A DNA stretch of 64,000 bases, from positions 62,001-126,000 of the forward strand of contig NZ_PQVF01000010.1 in NCBI RefSeq assembly GCF_002920915.1, read 5' to 3'. Source of the stretch: Solitalea longa. Its GTDB lineage: Bacteria; Bacteroidota; Bacteroidia; Sphingobacteriales; Sphingobacteriaceae. Position numbers and translations under genes: made by a program. Of this stretch, positions 1 to 64,000 are shown piece after piece (position 1 is the first letter of the stretch; each line of letters begins with the position of its first letter). The notes beneath the pieces were generated by a model. The model was not told the DNA's origin, made no database searches, and worked only from the letters and a program-made list of their open reading frames with translations.

Positions 1-2121
1 GCGATGCAGATCAATCTTTCGCAGCTCAAAAATTGGGAACTTGCACCTACCAACCCTGCACAGCTTGAAAAGGCAGGGATAAAATTCGCTATAACTTCTG
101 CAGATGGACAAGATTTTTGGGACAACCTACGTAAAGCAATTGAGTTTGGGTTAAGTGAAAAACAGGCTTTGAAATCACTAACACAAGTGCCTGCTGAACT
201 GCTAAAGGTTGATGATAAAGTAGGAAGCCTAAAAGCTGGAATGTATGCAAACTTTATTATTACATCTAGCGACCTGTTTAAAAAGGATAATTTGATTTTA
301 GAGAATTGGGTTCAGGGACAGCGATTGGTCGTTACTGATGCTGGTCAAGCCGATTTGCGTGGCGTGTATGATCTTAAAATTGAAGGCGTACCATTGATCA
401 AGCTAACTATCAACGGCAAAAACGCTTTCACCAATGAATACAGTGTTCAGGCAGATACAGTAAAAGCCAAGCCAGCTATTTCACGTTTAAATGATATGGT
501 GAATCTCAATTTCACTTTAAAAAATGTACTTAAAGGAAATGTTGCTTTGTCGGGTTATATTTCCGGTAAAGAACCATTGCAGCTAAAGGGAACGGCGGTT
601 TTGTCAGATGGTAATTCCGTTGCATGGGTTGCTGATTGGAAAGAGGCTGCCAAAGACGTTCAGAAAAAAGATGAAACGAAATCTGATCTGTCGTCAGGCA
701 CAGTAACCTATCCATTTATTGCTTTTGGCTTTAAAGATCAACCAAAGGCTGAAAAAATACTGATTAAAAATACTACAGTATGGACCAACGAAAAAGATGG
801 GAAACTGGAAAATACAGATGTGTTGATTGATGCGGGAAAGATCATTCAGATCGGCAAAAAGCTTTCTGTTGCCGGAGCAAAGGAAATTGATGGTACAGGT
901 AAGCATTTAACTGCAGGTATTATTGATGAACACTCGCATATTGCCATTTCAAGGGGGGTAAATGAGAGTGCCCAATCAGTAACTTCAGAGGTAAGAATCG
1001 GAGATGTGATCAATTCCGAAGATATCAATATCTACCGTCAATTAGCAGGAGGAGTAACAAGCTCACATCTTTTGCATGGTTCGGCAAACGCTATTGGTGG
1101 CCAAACTCAATTAATTAAACTTCGGTGGGGTAAATCGCCGGAAGAATTGAAGTTTGAGAATAGTGATGGCTTTATAAAGTTTGCTTTAGGCGAAAATGTG
1201 AAACAGTCAAACTGGGGTGAAAATCAACGAACACGTTTTCCTCAAACGCGTATGGGTGTTGAACAAGTGCTTGTAGATGCATTTCAAAGAGCGAAAGAGT
1301 ATCAGAAACAACAGGATAGCTTTAATAAATCAAAGGCAGGGCTTGCCCCTCGTAAGGATCTGGAATTAGATGCTTTAGTTGAGATCTTAAACAAAAAGCG
1401 TTTTATCACCTGTCACTCCTATGTTCAGTCGGAAATTAATATGCTGATGCATGTGGCCGATTCAATGGGTTTTAAGGTGAATACCTTTACGCATATTTTG
1501 GAAGGTTATAAAGTGGCCGACAAAATGAAGGCTCACGGTGCAGCGGGTTCTACTTTCTCCGACTGGTGGGCTTATAAAATGGAAGTGAAAGATGCTATTC
1601 CGTATAACGGTGCCATAATGCATAGCACGGGTTTATTGGTAGCGTTTAACTCGGATGATGCTGAAATGGCCCGTCGTTTAAATCAGGAGGCAGCCAAAGC
1701 CGTTAAATATGGAAATGTTTCGGAAGAAGAAGCCTGGAAATTTGTTACGCTAAATCCGGCTAAGATGCTGCATATTGATAATAGGGTAGGAAGTATTAAA
1801 GTAGGTAAAGATGCCGATGTGGTATTGTGGAGCAATAATCCACTTTCGGTTTATGCCAAAGCCGAGAAAACGATCGTTGACGGTATTGTTTATTTTGATA
1901 TCGAGCAGGATAAGCAAATGCAAGCTGATGTTAAGGCGGAACGCGCTCGTTTAATTCAAAAGATGATCGACGCAAAAACAAAAGGAGAGAAGACACAAAA
2001 ACCTATGCGCGAACAAGCATTCGATTACCATTGCGATTCGGAATATCATTTTGGCGGAGCTGAAGCAGACACTGATTATAATTATCGCTACGGTTTAGAG
2101 CACAAGGAAAATCAACATTAA
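1..2121 (+). CDS. Amidohydrolase family protein, 5' end outside the window
   Basis: The frame is open from the first base, so the gene starts upstream; the first internal ATG is at 4. About 706 residues are visible. The N-terminal visible part (roughly residues 25-115) looks like the tail of one amidohydrolase domain, ending in a GSLKAGMYANFII strand. A second complete domain follows (about 250-660): the metal-binding HxH of DEHSHIA, a FALGENVK lysine segment, CHSYVQ, THILEGYK, and the NSDDAE aspartate before the GSIKVGKDADVVLW end strand. It therefore looks like two fused amidohydrolase units, probably an exported imidazolonepropionase-like enzyme. The substrate cannot be told. A second amidohydrolase follows 12 nt downstream, suggesting co-expression. 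Confidence 0.85.
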   Translation, partial: AMQINLSQLKNWELAPTNPAQLEKAGIKFAITSADGQDFWDNLRKAIEFGLSEKQALKSLTQVPAELLKVDDKVGSLKAGMYANFIITSSDLFKKDNLILENWVQGQRLVVTDAGQADLRGVYDLKIEGVPLIKLTINGKNAFTNEYSVQADTVKAKPAISRLNDMVNLNFTLKNVLKGNVALSGYISGKEPLQLKGTAVLSDGNSVAWVADWKEAAKDVQKKDETKSDLSSGTVTYPFIAFGFKDQPKAEKILIKNTTVWTNEKDGKLENTDVLIDAGKIIQIGKKLSVAGAKEIDGTGKHLTAGIIDEHSHIAISRGVNESAQSVTSEVRIGDVINSEDINIYRQLAGGVTSSHLLHGSANAIGGQTQLIKLRWGKSPEELKFENSDGFIKFALGENVKQSNWGENQRTRFPQTRMGVEQVLVDAFQRAKEYQKQQDSFNKSKAGLAPRKDLELDALVEILNKKRFITCHSYVQSEINMLMHVADSMGFKVNTFTHILEGYKVADKMKAHGAAGSTFSDWWAYKMEVKDAIPYNGAIMHSTGLLVAFNSDDAEMARRLNQEAAKAVKYGNVSEEEAWKFVTLNPAKMLHIDNRVGSIKVGKDADVVLWSNNPLSVYAKAEKTIVDGIVYFDIEQDKQMQADVKAERARLIQKMIDAKTKGEKTQKPMREQAFDYHCDSEYHFGGAEADTDYNYRYGLEHKENQH

Positions 2122-2133
2122 AAGTATTGAGCA

Positions 2134-3411
2134 ATGAAAAGAAAATATATATCAATCATATTACTTGCTTTGGGTAGTTTATCTGCCCGGGCCCAAACAC
2201 CCGTACCCGCACCGAAACAGAGTAAAACCATTGTTATCGTTGGAGCCACACTACATATTGGAAATGGAACAGTTGTAAACAATGGATCGCTGGTTTTAGA
2301 AAACGGTAAAATAACTTCGGTTGGAACAGGTATAAGTGTTCCTGCCAATGCAACTGTTATCGACGGTAAAGGAAAAGATGTTTATCCTGGTCTGATAGCT
2401 CCAAACACTACTTTAGGTTTAGTAGAAGTAGAGGCTGTTAGGTCAACCAACGACGATACAGAAGTTGGAAGCATTAACCCTAATGTGCGGGCGCTGATCT
2501 CCTATAACTCTGACTCCGAAGTTCCATCAACAGTTCGTTCAAATGGAGTTTTATTGGCCGAAGTGGTGCCGCAGGGTGGCTTAATTTCAGGCACCTCGTC
2601 AGTGGTTCAGCTCGATGCCTGGAATTGGGAAGATGCAGCCTATGCAGCCGATAATGTTGTGCATTTAAACTGGCCTGCAATGATGAATACTGCCGGTGGA
2701 GCGCCGGCTGACCAGCAAAAAGAACAACGTGAAAAATCACTTCAATTATTATCGTCTTATTTTTCACAGGCACAGGCTTATGCACAATTAGCAACTCCGA
2801 CTGTTAAAAATCTCAAGTTCGAAGCCATGAAGGGTGTGTTTAACGGATCGAAGAGATTATTCATTTCGGCAAACTCGGCCAAGGAAATTCTGGCGGCAGT
2901 GAATTTTGCACGATCATATAAAATTACTCCCGTAATTGTTGGAGCAGAGGAGGCTTATCTGCTGTTGCCTTTTTTAAAAGAGAATAATGTGCAGGTTCTG
3001 ATCGAAAGAGTTCATTCGTTGCCGGGTAGAGAAGATAGTGATATTGATCAACCCTATAAATTGGCTAAACAGTTGAATGATGCCGGTATCTTATATGGAT
3101 TAAGTCTAGAGGGATTTTGGCAACAGCGCAATTTGCCTTTTATGGCTGGTACAACAGTAGCTTATGGCGTTGATAAAGAAAAAGCACTTTCAACTATTAC
3201 ACTAAATACTGCCAAAATTTTAGGAATTGATAAAATTACCGGAAGTATTGAGGTTGGCAAAGATGCGAACATATTAATAGTTGAGGGTGATTTATTGGAT
3301 ATGAAGGATAGCGCTGTGGAGCAGGCATTTATCCAGGGCCGCGAAATTGATTTGAACAATAAACAAAAACAGTTAATGCATAAGTTTTCGGATAAGTACA
3401 GTATGAAATAA
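2134..3411 (+). CDS. Exported amidohydrolase-like protein lacking metal ligands
   Basis: A 425-residue protein with a signal peptide (MKRKYISIILLALGSLSARAQ). The ends of the fold are typical: a VVIVGATLHIGNG start strand, the DVYPGLIAP turn, and the terminal GSIEVGKDANILI strand. In active relatives the PGLID turn continues into an HxH metal motif; here it reads PGLIAPNTT, and the late Asp region reads GFWQQRNLPFMAG without the usual ligand. Length and fold suggest a folded but probably metal-free paralogue of the upstream gene, 12 nt away. It may be a non-catalytic partner or may have changed chemistry; this is inference. A strong terminator follows. Confidence 0.85.
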   Translation: MKRKYISIILLALGSLSARAQTPVPAPKQSKTIVIVGATLHIGNGTVVNNGSLVLENGKITSVGTGISVPANATVIDGKGKDVYPGLIAPNTTLGLVEVEAVRSTNDDTEVGSINPNVRALISYNSDSEVPSTVRSNGVLLAEVVPQGGLISGTSSVVQLDAWNWEDAAYAADNVVHLNWPAMMNTAGGAPADQQKEQREKSLQLLSSYFSQAQAYAQLATPTVKNLKFEAMKGVFNGSKRLFISANSAKEILAAVNFARSYKITPVIVGAEEAYLLLPFLKENNVQVLIERVHSLPGREDSDIDQPYKLAKQLNDAGILYGLSLEGFWQQRNLPFMAGTTVAYGVDKEKALSTITLNTAKILGIDKITGSIEVGKDANILIVEGDLLDMKDSAVEQAFIQGREIDLNNKQKQLMHKFSDKYSMK

Positions 3412-3430
3412 GGTTAGAATAGCTATTTAG

Positions 3431-3465
3431 ACAGCGTTAAACGTAACTGTTTAACGCTGTTTTTG
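3431..3465 (+). terminator. Rho-independent terminator of the amidohydrolase pair
   Basis: A perfect 12-bp inverted repeat (3431-3442 with 3449-3460, core AGCGTTAAAC), a 6-nt loop and a T-rich tail. It lies about 20 nt after the stop at 3411. Confidence 0.9.
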
Positions 3466-3600
3466 TTTTATGTGTATTCAATAAGTTTTAACAGCTTGGC
3501 AGTTTTAAGATATTTTTTTTAAGAAAAACATAATTTTTATTGCGGAAATAAAATAAAAATTGCTACAATAGTAGATTATTTGCAAAAGGCTTATAAAACT

Positions 3601-3625
3601 AAAAACCCTGCCGGGGAGACAGGGT
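3601..3625 (-). terminator. Terminator downstream of the unusual tRNA
   Basis: Read on the minus strand, ACCCTG (3625-3620) pairs with CAGGGT (3610-3605) around a 9-nt loop and is followed by a T run (TTTTTAGTTTT). It lies 36 nt beyond the tRNA 3' end and fits a dedicated tRNA transcript. Confidence 0.75.
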
Positions 3626-3660
3626 GTTTTAGTACCAATCAATAAACCTTATGAAGTTTG

Positions 3661-3773
3661 CTGTAGGGGAAGGAGTCGAACCTTCACGGAGCGGTTAGCC
3701 AAGCAAAGCTTGATTTTCCGGACTCTCCGCCACCGAGACAAGGAGGTGTGTCTGCCAATTTCACCACCCTACA
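3661..3773 (-). tRNA. Atypical class II tRNA, anticodon GUC (Asp-type), long variable arm
   Basis: The minus strand folds into a complete cloverleaf of 113 nt. Acceptor TGTAGGG pairs with CCCTACA; the D stem is GTG/CAC with GG in its loop; the T arm is GAAGG-TTCGACT-CCTTC; the discriminator is G73; CCA is not encoded. The anticodon arm CCTCC-TTGTCTC-GGTGG has one T-T mismatch, U33 and anticodon GUC. The variable region is 44 nt and forms its own rod: CGGAG/CTCCG, CGG/CCG and a CAAGC-TTT-GCTTG tip. G73, G34-U35-C36, C38, G10 and G2-C71 match known AspRS identity positions, but the long arm and the D-arm region (TGGTGAAATTGG) resemble tRNA-Leu, and a long arm plus G73 also suits SerRS. Position 37 is T, which is rare. 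The charging enzyme is unresolved. It has its own promoter and terminator. Confidence 0.8.
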
Positions 3774-3831
3774 TTATGTTTAAGAACTTCGGCTTTGAGT
3801 TTTTTTAATTTCTTTGCCTTTGTTGTTGATA

Positions 3832-3863
3832 CAAATATAGAGCAAACACTAATTCGTTGCAAA
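3832..3863 (-). promoter_or_regulatory. Bacteroidota-type promoter for the unusual tRNA
   Basis: On the minus strand TTTG (3863-3860) and TATATTTG (3839-3832) are separated by 20 nt, a full match to the -33 TTTG / -7 TAnnTTTG pattern. Transcription would start about 50 nt before the tRNA 5' end. Confidence 0.75.
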
Positions 3864-3886
3864 TTTTTTATGAAAAAAGTTTAAAA

Positions 3887-3918
3887 TTTATTATATTCAC
3901 AAATAAGTATTAGATTTG
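3887..3918 (+). promoter_or_regulatory. Promoter for the Lrp/AsnC-family gene
   Basis: TAGATTTG (3911-3918) is a perfect -7 match. A -33 element TTTA (3887-3890, one mismatch) lies 20 nt before it. The pair sits just before the ATG at 3937 and is divergent from the tRNA promoter. Confidence 0.6.
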
Positions 3919-3936
3919 GTATTAAAATAAAAATTT

Positions 3937-4419
3937 ATGTTTGAAAAGAAGCTCCAAATTTTACAAGTTGATAAACTCGATTTACAGATCTTGTCGATGT
4001 TAATGAATGATGCCACAATTCCTTATACCGATATTGCAAAAGAGTTAATCATCTCAGGAGGTACCGTACACGTACGTATGAAAAAACTACAGGAGATGGG
4101 CATTGTAACCGGTTCAAACCTGGTTGTAAACCCCCAGCGCATCGGCTTCGATGTATGCGCGTTCCTGGGAATCTTTCTTGAAAAAGGTTCGCAATACCAC
4201 GATGCTGTTAATCAGTTGAGTCAGGTAAAAGAAATTGTAGAGTTACACTACACTACGGGATTATATAGTATGTTCGCCAAAATTATCTGTCGCGATACTG
4301 CTCACCTTCGCGAAGTATTAAATGAAAAAATCCAGGTAATCTCAGGAATTCAACGAACTGAAACATTTATTTCGTTAGAAGAAAGTATCAAACGTCAAAT
4401 TACATTACTTGACAACTAA
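3937..4419 (+). CDS. Lrp/AsnC family transcriptional regulator
   Basis: At 160 residues it has the usual family length. An N-terminal winged helix-turn-helix (about residues 12-60: LDLQILSMLMNDATIPYTDI, then IISGGTVHVRMKKLQ) is followed by a RAM/AsnC ligand-binding domain (about 75-150, with YTTGLYSMFAKIICRD). Proteins of this kind form octamers or higher oligomers on DNA and respond to amino acids or related metabolites. The ligand here is unknown. It is divergent from the unusual tRNA and 13 nt ahead of a small lipoprotein gene, probably in one transcript with it. Confidence 0.9.
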   Translation: MFEKKLQILQVDKLDLQILSMLMNDATIPYTDIAKELIISGGTVHVRMKKLQEMGIVTGSNLVVNPQRIGFDVCAFLGIFLEKGSQYHDAVNQLSQVKEIVELHYTTGLYSMFAKIICRDTAHLREVLNEKIQVISGIQRTETFISLEESIKRQITLLDN

Positions 4420-4432
4420 ACCTCTTTAACGA

Positions 4433-4702
4433 ATGAATCGAATTAGTGCTCTTTTACTATTTGCCGTTACCATTAGTGCCTGCAGCGAAAAGAAGGGAAG
4501 TGAACGGGATTTTCAGGCAATTAAGCAAGGTATGACCAAGGAAGAGGTTATTAAGCTTGTTGGAAAACCTGAAAAAGAAACCAATTTGGTAATGGTTGAA
4601 ATGTGGAAATATCCTGTAGATCACAAAGTAATTGTGATAAACAGTGATACCGTTGTGCAGGTTCTGGATGACAGGCCGGTAGATTCTTTAAAACACGAGT
4701 AG
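4433..4702 (+). CDS. Small BamE/SmpA-like lipoprotein
   Basis: An 89-residue protein with a lipoprotein signal (MNRISALLLFAVTISAC, lipobox ISAC, Cys17). The mature part carries IKQGMTKEEVIKLVGKPEKE, the short helix-turn motif typical of the BamE/SmpA/OmlA fold, then two strands. Such proteins sit on the inner face of the outer membrane and often support envelope assembly. It is unlikely to be the main BamE on this evidence alone. It follows the Lrp-family regulator by 13 nt and is closed by a terminator. Confidence 0.75.
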   Translation: MNRISALLLFAVTISACSEKKGSERDFQAIKQGMTKEEVIKLVGKPEKETNLVMVEMWKYPVDHKVIVINSDTVVQVLDDRPVDSLKHE

Positions 4703-4727
4703 CGAATTAGCTATTAAAATAATAATG

Positions 4728-4754
4728 AGCCCGATTTCTTCGGGCTTTTTTTTG
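4728..4754 (+). terminator. Rho-independent terminator after the small lipoprotein
   Basis: AGCCCGA (4728-4734) pairs with TCGGGCT (4740-4746) over a 5-nt loop, and eight T follow. Confidence 0.9.
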
Positions 4755-4803
4755 GAATTCTTCTATTTCTTGGTCCCAGTTAAATAGTGCTTTCGATTAT
4801 ATT

Positions 4804-5307
4804 TCAATCTGAATTAAGTAATTCGGAATAAAGCAAAAAGTTCTCCTCATCAAAGCATACAAAAAGCACTTTTTCGGGCTTAGCGTTTTTGGCTAAAAAA
4901 GCTTTAACGGCATTAACGGCAATTTGGGCAGCTTCTTGTTTGGGATAACCATAAATACCAGTGCTGATATTGGGAAACGCAATGCTGTTTAGATTATGAT
5001 TTAGAGCGAGCGTTAAAGAGTTGTGATAACAGTTGGAAAGCAGTTCGGGTTCGTTGGCGTCCCCGCCCCGCCATATTGGTCCAACCGTGTGAATAACATA
5101 GCGAGCAGGTAAATTATAGCCATGGGTCAATTTTGCCTCACCGGTTTTACAGCCGTTCAAGCTCATGCATTCATCCAACAGTTTTGGGCCGGCGGCACGG
5201 TGTATGGCTCCATCTACCCCGCCTCCGCCTAACAGTGAGTGGTTAGCAGCATTCACTATCACATCGATCATTAGCTTGGTGATATCCCCTTTTATTAACT
5301 CAATCAT
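4804..5307 (-). CDS. Macro domain protein, O-acetyl-ADP-ribose deacetylase type
   Basis: A 167-residue stand-alone macro domain. The start carries [20 protein letters not shown] followed by AIHRAAG, the ADP-ribose-binding and catalytic loop of the MacroD/YmdB group, and [12 protein letters not shown] is the second binding loop. Members remove ADP-ribose from proteins or hydrolyse O-acetyl-ADP-ribose in the cytoplasm. The Asn of NAAN and the GGGGVDG loop are intact, so activity is likely. Its natural target is unknown. It lies just downstream of the CPBP protease gene on the same strand. Confidence 0.92.
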
Positions 5308-5345
5308 GTTTAATCTTAAAGTTGATTGAAATCCGCTTACTCAAC

Positions 5346-6134
5346 TTAGTTTAATAGCGCTAGCTTTTTGTCTAACAATTTCAAACTAATTAATAAGACG
5401 AATAAAGATACCGCTAAGAGGCTGAAATAAAGCGTATTGTTGTTTATGATTTGATAAAATGAATCAGCGTTTTCAAGCGATGGTATTTTTGAAAATGAAA
5501 AGCCTATAAAGTTATTCAGGAAATGAACCAATATTGTAAGGCGTAAGTCATTAGTCCGATAGTAGAGCCAGCCCATTAATAAACCTAAGACAAAGGCGCC
5601 AATTGATTGAACGGGGTTGAAATGTATCAGCCCAAATATAAAAGCTGAAGAGAAAATTGCTTTTTGAGCCGAGTAATTTTCAAGCAAGCCTTTCAATATT
5701 ATTCCTCTGAAAATGATCTCTTCGAGTATGGGTGCAGCAATGCATATGGTTAAAAACCCAACTACTGGAGTTTCAAGCATTTCTTTGGTGGCAGTACCGG
5801 CAAAATCGGGGAGTGAAAGAAAGGCATGTAAAGGATCGGTTGCAATTATGCTGGTTATTGTGGCTAAAATGATAATTAGGATAGTGGTCATTGAAGCTTT
5901 TGGATACAAAAAAAATGTCTTGTCAAAAGTTTTCCTCCAATCAGCACGACAATATAAAATGATAATACCAGTATGCAGTAACAGGTAGTTGGCGGACATT
6001 AACCAAGCTTTAGGTTCGGAGTCGGTAAAATACATTACAATTATCAGTGGAATGGATGTAATGATGGCGATGCCCACATAAAAAAGTAGAAAAAAAAAGA
6101 CTTGTTTAAGAGTTTGAGGATAGGTGTTTGGCAT
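5346..6134 (-). CDS. CPBP family intramembrane glutamic endopeptidase
   Basis: A membrane protein with about seven hydrophobic segments. The CPBP/Abi signature is present: the EEIIFRG motif (Glu-Glu and Arg), HFNPVQSIGAF, and a final HFLNNF histidine-asparagine motif. These proteases cleave within the membrane; some members process prenylated proteins or confer bacteriocin immunity. I chose ATG 6134 (MPNTYPQ); a TTG 45 bases upstream (6179) would add 15 residues that look untypical. The role is not clear from context. Confidence 0.88.
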   Translation of the reverse strand: MPNTYPQTLKQVFFFLLFYVGIAIITSIPLIIVMYFTDSEPKAWLMSANYLLLHTGIIILYCRADWRKTFDKTFFLYPKASMTTILIIILATITSIIATDPLHAFLSLPDFAGTATKEMLETPVVGFLTICIAAPILEEIIFRGIILKGLLENYSAQKAIFSSAFIFGLIHFNPVQSIGAFVLGLLMGWLYYRTNDLRLTILVHFLNNFIGFSFSKIPSLENADSFYQIINNNTLYFSLLAVSLFVLLISLKLLDKKLALLN

Positions 6135-6207
6135 AGGTTTGAGGTTATAGCAGCTATTGTTAGTTTTAATTGAGGACAATAAACAAAATTTATCGAAACC
6201 ATCAAAA

Positions 6208-6240
6208 AATAAAAAAGCCTCTGAAATAAATCAGAGGCTT
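6208..6240 (-). terminator. Rho-independent terminator of pdhB
   Basis: AAGCCTCTGA and TCAGAGGCTT (6215-6224 and 6231-6240) form a 10-bp stem, with a T run on the minus strand. It lies 25 nt past the pdhB stop. Confidence 0.88.
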
Positions 6241-6264
6241 ATATTGTGTGGATAAATTGGATGC

Positions 6265-7248
6265 TTATTTATTAAGATACAATACTTCTTTTACGGCTTT
6301 AACTGTTTTAGCCACATTTGGAAGAGCTTCTGCAATTAAAGTCGGTGCATATGGAAGCGGTACATCCGCACATGCAACACGTAAAACCGGAGCATCTAAA
6401 TAGTCAAATGCACTTTTTTGTACGTGGAAGGCGATATCTGTTGAGATTGAGGCTAAAGGCCATGCTTCTTCAACAATAACCATTCTATTAGTTTTCTTAA
6501 CTGAATCGATCAGGGTTGGGTAGTCGATTGGACGAACAGTACGTAAATCGATTACTTCAACACTAATTCCTTCTTTCTCCAATTCTTCAACAGCGGCATA
6601 AACCACTTTCATCATTTTGCCGAAAGAGATTAGCGTAACATCGTTACCTTCTTTAACAATATGCGCTTTGCCGATAGGTAAATAATATTCTTCTTCGGGA
6701 ACCTGACCTTTATCGCCGTACATTACTTCCGATTCCATAAAGATTACAGGATCTGGATCTAATATGGATGATTTTAATAAACCTTTAGCATCGTAAGGAT
6801 TTGATGGAACAACCACCTTTAAGCCTGGGCAGTTTGCATACCAGTTCTCAAAGTTTTGTGAGTGCTGTGCTCCTAATTGTCCGGCGTTACCTGTTGGTCC
6901 GCGGAAAACCATTGGAATTGAATACTGACCGCCGCTCATTGAGTACATTTTAGCTGCAGCATTGATCACCTGGTCAATGGCAACCAATGAGAAGTTGAAA
7001 GTCATGAACTCAACGATAGGCTTAAGGCCATTCATTGCAGCGCCAACACCAATGCCGGCAAATCCTAATTCTGCAATCGGGGTGTCGATTATACGTTTTG
7101 CGCCGAATTCAGCTAACATACCCTGGCTCACTTTGTAAGCACCGTTGTATTCAGCTACTTCTTCGCCCATTAAAAATATGGTTTCGTCTTTGCGCATTTC
7201 TTCGTTCATTGCTTCACGAAGCGCTTCGCGGAATTGAATTTCTCTCAT
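6265..7248 (-). CDS. pdhB: Pyruvate dehydrogenase E1 component, beta subunit
   Basis: A 327-residue protein of the transketolase-like E1-beta family. It starts MREIQFREALREAMNEEM and carries FLMGEEVAEYNGAYKVSQGM, the RIIDTPIAELGFAGIGVGAA segment and the C-terminal transketolase domain (from about residue 190, VTLISFGKMMKV, then LRTVRPIDYPT). With the alpha subunit it decarboxylates pyruvate using thiamine diphosphate, feeding acetyl-CoA to the cell. The alpha subunit is not in this window, so the gene stands alone here. A TATATTTG -7 element (minus strand, 7305-7298) lies about 50 nt upstream. The branched-chain 2-oxoacid E1-beta is a close alternative. Confidence 0.88.
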   Translation of the reverse strand: MREIQFREALREAMNEEMRKDETIFLMGEEVAEYNGAYKVSQGMLAEFGAKRIIDTPIAELGFAGIGVGAAMNGLKPIVEFMTFNFSLVAIDQVINAAAKMYSMSGGQYSIPMVFRGPTGNAGQLGAQHSQNFENWYANCPGLKVVVPSNPYDAKGLLKSSILDPDPVIFMESEVMYGDKGQVPEEEYYLPIGKAHIVKEGNDVTLISFGKMMKVVYAAVEELEKEGISVEVIDLRTVRPIDYPTLIDSVKKTNRMVIVEEAWPLASISTDIAFHVQKSAFDYLDAPVLRVACADVPLPYAPTLIAEALPNVAKTVKAVKEVLYLNK

Positions 7249-7427
7249 TTGTTTTGTGTTTGTTAAACCTAAACCAGAGGTTGTAGTAAAAGCGAGGCAA
7301 ATATATTAATTGCTTGCTATATTTTGGTATATGGCTACTAAATTATCAATAAAGTGTTTAATGAGCTATTAATCGGATAATGACTCTCCAAATGAATCAG
7401 GTTGATATGATTCAAATGTCTTATGTT

Positions 7428-7492
7428 GTCCGCCTGAGCGCAGTCGAAGGCCTGTAGCCAAAACGTTTCGACTGGGCTCAGCGTGACGATCG
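7428..7492. repeat. REP-like imperfect inverted repeat
   Basis: CTGAGCGCAGTCGAA (about 7434-7448) faces TTCGACTGGGCTCAG (about 7467-7481) in an otherwise AT-rich gap. This GC-rich palindrome looks like the short dispersed elements seen between genes in many Bacteroidota. It is the only copy in the window. Confidence 0.65.
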
Positions 7493-7510
7493 CTAACTAT
7501 AGTTGAAGAC

Positions 7511-10500
7511 TTACTCCTTTTCTTCTTCCTCAATCAAAATATCCTGTTGTTCAAAATTACTGCGAACGAAATTACACCAATGGCAATCTTCTTTACCACA
7601 ACCTTGGGTAAACTCATGATTCAAAATTTTTGCATAGGTCGAAGTTATTTGCTGACGTACAATTTCAATATCATCAGGAGTGATCACTACTTTTTCTTTA
7701 TGATATTCATTTTCGTTTACCGGCTCTACAAAGTCAAATTCAGTACTCACCACCTCCCAATCGTTGCTTTTATCACTGTCGACTAATATTTTATAGAACA
7801 CCGCCTGACGCCAATAGTCGCCACCATTAGGATTTTTCTCATCAGGGCGTTTGAATTTATCTTTTGCGTTTTTGTACTTACCGGTTTTGTAATCCACGAC
7901 ATTCGCCTGCTTCCCGTTAAACTCGATCTTATCCAAATTACCTTTAATTGGCACCTGTTCAACGGTTACATTTTTAATGCTTCGTTCCGTTACGGCCACT
8001 TTATTCCATGAGTTTACATATTTCAGATAATATGGTGGAATGATCTTCTTGCCATATTCCATTCGCAGCTTAAATTGCTCCTTGGTAAACGACTCGCGGT
8101 TGCGATGCATGAACCAGGAGAACTGATCAAACAGATAGTTTTCATCCGGGAACTCATCGTTTTCACGCATTCGTATGTATAGTTTGTTCAGCGCCCAGTG
8201 AATGGCCAAACCAAAAGTGGCACTCGGACTTTTACCGGCAGGCACACGAATAAGATTTTGGAAGTAAAAGCGTAATGGGCAATCGAGGTAACTACTCAAA
8301 TGGGTAACACTAAGGGTGTATTTTTGAAGCAGCAGATCAAGGTAGTTTTTATCAATCAACTCGATCTTAGGTTTGTCATCCTCACTAAACTGGGTGAAAA
8401 TAAACTCGAACATCACATCATCAGCTAGCTGTTTACGCTGGATATTGATGCCTGATTCTTGTCGCATCTCAAAAATAAACTGCGAATGTTCCTGCTCTTT
8501 GCCTTTCTTATCTTCCGAAGCATATGAAACAAACAGTGAATGTTTAGCACGCGTTAAGGCCACATAAAACAACCTGCGTGACTCTTCCAGCTCGTTCCCT
8601 TCGGAAATTTTAGTAGTTATTGTATCAGGGTATTTAAAGTTGCGGGTGCCACCGTTTTTCTTGGTAATGTCCCAAATCTTTTTGGTAGTGCCCATTACAA
8701 AAACATATTCAAACTCTAATCCTTTGGAACCATGCGAAGTCATAAAGTTAACTCCGCGTTCAGCAAACAGCGTTTTATTTAAATCGATGGAAATTCCATT
8801 CAACTTCATCAGATCAATCAGATCAACGAACTGCTGTAAGGTTAAGTCTGTTTTCTTCCGATTTTCTTCTTTTAAAAAGTCGAACAAACTGGTAAGTACT
8901 TCCATATACCAGTTGCGTTCTTTCGAATGCATGATATATTTCAGGATCCCGGCTCTTAGAATGATCTTTTCGAACAATTCCTGCAACGTCAGGTTTTGGG
9001 ATTCTTTGACCCAAAATTCGAGGTCCTGGCTTAGTTGTTTTATTTCGGTGGAAGTTTGAGCGTCAAAAAGTGTTAACCGTTTCGGATTGGCTAATTCCGA
9101 TATCCATTTGCGGATTGAGGTTTTCCCAAACACAACATCTGACTCCTTGCTGTTTACCGAATAGTTCTTTCTGAATACCTCCACACTGATCTTAGCCGTT
9201 TCAATTGGTGGGATATTGAAGAAATCATAATGCATGATTTCGAACAAGAGCTCATCACCACTATAAGGCGTATCGATTTCCATTGCCAGGTATCGCAAAA
9301 TATTGATGATATTCTCAACAAATGGCAACGTTAAAAGGTCAATCTTACGTTTGGTATTAACCGCTATGTTTTTTACCGAGAGGTATTTGATCAGCTCTTC
9401 AACCTGGCTGTGGTTACGGTAAATAACGGCAATCTCTTCAGCTGCAACTCCCGATTGAATCAAACTCACTATTTGATTGGCAATGCCCACAATCTCATGA
9501 TCTATGTTGGCATATTCGATGATCTCCGGTAAAGTGGTTAATTGGCTAAGCGAAGCGTTTGATGCTTTCAGGTGTTTATCGAGATTTAATGCTTTTGTTA
9601 ATCGCTCGTTATTGTTGTTGATCAGCTCGCGAGAAGCATCGAGGATGGCTTGCGTTGAGCGATAATTCTCTGTTAGAACAATCGTCTTTAAATCATTTTT
9701 ATAAGTAAAAGCAAAATCCAGAATATTGCTCATGTTGGCTCCCTGGAAACGGAAAATCGATTGATCATCATCGCCCACCACAAAAATGTCGGGTTTCTGA
9801 CGGTCGTCAATTAACATTTGGATCAGCTCATTTTGGGCACCACTGGTATCCTGGTATTCATCAACCAACAGGTATTGAAACTGTTCCTGGTAACGAGCTA
9901 AAAGGTTACTGTCGGATTTAAATGCGTTGAGCACCCAAATGATCATGTCGTCGAAGTCATAACGGTTTCGCGCCCGCATTTTGGCCTGGTATTTAGGATA
10001 TTCCGCCAATGCAGCCCTGAAGGTTTCCATTTTCTTTACTTCTTCATCAATTTTTACCGGATTTGGGTCCCCGGCATTGAATTGTTTATATTTCTTCTTA
10101 TAGAAAAAGCCTTCTTTGGTTGGTAGATCCTCTATATAATCATCTATAGCCTTATTAATCGTTTCAGGTTTCCAGTCTTCCTTTTTGATCAAACTGAAAA
10201 GATTTTTTAAACGATCGCGCTCAAAGTAAACCTCACCGGTAAATCGTTTTAAAGGATTATCGTTACCAATCTCATCAATTAGTTCTTTCAAAAGTTCAGC
10301 TTGCTCGAGGTCAGAAATAGGGTCGAGATTGATCTTTCCAAAATACTCCAGGTTGTCCTGGATAACCTCGTTACAAAAAGAGTGGAAGGTGTAAATATTA
10401 ACGCGGTAGGCATCCGGTCCTATAAAATCGACCAAACGTTTACGCATATTGATAGCGCCAGCTTCCGTAAAGGTTAAGCACAAAATGTTACGGGCATCGG

Positions 10501-10672
10501 TATCAGTGTCTGTCAGAATTTTACCAATACGGGCAGCTAAAATTTGCGTTTTACCCGTTCCTGGTCCAGCCACCACTAAAACAGGTCCGTCGATGGTTTC
10601 AACAGCTTCACGTTGTTTTGCGTTTAATTTAGCTAGGGCTTCGGTAAACTGAGCGGTATAATTGGATGTCAT
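7511..10672 (-). CDS. UvrD/Rep-family helicase fused to a PD-(D/E)XK iron-sulfur nuclease
   Basis: A 1053-residue ATP-dependent DNA helicase. Walker A is GPGTGKT (residues 36-42); superfamily 1 motifs follow: LLVDEYQDTSGAQN (Walker B), VGDDDQSIFRFQGAN (motif III) and ESRRLFYVALTRAKHSL (motif VI). The C-terminal part (from about residue 790) starts LSSYLDCPLRFYF, includes the nuclease core VDYKTGKYK and ends GCGKEDCHWC. One upstream and three downstream cysteines match the 4Fe-4S cluster of AddB/Cas4-like nucleases. It probably acts in DNA break processing, like a one-polypeptide AddA/AddB-type enzyme. No AddB-like partner is next to it. Confidence 0.88.
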   Translation of the reverse strand: MTSNYTAQFTEALAKLNAKQREAVETIDGPVLVVAGPGTGKTQILAARIGKILTDTDTDARNILCLTFTEAGAINMRKRLVDFIGPDAYRVNIYTFHSFCNEVIQDNLEYFGKINLDPISDLEQAELLKELIDEIGNDNPLKRFTGEVYFERDRLKNLFSLIKKEDWKPETINKAIDDYIEDLPTKEGFFYKKKYKQFNAGDPNPVKIDEEVKKMETFRAALAEYPKYQAKMRARNRYDFDDMIIWVLNAFKSDSNLLARYQEQFQYLLVDEYQDTSGAQNELIQMLIDDRQKPDIFVVGDDDQSIFRFQGANMSNILDFAFTYKNDLKTIVLTENYRSTQAILDASRELINNNNERLTKALNLDKHLKASNASLSQLTTLPEIIEYANIDHEIVGIANQIVSLIQSGVAAEEIAVIYRNHSQVEELIKYLSVKNIAVNTKRKIDLLTLPFVENIINILRYLAMEIDTPYSGDELLFEIMHYDFFNIPPIETAKISVEVFRKNYSVNSKESDVVFGKTSIRKWISELANPKRLTLFDAQTSTEIKQLSQDLEFWVKESQNLTLQELFEKIILRAGILKYIMHSKERNWYMEVLTSLFDFLKEENRKKTDLTLQQFVDLIDLMKLNGISIDLNKTLFAERGVNFMTSHGSKGLEFEYVFVMGTTKKIWDITKKNGGTRNFKYPDTITTKISEGNELEESRRLFYVALTRAKHSLFVSYASEDKKGKEQEHSQFIFEMRQESGINIQRKQLADDVMFEFIFTQFSEDDKPKIELIDKNYLDLLLQKYTLSVTHLSSYLDCPLRFYFQNLIRVPAGKSPSATFGLAIHWALNKLYIRMRENDEFPDENYLFDQFSWFMHRNRESFTKEQFKLRMEYGKKIIPPYYLKYVNSWNKVAVTERSIKNVTVEQVPIKGNLDKIEFNGKQANVVDYKTGKYKNAKDKFKRPDEKNPNGGDYWRQAVFYKILVDSDKSNDWEVVSTEFDFVEPVNENEYHKEKVVITPDDIEIVRQQITSTYAKILNHEFTQGCGKEDCHWCNFVRSNFEQQDILIEEEEKE

Positions 10673-10833
10673 TTGAATGGCTGAAATTTAATCTTCGAAA
10701 ATATTAATAATTCCGATGAACAAGTTCACTAATTAATGGTTTAGTAAATATTAAAGTTTGACCAAATGCTGTAAAAAAGCAGATAATTAAAACGGTATTT
10801 AATCTTAATTTTAAGAACCATCAATAAGTTATT

Positions 10834-11334
10834 ATGAAGAAGAAACTTTTATTTATTGTGTGTTTGTTAATAAGCACCGCGTCATTGGTTAGCGCCCAGG
10901 AAGCCCCTAAAATTTATCATCCCGAGGCCAATGCAAAAGAAGAAATGAAAGCAGCTATTGCCAGGGCCAAAAAAGAGGGCAAGCATGTACTATTGCAAAT
11001 TGGCGGTAACTGGTGCAGTTGGTGTTTGCGCTTTAATAAAACGGTAACGGAGGACAAGCAGCTCGATTCGGCTTTAAATGCCAATTATGTTATCTATCAC
11101 CTCAATTATAGTAAAGAAAATAAAAACGAAGAGATACTTGCAGAACTTGGATATCCACAGCGGTTTGGGTTTCCGGTTTTTGTGATTTTAGATAGCAAAG
11201 GTAACCGGTTAAATACGCAAAATAGTGCGTATTTGGAACAGGATAAAGGTTACAGCAAAGCAAAGGTACTGGAGTTCTTTACACAGTGGGGGCCCAAAGC
11301 ACTTGATCCGAAATCCTATCCAAAAGAAAAATAA
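10834..11334 (+). CDS. Exported thioredoxin-family protein
   Basis: A 166-residue protein with a signal peptide (MKKKLLFIVCLLISTASLVSAQ). The mature protein has a thioredoxin fold of the DUF255/thioredoxin_7 type: GGNWCSWCLRFNKT carries a CSWC redox pair, and GFPVFVILDSKGN is the cis-proline region. It probably forms or reduces disulfides, or protects against oxidation, in the periplasm. It is a single gene, 161 bp after the divergent helicase gene start, and shares a bidirectional terminator with the next gene. Confidence 0.88.
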   Translation: MKKKLLFIVCLLISTASLVSAQEAPKIYHPEANAKEEMKAAIARAKKEGKHVLLQIGGNWCSWCLRFNKTVTEDKQLDSALNANYVIYHLNYSKENKNEEILAELGYPQRFGFPVFVILDSKGNRLNTQNSAYLEQDKGYSKAKVLEFFTQWGPKALDPKSYPKEK

Positions 11335-11341
11335 TGAATAA

Positions 11342-11371
11342 AAAAAACCGGAAGCATCTTCCGGTTTTTTT
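11342..11371. terminator. Bidirectional rho-independent terminator
   Basis: AACCGGAAG and CTTCCGGTT (11346-11354 and 11358-11366) pair over a 3-nt loop, with an A run before and a T run after. It serves both the thioredoxin gene (plus) and the membrane-protein gene (minus). Confidence 0.9.
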
Positions 11372-11379
11372 ATTCATTA

Positions 11380-12567
11380 TTACTTTTTAGCGTTGGTTAA
11401 GGGATTGGTGGCAGCTGCCGATTCTTCGGGTCGTTTGCCGGTTCTTAACTGCATCAGTTTATTCAATAGATCGTACCAAAATGGAGCTCCTAATGAAAGG
11501 GCCAAAGCCGTAATAACATAGCCGGCAATTCTGCTTAAAAAACAACCTATTTTACACTGCCAGATGGCCCATTGGGTTGTTGCAGTGCAGTTGCATTTTG
11601 CAGTTCCTCTTCCAATGCTTAATACATTATTAGCAGAGTCTAAGTCAGATTTTAATAGTTTTTTGGCTTCATCAACCAATGCTGTTGAATGAGCAATAAT
11701 TATCGAATCGGCTTTATCTGTTAATTTCTCATCAATAACAATTGAATCACGGGTAATTCTTTTATAAACATGCAGATCATTTTGCTGGGCCTGCTGTTGG
11801 AAGTTCTCGGCCAGTTCTACCATCTTATTGCGGGCATCTTTATCTTTTGAGAGCTTCTGCGTGATCTTAATGCTATCAACGTTAAATATAACAGCGATCA
11901 GCAAACCTATTGCCATCAGTACAATTTGAATATGGCGCTTATACCAGGTAGATGCCCTTTCCATGGTATCGTTAAACCATGTTTCAAGATTTAATTTAAA
12001 TTTATCGAGGTTATATTCCGAGTCGTCAAGCAAACCTTTTAAGAACACCAGCGTTTCGGGATCAATGTTCACTTCTGCATAACTGTTGTTTTTAATCTTA
12101 AAATTGATCTTACCTGTTTCCAATACCTTTTTTATTCGATCCATAGCGTTCTCGCCATTCTCGTTTTCCTTCAGCATATCAATAATTACTTTGGAAAAGT
12201 TTTGGGCGGTAATATAACCCGGCTTGTCGTGCCAGGTATCTTCGGCAAGGTATTTTATAAGCGGATGTTTGTAGAATAAACCCGATAACTTGTGTTTGTA
12301 ACCCTCAACGATCTTATCTTTTGGAGCCAGCGCCGGTGGCAATAGTAATGCGAAAAAGCTTCTTAACCGATCATAATATCGTACCCAAAATGCTTTGTTG
12401 CCATTATTGGAATCACTTAGCATCCGGATAATGGCTCGCTCAAGTATTTTGGCTCTAAAGCTTAACCAGGTAGAAATGATTTCCTGTAAAACCGTGGCTA
12501 GTAAACTGTATAAGAGATAGATGAAAACAAGGCCGATGACCACGTTCAAAACAACGGAACCAAACAT
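11380..12567 (-). CDS. Conserved-type membrane protein of unknown function
   Basis: A 395-residue protein. A hydrophobic N-terminal segment (about residues 5-30, VVIGLVFIYLLYSLLATV) precedes a long soluble region; a second membrane segment lies near residue 215 (IVLMAIGLLIAVIFNV), and a third near the C-terminus (AGYVITALALSLGAPFWYDL). The GAPFWYDLLNKLMQLR ending is a recurring feature of uncharacterised bacterial membrane proteins. Three cysteines cluster near residues 330-350. I do not recognise a function. It stands alone between a terminator and a short repeat region. Confidence 0.75.
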   Translation of the reverse strand: MFGSVVLNVVIGLVFIYLLYSLLATVLQEIISTWLSFRAKILERAIIRMLSDSNNGNKAFWVRYYDRLRSFFALLLPPALAPKDKIVEGYKHKLSGLFYKHPLIKYLAEDTWHDKPGYITAQNFSKVIIDMLKENENGENAMDRIKKVLETGKINFKIKNNSYAEVNIDPETLVFLKGLLDDSEYNLDKFKLNLETWFNDTMERASTWYKRHIQIVLMAIGLLIAVIFNVDSIKITQKLSKDKDARNKMVELAENFQQQAQQNDLHVYKRITRDSIVIDEKLTDKADSIIIAHSTALVDEAKKLLKSDLDSANNVLSIGRGTAKCNCTATTQWAIWQCKIGCFLSRIAGYVITALALSLGAPFWYDLLNKLMQLRTGKRPEESAAATNPLTNAKK

Positions 12568-12643
12568 GTTCAGATAGGTTTTATGTTAGACAATAGGATT
12601 TAGTTCAGCTAAAAATACAATAAAGTTTCCAGATGACAGTCTC

Positions 12644-12678
12644 CAGTCGGCGGTCACCAGTAAGCTTACTGCCGACTG
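12644..12678. repeat. Short inverted repeat with nested palindrome
   Basis: CAGTCGGC (12644-12651) faces GCCGACTG (12671-12678); inside lies the perfect palindrome AGTAAGCTTACT (12659-12670). It sits just past the GH3 gene stop and may act as a terminator or a dispersed repeat; no T run follows. Confidence 0.55.
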
Positions 12679-12700
12679 CAGGCTGGGGACTGAGTAACGT

Positions 12701-14428
12701 CTACAATCCTTGCCCTTCTTTAAATGTAGGGTTAATAGTAACTGGCAGTTTCCCTGTGGTAGTAAGCTGGTGTAAAATAACTTTGGCGGCTGCTTGCTCG
12801 GTGTATTTCGAATCTTCATAAAACACCCAAAGTCCATTGCTTTTTTCTATGCCCGGCAATCCGGCTATGGTATAGGCATTGGCCATTACACTTATATAAG
12901 CCTTTCCGCTTTGTACCAATGCAGTTATTAAGCTGAATACGCTTGAATTATAATCGAGTACACTGCGAGGGCGAGGTCTTTTGTCGTGTATGCCGATAAT
13001 TACCTTATCGAAGTTTTTGAGTTGAGAGCAGATGTTATCCACTGTTTTTTGGTCGGCATCTTTCGCAACCGAAATGCATGCAGCAGGTATTGTCGCACTC
13101 AGGCCTTGTTGAAATAGGGTGTTTTCACCAGTTCCTAACGATAAGATCAATACTTTATCCTTGACTTTAACAATACTGTCAGTCGGTTTAACTAAGGTAG
13201 TAGCGGCAGCTTCGGCTAATTTTGTGTTTAGTACTATAGCATCATCGGGGTTGAGATCTTGTGTCAGATTGGGAATGTATACGGGTTGGTAATGATTCAG
13301 CCCTAACCAATATTTGGCTGCCAAAACTTTTTTGCAGCGTTCATTTATTTCTTTTCTACTTATTTTGTTTTTTCTGATGGCCTTTTGAACGGCTTTGATT
13401 GATTCGGGAAGGTTTTCCACCATTTCAAGCATATCGTTTCCAGCCATTGCCGCCATTACGGCGGCTTCGCCTTTAGGGTGATATTTAACCACTCCTTTCA
13501 TATTCATTGCATCGGTAAACACTAAACCTTTAAAGCCGATGCTATCTTTTAAAATTGCAGTTACAATTGGTTTCGAAAGGGTAGAAGGTAAGTTTTTCGT
13601 GCTATCCAATGATGGAATATTCATATGGGCAACCATCACACCTCCAATACCTGATTGTATTAATTGCCTGAATGGATACATCTCCAGCGTATCCAACCGT
13701 TCTCGGGTGAAATTTAATTGCGGCAGATCATAATGCGAATCGGTTTCGGTATCTCCATGACCTGGAAAATGCTTAGCAGTGGCCAGTAGTCCACCGTCTT
13801 GCATGCCTTTCATAAAAGCGATGCCTTTCCGGGCAACATTGTATTTGTTTTCGCCAAAGGAACGGAAGTTAATCACTGGATTCTTGATGTTATTGTTTAC
13901 GTCCACTACCGGGGCAAAGTTCATCTGTATGCCCGCCCGCTTAAACTGTGCAGCCATTTGTTGTCCCATTTCATAAATAAGCTCATTATTTTGAATAGCG
14001 CCTAAGGTCATCTGGAAAGGATAAGAAACGGTGCTATCCAATCGCATTCCCAACCCCCATTCCCCATCGGTGGTAACCAATGCCGGAATTTTTAATCCAG
14101 CCTGAATATTATTCAATGACAAGGCATTTCTTACAGGTCCACCCTGAAAGGTAATAATTCCTCCTGCCTGATATTTTTGAATTAATTGGGTAATCGAATC
14201 TTGTTTTTCCTTGGATTGATTTGAATATATGGGGACAATAAACAACTGAGCTATACGCTCTTTGCGCTTCATCTTCTTAAAGACCGAATCAACCCATTTA
14301 GGTTTAGATTCAATAACCGAGATCACTCCTTTTTTTTCGGAAATTACTGCGGTTTGCGCATTAGCAAATGATATTGATAAAATCGCTATAAGAATAAGAC
14401 TAAAACAGCTTTTATTAGTATACGTCAT
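12701..14428 (-). CDS. Exported beta-N-acetylhexosaminidase, glycoside hydrolase family 3
   Basis: A 575-residue protein with a signal peptide (MTYTNKSCFSLILIAILSIS, cleaved after NAQ). GH3 landmarks are clear: the KHFPGHGDTETDSHYDLP motif with the His/Asp pair of NagZ-type enzymes, MVAHMNIPSLD, and VFTDAMNMKGV with the nucleophile Asp. A C-terminal GH3 domain follows; no beta-lactamase-like domain is attached. It probably removes N-acetylglucosamine from peptidoglycan fragments in the periplasm. ATG 14428 is chosen because a -7 box TATATTTG (minus strand, 14477-14470) lies upstream and the longer frame would start ahead of it. Confidence 0.9.
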   Translation of the reverse strand: MTYTNKSCFSLILIAILSISFANAQTAVISEKKGVISVIESKPKWVDSVFKKMKRKERIAQLFIVPIYSNQSKEKQDSITQLIQKYQAGGIITFQGGPVRNALSLNNIQAGLKIPALVTTDGEWGLGMRLDSTVSYPFQMTLGAIQNNELIYEMGQQMAAQFKRAGIQMNFAPVVDVNNNIKNPVINFRSFGENKYNVARKGIAFMKGMQDGGLLATAKHFPGHGDTETDSHYDLPQLNFTRERLDTLEMYPFRQLIQSGIGGVMVAHMNIPSLDSTKNLPSTLSKPIVTAILKDSIGFKGLVFTDAMNMKGVVKYHPKGEAAVMAAMAGNDMLEMVENLPESIKAVQKAIRKNKISRKEINERCKKVLAAKYWLGLNHYQPVYIPNLTQDLNPDDAIVLNTKLAEAAATTLVKPTDSIVKVKDKVLILSLGTGENTLFQQGLSATIPAACISVAKDADQKTVDNICSQLKNFDKVIIGIHDKRPRPRSVLDYNSSVFSLITALVQSGKAYISVMANAYTIAGLPGIEKSNGLWVFYEDSKYTEQAAAKVILHQLTTTGKLPVTINPTFKEGQGL

Positions 14429-14698
14429 TATTAAGTAAGGTCTTTCTAAGTTTGTTTTGGTAATCCAAACAAATATAAGAGTTGACACAGCTTTCGTATT
14501 TTAAGTAATGCCAAATTTTCTTTATTCTAATTGCATTCATATGAATTCCTCGTGTCTTTTGTGTGGTGAAGTATACAAGTTTTATAAACTGCCGGCTTTA
14601 AAAATGTGGACTCAGATCGTTACAGGGCCAAAATAGCTCCTGAATTAACCCTAGGTATATATTTTGTATAAAGGCTCAATAAATTGTACAAAATAAGT

Positions 14699-15301
14699 AT
14701 GAAGAAAATATGGATAGCGGCCGGAGCAATTCTGCTGGCATCAAATTTTTGTATGGCTCAGGTAAAACCCGATAATAAAGTGGGCGTTTTACTGGCAGGT
14801 GGTTTAGGCTCTCTTTATCCTCAACAGCAAGATGCTAGTTTTAGCAATACGTATGATCCCGGTTTTGCTTTGAACATTATCACCTATTATCGTTATTATT
14901 TTACTAATAGTATAGCTATTGAACCTGGCGTGGGCTATTTAGCTAATGGTTGGAAAGAGAACTTTACTGTAGGAACCGCAGGTGCTCAGGTGAGTTATGA
15001 GATAAAAAACTCTTATCTCAATATTCCGGTTACAGTCCAGTATGTTTTCAATAAGGTTACTATTGGTGCCGGTCCTGAGATCAACTATTTGTTTAGAACC
15101 AATAGCGACCGATATACTAAAGACAATTTTAATGAGTTTAATTTTGGCTTAACCGGTAGCGTGGATTATAAGTTTTCATATTTTCGGTTTGGGCTTAACT
15201 ACAAATTGGGCTTAGGACAAGTTTATAAAGCAGAGAACAATGTTTTTGAAAAAAATGCTCAAAGTCAGAGTGTGATGCTTAGCTTTAGGTATGAACTATA
15301 G
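14699..15301 (+). CDS. Outer membrane beta-barrel protein, porin/PorT type
   Basis: A 200-residue protein with a signal peptide (MKKIWIAAGAILLASNFCMAQ). The mature part is made of alternating amphipathic strands (YRYYFTNSIAIEPGVGYLA, LNIPVTVQYVF, VTIGAGPEINYLF) and ends in aromatic/hydrophobic residues (MLSFRYEL), as in eight-stranded barrels. Such proteins are common outer membrane components; a transport or structural role cannot be separated. ATG 14699 is preferred to a TTG 15 nt upstream because it starts the signal peptide. A terminator follows. Confidence 0.82.
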   Translation: MKKIWIAAGAILLASNFCMAQVKPDNKVGVLLAGGLGSLYPQQQDASFSNTYDPGFALNIITYYRYYFTNSIAIEPGVGYLANGWKENFTVGTAGAQVSYEIKNSYLNIPVTVQYVFNKVTIGAGPEINYLFRTNSDRYTKDNFNEFNFGLTGSVDYKFSYFRFGLNYKLGLGQVYKAENNVFEKNAQSQSVMLSFRYEL

Positions 15302-15318
15302 CATTAAAAGCAATAAAA

Positions 15319-15345
15319 AAACCGGGCTTTTAACCCGGTTTTTGC
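15319..15345. terminator. Rho-independent terminator, probably bidirectional
   Basis: AAACCGGG (15319-15326) pairs with CCCGGTTT (15334-15341), with an A run before and a T run after, between two convergent genes. Confidence 0.9.
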
Positions 15346-15366
15346 TTTTAAACCTTTTTGCTAGAT

Positions 15367-15990
15367 CTAATTACTTTCGTCTTCACAACTTGGTATTGTA
15401 AAGCAGTTAACATATTTACCCCAATTGTTTCCAGGGAAATCACTATCGCCACCCCATGCTGTTTCGGCTTTTTCACAATCTTTTAACGCCTCTGCATGTG
15501 TTAAGATACATATGCAAGGGCAGTTTGCAAATTTTTCGATTGGGAATTTTTCAATCCAACAACGTACACCGCAGTCAGGATGTTCAGTAGCTACACCCCA
15601 TTCAGTTTTATCAAATTGTCCGGGAATTGCACCGCCTTTAGTGCTGGGCACCTTATTGCAAGGGCCAACATAAGTATGCGTTGTGCCAAGGCTCCACCCT
15701 TCTTTAGTAACAGAATATTGCACATACAGGTAGTTAGCATCCCTGAAAATTCTAATGGTACCAATTAATTTGTCTTGAGGGTTGTTTTTCGGATTGCCTG
15801 CGTAAAGTGGGTACTCCACAGGTTCGGCACAAGGAGATATCGCATCTTCTCCTGTTACATCTTTGTAATTCGAACAGTTGATAGCCTTGGGTTTTTGCTT
15901 AATCTCTTCTGAAGATTTTTGACAACTGTACATTCCTGCGGTCAATGCACCGCCAATAGCCATTACGGCTAGCAAAGCTTTTACTTTCAT
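15367..15990 (-). CDS. Cysteine-rich lipoprotein of unknown function
   Basis: A 207-residue protein with a lipoprotein signal (lipobox GMYSC). The mature chain has eleven further cysteines, including a CPCIC cluster and PDCGVRC, and a C-terminal ETAWGGDSDFPGNNWGKYV segment that I associate with secreted Bacteroidota proteins of unknown role. The pattern suggests a disulfide-bonded surface or periplasmic domain. No enzyme motif is visible. It is a single gene, convergent with the upstream beta-barrel gene. Confidence 0.75.
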   Translation of the reverse strand: MKVKALLAVMAIGGALTAGMYSCQKSSEEIKQKPKAINCSNYKDVTGEDAISPCAEPVEYPLYAGNPKNNPQDKLIGTIRIFRDANYLYVQYSVTKEGWSLGTTHTYVGPCNKVPSTKGGAIPGQFDKTEWGVATEHPDCGVRCWIEKFPIEKFANCPCICILTHAEALKDCEKAETAWGGDSDFPGNNWGKYVNCFTIPSCEDESN

Positions 15991-16225
15991 AGAGCGTAAA
16001 AAATTTAGATTGCTTTGAATTAGTTAATAAACAGTTGTAATTAACAAATTGAATGACAAATTCTTTACAATTGGTTTAGAGCTTATAGTAAAGGTTATTT
16101 AGTTCTTTGTTGTGTTAAAAAATCTTCAACATAGTATGATTTTGTCAACAATTGGTTACACTGAACTTTATAGTACTGGTTCGGCTTTTGCTAATTTTTA
16201 TCAAATAAAAACTAAAAACAACCAG

Positions 16226-16822
16226 ATGAAAAAATTACTTATCATAGTTGTCGCTATTTGCTCATCACTTTCTGTAAAAGCACAAAAGTTTGATTTTGGA
16301 ATTAAGGGAGGTGTAAATTTTGCAAATGCAAGCGATATTAAATTTTCAGGCAGTTTGAGTGAATCTTACAAACAAACAGCCGACGGAGTTACTGGATATC
16401 ATTTAGGTGTTTGGGCTGAATTGGGTAGTTCCTCAATATCTTTCCAACCTGAGTTGTTATATTCCAATAAAGGATTTAAAACGACTAATGAAATGGGTGA
16501 AGAAGCGGAAGTTAAATTAAACTATTTAGATATTCCACTACTTGTCAAATTCAAACCTATTTCACCCTTGCATTTGGTAGCAGGGCCGCAGGTATCTCTC
16601 CAATTGGCCGATAAAATTAGTGGTCCGAGTGATTTTACCAGTGTATTAACTGCCGATAACTTTAAAAATGGAGATTGGGGAGCCATTGTAGGGGCGGGTA
16701 TTACCTTGTCTAATATCCAGATTGATGCGCGTTATGTGTGGGGGTTAAGTAAAGTAACGAGTGACAACCTGGAGTTTAAGAATAAAATGTTCCAGATTTC
16801 ACTGGCGTATAGATTGTTTTAA
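16226..16822 (+). CDS. Outer membrane beta-barrel protein (PorT family-like)
   Basis: A 198-residue protein with a signal peptide (MKKLLIIVVAICSSLSVKAQ). The mature part begins KFDFGIKGGVNFANASD, a typical first strand of Bacteroidota PorT/outer_membrane beta-barrel proteins. Strands YLDIPLLVKFKP, HLVAGPQVSLQLA and a final MFQISLAYRLF follow. ATG 16226 starts the signal peptide; a longer frame begins at 16112 but gives an unlikely N-terminus. The function beyond an outer membrane barrel is unknown. Confidence 0.85.
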   Translation: MKKLLIIVVAICSSLSVKAQKFDFGIKGGVNFANASDIKFSGSLSESYKQTADGVTGYHLGVWAELGSSSISFQPELLYSNKGFKTTNEMGEEAEVKLNYLDIPLLVKFKPISPLHLVAGPQVSLQLADKISGPSDFTSVLTADNFKNGDWGAIVGAGITLSNIQIDARYVWGLSKVTSDNLEFKNKMFQISLAYRLF

Positions 16823-16860
16823 TTAGAATGATCTATATTTTAAAAATTTCAATAAAACGG

Positions 16861-16900
16861 AAACATCCGGGGTCTCTCACCTCCCCGGATGTTTTCATTT
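16861..16900. terminator. Rho-independent terminator between convergent genes
   Basis: A 12-bp perfect stem, AAACATCCGGGG with CCCCGGATGTTT (16861-16872 and 16883-16894), followed by a T-rich tail. It lies between the beta-barrel gene and the ribonucleotide reductase gene, which converge. Confidence 0.88.
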
Positions 16901-16934
16901 TAACCTATGTTTACGCTCGTAGGTTCTGTTTAGT

Positions 16935-19900
16935 TTAACTGCAACCCAAAGAGTTTCCGCAGTTAAGGCATTTATAGCAAGTGCCTGATCTTACGGTAAT
17001 ATGGCCGCAAACGTTGCAGGCAGGAGCATCTGACTGTACGCCTCCACTTATATCAATAGTTTTATATTTTACATTAGAATCAATTTGCTTTGTGGAAACA
17101 GTTTCCATTTCAAACTGGTTACTTGTATCCGTGTTAACATCCTCATCGCTCATTTCCGGATTATTTAAGTGCACATTTTTCTGGGTAATTACATGCACTA
17201 AATCTGCGCGATTGAGGTATTCGTACCCTAGCAAACGGAAGATGTAATCAATTATTGAAGTAGAACTCTTAATATTTTCATGTCCACCTACCATTCCCGA
17301 AGGCTCAAAGCGAGTGAATGTGAATTTATCCACAAATTCTTCCAGCGGAACACCATATTGTAAACCAATCGAAACAGCAATTGCAAAACAGTTCATCAAT
17401 GAACGGAATGAAGCCCCTTCTTTATGCATGTCCACAAAGATCTCACCTACGGTTCCATCCTGGTATTCTCCGGTTCTAACAAAAACGGTTTGACCACCCA
17501 CAGTTGCTTTCTGCGTAAATCCTCTTCGCTTTTGCGGTAAGCGTTTCCGCTCAACAATGCTCGAAAGCTGACGTTTGAAAACGGTGTCTTCTGATTTGTT
17601 TAAGATATGAATGGCCGCCTCCAGTACTTGTTCAGGTGATAGTTCCTGAATTTTAAGTTCGGCTGCTTTGCCTAAGGCATCTTCAACAATATCAATTTTT
17701 TCATCTTCCTTAACGTCTGATTTGGTAGATAAAGGCTGAGATAATTTACAACCATCTCGATATAATGCGTTCGCCTTTAATCCCAATTCCCAACTTAAAC
17801 GATAGCAATCTTTAATTTGCTCCTCAGTAGCTTCGTTAGGTAAGTTAATCGTTTTAGATATTGCCCCAGATAAGAATGGCTGCGCTGCCGACATCATTCG
17901 GATGTGACCATGTGCATGTATATAGCGCTGACCAATATTTCCGCATTTATTAGCACAATCAAAAATAGGGTAGTGCTCTTTTTTCAAATAAGGAGCTCCC
18001 TCAATTGTCATGGTGCCGCAAACATAGTCGTTTGCTTTACTTATCTCTTGATTGCTAAATCCTAATGCTTTCAATAAGTTAAACGAGGCATCGCTGTATT
18101 GTTCGGCTTTAAAACCTAAACGGCGCAGGCACTCTTCTCCTAAGGTCCACACATTAAAGGCAAAACCAATTTCAAAAGCCGAAAGGATCGCTTTATCTAA
18201 GCTTTCTAAATCATCTTGAGTAAAGCCTTTTGCTGTTAAGGTTTCAAAATTAATATGAGGCGCATTTTTTATAGAGCCTGTTCCTTTTGCGTAGTTTACA
18301 ATACTTTCGATCTCATGAGGATTATAGCCGAGGTTTTTTAATGCAGCTGGAATAGCTTGATTGATGATCTTGAAATAACCGCCGCCAGAAAGTTTTTTAA
18401 ATTTCACCAGGGCAAAATCTGGCTCAATGCCGGTTGTGTCACAATCCATCACCAAACCAATGGTTCCTGTTGGTGCAATAACTGTGGTTTGCGCATTACG
18501 ATATCCGAACTTTTCACCCAATTCAACGGCCTTATCCCATGCATTGCAAGCAGCTGATAATAAATAATCAGGGCAGAATTTAGGATCGATTCCCGAAGGT
18601 GCAATTTGTAAACCTTCGTAAGCATCAACCGTATTATAAGCCGCATACCGGTGGTTGCGCATAACACGCATCATGTGCTGCTTATTTTTGTCAAACTCTT
18701 TAAATGGTCCTAAATGTTCGGCCATCTCAGCAGAGGTAGCGTAAGCAATACCGGTCATGATAGCGGTTATAGACCCTCCAATGGCACGAGCTTTTTCACT
18801 ATCGTATGGGATACCCGCTACCATTAGCATTGAACCCAGGTTCGCATAGCCCAGGCCCAACGTACGGTAGTCGTATGAAAGTTTTGCAACTTCTTTGGAT
18901 GGGAATTGGGCCATTAATACCGAAATTTCAAGTACAATGGTCCAAAGCCGACAAATATGTTCAAAGCCTTTTACATCAAATGTTAATGTGTTCGGGTTAA
19001 AGAAATGCTGTAAATTAATTGAAGCTAAATTACATGCAGTATTATCCAAAAACATGTATTCAGAACAAGGGTTTGAGGCGTTGATACGGCCGCCTTCCGG
19101 ACAGGTATGCCATTCATTAATGGTGGTGTCATATTGTACGCCCGGATCGGCACAAGCCCATGCGGCATAAGCAATTTTATCCCAAAGTTTTTCGGCATCA
19201 ATACGGCCTACGGTTTTACCTGAGGTACGGCCACGCATTTCCCATTCTTTGCCTTCTTTTAAAACCTTAAAGAACGCATTCGGTATGCGAACAGAATTAT
19301 TTGAATTCTGCCCTGCTACGGTTTGATACGCTTCACCTTCATAATGAGAAGAATAGCCCGCTGCTATCAATGCAGCAACTTTCTTTTCTTCTTCAACTTT
19401 CCAGTCAATAAACTGAACAATTTCAGGGTGGTCCAGATCAAGGCAAACCATTTTAGCTGCCCTTCGTGTTGTTCCGCCCGATTTTATTGCTCCAGCGGCT
19501 CTGTCACCAATTTTTAAAAATGACATTAAACCCGATGAATTTCCTCCACCTGAAAGCTTTTCGTTTTCGCCCCTTAATTTTGAATAGTTGGTGCCAACTC
19601 CTGATCCGTATTTAAAAATGCGAGCTTCACGAACCCAAAGGTCCATAATACCACCATCGTTTACCAAATCGTCCTCAACTGATAAGATAAAACACGCATG
19701 AGGTTGCGGCCTTTCGTACGCCGAAGTTGATTTTGTTACCTTTTCAGTTGCCGGGTCTACATAGTAATGACCTTGCGGAGAGCCTGTAATGCCATATGAT
19801 GAGTGCAATCCGGTATTGAACCATTGCGGCGAATTAGGCGCTGCCATTTGTGCTGTAATGGTGTAGGCTAATTCGTCATAAAAAATCTGAGCGTCATTTG

Positions 19901-20234
19901 CACTGGCAAAATATCCGTATTTAACGCCCCATTCTTTCCAACAATTTGCCATGCGGTGTGCTACCTGCTTGATCGAGTTTTCGGCGCCTAAGGTTCCGTC
20001 TTCTTGCGGAACTCCGGCTCTTCTGAAATATTTTTGTGCTAAAATATCAGTAGCCACCTGCGACCATGATTCAGGTACTTCAACATTATGCATTTCGAAA
20101 ACAGCATCTCCGGCCGGATTTCTAATAATGGATGAACGGCGTTCATACTTAAACTGGTCGAAGGGACTTGAATTAGGCAATGTAAAATGCCTTTCAACTT
20201 TTAACCCTTTTACGGGAGCTGTGTTCTTTTTCAT
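16935..20234 (-). CDS. nrdJ: Adenosylcobalamin-dependent (class II) ribonucleotide reductase
   Basis: A 1099-residue protein. It has the reductase signature NPCSEYMFLDNTACNLASIN, the active-site glycyl/thiyl barrel segments, and VIAPTGTIGLVMDCDTTGIE. Near the C-terminus are a TSCPD-like domain (FVRTGEYQDGTVGEIFVDM) and a zinc-ribbon tail with two Cys pairs (CNVC and CYKCLNC). It makes deoxyribonucleotides with coenzyme B12 rather than oxygen. ATG 20234 is chosen because a -7 element TACTTTTG (minus strand, 20259-20252) lies upstream and would overlap the longer frame beginning at 20267. No cobalamin riboswitch is visible in the leader. Confidence 0.92.
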   Translation of the reverse strand: MKKNTAPVKGLKVERHFTLPNSSPFDQFKYERRSSIIRNPAGDAVFEMHNVEVPESWSQVATDILAQKYFRRAGVPQEDGTLGAENSIKQVAHRMANCWKEWGVKYGYFASANDAQIFYDELAYTITAQMAAPNSPQWFNTGLHSSYGITGSPQGHYYVDPATEKVTKSTSAYERPQPHACFILSVEDDLVNDGGIMDLWVREARIFKYGSGVGTNYSKLRGENEKLSGGGNSSGLMSFLKIGDRAAGAIKSGGTTRRAAKMVCLDLDHPEIVQFIDWKVEEEKKVAALIAAGYSSHYEGEAYQTVAGQNSNNSVRIPNAFFKVLKEGKEWEMRGRTSGKTVGRIDAEKLWDKIAYAAWACADPGVQYDTTINEWHTCPEGGRINASNPCSEYMFLDNTACNLASINLQHFFNPNTLTFDVKGFEHICRLWTIVLEISVLMAQFPSKEVAKLSYDYRTLGLGYANLGSMLMVAGIPYDSEKARAIGGSITAIMTGIAYATSAEMAEHLGPFKEFDKNKQHMMRVMRNHRYAAYNTVDAYEGLQIAPSGIDPKFCPDYLLSAACNAWDKAVELGEKFGYRNAQTTVIAPTGTIGLVMDCDTTGIEPDFALVKFKKLSGGGYFKIINQAIPAALKNLGYNPHEIESIVNYAKGTGSIKNAPHINFETLTAKGFTQDDLESLDKAILSAFEIGFAFNVWTLGEECLRRLGFKAEQYSDASFNLLKALGFSNQEISKANDYVCGTMTIEGAPYLKKEHYPIFDCANKCGNIGQRYIHAHGHIRMMSAAQPFLSGAISKTINLPNEATEEQIKDCYRLSWELGLKANALYRDGCKLSQPLSTKSDVKEDEKIDIVEDALGKAAELKIQELSPEQVLEAAIHILNKSEDTVFKRQLSSIVERKRLPQKRRGFTQKATVGGQTVFVRTGEYQDGTVGEIFVDMHKEGASFRSLMNCFAIAVSIGLQYGVPLEEFVDKFTFTRFEPSGMVGGHENIKSSTSIIDYIFRLLGYEYLNRADLVHVITQKNVHLNNPEMSDEDVNTDTSNQFEMETVSTKQIDSNVKYKTIDISGGVQSDAPACNVCGHITVRSGTCYKCLNCGNSLGCS

Positions 20235-20465
20235 AGTTAATTTTATTACGTCAAAAGTAGGTTTCAATCAGTGACTAAAAAATGATAATTGTCAGCCAGC
20301 ATAAGTATGAAGTGTGGGTATTAATAAAAGTCTGATAATTAAATAGTTATTCTCTTGAATTATGCTGATAGAGATAACTGTTTTGTTATACTCAACCTAA
20401 TAGCTGTTGAGTTATAATTGATTACCGAGTTAATACCGGAGAGCGATGAATTAAATTTAAGAAGC

Positions 20466-20575
20466 AGTGGAAAAAAATGAGGCTTCCAGTTTTCCACAGC
20501 AGCTGAAATTGCAGGCAAAATTGCCTTGATAAATTCATTTAGCGGAGCAAAAAAATGGATAGAGAATGTGGAAAA
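20466..20575. promoter_or_regulatory. Cluster of DnaA-box-like sequences
   Basis: TTTTCCACA occurs at 20490-20498 (plus) and at 20567-20575 (minus), each one mismatch from TTATCCACA; a third, TTTTCCACT, is at 20466-20474 (minus). DnaA control of reductase genes is known in other bacteria. Binding here is inference. Confidence 0.4.
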
Positions 20576-20585
20576 CTTAAAACAA

Positions 20586-20614
20586 AAAACGCGACCTTTT
20601 TGAAGTCGCGTTTT
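20586..20614 (-). terminator. Rho-independent terminator of pyk
   Basis: AAAACGCGAC (20586-20595) pairs with GTCGCGTTTT (20605-20614); on the minus strand a T-rich run follows. It lies 22 nt past the pyk stop. Confidence 0.9.
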
Positions 20615-20636
20615 GGTAAAAAAATTAATATAATTT

Positions 20637-22064
20637 TTAGGCGATACTAACTTTAAGAGTGTTAGTTCTTCCTTTTTCGGTAATAGGGGTTGAAGCTGTG
20701 TTGATGATCACATCTCCTTCATTTACAAAGCCTTGTTCTTTTAAAATGTTATTAACCTCTTTAATGGTATTGTCGGTAGTTTCAAATTTATCATAATAAA
20801 ACACCTTTACACCCCAAATCAACCCAATGCTATTCATCAAATCACGGTTTGCAGTAAACACGTAGGTACGTGCTTTAGGGCGTTGACTTGCAATTTGGTA
20901 AGCAGAATAGCCCGACCAGCTCATAGAGATGATCGCTTCAGCATTTGTTTTTTCTGCAAGATAAACGGCTGAATTACAAACTGAATCAGCCAGGAAAGTT
21001 TCCGGATGTTCCTCAATTTGAGAATCATTATAATAAGGATACATACCTGCTTCAATGTTACGAATGATCTTACTCATCGATTCTATAACAATTACCGGAT
21101 ATGTACCTACCGAGGTTTCATTACTTAGCATTACGGCATCTGCACCGTCTAAAACCGAGTTTGCAACGTCATTAGCCTCAGCGCGTGTTGGACGAGGGTT
21201 GGTAACCATTGAGTCCATCATTTGTGTGGCAATAATTACCGGTTTAGCTAAGGTTGTACACTTTTTAACGATTTGCTTTTGCAATAATGGAACTTCTTCC
21301 ATTGGCATTTCAACACCCAAATCGCCACGGGCAACCATTACACCATCAGTTACATCAATAATTGAATCGATATTCTCAATAGCTTCAGGCTTTTCAATTT
21401 TGGCAATTACTTTTGCAATGCTGCCTTGTTGAGCAATAATTTTTTTAAGGTCGATGATATCTTGTGCTTCACGAACAAATGATAGCCCGATCCACTCAAT
21501 ATTGTTTTTTAACGCAAAGTCAAGATCTTCACGGTCTTTATCTGTTAAGCTAGGTGTACTGGTTTTAGTAAACGGCAGGTTAACTCCTTTTTTTGATGAA
21601 AGAACACCACTGTACAGAACCTCCGCTTTAACAGTATCAATTTTATTGGTTTCCAAAACACGCATCTGCATTTTTCCGTCATCCAATAAAAAAACTTCGC
21701 CCGCATTAACGTCTTTTGGGAAGGCAGTATAAGTAATGTAGATTGAATTTTTATCACCTAATTTAGGTGTAGTAACAATGTTTACCACATCACCGGTCTC
21801 AAAGGCAACGCCATTATTTTCCATATCTCCGATACGGATTTTTGGTCCCTGCAAGTCGGCAAGTATTCCTACGTTAAATTTATATTCTTTGTTGATTTCG
21901 CGGATGAGGTCGATGGTGAATTGGTGTTCTTCGTGTTTGCCGTGTGAGAAGTTAATACGACAAACATTTAAGCCGGCTTTTATCATTTCAATCAGCACTT
22001 CCTTTTTTGCGGAGGCCGGTCCAAGAGTAGCCACAATCTTGGTTCTGTTATGTAATTCTTTCAT
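20637..22064 (-). CDS. pyk: Pyruvate kinase
   Basis: A 475-residue protein covering the A, B and C domains. Key segments are KIVATLGPASAKKEVL, CRINFSHGKHEEH, the catalytic-lysine motif KVIAKIEKPEAIENID, VMVARGDLGVEMP and ATQMMDSMVTNPRPTRAEA. It makes pyruvate and ATP from phosphoenolpyruvate and ADP, the last step of glycolysis, in the cytoplasm. Length and motifs are normal, so it should be active. A -7 element TATTTTTG (minus strand, 22095-22088) lies about 25 nt before the start. It ends with its own terminator. Confidence 0.96.
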   Translation of the reverse strand: MKELHNRTKIVATLGPASAKKEVLIEMIKAGLNVCRINFSHGKHEEHQFTIDLIREINKEYKFNVGILADLQGPKIRIGDMENNGVAFETGDVVNIVTTPKLGDKNSIYITYTAFPKDVNAGEVFLLDDGKMQMRVLETNKIDTVKAEVLYSGVLSSKKGVNLPFTKTSTPSLTDKDREDLDFALKNNIEWIGLSFVREAQDIIDLKKIIAQQGSIAKVIAKIEKPEAIENIDSIIDVTDGVMVARGDLGVEMPMEEVPLLQKQIVKKCTTLAKPVIIATQMMDSMVTNPRPTRAEANDVANSVLDGADAVMLSNETSVGTYPVIVIESMSKIIRNIEAGMYPYYNDSQIEEHPETFLADSVCNSAVYLAEKTNAEAIISMSWSGYSAYQIASQRPKARTYVFTANRDLMNSIGLIWGVKVFYYDKFETTDNTIKEVNNILKEQGFVNEGDVIINTASTPITEKGRTNTLKVSIA

Positions 22065-22172
22065 ATAAAGTTTTCGAGTTTGCGTGGCAAAAATACAATT
22101 TGTTTCTGATACTCTATAAGTTAGTGTTAACTATACATAAAGCGCTGTATTTCAATAAAGTTCGTTTCATCG

Positions 22173-22589
22173 CTAAAAGAGCAGATTTTCTTTTGATTTT
22201 AACTTATTTGCATCAACAAAAAAAGCGGTCTGCGTGATACTGATTTTGTTAATTTTTGCAATTAAGGCATCTTTTTCATTCTGATAATTTAGGTTCTGAA
22301 TGAGTAAGAAGAAGTCGATTTCCTTGCGTTCGGGAATTAAATAACCTTCAGTTCCTTTGTTGGTAATCAAGTAAAAATCCTGTTCACCTTCTTCAAAATG
22401 TTGGTGGTAGCGGGAAAAATAAATTTCTTCGTTTTGCTTATTCATTAAAATAATATCGTCCGTTTTTGTTAAATTGAACGACAATTCTTTATTGAGAAAC
22501 CAGCAAAAACGATAATCCCTTGTCGGGGCCGAAATTCCGATAAGGGTGAAATCGAAATCAAAGGAGACTTTTAATACTTTTTTATTCAA
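22173..22589 (-). CDS. IPExxxVDY family protein
   Basis: A 138-residue protein with the short signature YLIPERKEIDFFLLIQ, a variant of the IPExxxVDY motif that names a Bacteroidota-only family. In that group it often lies near acpP, fabF, rnc and pyk, as here, where it sits between pyk and the divergent acpP. The rest is a small alpha/beta protein with a FDFDFTLIGISAPTRDYRFCW start. The biochemical role is unknown; its location suggests a link to lipid or RNA-processing housekeeping, which is inference. Confidence 0.88.
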   Translation of the reverse strand: MNKKVLKVSFDFDFTLIGISAPTRDYRFCWFLNKELSFNLTKTDDIILMNKQNEEIYFSRYHQHFEEGEQDFYLITNKGTEGYLIPERKEIDFFLLIQNLNYQNEKDALIAKINKISITQTAFFVDANKLKSKENLLF

Positions 22590-22725
22590 ACGTTAATATA
22601 CTTAAAGCAAAGTTATTCAAATACGCGCTTACTTACCACAACGAAAAAAAGTTTTGAATAGTTCCTGTAATTTACTTTTATTTGCAGAAAATTTTAAAAA
22701 AATAACCTTTTAAACACAAAAAATT

Positions 22726-22962
22726 ATGTCAGATATTGCATCAAGAGTAAAAGCGATTATCGTTGAGAAATTAGGTGTTGACGAAAACGAAGTGACACCT
22801 GAAGCAAGTTTTACTAATGATTTAGGTGCCGATTCGCTTGATACAGTTGAGCTTATCATGGAATTCGAGAAAGAATTTAACGTAGCTATTCCTGACGAGC
22901 AAGCTGAGCAGATTGCTACAGTTGGTCAGGCAATCGCTTACCTTGAAAAAAACGTTAAATAA
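22726..22962 (+). CDS. acpP: Acyl carrier protein
   Basis: A 78-residue acidic protein with the phosphopantetheine attachment motif [18 protein letters not shown]. The serine in DSLD carries the 4'-phosphopantetheine arm that holds growing acyl chains in fatty acid synthesis. The length and four-helix pattern are standard. It is divergent from the IPExxxVDY gene and 24 nt ahead of fabF. A possible promoter is TTTG (22653-22656) with a weak -7 (TTTATTTG, about 22677-22684), one base off the consensus. Confidence 0.97.
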
Positions 22963-22986
22963 GAAAATTCATCTTAAAAGTATTTA

Positions 22987-24240
22987 ATGCAACTTAAACG
23001 TGTTGTTGTAACAGGGCTAGGTGCACTTACACCGTTGGGCAATACCGTTCCGGAATACTGGAATGGCTTGGTTAATGGTGTGAGTGGCGCAGCCATGATT
23101 ACTAAATTCGATACCGAAAAGTTTAAGACGAAGTTCGCCTGTGAGGTAAAGAATTTCAATCCGGAAGATTTTATGGATAAAAAGGAGGCCCGCAAGGTTG
23201 ATCCTTTTGTTCAGTACGCCATTGCTGCTACACACGAAGCTGTTGTTGACTCAGGTGCTAACTTCGAAGAACTCAATACCGATCGTATTGGGGTTATTTG
23301 GGGTGCTGGTATCGGTGGCTTGAAAACTTTTCTTGATGAAATTTCATCATTCGCTAAAGGTGACGGAACTCCGCGCTACAATCCATTCTTCATCCCTAAG
23401 ATGATTATTGACATTGCAGCCGGCCATATTTCAATTAAATATGGCTTAAGAGGTCCTAACTTCGCAACTGTTTCGGCTTGTGCTTCTTCTAACAATGCTA
23501 TCATTGATGCCTTTAACTACATTCGTTTAGGCAAAGCTGATATGTTTATAACAGGAGGCTCTGAGGCAATTATTAATGAAGCCGGTATCGGTGGATTTAA
23601 TGCTATGCATGCTCTTTCAACCCGTAACGATTCTCCTGAAACCGCCTCTCGTCCGTTCGATCTTGATCGTGATGGTTTTGTGGCTGGTGAAGGTGCAGGA
23701 GCGTTGATTTTGGAAGATTTGGAACATGCTAAAAAACGCGGAGCTAAAATTTATGCTGAAATTGTAGGTGGCGGTATGAGTGCTGATGCAAACCACATCA
23801 CAGCTCCTCACCCTGAAGGTTTGGGTGCTCGCAACGTTATGGTTGCTGCACTTGAAGATGCAGGTATGACAGTTGATGATATTGATTACATCAACGTGCA
23901 TGGTACCTCAACTCCACTAGGTGATATCAGCGAAACTACTGCTATTGTAAATTTGTTTGGAGAAAATGCCTATAAGTTGAACATCAGTTCAACAAAATCA
24001 ATGACAGGTCACTTATTGGGTGCAGCAGGTGCTGTTGAAGCAATTGCATCAATTATGGCTGTTGTCAATGATATTGTTCCTCCTACAATTAATCACTTTA
24101 CCGACGATCCGGCTATCGATCCTCAATTAAACCTTACATTTAATAAGCCGCAGAAACGTGTTATTCGTGCTGCCTTATCAAATACATTTGGTTTTGGCGG
24201 TCATAATACCTCGGTAATTTTCAAGAAATTTGAAGAATAG
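22987..24240 (+). CDS. fabF: Beta-ketoacyl-ACP synthase II
   Basis: A 417-residue condensing enzyme that extends acyl-ACP with malonyl-ACP. The triad is complete: Cys in VSACASSNNAIIDA, His in NVHGTSTPLGD and His in KSMTGHLLGAAGA. The start RVVVTGLGALTPLG and the glycine-rich end NTFGFGGHNTSVIF are typical. It is 24 nt after acpP and probably co-transcribed. A long hairpin follows before rnc. Confidence 0.97.
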   Translation: MQLKRVVVTGLGALTPLGNTVPEYWNGLVNGVSGAAMITKFDTEKFKTKFACEVKNFNPEDFMDKKEARKVDPFVQYAIAATHEAVVDSGANFEELNTDRIGVIWGAGIGGLKTFLDEISSFAKGDGTPRYNPFFIPKMIIDIAAGHISIKYGLRGPNFATVSACASSNNAIIDAFNYIRLGKADMFITGGSEAIINEAGIGGFNAMHALSTRNDSPETASRPFDLDRDGFVAGEGAGALILEDLEHAKKRGAKIYAEIVGGGMSADANHITAPHPEGLGARNVMVAALEDAGMTVDDIDYINVHGTSTPLGDISETTAIVNLFGENAYKLNISSTKSMTGHLLGAAGAVEAIASIMAVVNDIVPPTINHFTDDPAIDPQLNLTFNKPQKRVIRAALSNTFGFGGHNTSVIFKKFEE

Positions 24241-24252
24241 TACCCAAAATAT

Positions 24253-24297
24253 GTTACAGGTTTATATGCAAAGCAATGTTTTGCTTAAACCTGTAAC
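24253..24297 (+). other. Long hairpin in the rnc leader, possible RNase III site
   Basis: GTTACAGGTTTA (24253-24264) pairs perfectly with TAAACCTGTAAC (24286-24297); the enclosed sequence adds a smaller GCAAA/TTTGC stem. No T run follows, so it is not a standard terminator. It sits 39 nt before the rnc start. RNase III leaders in other bacteria carry such helices for self-cleavage. Confidence 0.6.
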
Positions 24298-24336
24298 TTA
24301 TTTACTTCCCTTTATATCCATTAATTAAATACAAGG

Positions 24337-25065
24337 ATGCCCGCATTGCGATTATACAGGCTGTATCTTTCCCGTGAGAGAAATTACGTAAGAGCTTTGA
24401 ATAATATGCTGGGTTTTGTCCCCGATAATTTAACCTTGTATAAACTGGCTTTTCGTCATAAGTCAGTTGCTCCCCAACTTAAAGAAGGTTTAAAAAACAG
24501 CAATGAACGGCTTGAGTTTTTAGGCGACGCGGTTTTGGGCGCAGTGGTGGGAGAGTTGTTGTTTAAAAAATATCCATTCCGCGACGAGGGCTTTTTAACC
24601 GAAATGCGCTCAAAGATTGTAAACCGAAATCACCTGAATCAATTGGCCCGAAAAATTGGTATTGGCGATTTAATGGATTACGATACACGGATGATCAATA
24701 ATCCGGCAAAGCAAGGTTCACTAATGGGTGATGCTTTTGAAGCGTTAATTGGTGCCATTTATCTTGATAAAGGTTATTCTTTTACGAAGAAGTTCATCCT
24801 TTCCCGCATCATCAAAGCTCATGTTGATATTGATGCATTGGAGCAAACCGAAACCAATTTTAAAAGCAAGCTTATTGAATGGTGCCAACGGCATGGTAAA
24901 GAGGTTTTATTCGAACTAATGCCGAATGAGGAAGGAAGTAAGTCAAAATTGTTTACGGTTAAAGTTTTTGTTGATAACGATGAGTGTGGAATTGGTCAGG
25001 ACTTTACCAAGAAAAATGCTGAGAAAATTGCTGCAGAGCGTGCCTGTGAGTTACTAAGTATCTAG
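24337..25065 (+). CDS. rnc: Ribonuclease III
   Basis: A 242-residue double-strand-specific endoribonuclease. The nuclease domain has the signature ERLEFLGDAVLGAVVGELLF and the second acidic cluster GDAFEALIGAIYLD. The C-terminal double-stranded-RNA-binding domain (about residues 170-240) ends KKNAEKIAAERACELL. It processes rRNA precursors and structured mRNAs. It lies 96 nt after fabF, with a long hairpin in between, and shares the usual acpP-fabF-rnc order. Confidence 0.95.
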   Translation: MPALRLYRLYLSRERNYVRALNNMLGFVPDNLTLYKLAFRHKSVAPQLKEGLKNSNERLEFLGDAVLGAVVGELLFKKYPFRDEGFLTEMRSKIVNRNHLNQLARKIGIGDLMDYDTRMINNPAKQGSLMGDAFEALIGAIYLDKGYSFTKKFILSRIIKAHVDIDALEQTETNFKSKLIEWCQRHGKEVLFELMPNEEGSKSKLFTVKVFVDNDECGIGQDFTKKNAEKIAAERACELLSI

Positions 25066-25210
25066 TTAAAGGCTATCGATTAAATGCTCAATTAATAATT
25101 TCCTAATCAAAATCAGCTACCTCGTAGGGAGGTTAAAATCCACTACCTTTCTTGGAAATCTAAAATCAAATGATGTTCTTGCGTTTTCTTGTTTAGTATA
25201 TTTGGATGTT

Positions 25211-25969
25211 ATGCGTAAGGTATTGGCTATTCTGCAGTTGGTGGTTGGTTTGTTGGCTTTTATTGCAGCTATGCTGATCGTATTGCCATTTATTGTCATC
25301 GCTTTTCTGGTTTTTCCAGGAAAAACCGGCAGTGATATTTCCTTCTTTTTTTTGCGTTTTTGGGCAGCTTCAGCCTCATTTTTCACATTAATTTTTTATA
25401 AAACTTATAACAAAGCCAAGGCTCCAACTGGCAAGGCTTATGTATACGTAGTAAATCATGGTTCTTACCTTGACTCTCTTGCTGTTGTTTTGGGAATATC
25501 TCAGTCATTTAAGCCTTTGGGAAAAATTGAGATGACCAAAATTCCGGTGTTTGGGGTTATTTATAAACGATTAGTAGTTTTAATCGATCGCAGCAGTAAA
25601 GAAAGCCGCCAAAAATGTGTTGACGAATTAAAGAAAGAACTGGCGAAGGGAATGTCTGTTTTAATTTTTCCGGAAGGAACCATGAATAAAACGGATAAAC
25701 CCTTAACCGATTTTTATGATGGTGCTTTTAGAATAGCAATTGAAACTCAAACTCCAATAGCTCCAATAGTATTAGTCAATTCAAAAGAACTATTGCCACG
25801 AACAAATCCCCTAGCTATTAAACCGGGGCTTATAAAGGTAGTGTACGCCGATGTAATTGAAACGACGGGATTGACCCTTGATGATCTGCCTTTATTAAAG
25901 GATCGGGCCTTTCTGGAAATGGAGCAATTGTTAATTGCTCATCAGTCTTCTGTCGTAAAACTTACATAA
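25211..25969 (+). CDS. 1-acyl-sn-glycerol-3-phosphate acyltransferase (PlsC-like)
   Basis: A 252-residue membrane-bound acyltransferase. The N-terminus is hydrophobic (about residues 5-35, LQLVVGLLAFIAAMLIVLPF). Catalytic motif I is NHGSYLDS (NHxxxxD), motif III is FPEGT, and IAPIVLVN is the motif IV region. It adds an acyl chain to lysophosphatidic acid in phospholipid synthesis, or acts on a related lipid. ATG 25211 is chosen over TTG 25202 nine bases upstream. It follows the lipid genes acpP-fabF but is separated by rnc. Confidence 0.88.
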   Translation: MRKVLAILQLVVGLLAFIAAMLIVLPFIVIAFLVFPGKTGSDISFFFLRFWAASASFFTLIFYKTYNKAKAPTGKAYVYVVNHGSYLDSLAVVLGISQSFKPLGKIEMTKIPVFGVIYKRLVVLIDRSSKESRQKCVDELKKELAKGMSVLIFPEGTMNKTDKPLTDFYDGAFRIAIETQTPIAPIVLVNSKELLPRTNPLAIKPGLIKVVYADVIETTGLTLDDLPLLKDRAFLEMEQLLIAHQSSVVKLT

Positions 25970-26042
25970 TTAATCAATTTACATCCCCTTTAATAAATTT
26001 CATTTTCGCATCTTCGGGCTGCATTAAGTAGTACAGATCTTT

Positions 26043-26939
26043 ATGAATAAAACCATTCAGGTTCATGCAGCTTTATTTTTGGTAGCGTTAATTTACGGTG
26101 CCACATTTACCATTGCTAAAGAAGTAATGCCTGCCTATATAGCTCCTTATGGATTAATTGTGATTCGGGTTTGGGGAGCTGCCTTGCTTTTTATTTTAAT
26201 GGGCTGGTTTTCAAAATTACCTTCAGTTAAAATTGAGCCTAAGGATTATAAGTTGATGTTTATATCGGCTTTTACAGGTGTTGGAGCAAATATGCTTTTA
26301 TTTTTTCAGGGTCTATCATTAACCACGCCAATAAAGGCATCGGTTGAAATGGTATGCACACCCTTGTTCGTAGCATTGCTGGCGTTTTGGGTTTTAAAAG
26401 AAAAGGTAACCAATTTAAAAATAGGCGGATTGATTTTGGGTTTGTCGGGAGCGGTTTTAATGATTGTGTGGCCTCATTTTTCATTGTCAGGAGGCACTGC
26501 CTTTGGAGATGTATGTGTGATTCTCAATGCGATCATTTTTGCCTATTACCTGATTGTGGCTAAGCCCTTAATTATTAAATATCAGGCTATATCAGTAGTT
26601 AAGTGGACGTTTATTATTGGAGCTGCTCTAGTTTTTCCCTTTGGAATAGGCGATCTATTAAAGGTTTCCTGGGCACAAATACCGTTGAACATTTGGGGGG
26701 CAATAGTTTTTATTGTGGTTTGTACCACATTTTTAACTTACCTGTTAAACGGATGGGCTCTAAAATATGTGAATTCGTCGGTGGTAGGGGCCTATATCTA
26801 TTTACAGCCAGTTTTAGCTTCTATCATTGCCATTGGTTTGGGGAAAGATGAAATAACCATTCAAAAACTTATTTTTGCCACCATGATATTTACCGGTGTT
26901 TACCTGGTAAGTTTTAAACCTAAAGCAGCTATTGCCTAG
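26043..26939 (+). CDS. DMT-family (EamA) transporter
   Basis: A 298-residue integral membrane protein with ten hydrophobic segments arranged as two EamA repeats. Features are GATFTIAKEVMPAYIAPYG near the start, LSLTTPIKASVEMVCTPLFV in the first repeat and VNSSVVGAYIYLQPVLASII in the second. EamA proteins export or exchange metabolites such as amino acids or nucleotide sugars. The substrate cannot be assigned. It is a single gene between the acyltransferase and yicC, 73 nt from each neighbour. Confidence 0.88.
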   Translation: MNKTIQVHAALFLVALIYGATFTIAKEVMPAYIAPYGLIVIRVWGAALLFILMGWFSKLPSVKIEPKDYKLMFISAFTGVGANMLLFFQGLSLTTPIKASVEMVCTPLFVALLAFWVLKEKVTNLKIGGLILGLSGAVLMIVWPHFSLSGGTAFGDVCVILNAIIFAYYLIVAKPLIIKYQAISVVKWTFIIGAALVFPFGIGDLLKVSWAQIPLNIWGAIVFIVVCTTFLTYLLNGWALKYVNSSVVGAYIYLQPVLASIIAIGLGKDEITIQKLIFATMIFTGVYLVSFKPKAAIA

Positions 26940-27015
26940 ATTTTCTATCTTTACGCTGCATTTTCGTAAATTCAGTTTTATGGCAATTGATTTTGCCAAC
27001 TAACATCAATAACAT

Positions 27016-27894
27016 ATGTTGAAATCCATGACCGGTTTTGGTATTGCCAGTACAGAAACTGACAAAGCTAAAATCACCGTTGAAATAAAATCGTTAAACA
27101 GCAAATTTTTAGAACTTACCTTAAAACTTCCTAAAGCGTATTCTGATAAAGAATTATTGATTAGAAACGATTGTAATCGCTTAATTGAACGTGGTAAAGT
27201 AAATCTTATCATATCAATTGAATATAATGCAGGGGCAGAGCGAAAACCGGTAAGTATAAATCAGCAACTTTTAAAGGCTTATTATGAGCAGTTGGAGTTG
27301 GGCGCAAAAGCCCTAAACGCTAAAACAGATGATTTATTTACGCTGGCGCTTCAAATGCCGGAGGTTATTAAGCCAGATGAACAAGCTGTTGACGAAGATG
27401 AATGGAAAGCTGTTTATTCCACATTTGAGACCTCCATATCTGCTTTCAATAATTTCAGGTCTACTGAAGGTGCCGAACTGGAGAAAGATCTTATCCAACG
27501 AATAAAAAATATATTACAGCTTTTAACAAAGGTGGAAATCGCTGAACCTAATCGGATGCCAATTGTACGAGACCGTATTAATAAATACCTCGAAGATGCT
27601 GTCGGAATAGAAAATATGGATCAAAATCGATTAGAGCAAGAACTGGTGTATTACATTGAAAAATTTGATATCACTGAAGAAAAAGTTCGATTAAAAAGCC
27701 ACTGTGATTATTTTATTGCAACCCTTTCAGAAAAAGATGCCGGAGGTAAAAAGCTTGGGTTTATTAGCCAGGAAATTGGCCGTGAAATCAATACAATGGG
27801 TTCAAAGGCCAACGACGCTAATATTCAGAAATTGGTGGTGGAGATGAAAGATGAACTGGAGAAAATAAAGGAACAATTGTTAAATGTATTATAG
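27016..27894 (+). CDS. yicC: YicC/YloC family endoribonuclease
   Basis: A 292-residue protein beginning MLKSMTGFGIAS, the hallmark of YicC. The EIKSLNSKFLEL segment and the C-terminal DUF1732 region (RLKSHCDYF, KLGFISQEIGREINTMGSKA) are typical. YicC is a manganese-dependent ribonuclease in studied bacteria. Here it precedes gmk and nadD by short gaps, an order common in this phylum; the three probably form one transcript, though the yicC-gmk gap is 104 nt. Confidence 0.93.
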   Translation: MLKSMTGFGIASTETDKAKITVEIKSLNSKFLELTLKLPKAYSDKELLIRNDCNRLIERGKVNLIISIEYNAGAERKPVSINQQLLKAYYEQLELGAKALNAKTDDLFTLALQMPEVIKPDEQAVDEDEWKAVYSTFETSISAFNNFRSTEGAELEKDLIQRIKNILQLLTKVEIAEPNRMPIVRDRINKYLEDAVGIENMDQNRLEQELVYYIEKFDITEEKVRLKSHCDYFIATLSEKDAGGKKLGFISQEIGREINTMGSKANDANIQKLVVEMKDELEKIKEQLLNVL

Positions 27895-27998
27895 TTAATT
27901 GCGGGTTTAAGGGTACGGGTTTTAAAGAGATTAAGTTTGAACATTAATGCATTCTTTGAACCCACAATTCGCAACTCGCAAATTCGTAATTAATCAAA

Positions 27999-28595
27999 AT
28001 GTCTGGTAAACTCATTATATTTTCGGCACCATCAGGGGCCGGTAAAACAACTATAGTAAAGGATTTGCTTACTAAATTTCCTGAATTACAATTCTCAATT
28101 TCGGCAACCACCCGTGATCGGAGGGGAGAAGAACAGAACGGAAAAGATTATTACTTCATTAGCAAGGAAGAGTTTTTGCACCGTGTGGCCAACCATGAGT
28201 TTGTGGAGTTTGAGGAGGTTTATAACGGTACTATTTACGGAACACTGAGAGCCGAAATAGAACGAATTTGGGCTGAAGGTAAGCACGTGATCTTTGATGT
28301 TGACGTTGTTGGAGGATTACGTTTAAAACGTAAATATCCTGAACAAGCGATAGCCGTTTTTGTCCAGCCACCTTCAGTTGAGGTTTTGAAGGAGCGCTTG
28401 GCCGGAAGAGGAACAGATAGCCCTGATAAGCTTGCAGAACGTTATGCTAAAGCTGAAAAGGAATTGGCTTATGCCCCACAGTTCGATGTTATTTTAGAAA
28501 ACTATGAACTTGAAACCGCTTGTGATGAGGCGGAGGTTTTTGTAAAGTATTTCCTTAAGGATAAAATGAAGTTTGGTAAGCGGGATGTAAAGTAG
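27999..28595 (+). CDS. gmk: Guanylate kinase
   Basis: A 198-residue protein with Walker A FSAPSGAGKTTIVKDLL, the GMP-binding TTRDRRGEEQNGKDYYF segment and EFVEFEEVYNGTIYGT. It phosphorylates GMP to GDP with ATP, and so supplies GTP and ppGpp precursors. It lies between yicC and nadD on the same strand. The length is normal. Confidence 0.96.
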   Translation: MSGKLIIFSAPSGAGKTTIVKDLLTKFPELQFSISATTRDRRGEEQNGKDYYFISKEEFLHRVANHEFVEFEEVYNGTIYGTLRAEIERIWAEGKHVIFDVDVVGGLRLKRKYPEQAIAVFVQPPSVEVLKERLAGRGTDSPDKLAERYAKAEKELAYAPQFDVILENYELETACDEAEVFVKYFLKDKMKFGKRDVK

Positions 28596-28679
28596 TCTAA
28601 GACGATGGTTTTTTGTCTATAGAATGAAGTTCAAATCTCTATCCACTAAAGTCTATCAGCTATTGACCAAATCGAAATA

Positions 28680-29267
28680 ATGAAAATCGGATTGTTTTTT
28701 GGTTCTTTTAACCCGATACACATTGGGCATTTGGTAATTGCCAATTACATGGCTAATTATACCGATTTGGATAGAGTTTGGTTGGTGGTTTCTCCGCATA
28801 ATCCGCTCAAAGAGGCCTCCGATCTTATTCATGTGCACGATCGGCTTGAAATGGCTAAACTGGCAACTGAAGATGCCGATCGTATTGAGGTTTCGGATGT
28901 TGAATTGAAATTGCCACGTCCATCTTATACCATCGATACTCTTACTTTTTTAGCCGAAAAATATCCCCAACATGAATTTTGTTTGATCATGGGGGCGGAT
29001 AACTTGCGATCGATTAAAAAGTGGAAAAACTACGAAATGTTACTTCGTATGTATAAAGTTTTTGTTTATCCAAGACCCGGCATTGATGTGAACGAATGGA
29101 ATAACCTTCCTTCCATTACCATCACCAATACCCCTTTAATGGAAATTTCGTCAACATTTGTTCGTAAAGCAATTGTTGAACGTAAAAGTGTAAAGTACTT
29201 TGTGCCTGAATTGGTTTTAGATTTTATAGAGAAAAAAGGTTTATATCGAAAAGCAAAAACAGTTTAA
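28680..29267 (+). CDS. nadD: Nicotinate-nucleotide adenylyltransferase
   Basis: A 195-residue nucleotidyltransferase of the Rossmann type. FFGSFNPIHIGHLVIA is the ATP-binding (T/H)xGH motif region, FCLIMGADNLRS the substrate loop and MEISSTFVRKAI the conserved ISSTxxR signature. It joins nicotinate mononucleotide and ATP to give deamido-NAD. It follows gmk by 84 nt and ends 7 nt from the convergent DUF1835 gene. Confidence 0.95.
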   Translation: MKIGLFFGSFNPIHIGHLVIANYMANYTDLDRVWLVVSPHNPLKEASDLIHVHDRLEMAKLATEDADRIEVSDVELKLPRPSYTIDTLTFLAEKYPQHEFCLIMGADNLRSIKKWKNYEMLLRMYKVFVYPRPGIDVNEWNNLPSITITNTPLMEISSTFVRKAIVERKSVKYFVPELVLDFIEKKGLYRKAKTV

Positions 29268-29274
29268 ATTGCTT

Positions 29275-30099
29275 TTATTTCGCCTCATTTAAACCTAAAG
29301 CTATAGCGCCTGCATCTGTTAATGAAAGCCCGTAAATCCAGTTTTTAGCTTGCAAAGCGTTGATGTAATTAACCACCTGCAAATCGCCAAATCCATAGAT
29401 GCTTTCAGTTTCCCAAAATCGATGAAGCAAATCAATTTCCGAATTCACTCCTTTGTAAATCACTTCTAAAAGGCGTCTTTCTACACGATTGATTTCATTA
29501 TCGCCACTAAGTCGAGCTAAATGAGCTTCAAAAACCTTGTCGAAAAATTTGAAATTGGCCGGAGCCGACTGAATTAATTGTTGTAGGGTAGCAATATCAT
29601 TAATTGTATATGCCTTCCAAACCTTACTTCCAAAAGTTAAATCCGATGTCTGAAGTTCAATTCTGTTTTCAAAAAAGTCTTTTAGTTGTTGATTATTAAT
29701 ATTGCTAAAGCCAAAAAAGAATTCTTCAGCGGAGTTTTGCTGAGGTTGAACCCAGTTTATTTTTGTATGGGAAAGATCGAATTGATTTAAACGGTGCAAT
29801 ATATAAACCATATTGGCCTGGCAGAATAAATCGAATTCAAACCAAAGATTTATCTCCTTGTATTTAAACGGCTGGGCTATTTTATAGAGTTTTTCTACTA
29901 CTTGATGTCGGTATTCTTTTTCCGGAACCTGGTAAGTTGTTGAAATATAGTTCGTTCGCTGATTCCAGAAATCTTCTTCATTAGATGCACTAACAGGCCC
30001 TTCAATTAGGCACTCGCGCCAAATCATTACATCGCCATCAAAAAAGCAACGTTTGAAATTGGGGAGAAGCGCATCACCGTTTAGCACATGAAGAATCAT
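29275..30099 (-). CDS. DUF1835 domain protein
   Basis: A 274-residue soluble protein. Its first part, MILHVLNGDALLPNFKRCF followed by DGDVMIWRECLIEGP, fits the DUF1835 family start. The C-terminal part (about residues 190-270) resembles the DUF3658-type tail, with IYGFGDLQVVNYINALQAKN. The function is unknown; no catalytic motif stands out. It is the last gene of a minus-strand run with the two glucosaminidases, 45 nt after the second. Confidence 0.82.
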   Translation of the reverse strand: MILHVLNGDALLPNFKRCFFDGDVMIWRECLIEGPVSASNEEDFWNQRTNYISTTYQVPEKEYRHQVVEKLYKIAQPFKYKEINLWFEFDLFCQANMVYILHRLNQFDLSHTKINWVQPQQNSAEEFFFGFSNINNQQLKDFFENRIELQTSDLTFGSKVWKAYTINDIATLQQLIQSAPANFKFFDKVFEAHLARLSGDNEINRVERRLLEVIYKGVNSEIDLLHRFWETESIYGFGDLQVVNYINALQAKNWIYGLSLTDAGAIALGLNEAK

Positions 30100-30144
30100 C
30101 TTAATAGGAATATAATGCCGCGTTTAATAAATGGTTTACTAAAT

Positions 30145-31011
30145 CTATTTAGAAATCTTTAGTAGTTGTCCAACTGCTATTGAATACGATTCAAGGTTGT
30201 TCCAGGTTACGATATTCTCAACTTTTGTATTGAATTTTTTTGCAATTCCATATAAGGTATCGCCTGCCTTAACTCTGTAAAATCCGGCAGGTACAACTTC
30301 TTCATTATCTGATTGAGTGCTTTTTGAAGCAATTTTTCCTTCCTCGTTAACCGGTTTCTGTTCAAAATACAAACTACCTCTGTCCCCAGAAGAGGCAACT
30401 GGATCTTTCGAAGCGCTTTTATCAAACTTATAAAGTTCGTAACGTTCTATCACTTCAATTAACTTAGGCCCGTATTGAGGATTTGTGGCATATCCGGCAG
30501 TCTTTAAACCGTTAGCCCATCCCTGGTAATCTGTACGTTCGAGCTTAAATAAACCAGCATACCGGGGACGTTTTAAGAATTCTGAATGATCGCGAAAAGA
30601 GCCTTCTGCGTGAGGATATTTTCTAAAACATTCATTTGGTCGGTCGTCATCTTTGTGGTAGGTTGGGCCTTGCCAATCGCTGGTGCATTTAATGCCAAAG
30701 TGGTTGTTGGCGCTGGTTGCCAAATCACTATTGCCACTTGATGATTCAAATATGGCCTGCGCTAATGTTATACTAGCTGGAATGCCCGTACGGTGCATTT
30801 CGTCAATAGCTACCTGTTTATACTTATTGATATATTGTTGAGTGCTGCTTGATTTAGCATATGTTGTAGTAGCAGGAGCTTTCTTATTTCCTGAATTGGA
30901 TGCCGAAATGCTTTGGCTGCTGTTGTTTGGTAAGGTTACGTTCTTTTTTGCCGAGCAGGCTACAAAAGAATACGCTATAATGCAAAGAGTAAGAGTTTTC
31001 CAGCTGTTCAT
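30145..31011 (-). CDS. Glucosaminidase-LysM lipoprotein
   Basis: A 288-residue protein with a lipoprotein signal (lipobox FVAC, Cys19). A glucosaminidase domain (about residues 60-200; GIPASITLAQAIFESSSGNS with catalytic Glu, then NNHFGIKC) is followed by a low-complexity linker and a C-terminal LysM domain (YRVKAGDTLYGIAKKFN). It probably cleaves peptidoglycan glycan chains while anchored to a membrane. Its ATG directly follows the TAA of the upstream paralogue (no gap), so the two are translated together. Confidence 0.92.
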   Translation of the reverse strand: MNSWKTLTLCIIAYSFVACSAKKNVTLPNNSSQSISASNSGNKKAPATTTYAKSSSTQQYINKYKQVAIDEMHRTGIPASITLAQAIFESSSGNSDLATSANNHFGIKCTSDWQGPTYHKDDDRPNECFRKYPHAEGSFRDHSEFLKRPRYAGLFKLERTDYQGWANGLKTAGYATNPQYGPKLIEVIERYELYKFDKSASKDPVASSGDRGSLYFEQKPVNEEGKIASKSTQSDNEEVVPAGFYRVKAGDTLYGIAKKFNTKVENIVTWNNLESYSIAVGQLLKISK

Positions 31012-31734
31012 TTATTTAACTCGTAAGCGTTGACCGGGTTTGATTTTCACCGAATGCAACGAATTTAATGATTTAAGTTTACTTACTGTTGTTTTGTATT
31101 TTTTTGCCACAGTTGATAATGATTCACCTTTTTTAACCTTGTGATATACAGGCTTAATTTCTGAAACTACCGGTTGATTTTCAGGTTCATCCACAATGGA
31201 AGCGGTTATTGCTGACAAACTATCCGATACAAGTATTACCGGTTGTTCTTTGCAAATTTCTCCATCCCAATTATAAAGCTGATTACGTTGGATACATTTA
31301 ATCAAATCAGAAGCATATCGTTTGCTAGCTGCGTAACCTGAACGTTGCAGGCCCTTAGCCCAACCTTTATAGTCGCAGGGATCGAGTTTAAAAAGAGAAG
31401 CATAGTTCTTTCGGCCCGTTAAAAAATTCGAGCGGTCCAAATACGCTGCTTCCACACTTTCATATTTTCTGAAATTACCAAAGCGTTCGCCTTGCCAAGA
31501 CCTGCCTGCCTTTACCCCGAAATGATTATTGGCCTGTTTTGCAAGTTTAGATTTACCTGCACCACACTCCATTATGGCTTGGGCAAGAGTAATACTTGCC
31601 GGAATTCCGGTTTTTTTCATTTCGGAAACAGCCATTTCGCCGTATTTTTCGGCGTATAATTTTTCCGGATTATTTTGGGCCGAAACATAAAAATTGATGA
31701 ATAGCAACAAGGTTGCTAAATAGAATTTATTCAT
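31012..31734 (-). CDS. Secreted glucosaminidase-LysM protein
   Basis: A 240-residue protein with a signal peptide (MNKFYLATLLLFINFYVSAQ) rather than a lipobox. The glucosaminidase domain has GIPASITLAQAIMECGAGKS and NNHFGVKAG, and a LysM domain closes the protein (HKVKKGESLSTVAKKYKT). It is a tandem paralogue of the next gene, sharing the order of domains but soluble instead of lipid-anchored. It probably acts in cell-wall turnover or division. Confidence 0.92.
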   Translation of the reverse strand: MNKFYLATLLLFINFYVSAQNNPEKLYAEKYGEMAVSEMKKTGIPASITLAQAIMECGAGKSKLAKQANNHFGVKAGRSWQGERFGNFRKYESVEAAYLDRSNFLTGRKNYASLFKLDPCDYKGWAKGLQRSGYAASKRYASDLIKCIQRNQLYNWDGEICKEQPVILVSDSLSAITASIVDEPENQPVVSEIKPVYHKVKKGESLSTVAKKYKTTVSKLKSLNSLHSVKIKPGQRLRVK

Positions 31735-31892
31735 TTTTAGTTTGGGTTAACGGTTTGGTTTTTGATTCAGTTTATTTTACTATAAAGAACTATTTTTTAC
31801 AATTAAAATGCAACTGAATTTTTGCCAAGTCATCAACTACGCTAAAGTTGATTGGTTAAATTAATAGTATAAACGAAAGTTTATCAATATTC

Positions 31893-32528
31893 TTATTTCT
31901 TCCTTATCAGCATTATTCCATCCCTTATTGGAAGTAATACATTTTCAACGCGGTCATCGTTTTGAACCTTTTCATTAAATAACATAATAACCCTAGTGTC
32001 CTTATCAGGGGTTTCATCCGTAACTTTTCCGCTCCACAAAACGTTATCGGCGAAAATATACCCTCCAGGTTTTACCTTATCAAACACAAGGTCATAATAG
32101 GTTCCGTTATTCTTCTTATCCGCATCAATAAAAACCAGGTCGAATTCCTCGTCAATGCTCGGAATAAGTTCTACAGCATTTCCAATACGATAGTCAATTT
32201 TATCGTCTACGCCTGCTTTTTCAAAGAATGACCGCACAAATGGTTCCAGCTCTTCATTAATGTCGATGGTTGTCAACGTTCCCTCTTTGTCAAGTCCTTC
32301 AGCCAAACAAATGGCCGAATAACCAGTATACGTTCCAATCTCCAGAATGCGCTTAGGTTTTATCATCTTACTTAACATACTTAAAGTACGTCCTTGGAAA
32401 TGACCTGAAAGCATGCGAGGCAGCAATATTTTTAAGTGCGTTTCACGGTTAAGTATATTCAAAATTTCAGGCTCAAGGTCCGTATGGGCTTCAACGTAAC
32501 TATTTATTTTTTTATTGATGATATCCAT
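31893..32528 (-). CDS. SAM-dependent O-methyltransferase
   Basis: A 211-residue protein of the caffeoyl-CoA/catechol O-methyltransferase type. Motif I is RILEIGTYTGYSAICLAEGL and the metal-site region is FDLVFIDADKKNNGTYYD, with ADNVLWSGKV after it. Such enzymes methylate catechol-like hydroxyls, usually with Mg. The substrate is unknown. It follows the M16 peptidase gene by 74 nt on the same strand. Confidence 0.93.
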   Translation of the reverse strand: MDIINKKINSYVEAHTDLEPEILNILNRETHLKILLPRMLSGHFQGRTLSMLSKMIKPKRILEIGTYTGYSAICLAEGLDKEGTLTTIDINEELEPFVRSFFEKAGVDDKIDYRIGNAVELIPSIDEEFDLVFIDADKKNNGTYYDLVFDKVKPGGYIFADNVLWSGKVTDETPDKDTRVIMLFNEKVQNDDRVENVLLPIRDGIMLIRKK

Positions 32529-32602
32529 TATTAATTTGAGTTACAGATTAGGTGAAGCGAATTCTTTTATGGCCTAGCGTTCATAATCTGAAATAATTAA
32601 AT

Positions 32603-33835
32603 TTATTCTGAAGGTACAAATGTAAGCATGCTTAGCTGCTCTGGACTGAAATTTTCATTCGCGATTTCAAGAATATCGTTGGCTGAAACGCTGTCAATTT
32701 TATTAAAAATTTCCGGTAAGCTATCCACTTTGCCATAATCCAAAAGACTTTTTGTCATTGCAATAATTACCGAAATTCGCGATTCCTCAGCCAACGCAAT
32801 TTGCCCTTTGAATCGTTGTTTGGCCTGATGCAATTGCATGGTACTTAATTGATTTTCTCGTAGTTTTTTCAATTCCTTATGTACCAGCTTTATACATCTG
32901 GATGCTTTTCCATCATCGGTTCCGAAATAAATGCTAAACATGCCAGTATCTGTCATTGGAACAAAGCTCGATTCAATTGTATAACAAGCACCAAAGCGCT
33001 CACGTATCTCCAGGTTTAGTCTTGAGCTCATGCCTGGGCCACCAAGAAGGTTGTTTAAAAGCAACATGCCTGTTTTTTTATCATGGTTTAGATTATATGA
33101 TCGTCCACCAATAATGCAATGTGTTTGTATACAGTTTTTTTCTTTCTGATCAACTTTTGCCAGGTAACCGTTAGCCTCCGTCCTATGTTTTGTTTGATTA
33201 TTTTCAGGAATGATGCCCAGGTATTTATCGGCGAGTTTTTGAAGCTTTTTCTCCGGAATATTGCCGTAAACACCTAAAACAATTTCATGTGTATTATAAT
33301 TTGCTGCAATAAAACTGAGAATGTCACTTTGCTTAAATGCTTTGATAGATTCCGGCGTGCCTAAGATATTGTTACCTAGCGCATGATCATTAAATACAAT
33401 TTCATCAAATTCATCTTGAATATGCTCCTCGGGGGTATCCTTGTATGAATCGAGTTCATCCAATACTACACCTTTTTCTTTTTCTAATTCATTTTGAGGA
33501 AAAACAGAATTAAAAGTAATATCGGTTAGCAGGTCAAGTGCTCGTTCTAAATGTTCATTCAAGAAAGATGCATGAATGCAGGTTTGCTCCTTTGTAGTAT
33601 AGGCATTCAAATCGGCCCCAACAACCTCCAGGCGGTTTAGAATTTGGTAGGTATTGCGCTTTCGGGTACCTTTAAACAGTAAATGTTCGATAAAGTGAGC
33701 TAAGCCTATGGCCTCGTTTGTTTCATCACGTGAACCGGCGTTAATTACAAGGCACATATGCATAATGCCTGATTCTTGTGCTGGTTTATGTAAAACTCTA
33801 ATCCCGTTTTTGAGTGTCAGTAAACTATATTCCAT
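32603..33835 (-). CDS. M16 family zinc peptidase
   Basis: A 410-residue protein of the insulinase/processing-peptidase family. The inverted zinc motif HFIEH (in GLAHFIEHLLFKGT) and the downstream glutamate (KEKGVVLDELDSYKD) are intact, so it should be the catalytic type. A second M16 domain follows (from about residue 180). No signal peptide is seen, so it is probably cytoplasmic. ATG 33835 is preferred: the longer TTG start at 33847 falls in a -7 box TATCTTTG (minus strand, 33852-33845). Confidence 0.92.
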   Translation of the reverse strand: MEYSLLTLKNGIRVLHKPAQESGIMHMCLVINAGSRDETNEAIGLAHFIEHLLFKGTRKRNTYQILNRLEVVGADLNAYTTKEQTCIHASFLNEHLERALDLLTDITFNSVFPQNELEKEKGVVLDELDSYKDTPEEHIQDEFDEIVFNDHALGNNILGTPESIKAFKQSDILSFIAANYNTHEIVLGVYGNIPEKKLQKLADKYLGIIPENNQTKHRTEANGYLAKVDQKEKNCIQTHCIIGGRSYNLNHDKKTGMLLLNNLLGGPGMSSRLNLEIRERFGACYTIESSFVPMTDTGMFSIYFGTDDGKASRCIKLVHKELKKLRENQLSTMQLHQAKQRFKGQIALAEESRISVIIAMTKSLLDYGKVDSLPEIFNKIDSVSANDILEIANENFSPEQLSMLTFVPSE

Positions 33836-33973
33836 TTGAACCGACAAAGATACTGATTTAGTTGACGTTAGCAGAGAAACAACGGTTTGCTGTTTTAAAT
33901 ATTATTTAGGTACTTAACCATAATTTTTGCCGTTTATTTTTTAACTTAATAATCTTCAATACAACTGAATCTT

Positions 33974-34507
33974 ATGAACATCAGCTTACATGATAAACGT
34001 TTTGAACCATACATTAAAGAAGTGGCTATTCAAAACCGAATTAGCGCTATAGCCGAGCAGCTGAGCGATGATTATAGAGGGAAACGGCCCTTATTTATTT
34101 CGATGTTGAACGGAGCATTTTGGTTCACGGCTGATCTATTAAAAAGCTTTACAGGTGATTGTGAAATTAGCTTTGTGAAATACAGGTCATACCAAGGATT
34201 GCAAAGTTCGGGTGAAGTAATGCAAAGTTTGGGAATTGATGTGGATATTAAAGATCGGGATGTGGTTATTTTGGAAGATATTATCGATACCGGTAGAACC
34301 TTAAGCGTTTTTCTTGAAATTTTAATGCAACACCAACCCGGAAGTGTTAAAATTGCCACTCTCTTAATAAAACCTGAAACTTTACAGTTTCCCCTTGTAC
34401 CTGATTATGTAGGTTTTGAGATTCCGAATGATTTTATAGTAGGCTACGGATTGGATTATGATGGGTTAGGTAGAAATCTCCGGAATTTGTATGTTTTAGA
34501 AAAATAG
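33974..34507 (+). CDS. hpt: Hypoxanthine phosphoribosyltransferase
   Basis: A 177-residue purine-salvage enzyme. The PRPP-binding motif is VVILEDIIDTGRTL; ISMLNGAFWFTADLL and the substrate region VPDYVGFEIPNDFIVGYGLDYD are typical. It converts hypoxanthine or guanine to the nucleotide. Its 3' end lies at the edge of a stem-loop that is mainly the terminator of the convergent lipoprotein gene. Confidence 0.95.
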   Translation: MNISLHDKRFEPYIKEVAIQNRISAIAEQLSDDYRGKRPLFISMLNGAFWFTADLLKSFTGDCEISFVKYRSYQGLQSSGEVMQSLGIDVDIKDRDVVILEDIIDTGRTLSVFLEILMQHQPGSVKIATLLIKPETLQFPLVPDYVGFEIPNDFIVGYGLDYDGLGRNLRNLYVLEK

Positions 34508-34583
34508 TTCCGACAGTTAGCTGAAGCTGCCGGAACTCCCCATAATTAATCGTCCATCCAGGATTCTCAAAAGGCATTTTTTT
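34506..34583 (-). repeat. Duplicated 3' UTR with terminator hairpin, copy 1
   Basis: The minus strand reads TGCCTTTTGAGAATCCTGGA, then a stem AGTTCCGGCAG/CTGTCGGAACT and ATTTTT. The same arrangement occurs at 35737-35813. One stem position is G-U paired in the minus-strand RNA but A-C mismatched on the plus strand, so it acts on the minus strand as the terminator of the first lipoprotein gene. Confidence 0.8.
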
Positions 34584-35061
34584 AGGTACTTTTTGATTTA
34601 TGAAGGGTAATAGTTACTTCTATTCTTTGGGTTGATGATATCGATGCTTTTTCTTTCCAAATAAGTTTTCCATCCTCAAATTCCACTTCGGCCTCATATA
34701 AACCGGTACCCAGGCCGTATCTGAATGAATTTATGCTATCGTAACTGATCTCATACGTATCTGACTCTCCGTCTGATGTAAATACAAGTCGATCTTCATA
34801 AAACGTAATTACAAATTCTTCTTCTTCAAATTCAGCGCTTCCACTCGCATCCTCGTCTAATTTGTCATTCTCATATTGTTTGATATCAACATTTTCGACT
34901 GACCATTTTCCTAATAATTTGGCTTGAAGTTCTTTTCCTGTGTCAGGAACAGGAGGTGTTGGGTCATCTTTTTTACATGAATTAAATGCAAAAGCTTGCA
35001 ACAAAAAAAATAGCAAAATCAATGGCCTCATTGATTTTGAGGAGAGCGAAACATTAACCAT
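34582..35061 (-). CDS. Lipocalin-like lipoprotein, first of three
   Basis: A 159-residue lipoprotein (lipobox FNSC, KKDDPTPP linker). The mature domain starts KLLGKWSVENVDIKQYE and is rich in beta strands, like the lipocalin-like families common in Bacteroidota. A shorter start at internal Met11 (MRPLILLF) is equally possible. It is the most divergent of three neighbours on the same strand. No ligand or partner is evident. Confidence 0.78.
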   Translation of the reverse strand: MVNVSLSSKSMRPLILLFFLLQAFAFNSCKKDDPTPPVPDTGKELQAKLLGKWSVENVDIKQYENDKLDEDASGSAEFEEEEFVITFYEDRLVFTSDGESDTYEISYDSINSFRYGLGTGLYEAEVEFEDGKLIWKEKASISSTQRIEVTITLHKSKST

Positions 35062-35164
35062 AATAGAGAGCGTTAAAATCTTTATTATAAGTTAATGATT
35101 TTTTATGTTACAAACTAAGCTTTAATCATTATTTATAATTGAGTTTTATTTGAGAATGAATCGA

Positions 35165-35638
35165 TTATATTTTTTGAGAAACAATCGTAGTAACATCTTT
35201 ATAGTTAATACCATCTTCAGTATATTCTTCTGTGGCAATCCAGGTCATTTTATCATTATCAAATGACACAGTAGCTTTTACTAAACCGCCGTCATCATTA
35301 TGAAACTCAAAAGTATCCTTGCTTGTACTGTAGTCAATTGGATAACTTGCACTGCCTAACCCAGGGATCGTAATTATAACAGATGTATCTGTAAATTCTA
35401 CTGTGTATTGCGATGCGGAATAATCATCATTTTCTTCGTCAACCAGTTCATTGTTTTCATAGTATTTGGTATTTATTGTTAAAACTTTCCATTTACCCTT
35501 TACTTTTTCCTTAACAGTGGGAGCAGGATCGTCATCATTGCTTTTTTTACAAGAGGCAGGCGCTAATAAAAAAACAATGGTGAAAATAAGTAAAACAGCT
35601 GCCTGGAGCTTTTTACTTGTAGAAGAGATAGAAAGCAT
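35165..35638 (-). CDS. Lipocalin-like lipoprotein, second of three
   Basis: A 157-residue lipoprotein (lipobox APASC, KKSNDDD linker). It matches the third gene closely: both begin MLSIS with KLQ in the signal region, then WKVxxxNTKYxE and a final EDGxxYKxVTT. The lipoprotein is probably surface- or periplasm-facing. Its function is unknown. It is separated by 103 nt from the first, and by 217 nt from the third, gene of the array. Confidence 0.78.
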   Translation of the reverse strand: MLSISSTSKKLQAAVLLIFTIVFLLAPASCKKSNDDDPAPTVKEKVKGKWKVLTINTKYYENNELVDEENDDYSASQYTVEFTDTSVIITIPGLGSASYPIDYSTSKDTFEFHNDDGGLVKATVSFDNDKMTWIATEEYTEDGINYKDVTTIVSQKI

Positions 35639-35736
35639 AAGATGTAGATTAAAATAGTTTAGTTAGTAACATAAGTTAAAACCATGTGCATGGCTTTATA
35701 AACAGGTAGGTGTGCTTAGATTAAGTATGGAAAATC

Positions 35737-35813
35737 AGTTCCGACAGATCTTGAACTGTCGGAACTCCCCATAATTAAAAAGTCCATCCAGGTACTTCAA
35801 AAGGCAAATTTTT
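35737..35813 (-). repeat. Duplicated 3' UTR with terminator hairpin, copy 2
   Basis: AGTTCCGACAG and CTGTCGGAACT (35737-35747 and 35756-35766) form an 11-bp perfect stem preceded on the minus strand by TTGAAGTACCTGGATGGAC, closely matching copy 1. It lies downstream of the third lipoprotein gene. Confidence 0.8.
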
Positions 35814-35855
35814 AGCATTAATTCTTTTGTGGTTTACTTGCTTATGATCATATGA

Positions 35856-36362
35856 TCAGATCTTCTCTAAGAAAAATGTAGTCACCACTTTATAGATAAC
35901 CCCTTCATCTGTATAATCTTCCGTGGTAATCCAAGTCATTTCATCATCTTCTATGATCACCGTATTTTCCCTTATCATATCGCCATTTTCAAGGTTAAAT
36001 ACAAAAGCTTTTTGCGAGCCGATGGCATAAGCTGTAGTGTAGTCAACAGGATAAATATACTCTGAGCCAGGGGCGGTTACTTTAACTTCGGTTTCAGCAA
36101 ATCTTACAAGATAATCTACAGTCGAAAAATCCTGGTTTATTTCGTTTACCAGCTGAACGTTTTCATACTCATGTTTTTCAAAGTATTTGGTGTTAGAAGA
36201 AATAACTTTCCATGTACCTTTAGCTTCATCTTTTACTGCAACAGGGGCAGGAGGATTATCGCTGGTGGTAGAACAGGAGTTTGTCAGGATTAATAGGTTG
36301 AGGGTGAAAAAAAGTAAATAAGCCACCTGGAGCTTTCTACTTTTGAGAGAGATAGAGAGCAT
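35856..36362 (-). CDS. Lipocalin-like lipoprotein, third of three
   Basis: A 168-residue lipoprotein (lipobox TNSC). The mature part has GTWKVISSNTKYFEKHEYE, the YPVDYTTA strand and a VIYKVVTTFF end, as in the second gene. The three genes look like an expanded family made by local duplication, each with a separate lipid anchor. Its function is unknown. It is on the same strand as the subtilase gene but separated by 115 nt with a terminator palindrome. Confidence 0.78.
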   Translation of the reverse strand: MLSISLKSRKLQVAYLLFFTLNLLILTNSCSTTSDNPPAPVAVKDEAKGTWKVISSNTKYFEKHEYENVQLVNEINQDFSTVDYLVRFAETEVKVTAPGSEYIYPVDYTTAYAIGSQKAFVFNLENGDMIRENTVIIEDDEMTWITTEDYTDEGVIYKVVTTFFLEKI

Positions 36363-36422
36363 AAGTTGTAGATTAGTATATTATTAAATATACGTTATTT
36401 AAATGAGGTTTTCATAAAAGCC

Positions 36423-36452
36423 AAAGGCCGCTAAAAATTTTTAGCGGCCTTT
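36423..36452. terminator. Perfect 30-bp palindrome, terminator of the subtilase gene
   Basis: AAAGGCCGCTAAAAA (36423-36437) is directly followed by its complement (36438-36452). It lies 25 nt past the subtilase stop, with T-rich sequence on the minus strand. Confidence 0.8.
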
Positions 36453-36477
36453 TTCAAATAAAAATTATTGAAATAAG

Positions 36478-38097
36478 TTATTTTTTTGCCTTTTTAGTTT
36501 GAGTATCGGCTAGTTTAACTGCGTTATAAAGGTTAGCAACACCGGCAGTAATAGAAAGATCTGCAAATTTTACTTTCTGTTTATTTTCTGATCCCGGGCT
36601 TACAACTTCCAGATCGGGAAACTTATCAACCGAATTTAAGATGATGTTTTTAACTTCAACAGCGGTTAATTGTGGATAATAAGAACGAATTACAGCGGCT
36701 ATCCCAGCAACAACCGGCGATGCCATACTTGTTCCACTATTTGATTTATATTTCGAAAATGGAATAGTTGAGTAAATATCCACTCCTGGGGCAAACACAT
36801 CAACCGAGTTTTTGCCATAATTAGAGAAACCTGCAACGGATTGATCTCCACCTTTCCAAGATAATGCGCCAACTTCAATCCAGTTGGCTGCACTTCCGCC
36901 GGCAATAAAATTACGGTTAGGGAAATTTCCGGTTGTATCATTGTTGTTTGCATCGTTTCCAGCGGCATGAACTAATAATACATCTTTTGATGCTGCATAT
37001 TTCACAGCCTCGTCAACCGTATTTTTGTCGTAGTTATACAATTTTCCAAAGCTCATATTAATAACCCTGGCGCCATTGTCAACGGCATATCTGATAGCGT
37101 TTGCTACGTCTTTATCGCGTTCGTCACCGTTAGGAACCGCTCTCACCGCCATTATTTGTACATGATCGGCAACTCCGTTCATACCGATTCCGTTATTTCT
37201 GGCTGCAGCAATAATTCCCGAAACGTGGCTGCCATGCCCAGCATCAGGACCTGTTACATCATTATTTCCATAAAAGCGCTCACTGGCGTTAGCAGGATCA
37301 TCTCCTACAATAGCCCGTTCATTGGCTGTTGTGTTTAATCCGTAATCAAGCTTGCCTTTCAGGTCGTCAACGGCCTCTTCCAGTTTTTCAATCTGATCAT
37401 CCAAATCAGGGCAGTCGTTGGCAATAAGCATTTGCTTCATGTTTGCTGCTAATTTGTTGATCTTCTCATCGCCCGTATTTACTTTTTCAAGCGTAGGAAT
37501 ATCCAATTTTTCAGCCTTTAACTGCATTTTTAATGCATTGTTGATTTTTCTCAACTGGCTTAAAAAACCGGTATAACTTTCATATCGTTGTTGGGTCTCT
37601 GAAAGTTCTTTATTGAAATCTTTCTTCAGTTTTAAGTATTGCTGGTAATCAGGCTTTTTTTCTACCTCAGCTGTAGGAGGGGTATCTTTATATTTTGCCT
37701 CAAGCGGCGTATATAAACGAGTTAACTCCATCGACTCATGGTTAATATTTCTGCCGTCTTTGCCTCCAATAAAGTTCCATCCATACACATCATCGATGTA
37801 ACCATTCTTATCATCATCAATTCCGTTGCCGGCAATTTCCTTTTTATTTTTCCAAAGGATTGGCTTTAAATCTTCGTGCGTGGTATCAACACCCCCATCA
37901 ATTACAGCTACTATAACTGTTTGAAACTTACGGCCTTTTAATAGCTCTTGATATGTTTTGTTGGTACTAACTCCTTGAATATGATCGGTTTTTGGATCGA
38001 GGTTAAACCAATTGTCGGGGGCTTTTGTTGAAGTTTGCGCAAATACTGCCGAACCTGAAAGTAAGAGCAGTAAAGAAAATGAAAGACTCTTGTTCAT
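36478..38097 (-). CDS. Secreted S8 family (subtilisin-like) serine peptidase
   Basis: A 539-residue protein with a signal peptide (SFSLLLLLSGSAVFAQ). The triad is complete: Asp in VIDGGVDTTHED, His in GHGSHVSGIIAAARNN and Ser in SGTSMASPVVAGI. Between Asp and His lies an unusually long insert (about residues 105-275) rich in charged, coiled-coil-like sequence. It is probably a periplasmic or surface protease. No C-terminal sorting domain is seen. Closest relatives would be the Bacteroidota subtilases with the same insertion; that is inference. Confidence 0.9.
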   Translation of the reverse strand: MNKSLSFSLLLLLSGSAVFAQTSTKAPDNWFNLDPKTDHIQGVSTNKTYQELLKGRKFQTVIVAVIDGGVDTTHEDLKPILWKNKKEIAGNGIDDDKNGYIDDVYGWNFIGGKDGRNINHESMELTRLYTPLEAKYKDTPPTAEVEKKPDYQQYLKLKKDFNKELSETQQRYESYTGFLSQLRKINNALKMQLKAEKLDIPTLEKVNTGDEKINKLAANMKQMLIANDCPDLDDQIEKLEEAVDDLKGKLDYGLNTTANERAIVGDDPANASERFYGNNDVTGPDAGHGSHVSGIIAAARNNGIGMNGVADHVQIMAVRAVPNGDERDKDVANAIRYAVDNGARVINMSFGKLYNYDKNTVDEAVKYAASKDVLLVHAAGNDANNNDTTGNFPNRNFIAGGSAANWIEVGALSWKGGDQSVAGFSNYGKNSVDVFAPGVDIYSTIPFSKYKSNSGTSMASPVVAGIAAVIRSYYPQLTAVEVKNIILNSVDKFPDLEVVSPGSENKQKVKFADLSITAGVANLYNAVKLADTQTKKAKK

Positions 38098-38262
38098 AAT
38101 TAATAATTAAAGCGAATAATTTAGGGTTACTATTGATTTAGGCTTTCTACTTTTTATAATAAGAAATTGGTTAAGCAAATAACTATAAAACGAAAATAAT
38201 TCTACGCTATTACTATGTATTATTTGTGTGGCAGTTTTATGGGTAAATGGTGGTCTTTTAAC

Positions 38263-41200
38263 TTAGGCCACCTCGATTCCGGCTAATTCATTTAGTGTAT
38301 CTATTGCCTGCTGGATGTGTTGAATATTATCAACTGTAATAGAAAGCGTGTTTTTTCCCTCTTTCAATCGGCTGTTACGTTGATGCGTTTGAACATAATG
38401 AAGCACCTTGGTAAAGCTTTCTGATTCGAAATAAGGCGACTGTTGGTTAGAAATGAAAAAGCCACGAAGGGTTTTATTTTTAACCATCAGTTTTTCAAAA
38501 CCGATCTCTTTAGCGAGCCATTGTAGTCGCATTGTGTTCAATAATTCTTTAACCTGACGAGGTAATGGGCCAAAACGATCATTTAGCTGGGTGGCAAAAG
38601 CGTTTAGCTGGGTTTCATTTTCAATCCGGCTTAATTCGTTGTACAAGTTATATCGCTCTTGAATACTGCTTACATACTCATCCGGAATTAATAACTCCAT
38701 ATCAGTATCGATAGTGGTAAAGTTTACAAACGGCCTGGGCTTTTCATCTTTAAACAGGTCACTGAATTCTTCTTCTTTCAGCTCCTGAATAGCTTCGTCC
38801 AAAATCTTGTGATACATTTCATAGCCAATCTCGGCAATAAATCCACTTTGTTCTGAGCCTAATAAATTTCCAGCACCGCGAATATCCAGGTCTCGCATAG
38901 CCACATTAAATCCGCTTCCTAAATCAGAGAACTCTTCAATTGCACTTAATCGTTTCCGAGCTTCAGGGGTTAATACCGACAATGGTGGACTTAAAAGATA
39001 GCAAAAGGCTTTTTTATTCGAACGGCCTACACGACCACGCATTTGGTGCAAATCGCTCAAGCCAAAATTATGGGCCTGATTTATTAGAATAGTGTTAGCA
39101 TTTGATATATCCAGCCCTGCTTCAATAATGGTTGTGGCAACTAAAACATCATATCTGCCTTCAATAAAGTCGCTCATCACGTCTTCTAATTCATCCCCTT
39201 CCATTTGTCCGTGACCCACACACACTTTAACACCGGGACATAATTTGCGAATTAAACCCGCTACATCATGAATATCACTAACACGGTTGTGTACAAAGAA
39301 AACTTGTCCTCCACGTTCGGTTTCAAATTCAACAGCCTCTTTAATCACTTTTTCATTGAACACATGCAGTTCGGTAACTACAGGTTGACGATTTGGGGGC
39401 GGTGTGCTGATAATTGAAAGGTCGCGAGCGCCCATTAAAGAGAAATGCAACGTACGCGGAATGGGAGTGGCTGTAAGTGTTAGTGTATCCACATTTACAC
39501 GAAATGACTTAAGTTTTTCCTTTACCGTAACACCAAACTTTTGCTCCTCATCAATAATTAATAAGCCTAGATCTTTGAATTTTATGTCTTTGCTTACCAG
39601 CCTGTGAGTACCGATAATAATATCAACCTTACCTTCTTCGAGGTTCTTTAATGTATCCTTTATTTGCTTGGCTGATTTAAAACGGTTTACATAATCAATT
39701 GTGCAGGGGAAGTCTTTTAAGCGTTCGCGAAAAGTGCGGAAATGCTGTGAGGCAAGAATAGTGGTTGGCACCAAAACGGCCACCTGCTTACTATCGGTAA
39801 CGGCTTTGAATGCCGCTCTAATGGCTACTTCTGTTTTTCCAAAGCCTACATCGCCACAAATCAACCGATCCATAGGATGTGGAGCTTCCATGTCTTTCTT
39901 AAGATCGGCAGTAGCTTTTTCCTGATCAGGGGTATCTTCATAAATGAACGAAGCTTCCAGCTCATTCTGAAGGTAAGTATCTGGCATAAAGGCATGTCCT
40001 TCTTTGGCTTTACGCTGTGCGTAAAGTTTTATCAGGTCACGGGCTATGTCTTTAACTTTTTTTTTAGTGTTTTTTTTTAACTTATCCCAGGCATCTGTTC
40101 CCAGCTTATTCAGTTTTGGCTGCGTGCCTTCCTTACCGGTATATTTTGAGATGCGGTTAAGCGAATTAATGTTTACATAAAGCAAATCATTATCTGCATA
40201 AACCAACCGGATTGATTCCTGGATCTGCCCGTTAACTTCAATCTTTTGAAGGCCGGCGTATTTACCAATCCCGTGATCAATATGAGTTACAAAATCACCC
40301 GGTTTAAGTTCTCTCAGTTCTTTTAAAGTGATTGATTGCGACTGCGTATAAGTTTTACGCGACTTGTATTTATAATAGCGATCGAAAATCTGATGATCCG
40401 TATAACATGCAACTTTTAGTTCCCGGTCGATAAAACCTTCATGAATAGAAAGATGGATGGGAGTGAATGGCGTTTCATTACTTGTAGTCTTGGCCTCTTT
40501 TTCTTTAGGCAAATCGGCAAAGATGGCGTAAAGTCGCTCTATCTGTTTGGCACTATCAGCAAAAATGAAGTTCTGAATATCTTCAGCAATGTTTTCATTT
40601 AAATTATGCTGAAGGAGTGTAAAGTCTTTATTGAATGAAGGCTGCGGACGAAGGTCAAAGTGAAAAGTCTCTGTAGCCTCATACGTGAATTGCTTTCCAA
40701 ATTCAATTACTGAAAACCTGTCGATATTCCGTTTGGTGTCTTTACTCTCTTCGAAAAGATATTTTGGATCCATCCATTCGGAATGCATGGCTTTTTCATC
40801 GTCGGGTAAGCCTTTGTAAAGTTCTTTGGCTTTCTTAACACCTTTTTCAATGATTTCATAGGTGAAGGTGACATCTTTAAACCATAGAACAGAGTTTTCT
40901 TCTATATAATCAAGAAATGAAGTGTTGTTATCAGTAAGTAATTTCGATTGAACATTAGGAACAATAGTGATCCACTCCATTTTTGAAACCGAAAGCTGAT
41001 CCTCGGGGTCAAAAGTTCTAATGGATTCTATTTCATCACCAAAAAATTCTACACGATAGGGGAGGTCATGCGAAAAAGAGAAAATATCTACAATTCCTCC
41101 TCTTACTGAATATTGCCCGGCTTCATACACAAAATCAACACGTTCAAAAGCATATTCATGTAAAAACTCATTAATAAACTCAATGCTAAGTTTATCACCG

Positions 41201-41646
41201 GTTTTAATATCGAGGGTGTTTTTCTCCAGTGTTTCACGGCTGATCACTTTTTCGGCGAGTGCCTCAGGATAAGTAACCACCATTTTTGAGGCGTTGGTTT
41301 TCGATTTAATTTCATTCAACACCTCCGCACGAAGCAAAACATTCCCTGAATCGGGCTGAATAAATTCAAAAGGTTTGCGATACGAAGCAGGAAAAATCAA
41401 TCCATTACGACCGCTCAAGCTTTCCAGGTCATTTAAAAAATAAATGGCTTCTTCGTAAGTAGGCAGCACAAAAACAAAAGGTTGTTCTGTTTGAGTACGC
41501 AAAGCGTTTACCAACATGGCGTCTGAAGAACCTACGAGTCCTTTCAGGTGCACCCGTTGCTGGCTAAGTTGTAAATCTGAGGCCAGTTGTTGGATACGGC
41601 TGTCGTTTTGGTATATGGAAAGAATTTCTTGTATTGTTTGCATCAC
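38263..41646 (-). CDS. mfd: Transcription-repair coupling factor
   Basis: A 1127-residue protein with the full Mfd layout. The UvrB-like N-terminal part (to about residue 400) is followed by a RNA polymerase interaction domain near residue 450 (LKPGDFVTHIDHGIGKYAGL) and the RecG-like translocase with Walker A GDVGFGKTEVA, DEEQKFGV, TATPIPRTLH and the HQMRGRVGRS motif. A C-terminal TRCF domain closes it. It displaces stalled RNA polymerase and recruits repair. A -7 element TATCTTTG (minus strand, 41662-41655) lies just upstream. Confidence 0.97.
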   Translation of the reverse strand: MMQTIQEILSIYQNDSRIQQLASDLQLSQQRVHLKGLVGSSDAMLVNALRTQTEQPFVFVLPTYEEAIYFLNDLESLSGRNGLIFPASYRKPFEFIQPDSGNVLLRAEVLNEIKSKTNASKMVVTYPEALAEKVISRETLEKNTLDIKTGDKLSIEFINEFLHEYAFERVDFVYEAGQYSVRGGIVDIFSFSHDLPYRVEFFGDEIESIRTFDPEDQLSVSKMEWITIVPNVQSKLLTDNNTSFLDYIEENSVLWFKDVTFTYEIIEKGVKKAKELYKGLPDDEKAMHSEWMDPKYLFEESKDTKRNIDRFSVIEFGKQFTYEATETFHFDLRPQPSFNKDFTLLQHNLNENIAEDIQNFIFADSAKQIERLYAIFADLPKEKEAKTTSNETPFTPIHLSIHEGFIDRELKVACYTDHQIFDRYYKYKSRKTYTQSQSITLKELRELKPGDFVTHIDHGIGKYAGLQKIEVNGQIQESIRLVYADNDLLYVNINSLNRISKYTGKEGTQPKLNKLGTDAWDKLKKNTKKKVKDIARDLIKLYAQRKAKEGHAFMPDTYLQNELEASFIYEDTPDQEKATADLKKDMEAPHPMDRLICGDVGFGKTEVAIRAAFKAVTDSKQVAVLVPTTILASQHFRTFRERLKDFPCTIDYVNRFKSAKQIKDTLKNLEEGKVDIIIGTHRLVSKDIKFKDLGLLIIDEEQKFGVTVKEKLKSFRVNVDTLTLTATPIPRTLHFSLMGARDLSIISTPPPNRQPVVTELHVFNEKVIKEAVEFETERGGQVFFVHNRVSDIHDVAGLIRKLCPGVKVCVGHGQMEGDELEDVMSDFIEGRYDVLVATTIIEAGLDISNANTILINQAHNFGLSDLHQMRGRVGRSNKKAFCYLLSPPLSVLTPEARKRLSAIEEFSDLGSGFNVAMRDLDIRGAGNLLGSEQSGFIAEIGYEMYHKILDEAIQELKEEEFSDLFKDEKPRPFVNFTTIDTDMELLIPDEYVSSIQERYNLYNELSRIENETQLNAFATQLNDRFGPLPRQVKELLNTMRLQWLAKEIGFEKLMVKNKTLRGFFISNQQSPYFESESFTKVLHYVQTHQRNSRLKEGKNTLSITVDNIQHIQQAIDTLNELAGIEVA

Positions 41647-41754
41647 AGTGATTGCAAAGATAATAGAATGTTTTTAACAAGAATTAGGATGTATGCTATC
41701 GACTTTGACGATTGTTTCTGTGAATTAGGGAATTAATCTATCTATTTGGAGAAA

Positions 41755-42510
41755 TTAGTGTTTCTTCTTTGATTCTGTTCTGGTTTGAAATTCTTTCCAA
41801 AGAGCGGTATAGGCTTTAGAAGATTTGGATTTAGGGGCGAATGCAGGTAATGGAGCACGGAAAATACCCATTTTTTCTACTTCGGATGAATAATTAATAC
41901 TGGAATTTAAAAGGTGGGGGTTGTTCTGGTATTCATCGATGATATCCTTATGCATATTTTTTCTGAGGTCGACCATTGAAAAGAATGGGATGATCTTTTT
42001 CTTATCTAAATCGTTGTCTTCAAAATATTCCGAAACCGTTTCAAAAGCTCTAATTGAAAGTGTTGTAGGAATCATGGGAAGAAGAATGTAATCGGCAGCG
42101 GCAAAAATGTTTTCAGATAAGATCGAAAAGCCCGGGGGAGAATCGATAAATACATAATCGTAATCGCCGTTCAATTCGTGGAGTGTATTTTTTAACCTCT
42201 TTTTCGAAGATTTCATGTCATCTAAAATGATATCCAGGTTTCTTGTCGAAAGGTCAGCAGGTAAAATATCCAGTTTTTCGTAGTGCGATGATTTAATGGC
42301 ATCTTCGATTTCCGACTTATTGCCCATTAATTTCTTGATACCGCCTTTCACTTTCGCTTTCACCTGGTAGTAAAAAGTTGTTGATGCCTGCGGATCAAGG
42401 TCCCATAATAAGGTTTTATGTCCTTGGTTTGATGCCAGATAAGCCAGATTAACAGCAGTCGCGGTTTTGCCAACACCTCCTTTAAGATTATAGATAGCAA
42501 TGGTTTTCAT
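41755..42510 (-). CDS. ParA-family ATPase, orphan
   Basis: A 251-residue deviant-Walker ATPase. The start MKTIAIYNLKGGVGKTATAVN is the KGGVGKT motif; LLWDLDPQASTTFYY and YVFIDSPPGFSILSENIFAAADYILLPM follow. Relatives partition chromosomes or place other cell components. No ParB-like gene lies nearby in this window, so it is unlikely to be the main chromosome partition pair. It stands between mfd and the duplicated sdaA tail. Confidence 0.88.
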   Translation of the reverse strand: MKTIAIYNLKGGVGKTATAVNLAYLASNQGHKTLLWDLDPQASTTFYYQVKAKVKGGIKKLMGNKSEIEDAIKSSHYEKLDILPADLSTRNLDIILDDMKSSKKRLKNTLHELNGDYDYVFIDSPPGFSILSENIFAAADYILLPMIPTTLSIRAFETVSEYFEDNDLDKKKIIPFFSMVDLRKNMHKDIIDEYQNNPHLLNSSINYSSEVEKMGIFRAPLPAFAPKSKSSKAYTALWKEFQTRTESKKKH

Positions 42511-42829
42511 TTAGTAGCACTAATTATTACGAATTAAAGAAGCACGAATTATAGTTAATTAAACGAATTGCACTAATAATCCTGTTTTACAATTTACAAC
42601 TTTAAGTTAACTACTTTCCTATATAAACAAGAATTGCACAAATCTTCGTCATGATTGGTGCAATTAGTATAATTCGTGAATTTGTGTCTTTTACAGTTAG
42701 GCAAATTCCCCCGAATATTTACAGCCAATCCACTTATAACTTAAAATGAAATACATCTTTATATAAACAATAATTGCACAAATCTTTATCATGATTTGTG
42801 CAATTAGTATAGTTCGTGAAAATAGTGTC
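42511..42829. other. 319-base gap holding a degenerate duplication
   Basis: This is an AT-rich intergenic stretch. It contains copy A and most of copy B of a 113-bp direct repeat (42621-42733 and 42761-42873), a hairpin in each copy and a decayed copy of the sdaA 3' end. The first 100 bases contain further pieces of the same motif (CGAATTGCACTAATAA). No intact gene is seen. Confidence 0.8.
42621..42733. repeat. Direct repeat copy A, with decayed sdaA tail
   Basis: It aligns without gaps to copy B at 42761-42873 (period 140 bp). It carries a GAATTGCACAAAT inverted repeat. Its distal part still resembles the last codons of sdaA on the minus strand (GLAVNI, then NLP), with the reading altered and extended beyond the true stop. 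Confidence 0.85.
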
Positions 42830-42873
42830 TTAACACTCTGGCAAATTCACCGGAATATTTACAGCTAAACCAC
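42761..42873. repeat. Direct repeat copy B, including the sdaA 3' end
   Basis: It includes the last codons of sdaA and its downstream hairpin AATTGCACAAATC/GATTTGTGCAATT (13-bp perfect stem, about 42772-42804). It is the presumed source of copy A. Confidence 0.85.
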
Positions 42874-44251
42874 CTTCTGCTGTTTCTTTGTATTTGTCAT
42901 TCATATCACGAGCGGTATCCCACATCGATTTAATTACTGCATCTAAACTTACTTTGGCCGATTTAGGATCACTTTCTAATGCAATATTTGAAGCGGTTAT
43001 AGCTTTGATAGCGCCCATAGAGTTACGCTCAATACACGGAATTTGAACCAAGCCGCCAATAGGATCACAGGTTAAGCCCAGATGATGCTCCATAGCAATT
43101 TCGGCTGCCATTAGCACCTGCTCTACGCTGCCGCCCATACATTCCGCCAATCCTGCTGCCGCCATTGCCGATGATACACCAATTTCGGCCTGACAACCGC
43201 CCATGGCTGCTGAAATAGTTGCATTCTTTTTGAAAATAGTGCCAATTTCACCTGCTGTTAAAATAAAACGAATCACTTTTTCCTCATCAAAGCCATCTAC
43301 AAAGCACCATGCGTACATTAGTACTGCTGGAATAACCCCTGAAGCACCGTTGGTAGGAGCGGTGATGATACGACCAAAAGAAGCATTCTCTTCATTAACG
43401 GCAAGTGCAAAGCAACTGATCCATTTATTGATAGAGGTAAAGCTTTTATCCGAAGCTTTTACAGCACGAATCCATTCGTCTACAGTGCCACAATGTCGAC
43501 CAGCCAGCAATTTTTCATTCATTTCTGAGGCCCTGCGTTTCACATTTAAGCCCCCGGGAAGAATGCCGGTTTTGTTCACCCCCCTAAAAATACAGTCCTT
43601 GATCTCACTCCAGATGTACAAAGCCTGTTGGTTTATTTCTTCTTTACTTCGCCAAGCCTGCTCATTAACCATTACCAAATCGGCAACACGAAGGTTAAGT
43701 TTTGCGCAATTCTCAGCTATGGTTATTGCATGATGGCATGGGTAAGGTGTAACTATGGCGTTTTGAGTGATGGTGTTTTCGTTTTCAGTGGCCACAAAGC
43801 CGCCACCTACAGAGTAATATTTACGGTTGATTAACTGACCGTTTTCAAACACAGCAATAAACTCGATTCCGTTAGCATGGAAGGGCAGGCTTTTGTTGTA
43901 TTCAAAGATCAGGTCTTTGTTGTAATCAAAGGCAAGTGAATGAATGCCTCCCAGTAAAATAGTTTTACTCGATTTTATAGACTCTACCTTTTCAGGTATG
44001 GTATCGGTATTAATTTGGGTATAATCTTCTCCTGCTAGTCCCATTAAAACGGCTACATCAGTTCCGTGACCATGGCCGGTTTTTGCCAATGAACCATATA
44101 AACGAACGATGATCTGGCTTATGTTTGAAATGGGTTGCAGTTGTTTGGCTTCATTAAGAAAAAGTTCAGCAGCTTTCCATGGTCCCATAGTATGAGAGCT
44201 GGAAGGGCCAATACCCACCTTAATGATTTCGAATGCACTTATCGACTCCAT
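42830..44251 (-). CDS. sdaA: L-serine ammonia-lyase, iron-sulfur type
   Basis: A 473-residue single-chain L-serine dehydratase. The N-terminal beta domain holds VGIGPSSSHTMGPWKAAELF; the alpha domain holds CGTVDEWIRAVKASD, TNGASGVIPAVLMYAW and HHLGLTCDPIGGLVQIPCIER, in which cysteines bind the 4Fe-4S cluster. It deaminates serine to pyruvate. The C-terminus ends LPEC, with the penultimate tail folded toward the active site in relatives. A duplicated remnant of its 3' end lies 140 bp downstream. Confidence 0.95.
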   Translation of the reverse strand: MESISAFEIIKVGIGPSSSHTMGPWKAAELFLNEAKQLQPISNISQIIVRLYGSLAKTGHGHGTDVAVLMGLAGEDYTQINTDTIPEKVESIKSSKTILLGGIHSLAFDYNKDLIFEYNKSLPFHANGIEFIAVFENGQLINRKYYSVGGGFVATENENTITQNAIVTPYPCHHAITIAENCAKLNLRVADLVMVNEQAWRSKEEINQQALYIWSEIKDCIFRGVNKTGILPGGLNVKRRASEMNEKLLAGRHCGTVDEWIRAVKASDKSFTSINKWISCFALAVNEENASFGRIITAPTNGASGVIPAVLMYAWCFVDGFDEEKVIRFILTAGEIGTIFKKNATISAAMGGCQAEIGVSSAMAAAGLAECMGGSVEQVLMAAEIAMEHHLGLTCDPIGGLVQIPCIERNSMGAIKAITASNIALESDPKSAKVSLDAVIKSMWDTARDMNDKYKETAEGGLAVNIPVNLPEC

Positions 44252-44330
44252 TAGAATATTGATTTAGATTTAAATTGGTGGGCGCAAGTTAGGATTAATT
44301 ACGGGTATTGGCATTGATATGGAACAAAAA

Positions 44331-44351
44331 AAGCAGCCGATTGGGCTGCTT
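44331..44351 (-). terminator. Terminator after the Cys-tailed protein gene
   Basis: On the minus strand AAGCAGCC pairs with GGCTGCTT over a 5-nt loop, followed by a run of T. Confidence 0.85.
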
Positions 44352-44369
44352 AACTATTTGATGTTACTT

Positions 44370-44735
44370 TTATGATTCTGGAAAAACCGGAGGATAACAG
44401 CAACTTCTTATTGTTGGACAAGGGCACGATGCTTCCATGAATTCATAATTTACTTCACTTGTCTTCTCTTCTTGGCTATTGCTAACTCCAGTTGCAATTA
44501 AGTTTAAAAACTTGACTTTTTCCTTAGTTTCTTTTTTTTCTACTTCGCCAATGCTAAATAGGATCCTAATTTCATCTACTTTTTCATCAGCAAGAAGTGC
44601 TTCAATGTCTGCACGGCTAAATTTTACCGAATTTGGTAAATCAAATTGATCAAGTTTTCGATCAGGTTTCCCAAATTCTTTTCTATACTTTTCTGCTAAA
44701 TCTTTGGCTTCTTTTGGAGTGATTTTTTTACTCAT
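44370..44735 (-). CDS. Small Cys-tailed protein of unknown function
   Basis: A 121-residue protein without a signal peptide. The first part is charged and helical (MSKKITPKEAKDLAEKYRKE); the middle has VKFSRADIEALLADEKVDEI and an RILFSIGE strand. The C-terminus is a compact Cys/Pro tail with four cysteines (CPCP, then CC) that could be a metal site, a modified peptide core or a disulfide hairpin. It recalls a group of small uncharacterised Bacteroidota proteins that end in CPP-type tails; recognition is tentative. It follows the membrane-protein gene by only a few nt and precedes a terminator. Confidence 0.65.
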   Translation of the reverse strand: MSKKITPKEAKDLAEKYRKEFGKPDRKLDQFDLPNSVKFSRADIEALLADEKVDEIRILFSIGEVEKKETKEKVKFLNLIATGVSNSQEEKTSEVNYEFMEASCPCPTIRSCCYPPVFPES

Positions 44736-44743
44736 AATAAATG

Positions 44744-45412
44744 TTAAAAATTAATTGATGTTTTGTTGATATATGATTTTTTAGGTATTAAAAAACTGAC
44801 AATTAAGTAGATTGAGGAAATTATGAAAACAACACTTATCCGATAAAAGAGGTAAATGGATTCTAGAAAAGTCATGCTAAACTTTAATCGAGGGTTTAAA
44901 AAGATGGATAAACAAATCAGTAGTATTGATTCGATGATGATTGTAATACAAAATAAGTTTTTAAATAAAATAGTGCTCCTGGATTTAGTGCTAAATAGCG
45001 TGTTGTTTATAACATTAAGACTTAAAATTATAGAAGTAAACGAAAATGCAGCTTTTGAATAACTTGTTTCAAGAAGCATACTTTTATTAACAAGCGTTTC
45101 AATGGTAAAAAAGCTAATTGCTATTAATGCAATATAATTTAAAGTGTGCTTTCGCGAGGAGAAGTATCCCCAACGTTTGTATATATATAATAATAGTAAA
45201 AAAGACAGGATGCCTTCTAAATTGTAGATTATTATATTATTGCCGAAGCTTAGCATGAACAACGTATCAAGCATTTTAAGAATGGCTAATAAGAAGAAAT
45301 ACCATAAAACAGGTTTATAGTTTTCTTCGGCTCTATTATAATTAATAAAGGAAATAAGTAAAACAGGAAGTAGGTAAAGCCCAAAAATGTCAATATTTGC
45401 CACATAATTCAT
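44744..45412 (-). CDS. Multi-pass membrane protein, partner of the Cys-tailed protein
   Basis: A 222-residue, very hydrophobic protein with about seven membrane helices (for example IFGLYLLPVLLISFI, LSFLLLLYIYKR, LIVSFLIPKK). ATG 45412 (MNYVANIDIFG) is chosen; the open frame continues to 45508. It is AT-rich, with Ile and Leu abundant. It ends 8 nt before the ATG of the Cys-tailed gene, so the two are probably one transcript. No family motif is recognised. Confidence 0.7.
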   Translation of the reverse strand: MNYVANIDIFGLYLLPVLLISFINYNRAEENYKPVLWYFFLLAILKMLDTLFMLSFGNNIIIYNLEGILSFLLLLYIYKRWGYFSSRKHTLNYIALIAISFFTIETLVNKSMLLETSYSKAAFSFTSIILSLNVINNTLFSTKSRSTILFKNLFCITIIIESILLICLSIFLNPRLKFSMTFLESIYLFYRISVVFIISSIYLIVSFLIPKKSYINKTSINF

Positions 45413-45514
45413 AGGTATTGTAACTATTTTTACCAAGGTATATTTTTTAATGATAAAAACTACAATAGGTCTTGAAAACCTGTTATGCATTTTGAACAAG
45501 CAATCCATTCTTGA

Positions 45515-46609
45515 ATGACTTTAAATGACCTTAGTATCTTTTTAGAACAACTAGCCCCATTAGCCTACCAGGAAGACTATGACAATGCGGGACTAATTGT
45601 AGGCAACCCTCAGCAGGAAATTTCTAAAGCATTAATCAGTCTCGACTGTACAGAGGCTGTTGTTGATGAAGCGATTGCTGCAGGTGCTAATCTTATAATC
45701 TCACATCATCCTATCGTGTTTAAAGGGATGAAACGTTTTAATGGTAATTCATATGTAGAACGGGTAGTGATGAAAGCCATTAAACATGATATTGCTTTGT
45801 ATGCTATTCACACCAATTTAGACAGTGTTTCAGATGGGGTGAATGCAAAGATCTGTGATAAATTAGGACTTGTTAACCGATCTATTTTATCTCCCAAACA
45901 AGGTAAATTAAAGAAACTGGTTACTTTTTGTCCAACTGCTCAAGCCGATGACGTTCGTAATGCATTGTTTTCTGCAGGGGCTGGTCATATCGGAAACTAC
46001 AGCGAGTGTAGCTTCAACTCGGATGGGACTGGAACTTTCAAAGGAGACAGCTCAACAAATCCATTTGCAGGAACTCCCGGAGAACTTCAGTTAGAGGCCG
46101 AGCTGCGGATTGAAACTATATTTCCGTCGCATTTAGAAGGGAAAGTAATTTCAGCATTATTAAAAGCGCATCCTTATGAAGAAGTTGCCTATGATATTTA
46201 CGCTTTAAACAATTCCTTTTCAACGGTAGGTTCAGGTATGGTAGCCGAGCTGGAAGAAGCAATGAACACCCTTGATTTTCTTGCTCAGTTAAAACAAACT
46301 ATGGGGGCGGGTGTGGTTAAGTACACTGATATAGTAAAATCCAAGGTGAAGAAAATAGCTGTTTGTGGTGGTGCCGGAGGTTTTTTACTTAAAGATGCTA
46401 TAAGGGCAGGAGCCGATGTTTTTGTTACCGCCGATTATAAATACCACGAGTTTTTTGATGCTGATGGCAAAATAGTAATTGCCGATATCGGGCATTTTGA
46501 AAGTGAGCAATTTACATCAGAATTATTGCTTGAAAAATTGTCAGAAAAATTCCCTACCTTTGCCGTTCTGTTAAGCAGGGTAAAAACAAACCCGGTTAAC
46601 TATCTGTAA
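45515..46609 (+). CDS. Nif3-like dinuclear metal-center protein
   Basis: A 364-residue protein of the Nif3/YbgI family. The metal ligands lie in SHHPIVFKGM and HTNLDSVSDGVN, with the final HFESEQF histidine and glutamate. A middle insert (about residues 128-230) is the PII-like domain found in long members. The function is still uncertain; GTP cyclohydrolase-like fold and metal storage have been proposed. It is 25 nt ahead of the zinc-ribbon gene. Confidence 0.92.
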   Translation: MTLNDLSIFLEQLAPLAYQEDYDNAGLIVGNPQQEISKALISLDCTEAVVDEAIAAGANLIISHHPIVFKGMKRFNGNSYVERVVMKAIKHDIALYAIHTNLDSVSDGVNAKICDKLGLVNRSILSPKQGKLKKLVTFCPTAQADDVRNALFSAGAGHIGNYSECSFNSDGTGTFKGDSSTNPFAGTPGELQLEAELRIETIFPSHLEGKVISALLKAHPYEEVAYDIYALNNSFSTVGSGMVAELEEAMNTLDFLAQLKQTMGAGVVKYTDIVKSKVKKIAVCGGAGGFLLKDAIRAGADVFVTADYKYHEFFDADGKIVIADIGHFESEQFTSELLLEKLSEKFPTFAVLLSRVKTNPVNYL

Positions 46610-46634
46610 CAAATCCAAATTTTGTTTCGCATAC

Positions 46635-47378
46635 ATGGAAGCAACAGTAGAACAAAAACTTCAAGCCCTTTGGGATTTACAAACCATTCACTCTAAAGTT
46701 GATAAAATTCGTACTCTTCGCGGAGAACTTCCTATGGAGGTTAATGATCTGGAAGATGAGGTAGCTGGTTTAGAAACCCGTATCAATAAGTTGAAACGTG
46801 AGTTAGACGATCTGGAAGACACTATCGTAAACCGTAAAAATAATATCAAGGATTCACAAACGCTGATTAAAAAATATGAAGGTCAGCAGAATAATGTGAA
46901 AAACAACCGTGAGTTTGACGCATTGAGCAAAGAAATTGAGCTTCAAACACTTGATATTCAGGTTAACGAAAAACGTATTCGTGAACATCAGGCTGATATC
47001 CAGGGTAAAAAAGTTGCTTTAGACGGAGCCGTGGCTATTTCTGACGAGCGTAAAAAAGACCTTTCCCTTAAAAAGGAAGAGTTGGATAATATCACAGCTG
47101 AAACTCAAAAAGAGGAAGATGTTTTGCTTGACAAAGCAAGCCAACAAGAAGTTAAAATTGAAGATCGTCTTTTAACGGCCTATAAGAAGTTAAGATCTAA
47201 CTTTAAAAACGGCCTAGCTGTAGTTACTATTTCGCGTGACTCTTGTTCAGGTTGTTTTAACAAAATTCCGCCTCAGCGTCAGGCTGATATTCGTCAGCGC
47301 AAAAAGATTATCGTTTGCGAACACTGCGGACGTATTATTGTTGACGAAGGCTTTACTTTGGAAGAAGTATCCATCTAG
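46635..47378 (+). CDS. Coiled-coil protein with C4 zinc ribbon
   Basis: A 247-residue protein. Most of it (residues 10-190) is a long coiled coil, and the C-terminus is a zinc ribbon: CSGCFNKIPPQ and CEHCGRIIV supply four cysteines. This layout is the CT398/FlgZ-like C4-type family, often paired with Nif3 as here. The function is unknown. A TACCTTTG element at 46555-46562 inside the Nif3 gene may add a promoter. A terminator follows. Confidence 0.9.
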   Translation: MEATVEQKLQALWDLQTIHSKVDKIRTLRGELPMEVNDLEDEVAGLETRINKLKRELDDLEDTIVNRKNNIKDSQTLIKKYEGQQNNVKNNREFDALSKEIELQTLDIQVNEKRIREHQADIQGKKVALDGAVAISDERKKDLSLKKEELDNITAETQKEEDVLLDKASQQEVKIEDRLLTAYKKLRSNFKNGLAVVTISRDSCSGCFNKIPPQRQADIRQRKKIIVCEHCGRIIVDEGFTLEEVSI

Positions 47379-47403
47379 TTTCTAGATCAATAAAAATAAA
47401 AAA

Positions 47404-47432
47404 TGCCCCCGCCTTAAATCGGGGGCGTTTTG
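47404..47432 (+). terminator. Rho-independent terminator after the zinc-ribbon gene
   Basis: TGCCCCCG (47404-47411) pairs with CGGGGGCG (47420-47427), and T-rich sequence follows. Confidence 0.88.
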
Positions 47433-47455
47433 TTGTTAAATACTTTGGAAATAGC

Positions 47456-47487
47456 TTTCCGCTATTATTTTTTATCCTCTACCTTTG
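47456..47487 (+). promoter_or_regulatory. Promoter for the TPR protein gene
   Basis: TACCTTTG (47480-47487) is a perfect -7 match, 20 nt after TTTC (47456-47459), one base off the -33 consensus. The ATG is 28 nt downstream. Confidence 0.65.
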
Positions 47488-47515
47488 TCGCTTTCGAATT
47501 TCGCTTTGATATTTT

Positions 47516-48991
47516 ATGAAGAAATTCTTTGCTGTAGTCTTTTTTTTGCTTGCTTTTGCTGGGTCATCCAAAGCTAATTTTGATTTTAATGCTAATTGTA
47601 CTGAAGCCTATAAATTAATTTTGGCTTTGAAATTAGATCAGGCTAAAACATTGATCGAAAAAGAAAAAAAAAGTCATCCGGCCAATTCAATTATCAGTTT
47701 ACTCGAAAACTATGTTGACTTTTATACCATTTTCACTACTGAGAATGAAAGCGATTTCGATCGATTGAAATCAAAAAAGTCGGCACGATTACGACGTATT
47801 GAAAAAGATGATGAACGTTCCCCATATTATCTTTTTTGCCAGGCGGAGATTAATATTCAATGGGCGTTGACCCGAGCACGTTTTGGAGAGTACTACACTG
47901 CCGCATTGGAAATTAACCGTGCTTATGGTTATTTGAAAGAGAATGCAACTAAATTTCCTCAGTTTTGGCCCAATAATAAAAATTTAGGTATTCTTAATAT
48001 TGTATTGGGAAATGCTCCTTCGGGTCTTCGAACGGTTTTAAACACATTTGGCATTAATGCTGATATTAAAACTGGAGTAAATATGATGGAGCAAGCTTTA
48101 ACTCAATTGCCTGCTTCAGATTATTCATTCTTCTACGATGAAACCGCCTTATATTTAAGTTATGTTTTAAACGATATTGTTGGCGATGAAAATGCCTATG
48201 CAAAAACATTGAAGTATTTGAAGCCAATAAGTGACAGTTGCCTGCTTAAGAGTTTTGTTCAAGGGTATATTTGTATGAAAACGGCGCATAATAACGAGGC
48301 CATATCAATATTTAGTGCCCGGCCTTCCGGAGGTAGTTATGCTCCTTTTAAGCATATTGAATATTTACTGGCTACGGCCAAACTTAACCGGATGGATGAT
48401 GATGCGAACCTTTTCTTTCAAAAATACCTGACAAATTATAAAGGATCTTTTAATATCAAAGATTCGTATATGCGATTGGCTTGGTGTGGATTGCTGGAAG
48501 GGGATCTAAAGAAGTATCAGCAAAATATGACTTTGGTTAAATCGAAAGGATTTGATTATAACGATAAGGATAAGCATGCTTTAAAGGAGGCGGAGCAAGG
48601 AGTTCCGGATTTGTATTTATTGGGAGCCCGATTACTGTACGATGGGGGGTATTATGACAGGGCATTAAATGTTTTAAAATCCAAAAAGATTACTGAGCAA
48701 ATTTCGGAGAAAGATAAATTAGAATACAGCTATCGGATGGGTAGGATATTTGACGGAATGAAAGATTACGATAAAGCTATTCAATATTATACTCAAACTA
48801 TAAATTGGGGTAGTGGAAGGCAATGGTATTTTGCAGCAAATTCATCACTGAGCTTGGGTAAGATCTATGAAAATCAAAAGAATTTTGCCAAGGCCAAACA
48901 ATACTATCAGTTATGTCTCGATATGAAGGGGCATGAATATAAGAATGGAATTGACGCTAAAGCAAAAGCGGGTATAAAGCGACTTAAATAA
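47516..48991 (+). CDS. Secreted tetratricopeptide repeat protein
   Basis: A 491-residue protein with a signal peptide (FFAVVFFLLAFAGSSKA). TPR-like helices run along the chain; the clearest are near the C-terminus (RMGRIFDGMKDYDKAIQYYT and LGKIYENQKNFAKAKQYYQL). TPR proteins act as scaffolds. No enzyme domain is present. It is 21 nt ahead of prfB and probably shares its transcript. Confidence 0.87.
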   Translation: MKKFFAVVFFLLAFAGSSKANFDFNANCTEAYKLILALKLDQAKTLIEKEKKSHPANSIISLLENYVDFYTIFTTENESDFDRLKSKKSARLRRIEKDDERSPYYLFCQAEINIQWALTRARFGEYYTAALEINRAYGYLKENATKFPQFWPNNKNLGILNIVLGNAPSGLRTVLNTFGINADIKTGVNMMEQALTQLPASDYSFFYDETALYLSYVLNDIVGDENAYAKTLKYLKPISDSCLLKSFVQGYICMKTAHNNEAISIFSARPSGGSYAPFKHIEYLLATAKLNRMDDDANLFFQKYLTNYKGSFNIKDSYMRLAWCGLLEGDLKKYQQNMTLVKSKGFDYNDKDKHALKEAEQGVPDLYLLGARLLYDGGYYDRALNVLKSKKITEQISEKDKLEYSYRMGRIFDGMKDYDKAIQYYTQTINWGSGRQWYFAANSSLSLGKIYENQKNFAKAKQYYQLCLDMKGHEYKNGIDAKAKAGIKRLK

Positions 48992-49012
48992 GAATATCAG
49001 CATATATCAGTT

Positions 49013-50090
49013 ATGACAATTGAACAAATAAAAGATTTAAGGGATAGAGTAGCGTCCCTGAGGAGGCATCTTTGACATCGACAATAAACTGTCGGAAATT
49101 GCCAATGAGCAGGAGTTAACACTTGGTCCAAACTTTTGGGACGAACCAAAGGAAGCCGAGAAGATACTTCATGATATTAAAAGTAAAAAAGTATGGACTG
49201 ATGCTTTTGCGCAAGTAAATGCATCAGCAGAAGATACTTATGTGCTGTTTGATTTTTACAAAGAGGGCGATGTAAGTGAGCAGGAGATGCAGCAACAGTT
49301 TGATACTTCAATAAACGTAGTTGAAGAACTGGAATTTAAGAATATGCTGAGTGGTGAAGAAGATCAAATGAATGCCGTTCTTAAAATAAATGCCGGAGCT
49401 GGTGGTACAGAAAGCTGCGATTGGGCTGAGATGCTTATGCGTATGTACATTATGTGGGGCGAAAAGCATAAGTACAAGGTTAAGGAAATTGATTATCAGC
49501 CTGGCGATGTTGCCGGAATAACCTCCTGTACCCTTGAGTTTGAAGGTGATTTTACCTATGGTTACTTAAAGGGCGAGAACGGAGTGCATCGTTTGGTTCG
49601 TATTTCACCTTTCGATTCAAATGCCAAACGTCATACCTCATTTGCTTCAGTGTATGTTTATCCGCTGGTTGATGATTCAATTACCATAGAAATTAATCCG
49701 GCTGATGTTTCCTGGGATACTTTCCGAGCGGGAGGTAAGGGCGGACAAAATGTTAACAAGGTAGAAACCGCTGTTCGATTAAAACACGCTCCATCCGGTA
49801 TCATTATCGAATGTCAGCAAGAACGCTCACAACTACAGAATAAAGAAAAGGCATTGAAAATGCTTAAGTCGCAGTTGTATGAGCTGGAACTACGTAAGCA
49901 AAATGCTGCTAAAGCACTTGTTGAAGGCGGTAAGAAAAAAATAGAATGGGGTTCACAGATTCGAAATTATGTGTTCCATCCATATAAATTAGTAAAAGAT
50001 CTCCGTACCGGTACTGAAACATCCAATGTTCAGGCGGTAATGGATGGTGAGTTGGATGAATTTATTAAAGCTTATTTAATGGAGTTTTAA
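49013..50090 (+). CDS. prfB: Peptide chain release factor 2, programmed +1 frameshift
   Basis: The gene begins ATG 49013 and reaches a TGA at 49073-49075 after 20 codons; reading continues in the +1 frame from 49074. The shift site is canonical: AGGAGG (49061-49066), CAT, then CTTTGAC. The Shine-Dalgarno-like AGGAGG drives the shift. The full protein has 358 residues: the SPF stop-recognition segment (RISPFDSNAKRH) and the GGQ motif (AGGKGGQNVNKVETAVRLK) are present. RF2 releases peptides at UGA and UAA. The internal UGA makes RF2 self-regulating, since low RF2 favours the shift. Confidence 0.95.
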
Positions 50091-50092
50091 TT

Positions 50093-50230
50093 AGATATGA
50101 GATGTGAGATGTGAGATTTGGGATTTGAGATATGAGATATGAGTTTCATGACATGGAATAGCCTCCACTTGGTCTGACAGGTTATAAAAAATGTTAAATC
50201 TCAATACTCAAATCTCAATACTCAGATCTA
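50093..50230. repeat. Degenerate GAGATATGAGAT-type repeat with inverted partner
   Basis: About 50 bases (50093-50146) are made of degenerate 7-10-nt units such as GATGTGAGAT and GATATGAGAT. After a spacer, 50193-50225 carries the inverted form (AATCTCAATACTCAAATCTC). The two halves could form a long imperfect hairpin between the prfB and SirB1-like genes. This type of repeat is seen between genes in related bacteria. Confidence 0.7.
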
Positions 50231-50234
50231 ATTT

Positions 50235-51110
50235 TTAATGACTTTCTAAAACTTGCAGCAGTTCCTCAAGCTCCTCTACCTTATCTAAATACCCCAGCTT
50301 GTTATATGCACTGATCAAATTTCGTAAAACCCGTTTTACAATTTCCACGTTAGCACATGGTTGGTAGTATTCATCCCGCTGTTCAATTTTTAATTGCTTT
50401 AAGAAGAAATCTACGTCTTTACGCCCGAAAATAAATCCTTTGTTGAAGGGGTTAATGTAAAATATTACACCATTTATTGCTTCAAATCCAGGCAGAATGG
50501 CTTCATTTTCGTCTACATACGCTAAAATAAAATGCTGCGGAAGGTTAACTCCATAAATAGGTATGTCGAGTTTTTGGGCAATAAGTGAATATATAATTGC
50601 CAGGGATATCTGGTTACCTTTCTTGCTTTCGAGTACCAGGTTGATGTATGAGTTTTGTGGATCCTGATGATTTACGGTATTGCCGCTAAATCCATGGATG
50701 TGGAAGAAAACATGGTTAAGCACCTTAACTTTCTCTAATGGACTCATGTCATAGCCCAATTGCAGCCAGGCATCCCTTTTAATGTCTTCAATTTGATTGT
50801 GAATGCGCTGTTCATCTAAATCGGGATATTGATATTTGTTTATTGTAATAACACCCGACAGCAGATCAAATGCACCCCCTAAAATCCATAATTCCAACTC
50901 TCGTTTAACTTCATCGAACTGAATCTTATGAACAATATTTTCAATACGTTCCTGCAAGATCACATCCAATGATTGTTGCCAAACATCTTCGAGATAAGTT
51001 ATAATCTCGGGGCCAAAAGAAACCAGTTTGTTTTTAATGTGTTCAAATACTTCTTGATCGGGGTCATCTAACAATTTTACTAACGACTTCAATTCATTTC
51101 TATCAATCAT
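50235..51110 (-). CDS. SirB1/transglutaminase-like family protein
   Basis: A 291-residue protein. The central region (about residues 80-230) matches the transglutaminase-like core2/SirB1 fold: LGYDMSPLEKVKVLNHVFF, NSYINLVLESKKGNQISLAI and PQHFILAYVDE. The C-terminal helices are like a TPR pair. The classical Cys-His-Asp triad is not clearly kept, so it may be non-catalytic. ATG 51110 is chosen; a longer frame begins at 51134. Confidence 0.85.
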   Translation of the reverse strand: MIDRNELKSLVKLLDDPDQEVFEHIKNKLVSFGPEIITYLEDVWQQSLDVILQERIENIVHKIQFDEVKRELELWILGGAFDLLSGVITINKYQYPDLDEQRIHNQIEDIKRDAWLQLGYDMSPLEKVKVLNHVFFHIHGFSGNTVNHQDPQNSYINLVLESKKGNQISLAIIYSLIAQKLDIPIYGVNLPQHFILAYVDENEAILPGFEAINGVIFYINPFNKGFIFGRKDVDFFLKQLKIEQRDEYYQPCANVEIVKRVLRNLISAYNKLGYLDKVEELEELLQVLESH

Positions 51111-51217
51111 AAATATCTTCTCCTTCCAAAACAATCAGGTGCAACTTGCTTATATTAGTTGAGCAGGAGTCATTAGTTTAACCAGCTCAGTTTGCTTTAA
51201 TTTTTTATTTTTGATCT

Positions 51218-52003
51218 ATGTTTAACAGTACACCATACAAATCCTATGTCAAACATCTGCTAACAGCCAATACGCTGCACGGCACACATTCGCCATTTGT
51301 ATATAACTTAATTAATAATGTTATATACGATAAATCGGCTCAGGATGTTTACGATGAAATTGAAAATCAACGTAAAAAACTGCTTGCAGATGAACGTGTT
51401 ATCACCATTACCGATTTAGGTGCAGGTTCTCTGTATAGCAATAATAAACAAAAAAAGGTTAAAGAGGTTGCAGATAAGGCATTAAAGGGGCCGAAATGGG
51501 CACAACTTATCCATCGATTGGCGAAATGGCGCCAGCCTAAACAAATACTTGAGTTAGGCACTTGTCTCGGAATTACCACCTCTTATCTTGCTAAAGCAAA
51601 TACTAATACACCTGTTATTTCAATTGAAGGATGTCCGCAAACGGCTGCAATTGCCCGCCAGTCTATTGATTCATTAAACATTAATAATGTTTCGGTAAAA
51701 GTTGGCAATTTTGATGATTTGCTGCCTGAAGAGGTGAAAATATCGGAGCAAATGGCTTTTGTATATTTTGATGGTAATCATCGAAAAGATGCTACCCTAA
51801 ACTATTTTTATGCCTGCCTTGAAAAAGCCGATGATGACAGTCTGTTTATTTTTGATGATATTCACTGGTCGAAGGGAATGGAAGAGGCTTGGGAAGAAAT
51901 TAAAAATCATCCAAGAGTTACGGTTACAATTGATCTATATTCGATAGGACTGGTGTTTTTCAAGAAAGGCCAGGAAAAAGAACATTTCAGAATCAAATAC
52001 TAA
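51218..52003 (+). CDS. Class I SAM-dependent methyltransferase
   Basis: A 261-residue protein. The SAM-binding motif is ILELGTCLGITTSYLAKA, and AFVYFDGNHRKDATLNYF is the acidic catalytic-side loop, as in O-methyltransferase-type proteins. About 110 residues precede the SAM domain. The substrate is unknown. It ends 8 nt from the convergent exporter gene. Confidence 0.88.
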   Translation: MFNSTPYKSYVKHLLTANTLHGTHSPFVYNLINNVIYDKSAQDVYDEIENQRKKLLADERVITITDLGAGSLYSNNKQKKVKEVADKALKGPKWAQLIHRLAKWRQPKQILELGTCLGITTSYLAKANTNTPVISIEGCPQTAAIARQSIDSLNINNVSVKVGNFDDLLPEEVKISEQMAFVYFDGNHRKDATLNYFYACLEKADDDSLFIFDDIHWSKGMEEAWEEIKNHPRVTVTIDLYSIGLVFFKKGQEKEHFRIKY

Positions 52004-52011
52004 AACAATTG

Positions 52012-53328
52012 TCATAGCTGTTTATGTTTCATTGCCATTTCAATTCGCCTTTGCTTCGCTTTAGATGAGAAATAACGATCTATGATATTGGGGATCGTCA
52101 CTCCTAAAGCAATGCAAAGAAGTGTTAACACAAACTCTACCCCCGGAGAAAATATTTGTAACAGAGCCTTTAATTTTTGGTCATTATCATGGGCCTCAGT
52201 AAAAGAGAATACACTCATCATTGATGTATATGCCAGCACTCCAGGCACCATCGGGATTACCGGTGGAATGGAAATTACGTGACCAGGCGTATGTACTTTG
52301 TGTACCCAGTAAATAGCACAGGTGCTCGAAAGCAACGCTCCTGCAAGGGAAGCAAGGGGCAGGTTAACGCCAAAATCAAGTCGCAATACATTTCTTGTTA
52401 AAACCGCAATTGCGCCTCCAAGGGCACAAAGCCACAGAGCACGCAATGGCACATTGAATAAGACTGCAAATCCAGTGGCCGCCAAAGCGCCGGCAAAAAT
52501 AATGACCAGTTTGTTGTGTGCAGGTGGCGTAAGTGGGTGAGGTTTTATGCCGAGCAACTCCATAGCCACGATCATTCCTAAAGCAATAGAAGCAATACAC
52601 AATATCGTTACGATAGCCCGTGTAGTGCCTACTATAGTAAAATCATCAATTATGTCGTCGAGTGAGTTAATCATTGGAACACCAGGAACCAAAAATAAAA
52701 CAGCTCCGGCAATGGCATCTTGAGGAGTAGCTGTCCAATTAGTAAATAAAGTGATGGCACCTGCAATAAGAGAGCTCGTTAAAGCAACCGTAGCGATAGT
52801 TAAATAAGTATTGATGTGTTTTTTGTGTAGTTCTTGCCTTAAAAACAGTCCGGTAGCTGCTGCAAAGGAAGCAATAAGGTTTGCTGCCCAATCTCCTCCG
52901 AACAAGGTGCAAAATCCACCGCAAGCCATCCCAACTGCAAGGATGATCAACCAGCGTGGATAACTGTGTTTTTTGCCTGAAATTTGATTAAGCTCTTTTT
53001 CATAATGCTCAAGCGAATATCCTTTTTCGAGCGCTTTCCAGGTAAGTCGACTGATGCCATCAACGGTGGTCATATTCACCCCATGGCCTTTCATTTTCCT
53101 GAACTTAGTAATGGAATTGGAGCCATCACTGATAGTCATCATCAGCGTGGTTAACGTAATATGCATGTGAAGCTTGCTGCTGGAAATGCCAAAATGAAGA
53201 GCAATTCGCTTTACATTTCGATCAATGCGGTTACTGTCTGAACCGCTTTGCATTAAGAGTAGTCCTGTCTTTAAAAGTAGATCTAACTTTTTTTCTAATA
53301 CAGCCGCTTCTAGTGCTTCATTATGCAT
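52012..53328 (-). CDS. Threonine/serine exporter family protein
   Basis: A 438-residue membrane protein of the ThrE family. The cytoplasmic ThrE domain (residues 1-130, LDLLLKTGLLLMQSGSDSNR then RIALHFGISSSKLHMH) is followed by about ten membrane helices (for example MIVAMELLGIK, SLAGALLSSTCAIYWV). It combines the two halves that are separate in some bacteria. It exports threonine/serine or similar solutes. ATG 53328 is preferred over a GTG 6 nt upstream. It follows the Omp85-like gene by 63 nt. Confidence 0.88.
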   Translation of the reverse strand: MHNEALEAAVLEKKLDLLLKTGLLLMQSGSDSNRIDRNVKRIALHFGISSSKLHMHITLTTLMMTISDGSNSITKFRKMKGHGVNMTTVDGISRLTWKALEKGYSLEHYEKELNQISGKKHSYPRWLIILAVGMACGGFCTLFGGDWAANLIASFAAATGLFLRQELHKKHINTYLTIATVALTSSLIAGAITLFTNWTATPQDAIAGAVLFLVPGVPMINSLDDIIDDFTIVGTTRAIVTILCIASIALGMIVAMELLGIKPHPLTPPAHNKLVIIFAGALAATGFAVLFNVPLRALWLCALGGAIAVLTRNVLRLDFGVNLPLASLAGALLSSTCAIYWVHKVHTPGHVISIPPVIPMVPGVLAYTSMMSVFSFTEAHDNDQKLKALLQIFSPGVEFVLTLLCIALGVTIPNIIDRYFSSKAKQRRIEMAMKHKQL

Positions 53329-53391
53329 AACCACTATGTTTTGATGCGCTGCAAAGCTATCAAAATATGATTTAAAAGAGGGCTTAAAAAC

Positions 53392-54561
53392 CTAAAAGGC
53401 TTCGTTTAATGATAAATAAAAGCCTTGACTTCGCTTTTCGCCAGGGTTTATGCTGCCAAAGCCATAGTCAACGCGCAAGGTTAAACGGTTTCTTTCGTCG
53501 AAAATATATCTTCCCCCAATTCCGAAGTTTGGTTTCAGGGTATCCTTGTTAAAATCGCTATTGCTAAATACCCCGCCTGCTCCCACAAAGGCGGCAATAA
53601 CCCCTCTGGATAATGAGAACCAACCAGCATCCGGTCTTTTAGCAAAAGGCCGGAAACGTAATTCGCTTTGTAAAGCCAAATAGTTCTGGTCACGGTAACG
53701 GCCTGTATAATAACCACGCATCACCAAGTCATTGCCTAATTGCGGCAGCATATAAAAGGGTTTATCTGGTCCTTGTAGCGATTGAATATAACTTTGGGCG
53801 GCAATGGTGGTTGTTGTATGCACTCGCCAGTATTTACGTGCATCGAGAGTTAATAGTGCAAAATTGAAATCGCTGGCAAATGCTTTCAACGAATTTTGAA
53901 TATAAAATCTTAAGTAGGAGCCTTTATGCGGATAATTAACAATGTCTCGGTTGTCAAATGTTGCCGATAATGATAAGAAAGTAATGTTTCCACCAGTTTT
54001 ACCTTCTAATTCGCTTGACGAATAGATTCCTGTTGCGTCTTTATCACTAATATCTTCGTACAGATACCAAAGTCCTGCTCCAACGTAAAAATTATTTGCC
54101 ACTTCTCGTTCAGCATCAATATTTATCCTGAATTTCTGATCGTTGATAATATCCTTATCCGATTCTTTGGTGTTATTGCCAATTCCGTAGAAATAATTAG
54201 GAAAATCATAATACTTAACGTCCGTTATTAAGTGCCAATCGTTGTTTTTGGTCCAAAGACTGCCGTTTAAGCTCAGCTTCGATTGTTTTTTTGTGGTATA
54301 TGTTCCAATTAGGTTAATGGTTGAATTGCGCTGTTCGTTGGAAGATTTGTTGAGGTAAAAGGAATAAAGCGCAGCAATTCCGAATTCTAAGCCCCGTTCC
54401 TGAGAGGAGCCAACTACCGGGATTGGTAATAAGTTATTTTTAAACTGTGAAGAAGTTGTGTCGATAAGGTGTGAAGCTGTTTGAGCGAAAGCTGTTGATG
54501 TACAGAAAATTAAAAATGCAAAAAGGTAAATGCTCAGTCCTTTTATTGAATATTTATTCAT
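53392..54561 (-). CDS. Omp85/BamA-type outer membrane protein
   Basis: A 389-residue protein with a signal peptide (LSIYLFAFLIFCTSTAFAQ). The barrel carries FGIAALYSFYLNKSS, TFDNRDIVNYPHKGSYLRFY and a final VDYGFGSINPG/QGFYLSLNEAF, as in the surface antigen (D15) domain. No POTRA repeats are visible, so it is a short member of the superfamily. It probably transports or assembles something at the outer membrane; the cargo is unknown. Confidence 0.87.
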   Translation of the reverse strand: MNKYSIKGLSIYLFAFLIFCTSTAFAQTASHLIDTTSSQFKNNLLPIPVVGSSQERGLEFGIAALYSFYLNKSSNEQRNSTINLIGTYTTKKQSKLSLNGSLWTKNNDWHLITDVKYYDFPNYFYGIGNNTKESDKDIINDQKFRINIDAEREVANNFYVGAGLWYLYEDISDKDATGIYSSSELEGKTGGNITFLSLSATFDNRDIVNYPHKGSYLRFYIQNSLKAFASDFNFALLTLDARKYWRVHTTTTIAAQSYIQSLQGPDKPFYMLPQLGNDLVMRGYYTGRYRDQNYLALQSELRFRPFAKRPDAGWFSLSRGVIAAFVGAGGVFSNSDFNKDTLKPNFGIGGRYIFDERNRLTLRVDYGFGSINPGEKRSQGFYLSLNEAF

Positions 54562-54984
54562 CTGGTGAAGATAAAAATACTTAAATAAAATTTCTTCAAG
54601 ACTTCAATTTGACCAAAACTGAACCAAAAAAGCATTAAAATGGTCTATTGAAATTGTGAAATTGTTAAAAAGTGAACCTGCGGAAATGTACTGCAAAAGG
54701 CGGAAAAAATAGGTTATTCTGTGGTTATATATTGTAAATCGGAATATTATTTTGTTTAAAAATATTAGGCTTATTTTAAATTGCAGCTGAATGTCTAAAT
54801 CGATTTGCTAAATTGTTACTTATAGTAATGTATTTGTAATAATAAGTTAATGATATCTTCTTGAAATTAAAAAAAAGTCAATGGAATAATCATATGCATA
54901 CATTGTAATCAAAAAAATACCAATTGTTTGCTTCTCTTTATAAAACTGTTACTTTGGTGCAACAAAATCATAAAATGAAAGTAT
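54562..54984. other. 423-base AT-rich leader region of the SusC operon
   Basis: There is no open frame of note. The stretch is very AT-rich, with no obvious repeat. Only the promoter at 54927-54956 stands out. No anti-sigma, sigma or hybrid two-component gene lies next to it, so control of the operon is not visible here. Confidence 0.7.
54927..54956 (+). promoter_or_regulatory. Promoter for the SusC-SusD operon
   Basis: TTTG (54927-54930) is 18 nt before TTACTTTG (54949-54956), one base from TAnnTTTG. The susC start is 28 nt downstream. Confidence 0.6.
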
Positions 54985-57900
54985 ATGAAAGAGAAGTTTA
55001 CAAAATTTTTAGTACTCCTTTTTTCGCTGGCAACGCTCACCACGTATGCGCAGCAGAAAAAGATTACGGGTACAGTAACATCGAAAGCAGATGGAACGCC
55101 ACTTCCAGCAGTAACAGTGACCGTTAAGGGATCATCTTTAGGAACGCAAACGGATGGAGACGGAAAGTTTTCTATTTCAGTGCCTGAAAATGCAACTTTA
55201 TCGTTTTCTTACATTGGATTTAAAGCAAAAGAAGTGAGCGTTGGTGCATCACAAACTATCAACGTTAGTTTAGACGCTGACGAAAGGTTACTGAATGAGG
55301 TAGTTGTTACGGCTTTGGGTATTCAACGTGATGCAAAAGCTTTGGGATATTCTGCCCCTCAACTTAAAGGTGAAGAACTTACCAAGTCCAGAGAGGCTAA
55401 CGTAATTAACTCACTAGCAGGTAAGGTTGCAGGTGTAAGAGTCAGTTCTCAATCAGGTACCCTAGGTGGTTCTTCTAAAATTATTATCCGTGGTGAATCA
55501 GGTTTAGGTGGAAGTAGTCAACCGTTATTTGTAATTGATGGGATGCCTATTGATAATGGGGCTCAACAAATTTCCACAGTGGCTGGTGCGGTTCCTCAAG
55601 GAAGTGCTGGAGCTGACTTCGGGAACAGGGTAGGTGATATTAACCCTGAAGATATAGAAACCATGACTGTGTTGAAAGGTGCAGCTGCAACAGCGCTATA
55701 TGGCGCTCGTGCTAAGAGTGGTGCTATTGTTATCTCTACCAAAAAGGGAGTAAAAGGAAATGCAAGCGTTACTTTTAATTCCTCTGTTCGTATGGATGAT
55801 ATTCTTAAAATGCCTGAGTTCCAAAATGAGTATGCTCAAGGTGTACAAGGAACTTATAATATCGCAAGTACAAATGGCTGGGGACCTAAAATTTCTGATG
55901 TTCAGGATAAAACCTTTCCTAACTTTTTAGCACAAGACGTACATTTAAAAGCGTATGATAATAACATCAAAGATTTCTTCCAAACCGGTAAAACCTATAT
56001 CAATTCACTCGCATTTTCTGGTGGAAATGAGACAGGGGATTATCGATTTAGTTATGCAAATATTAGTCAGACAGGTATTATTCCCAATCAAAAATATAGT
56101 AAAAACAATATTACCTTAAATGCTGGTAAAACCATTGGGAAAGACTTTAATATTCGTACCATACTTAATTATGCAAACTCTGGAGGGGATGGTCGTCCGG
56201 TTCAAAGTTCAAATAACCCGAACGTAATTATGCCATTGATTTATGGTGTTCCTCGGACAGTTGATATGGAGTTATTGCGTAATAATTCAATCAACCCTGA
56301 AACAGGGCAGCAAATTACTTTAACACCGGCAAGAAATGGTAACAATCCATTCTGGGTTATTGACAACAATAATTTTTCAAATGATTTAAATCGTTTTTAT
56401 GGTAATGCCATTTTGAGTTACAAGATTTTAAACTGGCTTACCGTAGCTAACAACTTAGGTTTAGATTATTATAATGAATTTCGTCAAGGAAACACCAGAA
56501 ACGGAACAATTGGTGCTTTAACCGGGAATTTCTTCACCGCGAACATTTTTAACAGATCATTTAATAATGACTTTATTGCTACTGCAGATACTAAGATAAC
56601 CAATGATCTAAGTTTAAAGGTAATTGGTGGTGCTAACGTATTTGAAAATTATTACCAACGTAATCAGTCAGATGCACAAACATTGACAGTAGATCAATTG
56701 TATAATTTTTCTAATGCTGCCACTGTTACCACTACTAATACTTCAAACAAATGGAGAATGGTAGGTTTGTATGGTGATATTGGTTTGTCATACAAAGATT
56801 ACTTGTTTTTAAACGTTACAGGTAGAAATGACTGGAGTTCTACTTTGCCAGCAGAGAATAGATCCTATTTTTACCCTTCGGTAAGTAGCAGTTTTGTCTT
56901 TACTGAATTAATGCCGTCTAATAAATGGCTGAATTATGGTAAGCTAAGAGCAAGCTGGGCAAATGTAGGTAGTGGAACGGATCCATATCAATTGGCATTT
57001 GTTTATGGCCCTCAATCAACTGCATTTGCGCAGTATGGATATGGTTCACAATTCCCTTTCAATGGCTTATTAGCCTTCTCTATTCCTAGTGTAATTCCAA
57101 ACTTTAACTTAAAACCTCAAAATCAAATAACAACGGAGATTGGTGCTGATTTAAGATTTTTGAATAATCGGGTTAAATTAGATGTTACCTACTACAATTC
57201 AAAAACCGACGATCAGATCATTGCTTTAACCCTTCCACAATCCACCGGATTTACTTCCAAAAAGATGAATGCAGGGTCAGTTACTAATAAAGGATTTGAG
57301 GTGGCTTTAGGTTTAGTTCCGGTTAAAACCAATAGGTTTGATTGGAATTTTGATCTAAACTTTTCTCAGAACAAACAAACTACCCAATTGCCATCTGAAG
57401 TAACTGCATACACTTTGCAAAGTGGCTGGAGTGGTTTAATTGTTAAAACTCGTTCTAATGAGTCGTTTGGTATCTTCGGTTCTGCATGGGAAAGAGATCC
57501 AAATGGAAACATTGTAATAGACCCAGCAACAGGTTTACGCAAAACTAAACTTGATCAACGTTTAGGAAGTATTAATCCTGACTGGATGTTAGGTATCAAT
57601 AACTCAATCAACTTCAAATCATTTAATCTGTCTTTCCTTATTGATGTCAGACAAGGTGGAGTTGTTTACTCAAACACTGCATCTTCATTAAGAACTTCAG
57701 GTTTAGCCAAAGAAACGCTTGCTAATAGAGGAAACATCTTTATTGATAAAGGAGTGGTTTTACAAGGCACTGAATATGTTCCTAATACAGTACCTGTTCA
57801 AAGTATGCAAGATTTTTGGGGTCAGTTCTCTACTACTAATACTGAAGCGAATATCTTCGACGCCTCTTATGTTAAGTTGAGAGAAGTGAAATTCTCTTAT

Positions 57901-58116
57901 AAAATTCCTTCAAGTATTCTTGGAAAGTCTGCGAAATTTATGAAAGAGCTGGAAATTGGTGTGGAAGGCCGTAATCTTTGGATTATTAGTGATCATGTTC
58001 CTCATGTTGATCCTGAAGTTAACTTTTTTGGGCCAGGAAGCGCAGCAGATGGTATAGAATTTAACTCAGCGCCATCAACAAGATCATTTGGCTTTAATCT
58101 GCGTGTTAAAATTTAA
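54985..58116 (+). CDS. SusC/RagA family TonB-linked outer membrane protein
   Basis: A 1043-residue TonB-dependent transporter. It has a signal peptide (FLVLLFSLATLTTYAQ), a CarboxypepD-like domain (ITGTVTSKADGTPLPAVTV, then SFSYIGFKAKEV), the LNEVVVTALG hinge and the plug (NVINSLAGKVAGVRV, QPLFVIDGMPIDNG, TMTVLKGAAATALYG). The barrel ends SFGFNLRVKI. It forms a pedal-bin complex with the next gene and imports oligomeric nutrients across the outer membrane with TonB energy. No glycoside hydrolase is nearby, so the substrate is unclear. Confidence 0.95.
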   Translation: MKEKFTKFLVLLFSLATLTTYAQQKKITGTVTSKADGTPLPAVTVTVKGSSLGTQTDGDGKFSISVPENATLSFSYIGFKAKEVSVGASQTINVSLDADERLLNEVVVTALGIQRDAKALGYSAPQLKGEELTKSREANVINSLAGKVAGVRVSSQSGTLGGSSKIIIRGESGLGGSSQPLFVIDGMPIDNGAQQISTVAGAVPQGSAGADFGNRVGDINPEDIETMTVLKGAAATALYGARAKSGAIVISTKKGVKGNASVTFNSSVRMDDILKMPEFQNEYAQGVQGTYNIASTNGWGPKISDVQDKTFPNFLAQDVHLKAYDNNIKDFFQTGKTYINSLAFSGGNETGDYRFSYANISQTGIIPNQKYSKNNITLNAGKTIGKDFNIRTILNYANSGGDGRPVQSSNNPNVIMPLIYGVPRTVDMELLRNNSINPETGQQITLTPARNGNNPFWVIDNNNFSNDLNRFYGNAILSYKILNWLTVANNLGLDYYNEFRQGNTRNGTIGALTGNFFTANIFNRSFNNDFIATADTKITNDLSLKVIGGANVFENYYQRNQSDAQTLTVDQLYNFSNAATVTTTNTSNKWRMVGLYGDIGLSYKDYLFLNVTGRNDWSSTLPAENRSYFYPSVSSSFVFTELMPSNKWLNYGKLRASWANVGSGTDPYQLAFVYGPQSTAFAQYGYGSQFPFNGLLAFSIPSVIPNFNLKPQNQITTEIGADLRFLNNRVKLDVTYYNSKTDDQIIALTLPQSTGFTSKKMNAGSVTNKGFEVALGLVPVKTNRFDWNFDLNFSQNKQTTQLPSEVTAYTLQSGWSGLIVKTRSNESFGIFGSAWERDPNGNIVIDPATGLRKTKLDQRLGSINPDWMLGINNSINFKSFNLSFLIDVRQGGVVYSNTASSLRTSGLAKETLANRGNIFIDKGVVLQGTEYVPNTVPVQSMQDFWGQFSTTNTEANIFDASYVKLREVKFSYKIPSSILGKSAKFMKELEIGVEGRNLWIISDHVPHVDPEVNFFGPGSAADGIEFNSAPSTRSFGFNLRVKI

Positions 58117-58126
58117 TTGTAAAGTA

Positions 58127-59584
58127 ATGAAAAAAAGACTTATATATGCTTTTTGTGGTGTTTTAACATGTGCTATAACACTTCAATCCTGTGAGAAATT
58201 TCTGGATATAAATAAAAATCCTAATGCGGCTGAAAATGTAGATCCTAAACTCTTATTTTCTTATGCAAGTACTTCATATATTAATTTAAGATCGAGTGGA
58301 GACTTGTATATTCCTATGGCTTTAGGTGGTCAGTCAATTACAACAGGTGGAAACAATCCTACCGGTTGGGGTATTCCAAGTGAGGAGCAATACCAGTTTT
58401 CTACCTTTAGTTATGGTAACACCTGGAGAGCTTATTATACTTCTGTTGGAGCAAATTTAAAGCAAGCTATTTCATTGGCAGAAAGCGCTACTCCTAAAAA
58501 CAATAATGCAGCGGCTCAATGTAAGGTTTTGCTAGCCTTGGTTGTTTATGAAGCTACAACAGTTTATGGTGATGTGCCTTTTACGGAAGCCTGGAATACG
58601 GGTATATCTTATCCTAAATTTGATGCTCAGCAAACGGTTTTAAACGGATCAATTGCATTAATTGATGAGGCTCTTGCTCAATTTGACGACGCCAGCGCAT
58701 TGAAGATTTCAGACTATGACATGTTCTTTAAAGGCGATCTTGCCAAATGGAAACGTTTAGCAAAATCTGTGAAATTGAGAACCTTAATGACTATGGTTGA
58801 CAAAGATCCTACAAAAGCGACGCAAATTGGTCAGATGGTAACTGAAGGAGGATTGGTTTCTTCTGCTGCAGATAACTTTAAAGTGGGATATCAGGCAGTA
58901 ACAGGTAAAAAGAACCCTAAGTTTGCTATCAATGAACAATATAATGGCGGCAGAAACTTTTTCTTTGGATCTAAGTATGTGGTTGATTTTATGAGAAATC
59001 TAAGTGACCCTCGTCTTCCTAAATTCTTTACAAAACCTGTTGAAGCAACTGATTATTTCGGCATCGAACCCGGAGCTGATGGTGACGATAAACATGATGT
59101 TCGTATTTCAAATACCCTTCAAGCTGCTGATGCCCCTGAGGTAATTTTTACTTATCAGGAAGAATTATTTTATGAAGCGGAGATATATACCAGGGGTCTT
59201 GGTGTTGGTGCAGATTTAACAAAAGCTTCCACTTTATACAAAAAGGCTGTTGAAGAATCATGTAAGTTCAATGGGGTTGATGGAACAACAGCTTCAACTT
59301 TTGCTAATGGATTGCCTAATTTATCAACGGTTCCTGCACCAATGGCATTAATTAATATGCACCATTGGGTAGATAAAATGGATAGAGGCTTAGATGCCTT
59401 TACACAATGGAGAAGATCAGGTCCAGAAGGTCAGGAAATTCCAAACTTAAGCCTTCCTATTGGGGCACCTGCTGGTAAATTGTTTAGAAGGTATGAGTAT
59501 CCTACTACAAACGAAATATCAAGCAATCCAAATGCTCCTAAAGAGCTAGTTAAGTATAATGAAAAAATGTGGTTTGATTTATAA
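58127..59584 (+). CDS. SusD/RagB-like outer membrane lipoprotein
   Basis: A 485-residue lipoprotein (lipobox LQSC). The early sequence EKFLDINKNPNAAENVDPKL is typical of the SusD-like_2 group. It is largely helical, with TPR-like helices; the region LVVYEATTVYGDVPFTEAW and the C-terminal LNKxEYPTNE-like segment fit the family. It binds the substrate above SusC. ATG 58127 is 10 nt after the SusC stop. The longer frame beginning at 58088 overlaps susC and is not used. Confidence 0.93.
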   Translation: MKKRLIYAFCGVLTCAITLQSCEKFLDINKNPNAAENVDPKLLFSYASTSYINLRSSGDLYIPMALGGQSITTGGNNPTGWGIPSEEQYQFSTFSYGNTWRAYYTSVGANLKQAISLAESATPKNNNAAAQCKVLLALVVYEATTVYGDVPFTEAWNTGISYPKFDAQQTVLNGSIALIDEALAQFDDASALKISDYDMFFKGDLAKWKRLAKSVKLRTLMTMVDKDPTKATQIGQMVTEGGLVSSAADNFKVGYQAVTGKKNPKFAINEQYNGGRNFFFGSKYVVDFMRNLSDPRLPKFFTKPVEATDYFGIEPGADGDDKHDVRISNTLQAADAPEVIFTYQEELFYEAEIYTRGLGVGADLTKASTLYKKAVEESCKFNGVDGTTASTFANGLPNLSTVPAPMALINMHHWVDKMDRGLDAFTQWRRSGPEGQEIPNLSLPIGAPAGKLFRRYEYPTTNEISSNPNAPKELVKYNEKMWFDL

Positions 59585-59594
59585 GACAACAGGA

Positions 59595-60032
59595 ATGAAA
59601 AAATTATTAATACTATTGACGGCTTTGTCAGCACTATCCTTACAAGCTTGTGAGAAAGATTCTCCGGGTGATAATTATGACTTTAGTACCAGTATCCCTC
59701 CTTATATAACTATTCAAAGTTTAAAAGATCAGGTTGTAAAACAAGGGGCTTCAGCTACAGTCAACTTACAAATGAGAACGAGCTTACAGCAAGAGGTTAC
59801 AGCAACCTATAAATTAACAGGAGCAATAAATCTTGATAACCAAACGACTGTTGTAGAACGAGATAAAACTACTGGTTTAATTACGGTGGCTATTCCGGCT
59901 AATATGGCAGTAGGCTCTGAGGTTGTAGTAACTTTAGTGAAAGCTATTACCAAAGATGGAATGTCGATGACAATTGGACAAGATAATAATCCGGATAAAC
60001 AGAAAGTAACAATAAAGGTTGCTCCTATGTAA
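59595..60032 (+). CDS. Small lipoprotein in the SusCD operon
   Basis: A 145-residue lipoprotein (lipobox LQAC; MKKLLILLTALSALSLQAC). The mature part is mostly beta strand and has a Bacterial-Ig/BACON-like character (IQSLKDQVVKQGASATVNL). It may be an auxiliary surface protein for nutrient binding. It starts 10 nt after the SusD stop and ends in a terminator. The function is not known. Confidence 0.82.
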   Translation: MKKLLILLTALSALSLQACEKDSPGDNYDFSTSIPPYITIQSLKDQVVKQGASATVNLQMRTSLQQEVTATYKLTGAINLDNQTTVVERDKTTGLITVAIPANMAVGSEVVVTLVKAITKDGMSMTIGQDNNPDKQKVTIKVAPM

Positions 60033-60061
60033 CTAATTATTGATAAAAAGGTAACTTGTGG

Positions 60062-60090
60062 AGGCTGTCACTAAAGTGGCAGCCTTTTTT
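60062..60090 (+). terminator. Rho-independent terminator of the SusCD operon
   Basis: AGGCTGTCAC (60062-60071) pairs with GTGGCAGCCT (60076-60085; one G-T wobble), followed by six T. Confidence 0.9.
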
Positions 60091-60111
60091 ATTTGCCTCT
60101 TTTTTCAACTC

Positions 60112-60142
60112 TTCGAATAACACCTTATTTATCCTACCTTTG
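60112..60142 (+). promoter_or_regulatory. Promoter for the deoxyhypusine synthase-like gene
   Basis: TACCTTTG (60135-60142) is a perfect -7 match, with TTCG (60112-60115; one mismatch) 19 nt before it. The ATG is 19 nt downstream. Confidence 0.65.
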
Positions 60143-60161
60143 CCCCCAAAAATTTTACAGC

Positions 60162-61142
60162 ATGGAAAAGAAACGTAATACTATTTCATCATTTATGGAA
60201 AAGTACTACCTGCATTTCAACGCTGCGGCGATGGTTGATGCGGCAAAGGCTTATGAAAAACACCTGGAAGAAGGTGGTAAAATGATGATCACCTTGGCTG
60301 GTGCGATGAGTACAGCTGAAATGGGTAAGATTTTGGCCGAAATGATTCGTCAGGGTAAAGTGGATATCATTTCTTGTACAGGTGCAAATCTTGAAGAGGA
60401 TATTATGAACCTTGTAGCACATAATAGCTACAAACGCGTTCCTAACTACCGTGATCTTAGTCCTCAGGAAGAATGGGATTTGTTGGAAAACGGCTTTAAC
60501 CGTGTAACCGATACTTGTATTCCGGAAGAAGAAGCCTTCCGTCGTTTACAAAAACATATTCATTATCAGTGGAAAACTGCTCAGGATAATGGCGAGCGTT
60601 ATCTTCCACATGAGTTCATGTATAAAATGTTATTGTCGGGTGATTTGGAACAATACTATGAAATTGATCCGAAAGACAGCTGGATGGTGGCGGCGGCTGA
60701 AGCTAATTTGCCAATCATTTGTCCGGGATGGGAAGACTCTACTATGGGTAATATTTTCGCCTCCTATTGTATTAAAGGTGAACTGAACCCTTCTACTATG
60801 AAATCAGGTATTGAGTACATGACTTATTTATCTGATTGGTACATCAAAAACTCAGGAGGCAAAGGTGTTGGCTTCTTCCAAATCGGAGGCGGTATTGCCG
60901 GCGATTTCCCAATTTGTGTAGTTCCAATGTTATATCAGGATATGGAAATGGAAACCATTCCTTTCTGGAGTTATTTCTGTCAAATTTCTGATTCTACCAC
61001 CAGTTACGGTTCTTATTCAGGCGCTGTTCCGAATGAAAAAATTACGTGGGGTAAACTAGACATTCACACACCGAAGTTTATCATTGAGTCGGATGCCACA
61101 ATTGTAGCGCCGCTCATTTTTGCGTGGCTTTTAGACATGTAA
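60162..61142 (+). CDS. Deoxyhypusine synthase family protein
   Basis: A 326-residue NAD-dependent enzyme. The start FMEKYYLHFNAAAMVDAAKA, the NAD region KMMITLAGAMSTAEMGKILA, and GGGIAGDFPICVVPM are family marks. The catalytic lysine is in EKITWGKLDIHTPKF, matching WGK of eukaryotic deoxyhypusine synthase, and STTSYGSYSGA precedes it. Bacteria lack eIF5A, so the substrate is more likely a free polyamine, as in bacterial homospermidine-forming relatives. The reaction is unconfirmed. ATG 60162 is chosen; the longer frame at 60093 overlaps the promoter. Confidence 0.9.
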   Translation: MEKKRNTISSFMEKYYLHFNAAAMVDAAKAYEKHLEEGGKMMITLAGAMSTAEMGKILAEMIRQGKVDIISCTGANLEEDIMNLVAHNSYKRVPNYRDLSPQEEWDLLENGFNRVTDTCIPEEEAFRRLQKHIHYQWKTAQDNGERYLPHEFMYKMLLSGDLEQYYEIDPKDSWMVAAAEANLPIICPGWEDSTMGNIFASYCIKGELNPSTMKSGIEYMTYLSDWYIKNSGGKGVGFFQIGGGIAGDFPICVVPMLYQDMEMETIPFWSYFCQISDSTTSYGSYSGAVPNEKITWGKLDIHTPKFIIESDATIVAPLIFAWLLDM

Positions 61143-61161
61143 TCCTCTTTTAACAAATTAT

Positions 61162-61190
61162 AAATAGCTGCCTAGTGCAGCTATTTTGTT
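61162..61190 (+). terminator. Rho-independent terminator of the deoxyhypusine synthase-like gene
   Basis: AAATAGCTGC (61162-61171) pairs with GCAGCTATTT (61177-61186) over a 5-nt loop. Confidence 0.85.
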
Positions 61191-61253
61191 GATTAGTAGT
61201 TAGTTAATATTTTTAGCTAATTACTTATTTAGAACAGTTATAAATTGTTAAAA

Positions 61254-61297
61254 TGTGTCATATCATTGTCATAGACACAGTTTTATATCTATTTTTG
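61254..61297 (+). promoter_or_regulatory. Promoter of the act operon with overlapping inverted repeat
   Basis: TATTTTTG (61290-61297) is a perfect -7 match; ATTG (61265-61268) lies 21 nt before it. TGTGTC (61254-61259) and GACACA (61274-61279) form an inverted repeat around the -33 element and may be an operator. The operator role is inference. Confidence 0.5.
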
Positions 61298-61388
61298 TGC
61301 GCTAAATGTTAAAGGGTGTAACCTGTTTAGGGCATGTGCTAACATTTTGAATATAAGTTCGTAATATTTTAGTAGAATTACATAGAGC

Positions 61389-62747
61389 ATGAGTAAGAAC
61401 TCGAACGTTTTTTTGAAAACTTGTCTTAAGAAAGGTGTATTAATTCTCACGATCGCCTTTTTGAGCGTTGCGCAAGCCTTTGCGGCCGACCCTAAAGAAG
61501 GGGAGACGCTCTTTAAAGCCAACTGTACAGCATGTCACGCCGTAGGTAAACGCGTTACCGGTCCTGATTTGAAAAATGTAGATCAGCGTCATGATGAGGC
61601 TTGGTTAGTGAAATGGGTACATGATTCACAAGCAATGGTTAAAGGAGGTGATGCTGCCGCCGTTAAAGTTTTTGGTGAATTTAGTCAGCAAGTAATGCCG
61701 TCTTTCGCCAACCTAAGTGAAGATAATGTAAAATCGATCCTTGCCTATATTAAGCAAGAAGGCGAAGCATTAGATAAAAAAGCAGCTGCTGCACCAGCTG
61801 GTGGTGCCACCGCTGCAGATAGTGGAACAAGCTCTTATACTATTTTTGGCTTGTTAGGCTTAGTAGTGGTATTGTTCCTGGTAATTGTGGTATTGAACCG
61901 CGTTATCAAAACATTAGAACAATTAGTTCTTACTAGAAAAGCAGAAGGAAGCATTTCTGAAACAGAAGAAGAAGAGGAAGCTGTTCCTTCTAAATTTGTT
62001 CAAACAATTAAGATCCTTGCTTCAAATAAAAAGGTAATTGCCTTATCAATTGTAGCAGTTTTAGTTGTAGGCTCTGCTTGGTCGTGGAAAGAAATGTGGG
62101 AGGTAGGAGTAACTCAGAATTACCAACCTGCTCAACCAATTAAATTCTCACACAAAGTTCACGCTGGGGTAAACCAAATCAATTGTCAATACTGTCACTC
62201 TGGTGCATGGAAAAGTAAAAACGCAAGCATTCCTTCAGCGAATGTTTGTATGAACTGCCACAACCAGATCAACGAGTATAAAGGTGAAGCATTAGTTGAC
62301 GCCGATGGCGAGAAAATTGATGGTACCGCCGAAATCCAAAAAATCTACCAAGCTTTAGACTACGATCCGGCTACTCAAAAATATGGAACTAGCCAACGTC
62401 CAATTGAGTGGGTTCGTATCCACAACCTTCCAGACTTTGCTTATTTCAATCACTCACAACACGTAAAAGTTGCAGAAGAGTCGATTCGTGCTGCTAAAGG
62501 TCTGAAAGCTGAAGATCCAGTTTGTTATGCTTGCCACGGTGAGGTAGCTAAAATGGATGAAGTATATCAGGCGTCACAGTTAACCATGCAATGGTGTGTT
62601 GATTGTCACCGTAGTACCGAAATGAAACATGCTCCTAAAAACCACTACTATGATGGTATGGTTGAACTTCATGAGAAAATCAAGAAGGGCGAAAAGGTTA
62701 CCGTTGCTCAAATGGGTGGCCTTGAGTGTGCAAAATGTCATTATTAA
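61389..62747 (+). CDS. actA: Alternative complex III cytochrome, ActA with fused monoheme domain
   Basis: A 452-residue protein with six CxxCH heme motifs. A hydrophobic N-terminal signal is followed by a class I monoheme domain (CTACH at 46-50) and a membrane helix (YTIFGLLGLVVVLFLVIVVL). A second helix (residues about 220-240) is followed by five hemes: CQYCH, CMNCH, CYACH, CVDCH and CAKCH. The pentaheme part is ActA of the quinol-oxidising alternative complex III; the N-terminal part resembles ActE, a separate subunit in other bacteria. It passes electrons from quinol to cytochrome oxidase. It starts the act operon. Confidence 0.93.
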   Translation: MSKNSNVFLKTCLKKGVLILTIAFLSVAQAFAADPKEGETLFKANCTACHAVGKRVTGPDLKNVDQRHDEAWLVKWVHDSQAMVKGGDAAAVKVFGEFSQQVMPSFANLSEDNVKSILAYIKQEGEALDKKAAAAPAGGATAADSGTSSYTIFGLLGLVVVLFLVIVVLNRVIKTLEQLVLTRKAEGSISETEEEEEAVPSKFVQTIKILASNKKVIALSIVAVLVVGSAWSWKEMWEVGVTQNYQPAQPIKFSHKVHAGVNQINCQYCHSGAWKSKNASIPSANVCMNCHNQINEYKGEALVDADGEKIDGTAEIQKIYQALDYDPATQKYGTSQRPIEWVRIHNLPDFAYFNHSQHVKVAEESIRAAKGLKAEDPVCYACHGEVAKMDEVYQASQLTMQWCVDCHRSTEMKHAPKNHYYDGMVELHEKIKKGEKVTVAQMGGLECAKCHY

Positions 62748-62772
62748 TTTTTAAAAGACTCTTACGATTATA

Positions 62773-64000
62773 ATGGATAGCAATAACAAAACATACTGGA
62801 AAGGTTTAGAGGAGTTGAATCCAACTCCTGAGTTTGAAGCTTTACAGAAAAGAGAATTTGCTGAAGACTTACCAATTGAAGAGATCCTGTCAGGCAAGGC
62901 AAACGATAGTTCTGTAATGCCTCGCCGCGATTTCTTGAAATCACTTGGTTTTGGCGTTGGGGCAGTAGCGTTAGCTGCTTGTAATAAAACTCCGGTTAAC
63001 AAAGCGATTCCTTACCTGATCAAGCCTGAGGAGATTACTCCGGGTATCCCTAACTATTATACCGGCGTTTCAAAAGACGGTTATGGTATTTTAGTGAAAA
63101 CCCGTGAAGGTCGTCCTATTAAGATTGAAGGAAATCCTAGCTGTCCTATTGCTCAGGGCGGTGTGGATGCAGCCGGACATGCTTCGGTGATCGATCTTTA
63201 TGATTCTACTAAATTACAATCTCCTTTATTAAAAGGTGCCGCTTCTTCATGGGAAGATGTGGATGCCTTTGTGAAAGAGGAGTTAACTAAGGTGAACGCC
63301 AGCGGTAAAAAGATTGTTCTTTTAACCGATTCAATCAACAGCCCATCTACAAATGCGGCGATTGCTGACTTCATCAAAGCATACCCAACTGCAGTACAAG
63401 TTACTTATGATGCAGTTTCTTACTCTGGTATTATCAATGCCAACAAAAACAGTTTTGATAAAGCCGTAGTTCCTAGCTACAAATTCGACAATGCTGAGTT
63501 GATCGTAAGTTTTGGTGCCGATTTCTTAGGTACCTGGATCTCTCCAGTTGAATTTGCTGCTCAATACGCTTCAAAACGTAATGCTAGGCATTTAAAAGAA
63601 ACTAAATCAATGTCACGTCACATTCAGTTCGAAACTGAAATGTCATTGACAGGTTCTAATGCTGATGTTCGTATTCCTGTACGTCCATCACAATCTGGTT
63701 TAGCGCTTATCGGTTTATATAATAGTGTTGCAAAATTAGCAGGAGCACAAACGTTCAGCGTTGAAACTCCAGAGTTTGCAGGTAATATTATTGCCAAAAC
63801 AGCTAAAGAACTTTGGGAGAAAAAAGGTAAATCATTAGTTGTTGCAGGTTCTAACGATGTTTCTGTTCAGATCTTGGTTAATGCAATCAATGCTTTATTA
63901 ACTAACTACGGTTCTACTATCGATTTAGATAATGCTAGTCAACAATACAAAGGCAACGATGCTGAAGTGGTTGAGCTGGTAAATGAGATGAATCGTGGTA
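62773..64000 (+). CDS. actB: Alternative complex III ActB, TAT-variant molybdopterin oxidoreductase family, 3' end outside
   Basis: The gene starts at ATG 62773, 25 nt after actA, and runs out of the window with no stop. The 409 visible residues include a twin-arginine-like segment (RRDFLKSLGFGVGAVALAAC at 51-70) and a molybdopterin-oxidoreductase-like fold (GILVKTREGRPIKIEGNP). In this family the molybdenum site is usually lost, and iron-sulfur clusters lie in the C-terminal part, which is not visible. It is the large periplasmic subunit of the complex. Confidence 0.93.
   Translation, partial: MDSNNKTYWKGLEELNPTPEFEALQKREFAEDLPIEEILSGKANDSSVMPRRDFLKSLGFGVGAVALAACNKTPVNKAIPYLIKPEEITPGIPNYYTGVSKDGYGILVKTREGRPIKIEGNPSCPIAQGGVDAAGHASVIDLYDSTKLQSPLLKGAASSWEDVDAFVKEELTKVNASGKKIVLLTDSINSPSTNAAIADFIKAYPTAVQVTYDAVSYSGIINANKNSFDKAVVPSYKFDNAELIVSFGADFLGTWISPVEFAAQYASKRNARHLKETKSMSRHIQFETEMSLTGSNADVRIPVRPSQSGLALIGLYNSVAKLAGAQTFSVETPEFAGNIIAKTAKELWEKKGKSLVVAGSNDVSVQILVNAINALLTNYGSTIDLDNASQQYKGNDAEVVELVNEMNRG

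Follow-up and report, generated by a model that had tools for sequence, protein, structure and literature searches.

The locus and the tRNA-like RNA

The window analysed here is the whole stretch of 64,000 nucleotides from Solitalea longa (contig NZ_PQVF01000010.1), and on its minus strand, at positions 3661–3773, lies a full class II cloverleaf with anticodon GUC, G73, U37, C38 and a U29·U41 mismatch. The acceptor stem has 7 bp, the D stem 3 bp, the anticodon stem 5 bp and the T stem 5 bp. The features of the locus are as follows.

3937–4419, plus strand: divergent AsnC/Lrp-type regulator of 160 aa (Pfam AsnC_trans_reg and HTH_AsnC-type; NCBIfam)
3832–3863, minus strand: promoter TTTG-N20-TATATTTG (3863–3860 and 3839–3832; sequence, by eye)
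3776–3787, minus strand: leader motif GUUCUUAAACAU, recurring in many relatives (by eye)
3661–3773, minus strand: tRNA-like RNA body, 113 nt, with G73 at 3661 (sequence; covariance model R1; covariation in relatives)
3767–3773, minus strand: 5' acceptor strand UGUAGGG, U1 pairing with A72 at 3662, the GatCAB-type identity pair (conservation in copies)
3730–3746, minus strand: tRNA-Asp-type anticodon arm, loop UUGUCUC, anticodon GUC at 3739–3737, U37, C38, U29·U41 (sequence)
3686–3729, minus strand: 44-nt variable arm with helix CGGAG/CUCCG, a GG/CC step, a GGAAAA..CUAAC internal loop and an apical hairpin (sequence, alignment, covariation)
3660, minus strand: C74, encoded as in the ordinary tRNA genes of the same genome; CCA is unencoded (sequence)
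3633–3656, minus strand: 3' trailer CUUCAUAAGGUUUAUUGAUUGGUA, a seed element in the diverged form that the window has (sequence comparison of copies)
3601–3624, minus strand: rho-independent terminator with hairpin, T run and C-rich loop (sequence, by eye)

The upstream TTTG-N20-TATATTTG is presumably the Bacteroidota-type promoter consensus; the leader motif is, as we take it, similar to a boxA element, and the internal loop of the variable arm is one that we would liken to the UAA/GAN motif. An earlier note on this DNA, made from the sequence of the window, had described a complete minus-strand cloverleaf with its own promoter and terminator and had pointed to U37 and a U–U pair in the anticodon stem as oddities; the cloverleaf is read directly from the sequence, the expression signals are recognised by eye, and both oddities are confirmed. 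The AsnC-like partner, the GatCAB-type pair U1–A72, the gatB correlation and the conserved trailer became visible only with relatives.

ARAGORN called no tRNA in the window, and Rfam gave neither a match at gathering nor, in the surroundings of the RNA, a tRNA match at E ≤ 1. The single-sequence fold is no better than that of shuffled sequences (z −0.43; 65 of 200 shuffles as good), and thus the lone window sequence is weak evidence for the fold, while the comparative evidence is strong. The genome of S. longa carries 56 ordinary tRNA genes; the count of normal tRNA-Asp genes proposed in the earlier note gave three with anticodon GUC, so the RNA is not needed for reading Asp codons.

Conservation of the RNA family

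Seven copies of the RNA were found by BLAST in the S. longa genome, and five of these form a tandem array with a period of 150 bp. This array (L031, G000:C33:104504-105219) has one promoter for its five copies, with neither a trailer seed nor a regulator. Over 60 related genomes, BLAST matches occurred in 31, from which five ordinary tRNA-Leu(GAG) genes (L026–L030) and a partial match in G048 were subtracted, leaving 25; the covariance model added G050, so that 26 relatives are counted as RNA-positive. These cross-matches agree with the Leu-like body described earlier, as the D-arm and core resemble those of tRNA-Leu.

A pattern scan of named genomes gave at least 120 loci, those listed being mostly from Pedobacter and Mucilaginibacter with some chance matches. 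Rescanning without an anticodon requirement, confined to loci that already had a GUC copy, yielded at least 144 distinct copies, of which all but 3 are from one bacterial family; with L024 and L025 set aside the number is 141. Among the matches listed, GUC, G73, C74 and U1–A72 occur in 144 of 144. With covariance model R1 the family was found in 67 of the 395 class genomes searched, at 67–124 bits and lengths of at least 107 nt; this number is a reading of the score table, in which everything else listed reached at most 64.7 bits over 76–87 nt. The window copy scores 124.1 bits, although it is among the sequences from which R1 was built. When 296 genomes from the phylum were searched with covariance model R2, matches came from 32. 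Two of these genomes, G650 and G658, lie outside the class and hold family members, each as three copies in tandem. The matches in two others are short: that in G522 reads as tRNA-Leu, and that in G093, which is also among the lower-scoring R1 matches, is a short-arm relative. Because the members were found with patterns and models made from the family, a bias toward its invariants is possible.

The earlier note had taken a lack of homologues sharing the fold as grounds for calling the RNA a decaying pseudogene; such homologues are abundant. In 33 family members including the window copy, the cloverleaf pairs form in 95.8% of cells, and compensatory changes amount to 42 doubly changed cells in 9 pairs, compared with at most 8 cells in slid controls. 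In 48 longer variable arms, the inner helix has a mean run of 4.96 with its own partner compared with 2.95 with shuffled partners, and the strict GGANAA motif is present in 95 of 206 distinct bodies. The comparison thus shows that the RNA belongs to a cloverleaf family conserved in Bacteroidota, whose GUC-type anticodon arm is nearly invariant and which has G73 and U1–A72. The family is apparently uncatalogued; literature searches, which drew on the sources in part, returned no prior description of it.

The short-arm relative (L326:4338-4414, in f49) is 76 nt long, has the loop CUAUCUC with anticodon AUC, keeps U1–A72 and G73, and is the sole case of its kind observed. The spacers of some tandem copies (L018, L055, L077) look repetitive by eye, with AAGTC..GACTT-type stretches. 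An origin from phages or plasmids was considered and rejected: blastn found no match to the RNA there, and the model did not recognise as family members the pattern matches in 4 viral contigs, 16 other-lineage loci and 1 unclassified locus, while it did recognise 3 loci of the lineage in the same check.

The divergent regulator

For the window regulator, AsnC is the best NCBIfam model with 174 bits, below its cut-off of 227, while Lrp reaches 54 bits. A divergent gene of the Lrp/AsnC type lies upstream of the RNA in 97 of the 120 loci listed in the first set, in which some genomes were sampled repeatedly, and in 33 of 63 class-wide loci, covering 15 bacterial families at distances of about 91–252 nt; in one of the 33 (L255) the contig ends within the gene. 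The two genomes from outside the class have this divergent gene as well. The remaining 30 loci, 29 of which were inspected, have other neighbours, and all loci of f3, f63, f64 and f66 are of this kind. Among the 60 relatives, a regulator with at least 50% identity is present in 26 of 26 RNA-positive and 11 of 34 RNA-negative genomes. In one RNA-less genome, the AsnC-like gene (G018:C1:596299-596766) has an in-frame TAA.

Identity elements and decoding marks

It has been reported in the part of PMC9976931 drawn on here that the identity elements of bacterial tRNA-Asp are G73, G10, G34, U35, C36 and C38, that U1–A72 is the determinant admitting Asp-tRNA-Asn to amidation, that G1–C72 and U20a are the antideterminants excluding Asp-tRNA-Asp from it, and that the AspRS of E. 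coli is helped by G1–C72. The AspRS identity set read by the earlier note in the single copy holds up across the class: G73, G2–C71 and C74 occur in 74 of 74 copies, U35 and C36 in all 73 readable ones, G34 in 69 of 73 and C38 in 72 of 74, while G10, which the window copy keeps, is found in 16 of 74. Where the anticodon is not GUC, in four of 73 copies, it is UUC or CUC, those of Glu, and since Glu is the other substrate of GatCAB these copies count for a GatCAB reading; one of them (L251) departs elsewhere too.

U1–A72 is present in 74 of 74 copies. In S. longa itself, tRNA-Asp has G1–C72, tRNA-Gln has A1–U72 with A73, and tRNA-Asn has U1–A72 with G73; apart from tRNA-Asn, a first U occurs only in four genes for tRNA-Met. 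The RNA therefore joins the anticodon arm of tRNA-Asp to an acceptor end of the tRNA-Asn type. The bases that follow G18–G19, looked at for the antideterminant U20a, are CAGA in 46, CAGC in 19, CAAA in 3 and others in 3 of 71 readable copies, numbered by eye. A C at position −1, a potential partner of G73, was seen in 50 of the 74 copies from the class, compared with 6 of the 56 tRNA genes of S. longa, and is absent from the window copy.

The core of an elongator tRNA is present in the family, with a 7/5 cloverleaf, U8 and A14 (73 of 74 each), G18–G19 and a TUC loop; the decoding marks are loosened or lost. U33 is kept in 60 of 73 copies, and position 37 is U in 64, C in 4, G in 4 and A in 1, i.e., a purine in 5 of 73, whereas U33 and a purine at 37 are found in 56 of 56 ordinary tRNA genes of S. 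longa; the window copy has U33 but U37. Decoding of Asp codons by the family is therefore unlikely as judged from these positions, in line with the suggestion of the earlier note that the RNA is specialised or non-translational. The same note had considered charging by SerRS, with Ser inserted at Asp codons. SerRS recognises the long arm and G73 and ignores the anticodon, according to the part of PMC7609411 used, but the near-invariance of G34-U35-C36 disfavours this idea.

Two further candidate roles of the anticodon arm were rejected. Mimicry of an anti-Shine–Dalgarno sequence by CACCUCCUU is broken by CCUUC copies and by CCCUC in other families, and pairing of the anticodon with the GAC of the arm motif UUGACCAC was dropped, as the motif is absent from short-arm members.

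Co-occurrence with GatCAB, AsnRS and GlnRS

GatCAB was scored by the gene of its subunit, gatB, which is present in 306 of 395 class genomes (294 over cut-off). All 67 RNA-positive genomes have gatB, and 239 have gatB without the RNA; the association gives a Fisher value of 9e-9, uncorrected for descent. Among the 60 relatives, 25 have both, 1 has the RNA without gatB, 19 have gatB without the RNA and 15 have neither. AsnRS was found in all 60 (58 over cut-off, two as fragments). Since genomes without GlnRS need GatCAB for Gln-tRNA, the comparison was restricted to the 40 relatives with GlnRS, in which the corresponding numbers are 23, 1 (G029, in which gatB was not found), 1 (G047) and 15, i.e., 38 of 40 are concordant. 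In G014 the body has been shortened by a deletion; with this broken copy counted as absent, the table reads 22, 1, 2 and 15 and 37 genomes are concordant. As AsnRS occurs throughout the relatives, GatCAB has no obvious other duty where GlnRS is present. In the regulator tree within the bacterial family of S. longa, the RNA-negative genomes fall into approximately two groups, for which about two losses suffice; independent events are thus few, and the gatB link is clustered by descent.

In the exception G047 (f12), a single frame of 1106 aa (L348:2304-5624), directly behind a gatA-like gene, encodes a fusion of GatB with a bacterial AspRS, so that Asp charging and amidation would be joined there without the RNA. 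gatB scores similarly low in seven other f12 genomes. The gene asnA is absent from S. longa and occurs in 2 of the 60 relatives, both RNA-negative, and is thus uninformative. It has been reported, in the part of PMC4206432 drawn on, that 67–68 genera have AsnRS, GlnRS and GatCAB together, that Bacteroidetes are among 18 of them without asparagine synthetase, and that the carrier in such genera is taken to be tRNA-Asn.

Trailer and stand-alone seed elements

In 143 copies, the trailer GGUUUAUAAUUGGUU occurs in 44 and a diverged form in 6 more, including the window copy, all at loci of the Sphingobacteriaceae type; another shared stretch follows 23 others, and the remaining 70, among which first copies of tandem pairs are common, have none of these. 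Five Sphingobacteriaceae genomes that lack gatB have lost the body, while trailer and terminator remain beside the regulator (L280, L281, L283, L284, L285); in two small genomes a remnant of the acceptor and T arm is left with the trailer, and at L279 and L282 neither body nor trailer was observed. The trailer element also stands alone directly behind promoters (L334–L339). With up to two mismatches it is found in 111 of 121 genomes, usually several times, compared with no or few matches for the reversed control. Multicopy stand-alone elements of Sphingobacteriaceae (L334–L339, L340–L347) consist of a promoter, the seed NGGUUUAUAAUUGGUUAG and a terminator with a C-rich loop, a layout like that of FopS.

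The trailer resembles the seed of Bacteroides FopS, with 19 of 2000 shuffles as good, a likeness that does not suffice for a claim of descent; 17 loci compared with Rfam had no match at gathering, in a release that may not include FopS. The seed was not seen outside one bacterial family, although the tRNA body is conserved there. Other families have recurring trailers of their own by eye (L207, L208, L239, L246; L212, L215, L235–L237), e.g., GGUUAUUUUGGGUUUAUUGUUAAU in f15, and in f3 the terminator loop GUUUGUGAUGGUUC recurs. A pairing of CUAACC in the variable arm with GGUUAG in the trailer was suggestive and was rejected, because arms with a changed sequence do not preserve it and the trailer is found even where the body is missing. 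Judged by these trailers, an sRNA is probably a further product of the transcript in part of the Sphingobacteriaceae.

Proposed function and alternative explanations

The reading that we favour, by a small lead over even odds, is that the RNA is a non-decoding, tRNA-derived carrier: AspRS would load it with Asp, GatCAB would amidate this to Asn, and the RNA would serve to make or sense asparagine. AspRS would charge the RNA through G34-U35-C36, C38 and G73; since U1–A72 is present, unlike in tRNA-Asp, GatCAB would accept the Asp-RNA and convert it to Asn-RNA. If an Asn-RNA with an Asp anticodon were to decode, Asn would enter proteins at Asp codons, which would be harmful, and this may be why the decoding marks were lost: the missing purine at 37, the loose position 33 and the large variable arm would keep the RNA off the ribosome. 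The product may supply asparagine or report its synthesis under the divergent AsnC-like regulator, and in part of the Sphingobacteriaceae 3' processing of the tRNA type would also release the trailer as an sRNA. Charging and amidation together would explain the mix of identity elements, the lost decoding marks, the AsnC-type partner and the gatB pattern. Against this reading stand U1–A72 itself, in view of the preference of the E. coli enzyme for G1–C72, the scarcity of G10, the few losses behind the gatB link, the exceptions G029, G014 and G047, the 239 gatB-positive class genomes without the RNA, and the conserved trailer, which indicates an sRNA role superfluous to the model.

That trailer fits a regulatory sRNA in the manner of GcvA/GcvB, an alternative to which we assign roughly a quarter of the probability. 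An amino-acid-sensing regulator would control a divergent mRNA-pairing RNA, the tRNA domain acting as a stabiliser or processing module with the seed in the trailer. In the GcvA–GcvB pair the regulator is likewise divergent from the RNA, and GcvB has no tRNA domain. The divergent gene at 33 of 63 loci fits this explanation, as do the survival of trailer and terminator beside the regulator without the body, the stand-alone elements and the likeness to the FopS seed. The seed, however, accompanies just 50 of 143 copies and was found in a single bacterial family, and seeds leave the invariant U35-C36, G73 and U1–A72 and the gatB correlation unexplained; with an sRNA role alone, just the AsnC-type partner and the trailer are accounted for.

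It is rather doubtful that the RNA is a charging sensor, which would bind AspRS/GatCAB or the AsnC-like protein and signal Asp/Asn supply by its charging state, with no net asparagine formed. The same identity elements and linkage speak for it, but five tandem copies in S. longa suggest bulk over signalling. Far less probable is a translational tRNA with a long arm that decodes Asp or inserts Ser: the canonical core, G73, the long arm and the U33 of the window copy would suit it, but three normal tRNA-Asp genes exist, the purine at 37 is lost in 68 of 73 copies and U33 in 13 of 73, and U1–A72 stands where tRNA-Asp has G1–C72. A decaying tRNA pseudogene, to which the silence of ARAGORN and Rfam and a few decayed relatives (L254, without an anticodon loop, and L295, the G014 copy) could point, is refuted by conservation, for the window RNA has seven copies in its genome, relatives in 67 of 395 class genomes, compensatory stem changes and conserved neighbours, and it is not a pseudogene.

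Comparison with known systems

The closest counterpart of the proposed Asp-to-Asn carrier is tRNA-dependent asparagine synthesis in Deinococcus, Thermus and Bdellovibrio, which, in the part of PMC4206432 drawn on, shares AspRS-type charging (for the RNA a predicted step), U1–A72 and the keeping of GatCAB despite AsnRS and GlnRS. Its carrier is described there as an ordinary decoding tRNA-Asn charged by a non-discriminating AspRS, whereas the RNA here is separate, with an Asp anticodon arm, a long arm and relaxed decoding marks. Allo-tRNAs, as far as this part of PMC7609411 covers them, are also non-standard class II molecules, some with GUC, but have 8/4 or 9/3 acceptor/T branches and come from other phyla, while the RNA is 7/5 in the alignment. 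FopS and GibS, in the part of PMC11697453 used, are likewise multicopy seeds with a terminator and, unlike the RNA, have no tRNA domain.

Within S. longa, tRNA-Asp(GUC) shares GUC, C38, G73 and a similar anticodon arm with the RNA but has G1–C72, a short variable loop and A37, whereas the RNA has U1–A72 and a Leu-type body. Its tRNA-Leu, alike in D-arm and core, has A73 and 81–86 nt, in contrast to G73 (74 of 74), 107–175 nt and a different anticodon. A tRNA-Ser type would account for the long arm and G73 and not for the invariance of the anticodon. The tRNA-Other of Bacillus cereus is a non-translational tRNA, with a tRNA fold and a role outside decoding; it differs in its synthetase and has no variable-arm domain, and we know of no tie to a regulator or to GatCAB.

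Implications

The RNA is a candidate carrier in Bacteroidota for Asn formation with GatCAB. In its broader form, that many Bacteroidota convert Asp to Asn on a dedicated non-decoding RNA, which AspRS would recognise through the anticodon arm and GatCAB through the first pair, with an AsnC-type gene divergent from it, we consider the proposal evenly balanced between true and false. Why bacteria with AsnRS and GlnRS retain GatCAB is partly open in the part of PMC4206432 drawn on. If the carrier reading is true, the RNA-bearing Bacteroidota would have such a reason, and the two jobs of a tRNA would have been separated, recognition by synthetase and amidotransferase being kept and decoding given up, so that a tRNA would have become a biosynthetic or sensing adaptor. 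Lineages with UUC or CUC anticodons may do likewise with Glu and Gln, and a large RNA family missed by ARAGORN and Rfam would be added. If the amidation step turns out not to hold, what remains is a new class of conserved RNA, derived from tRNA and linked to a regulator of the AsnC type over such evolutionary depth.
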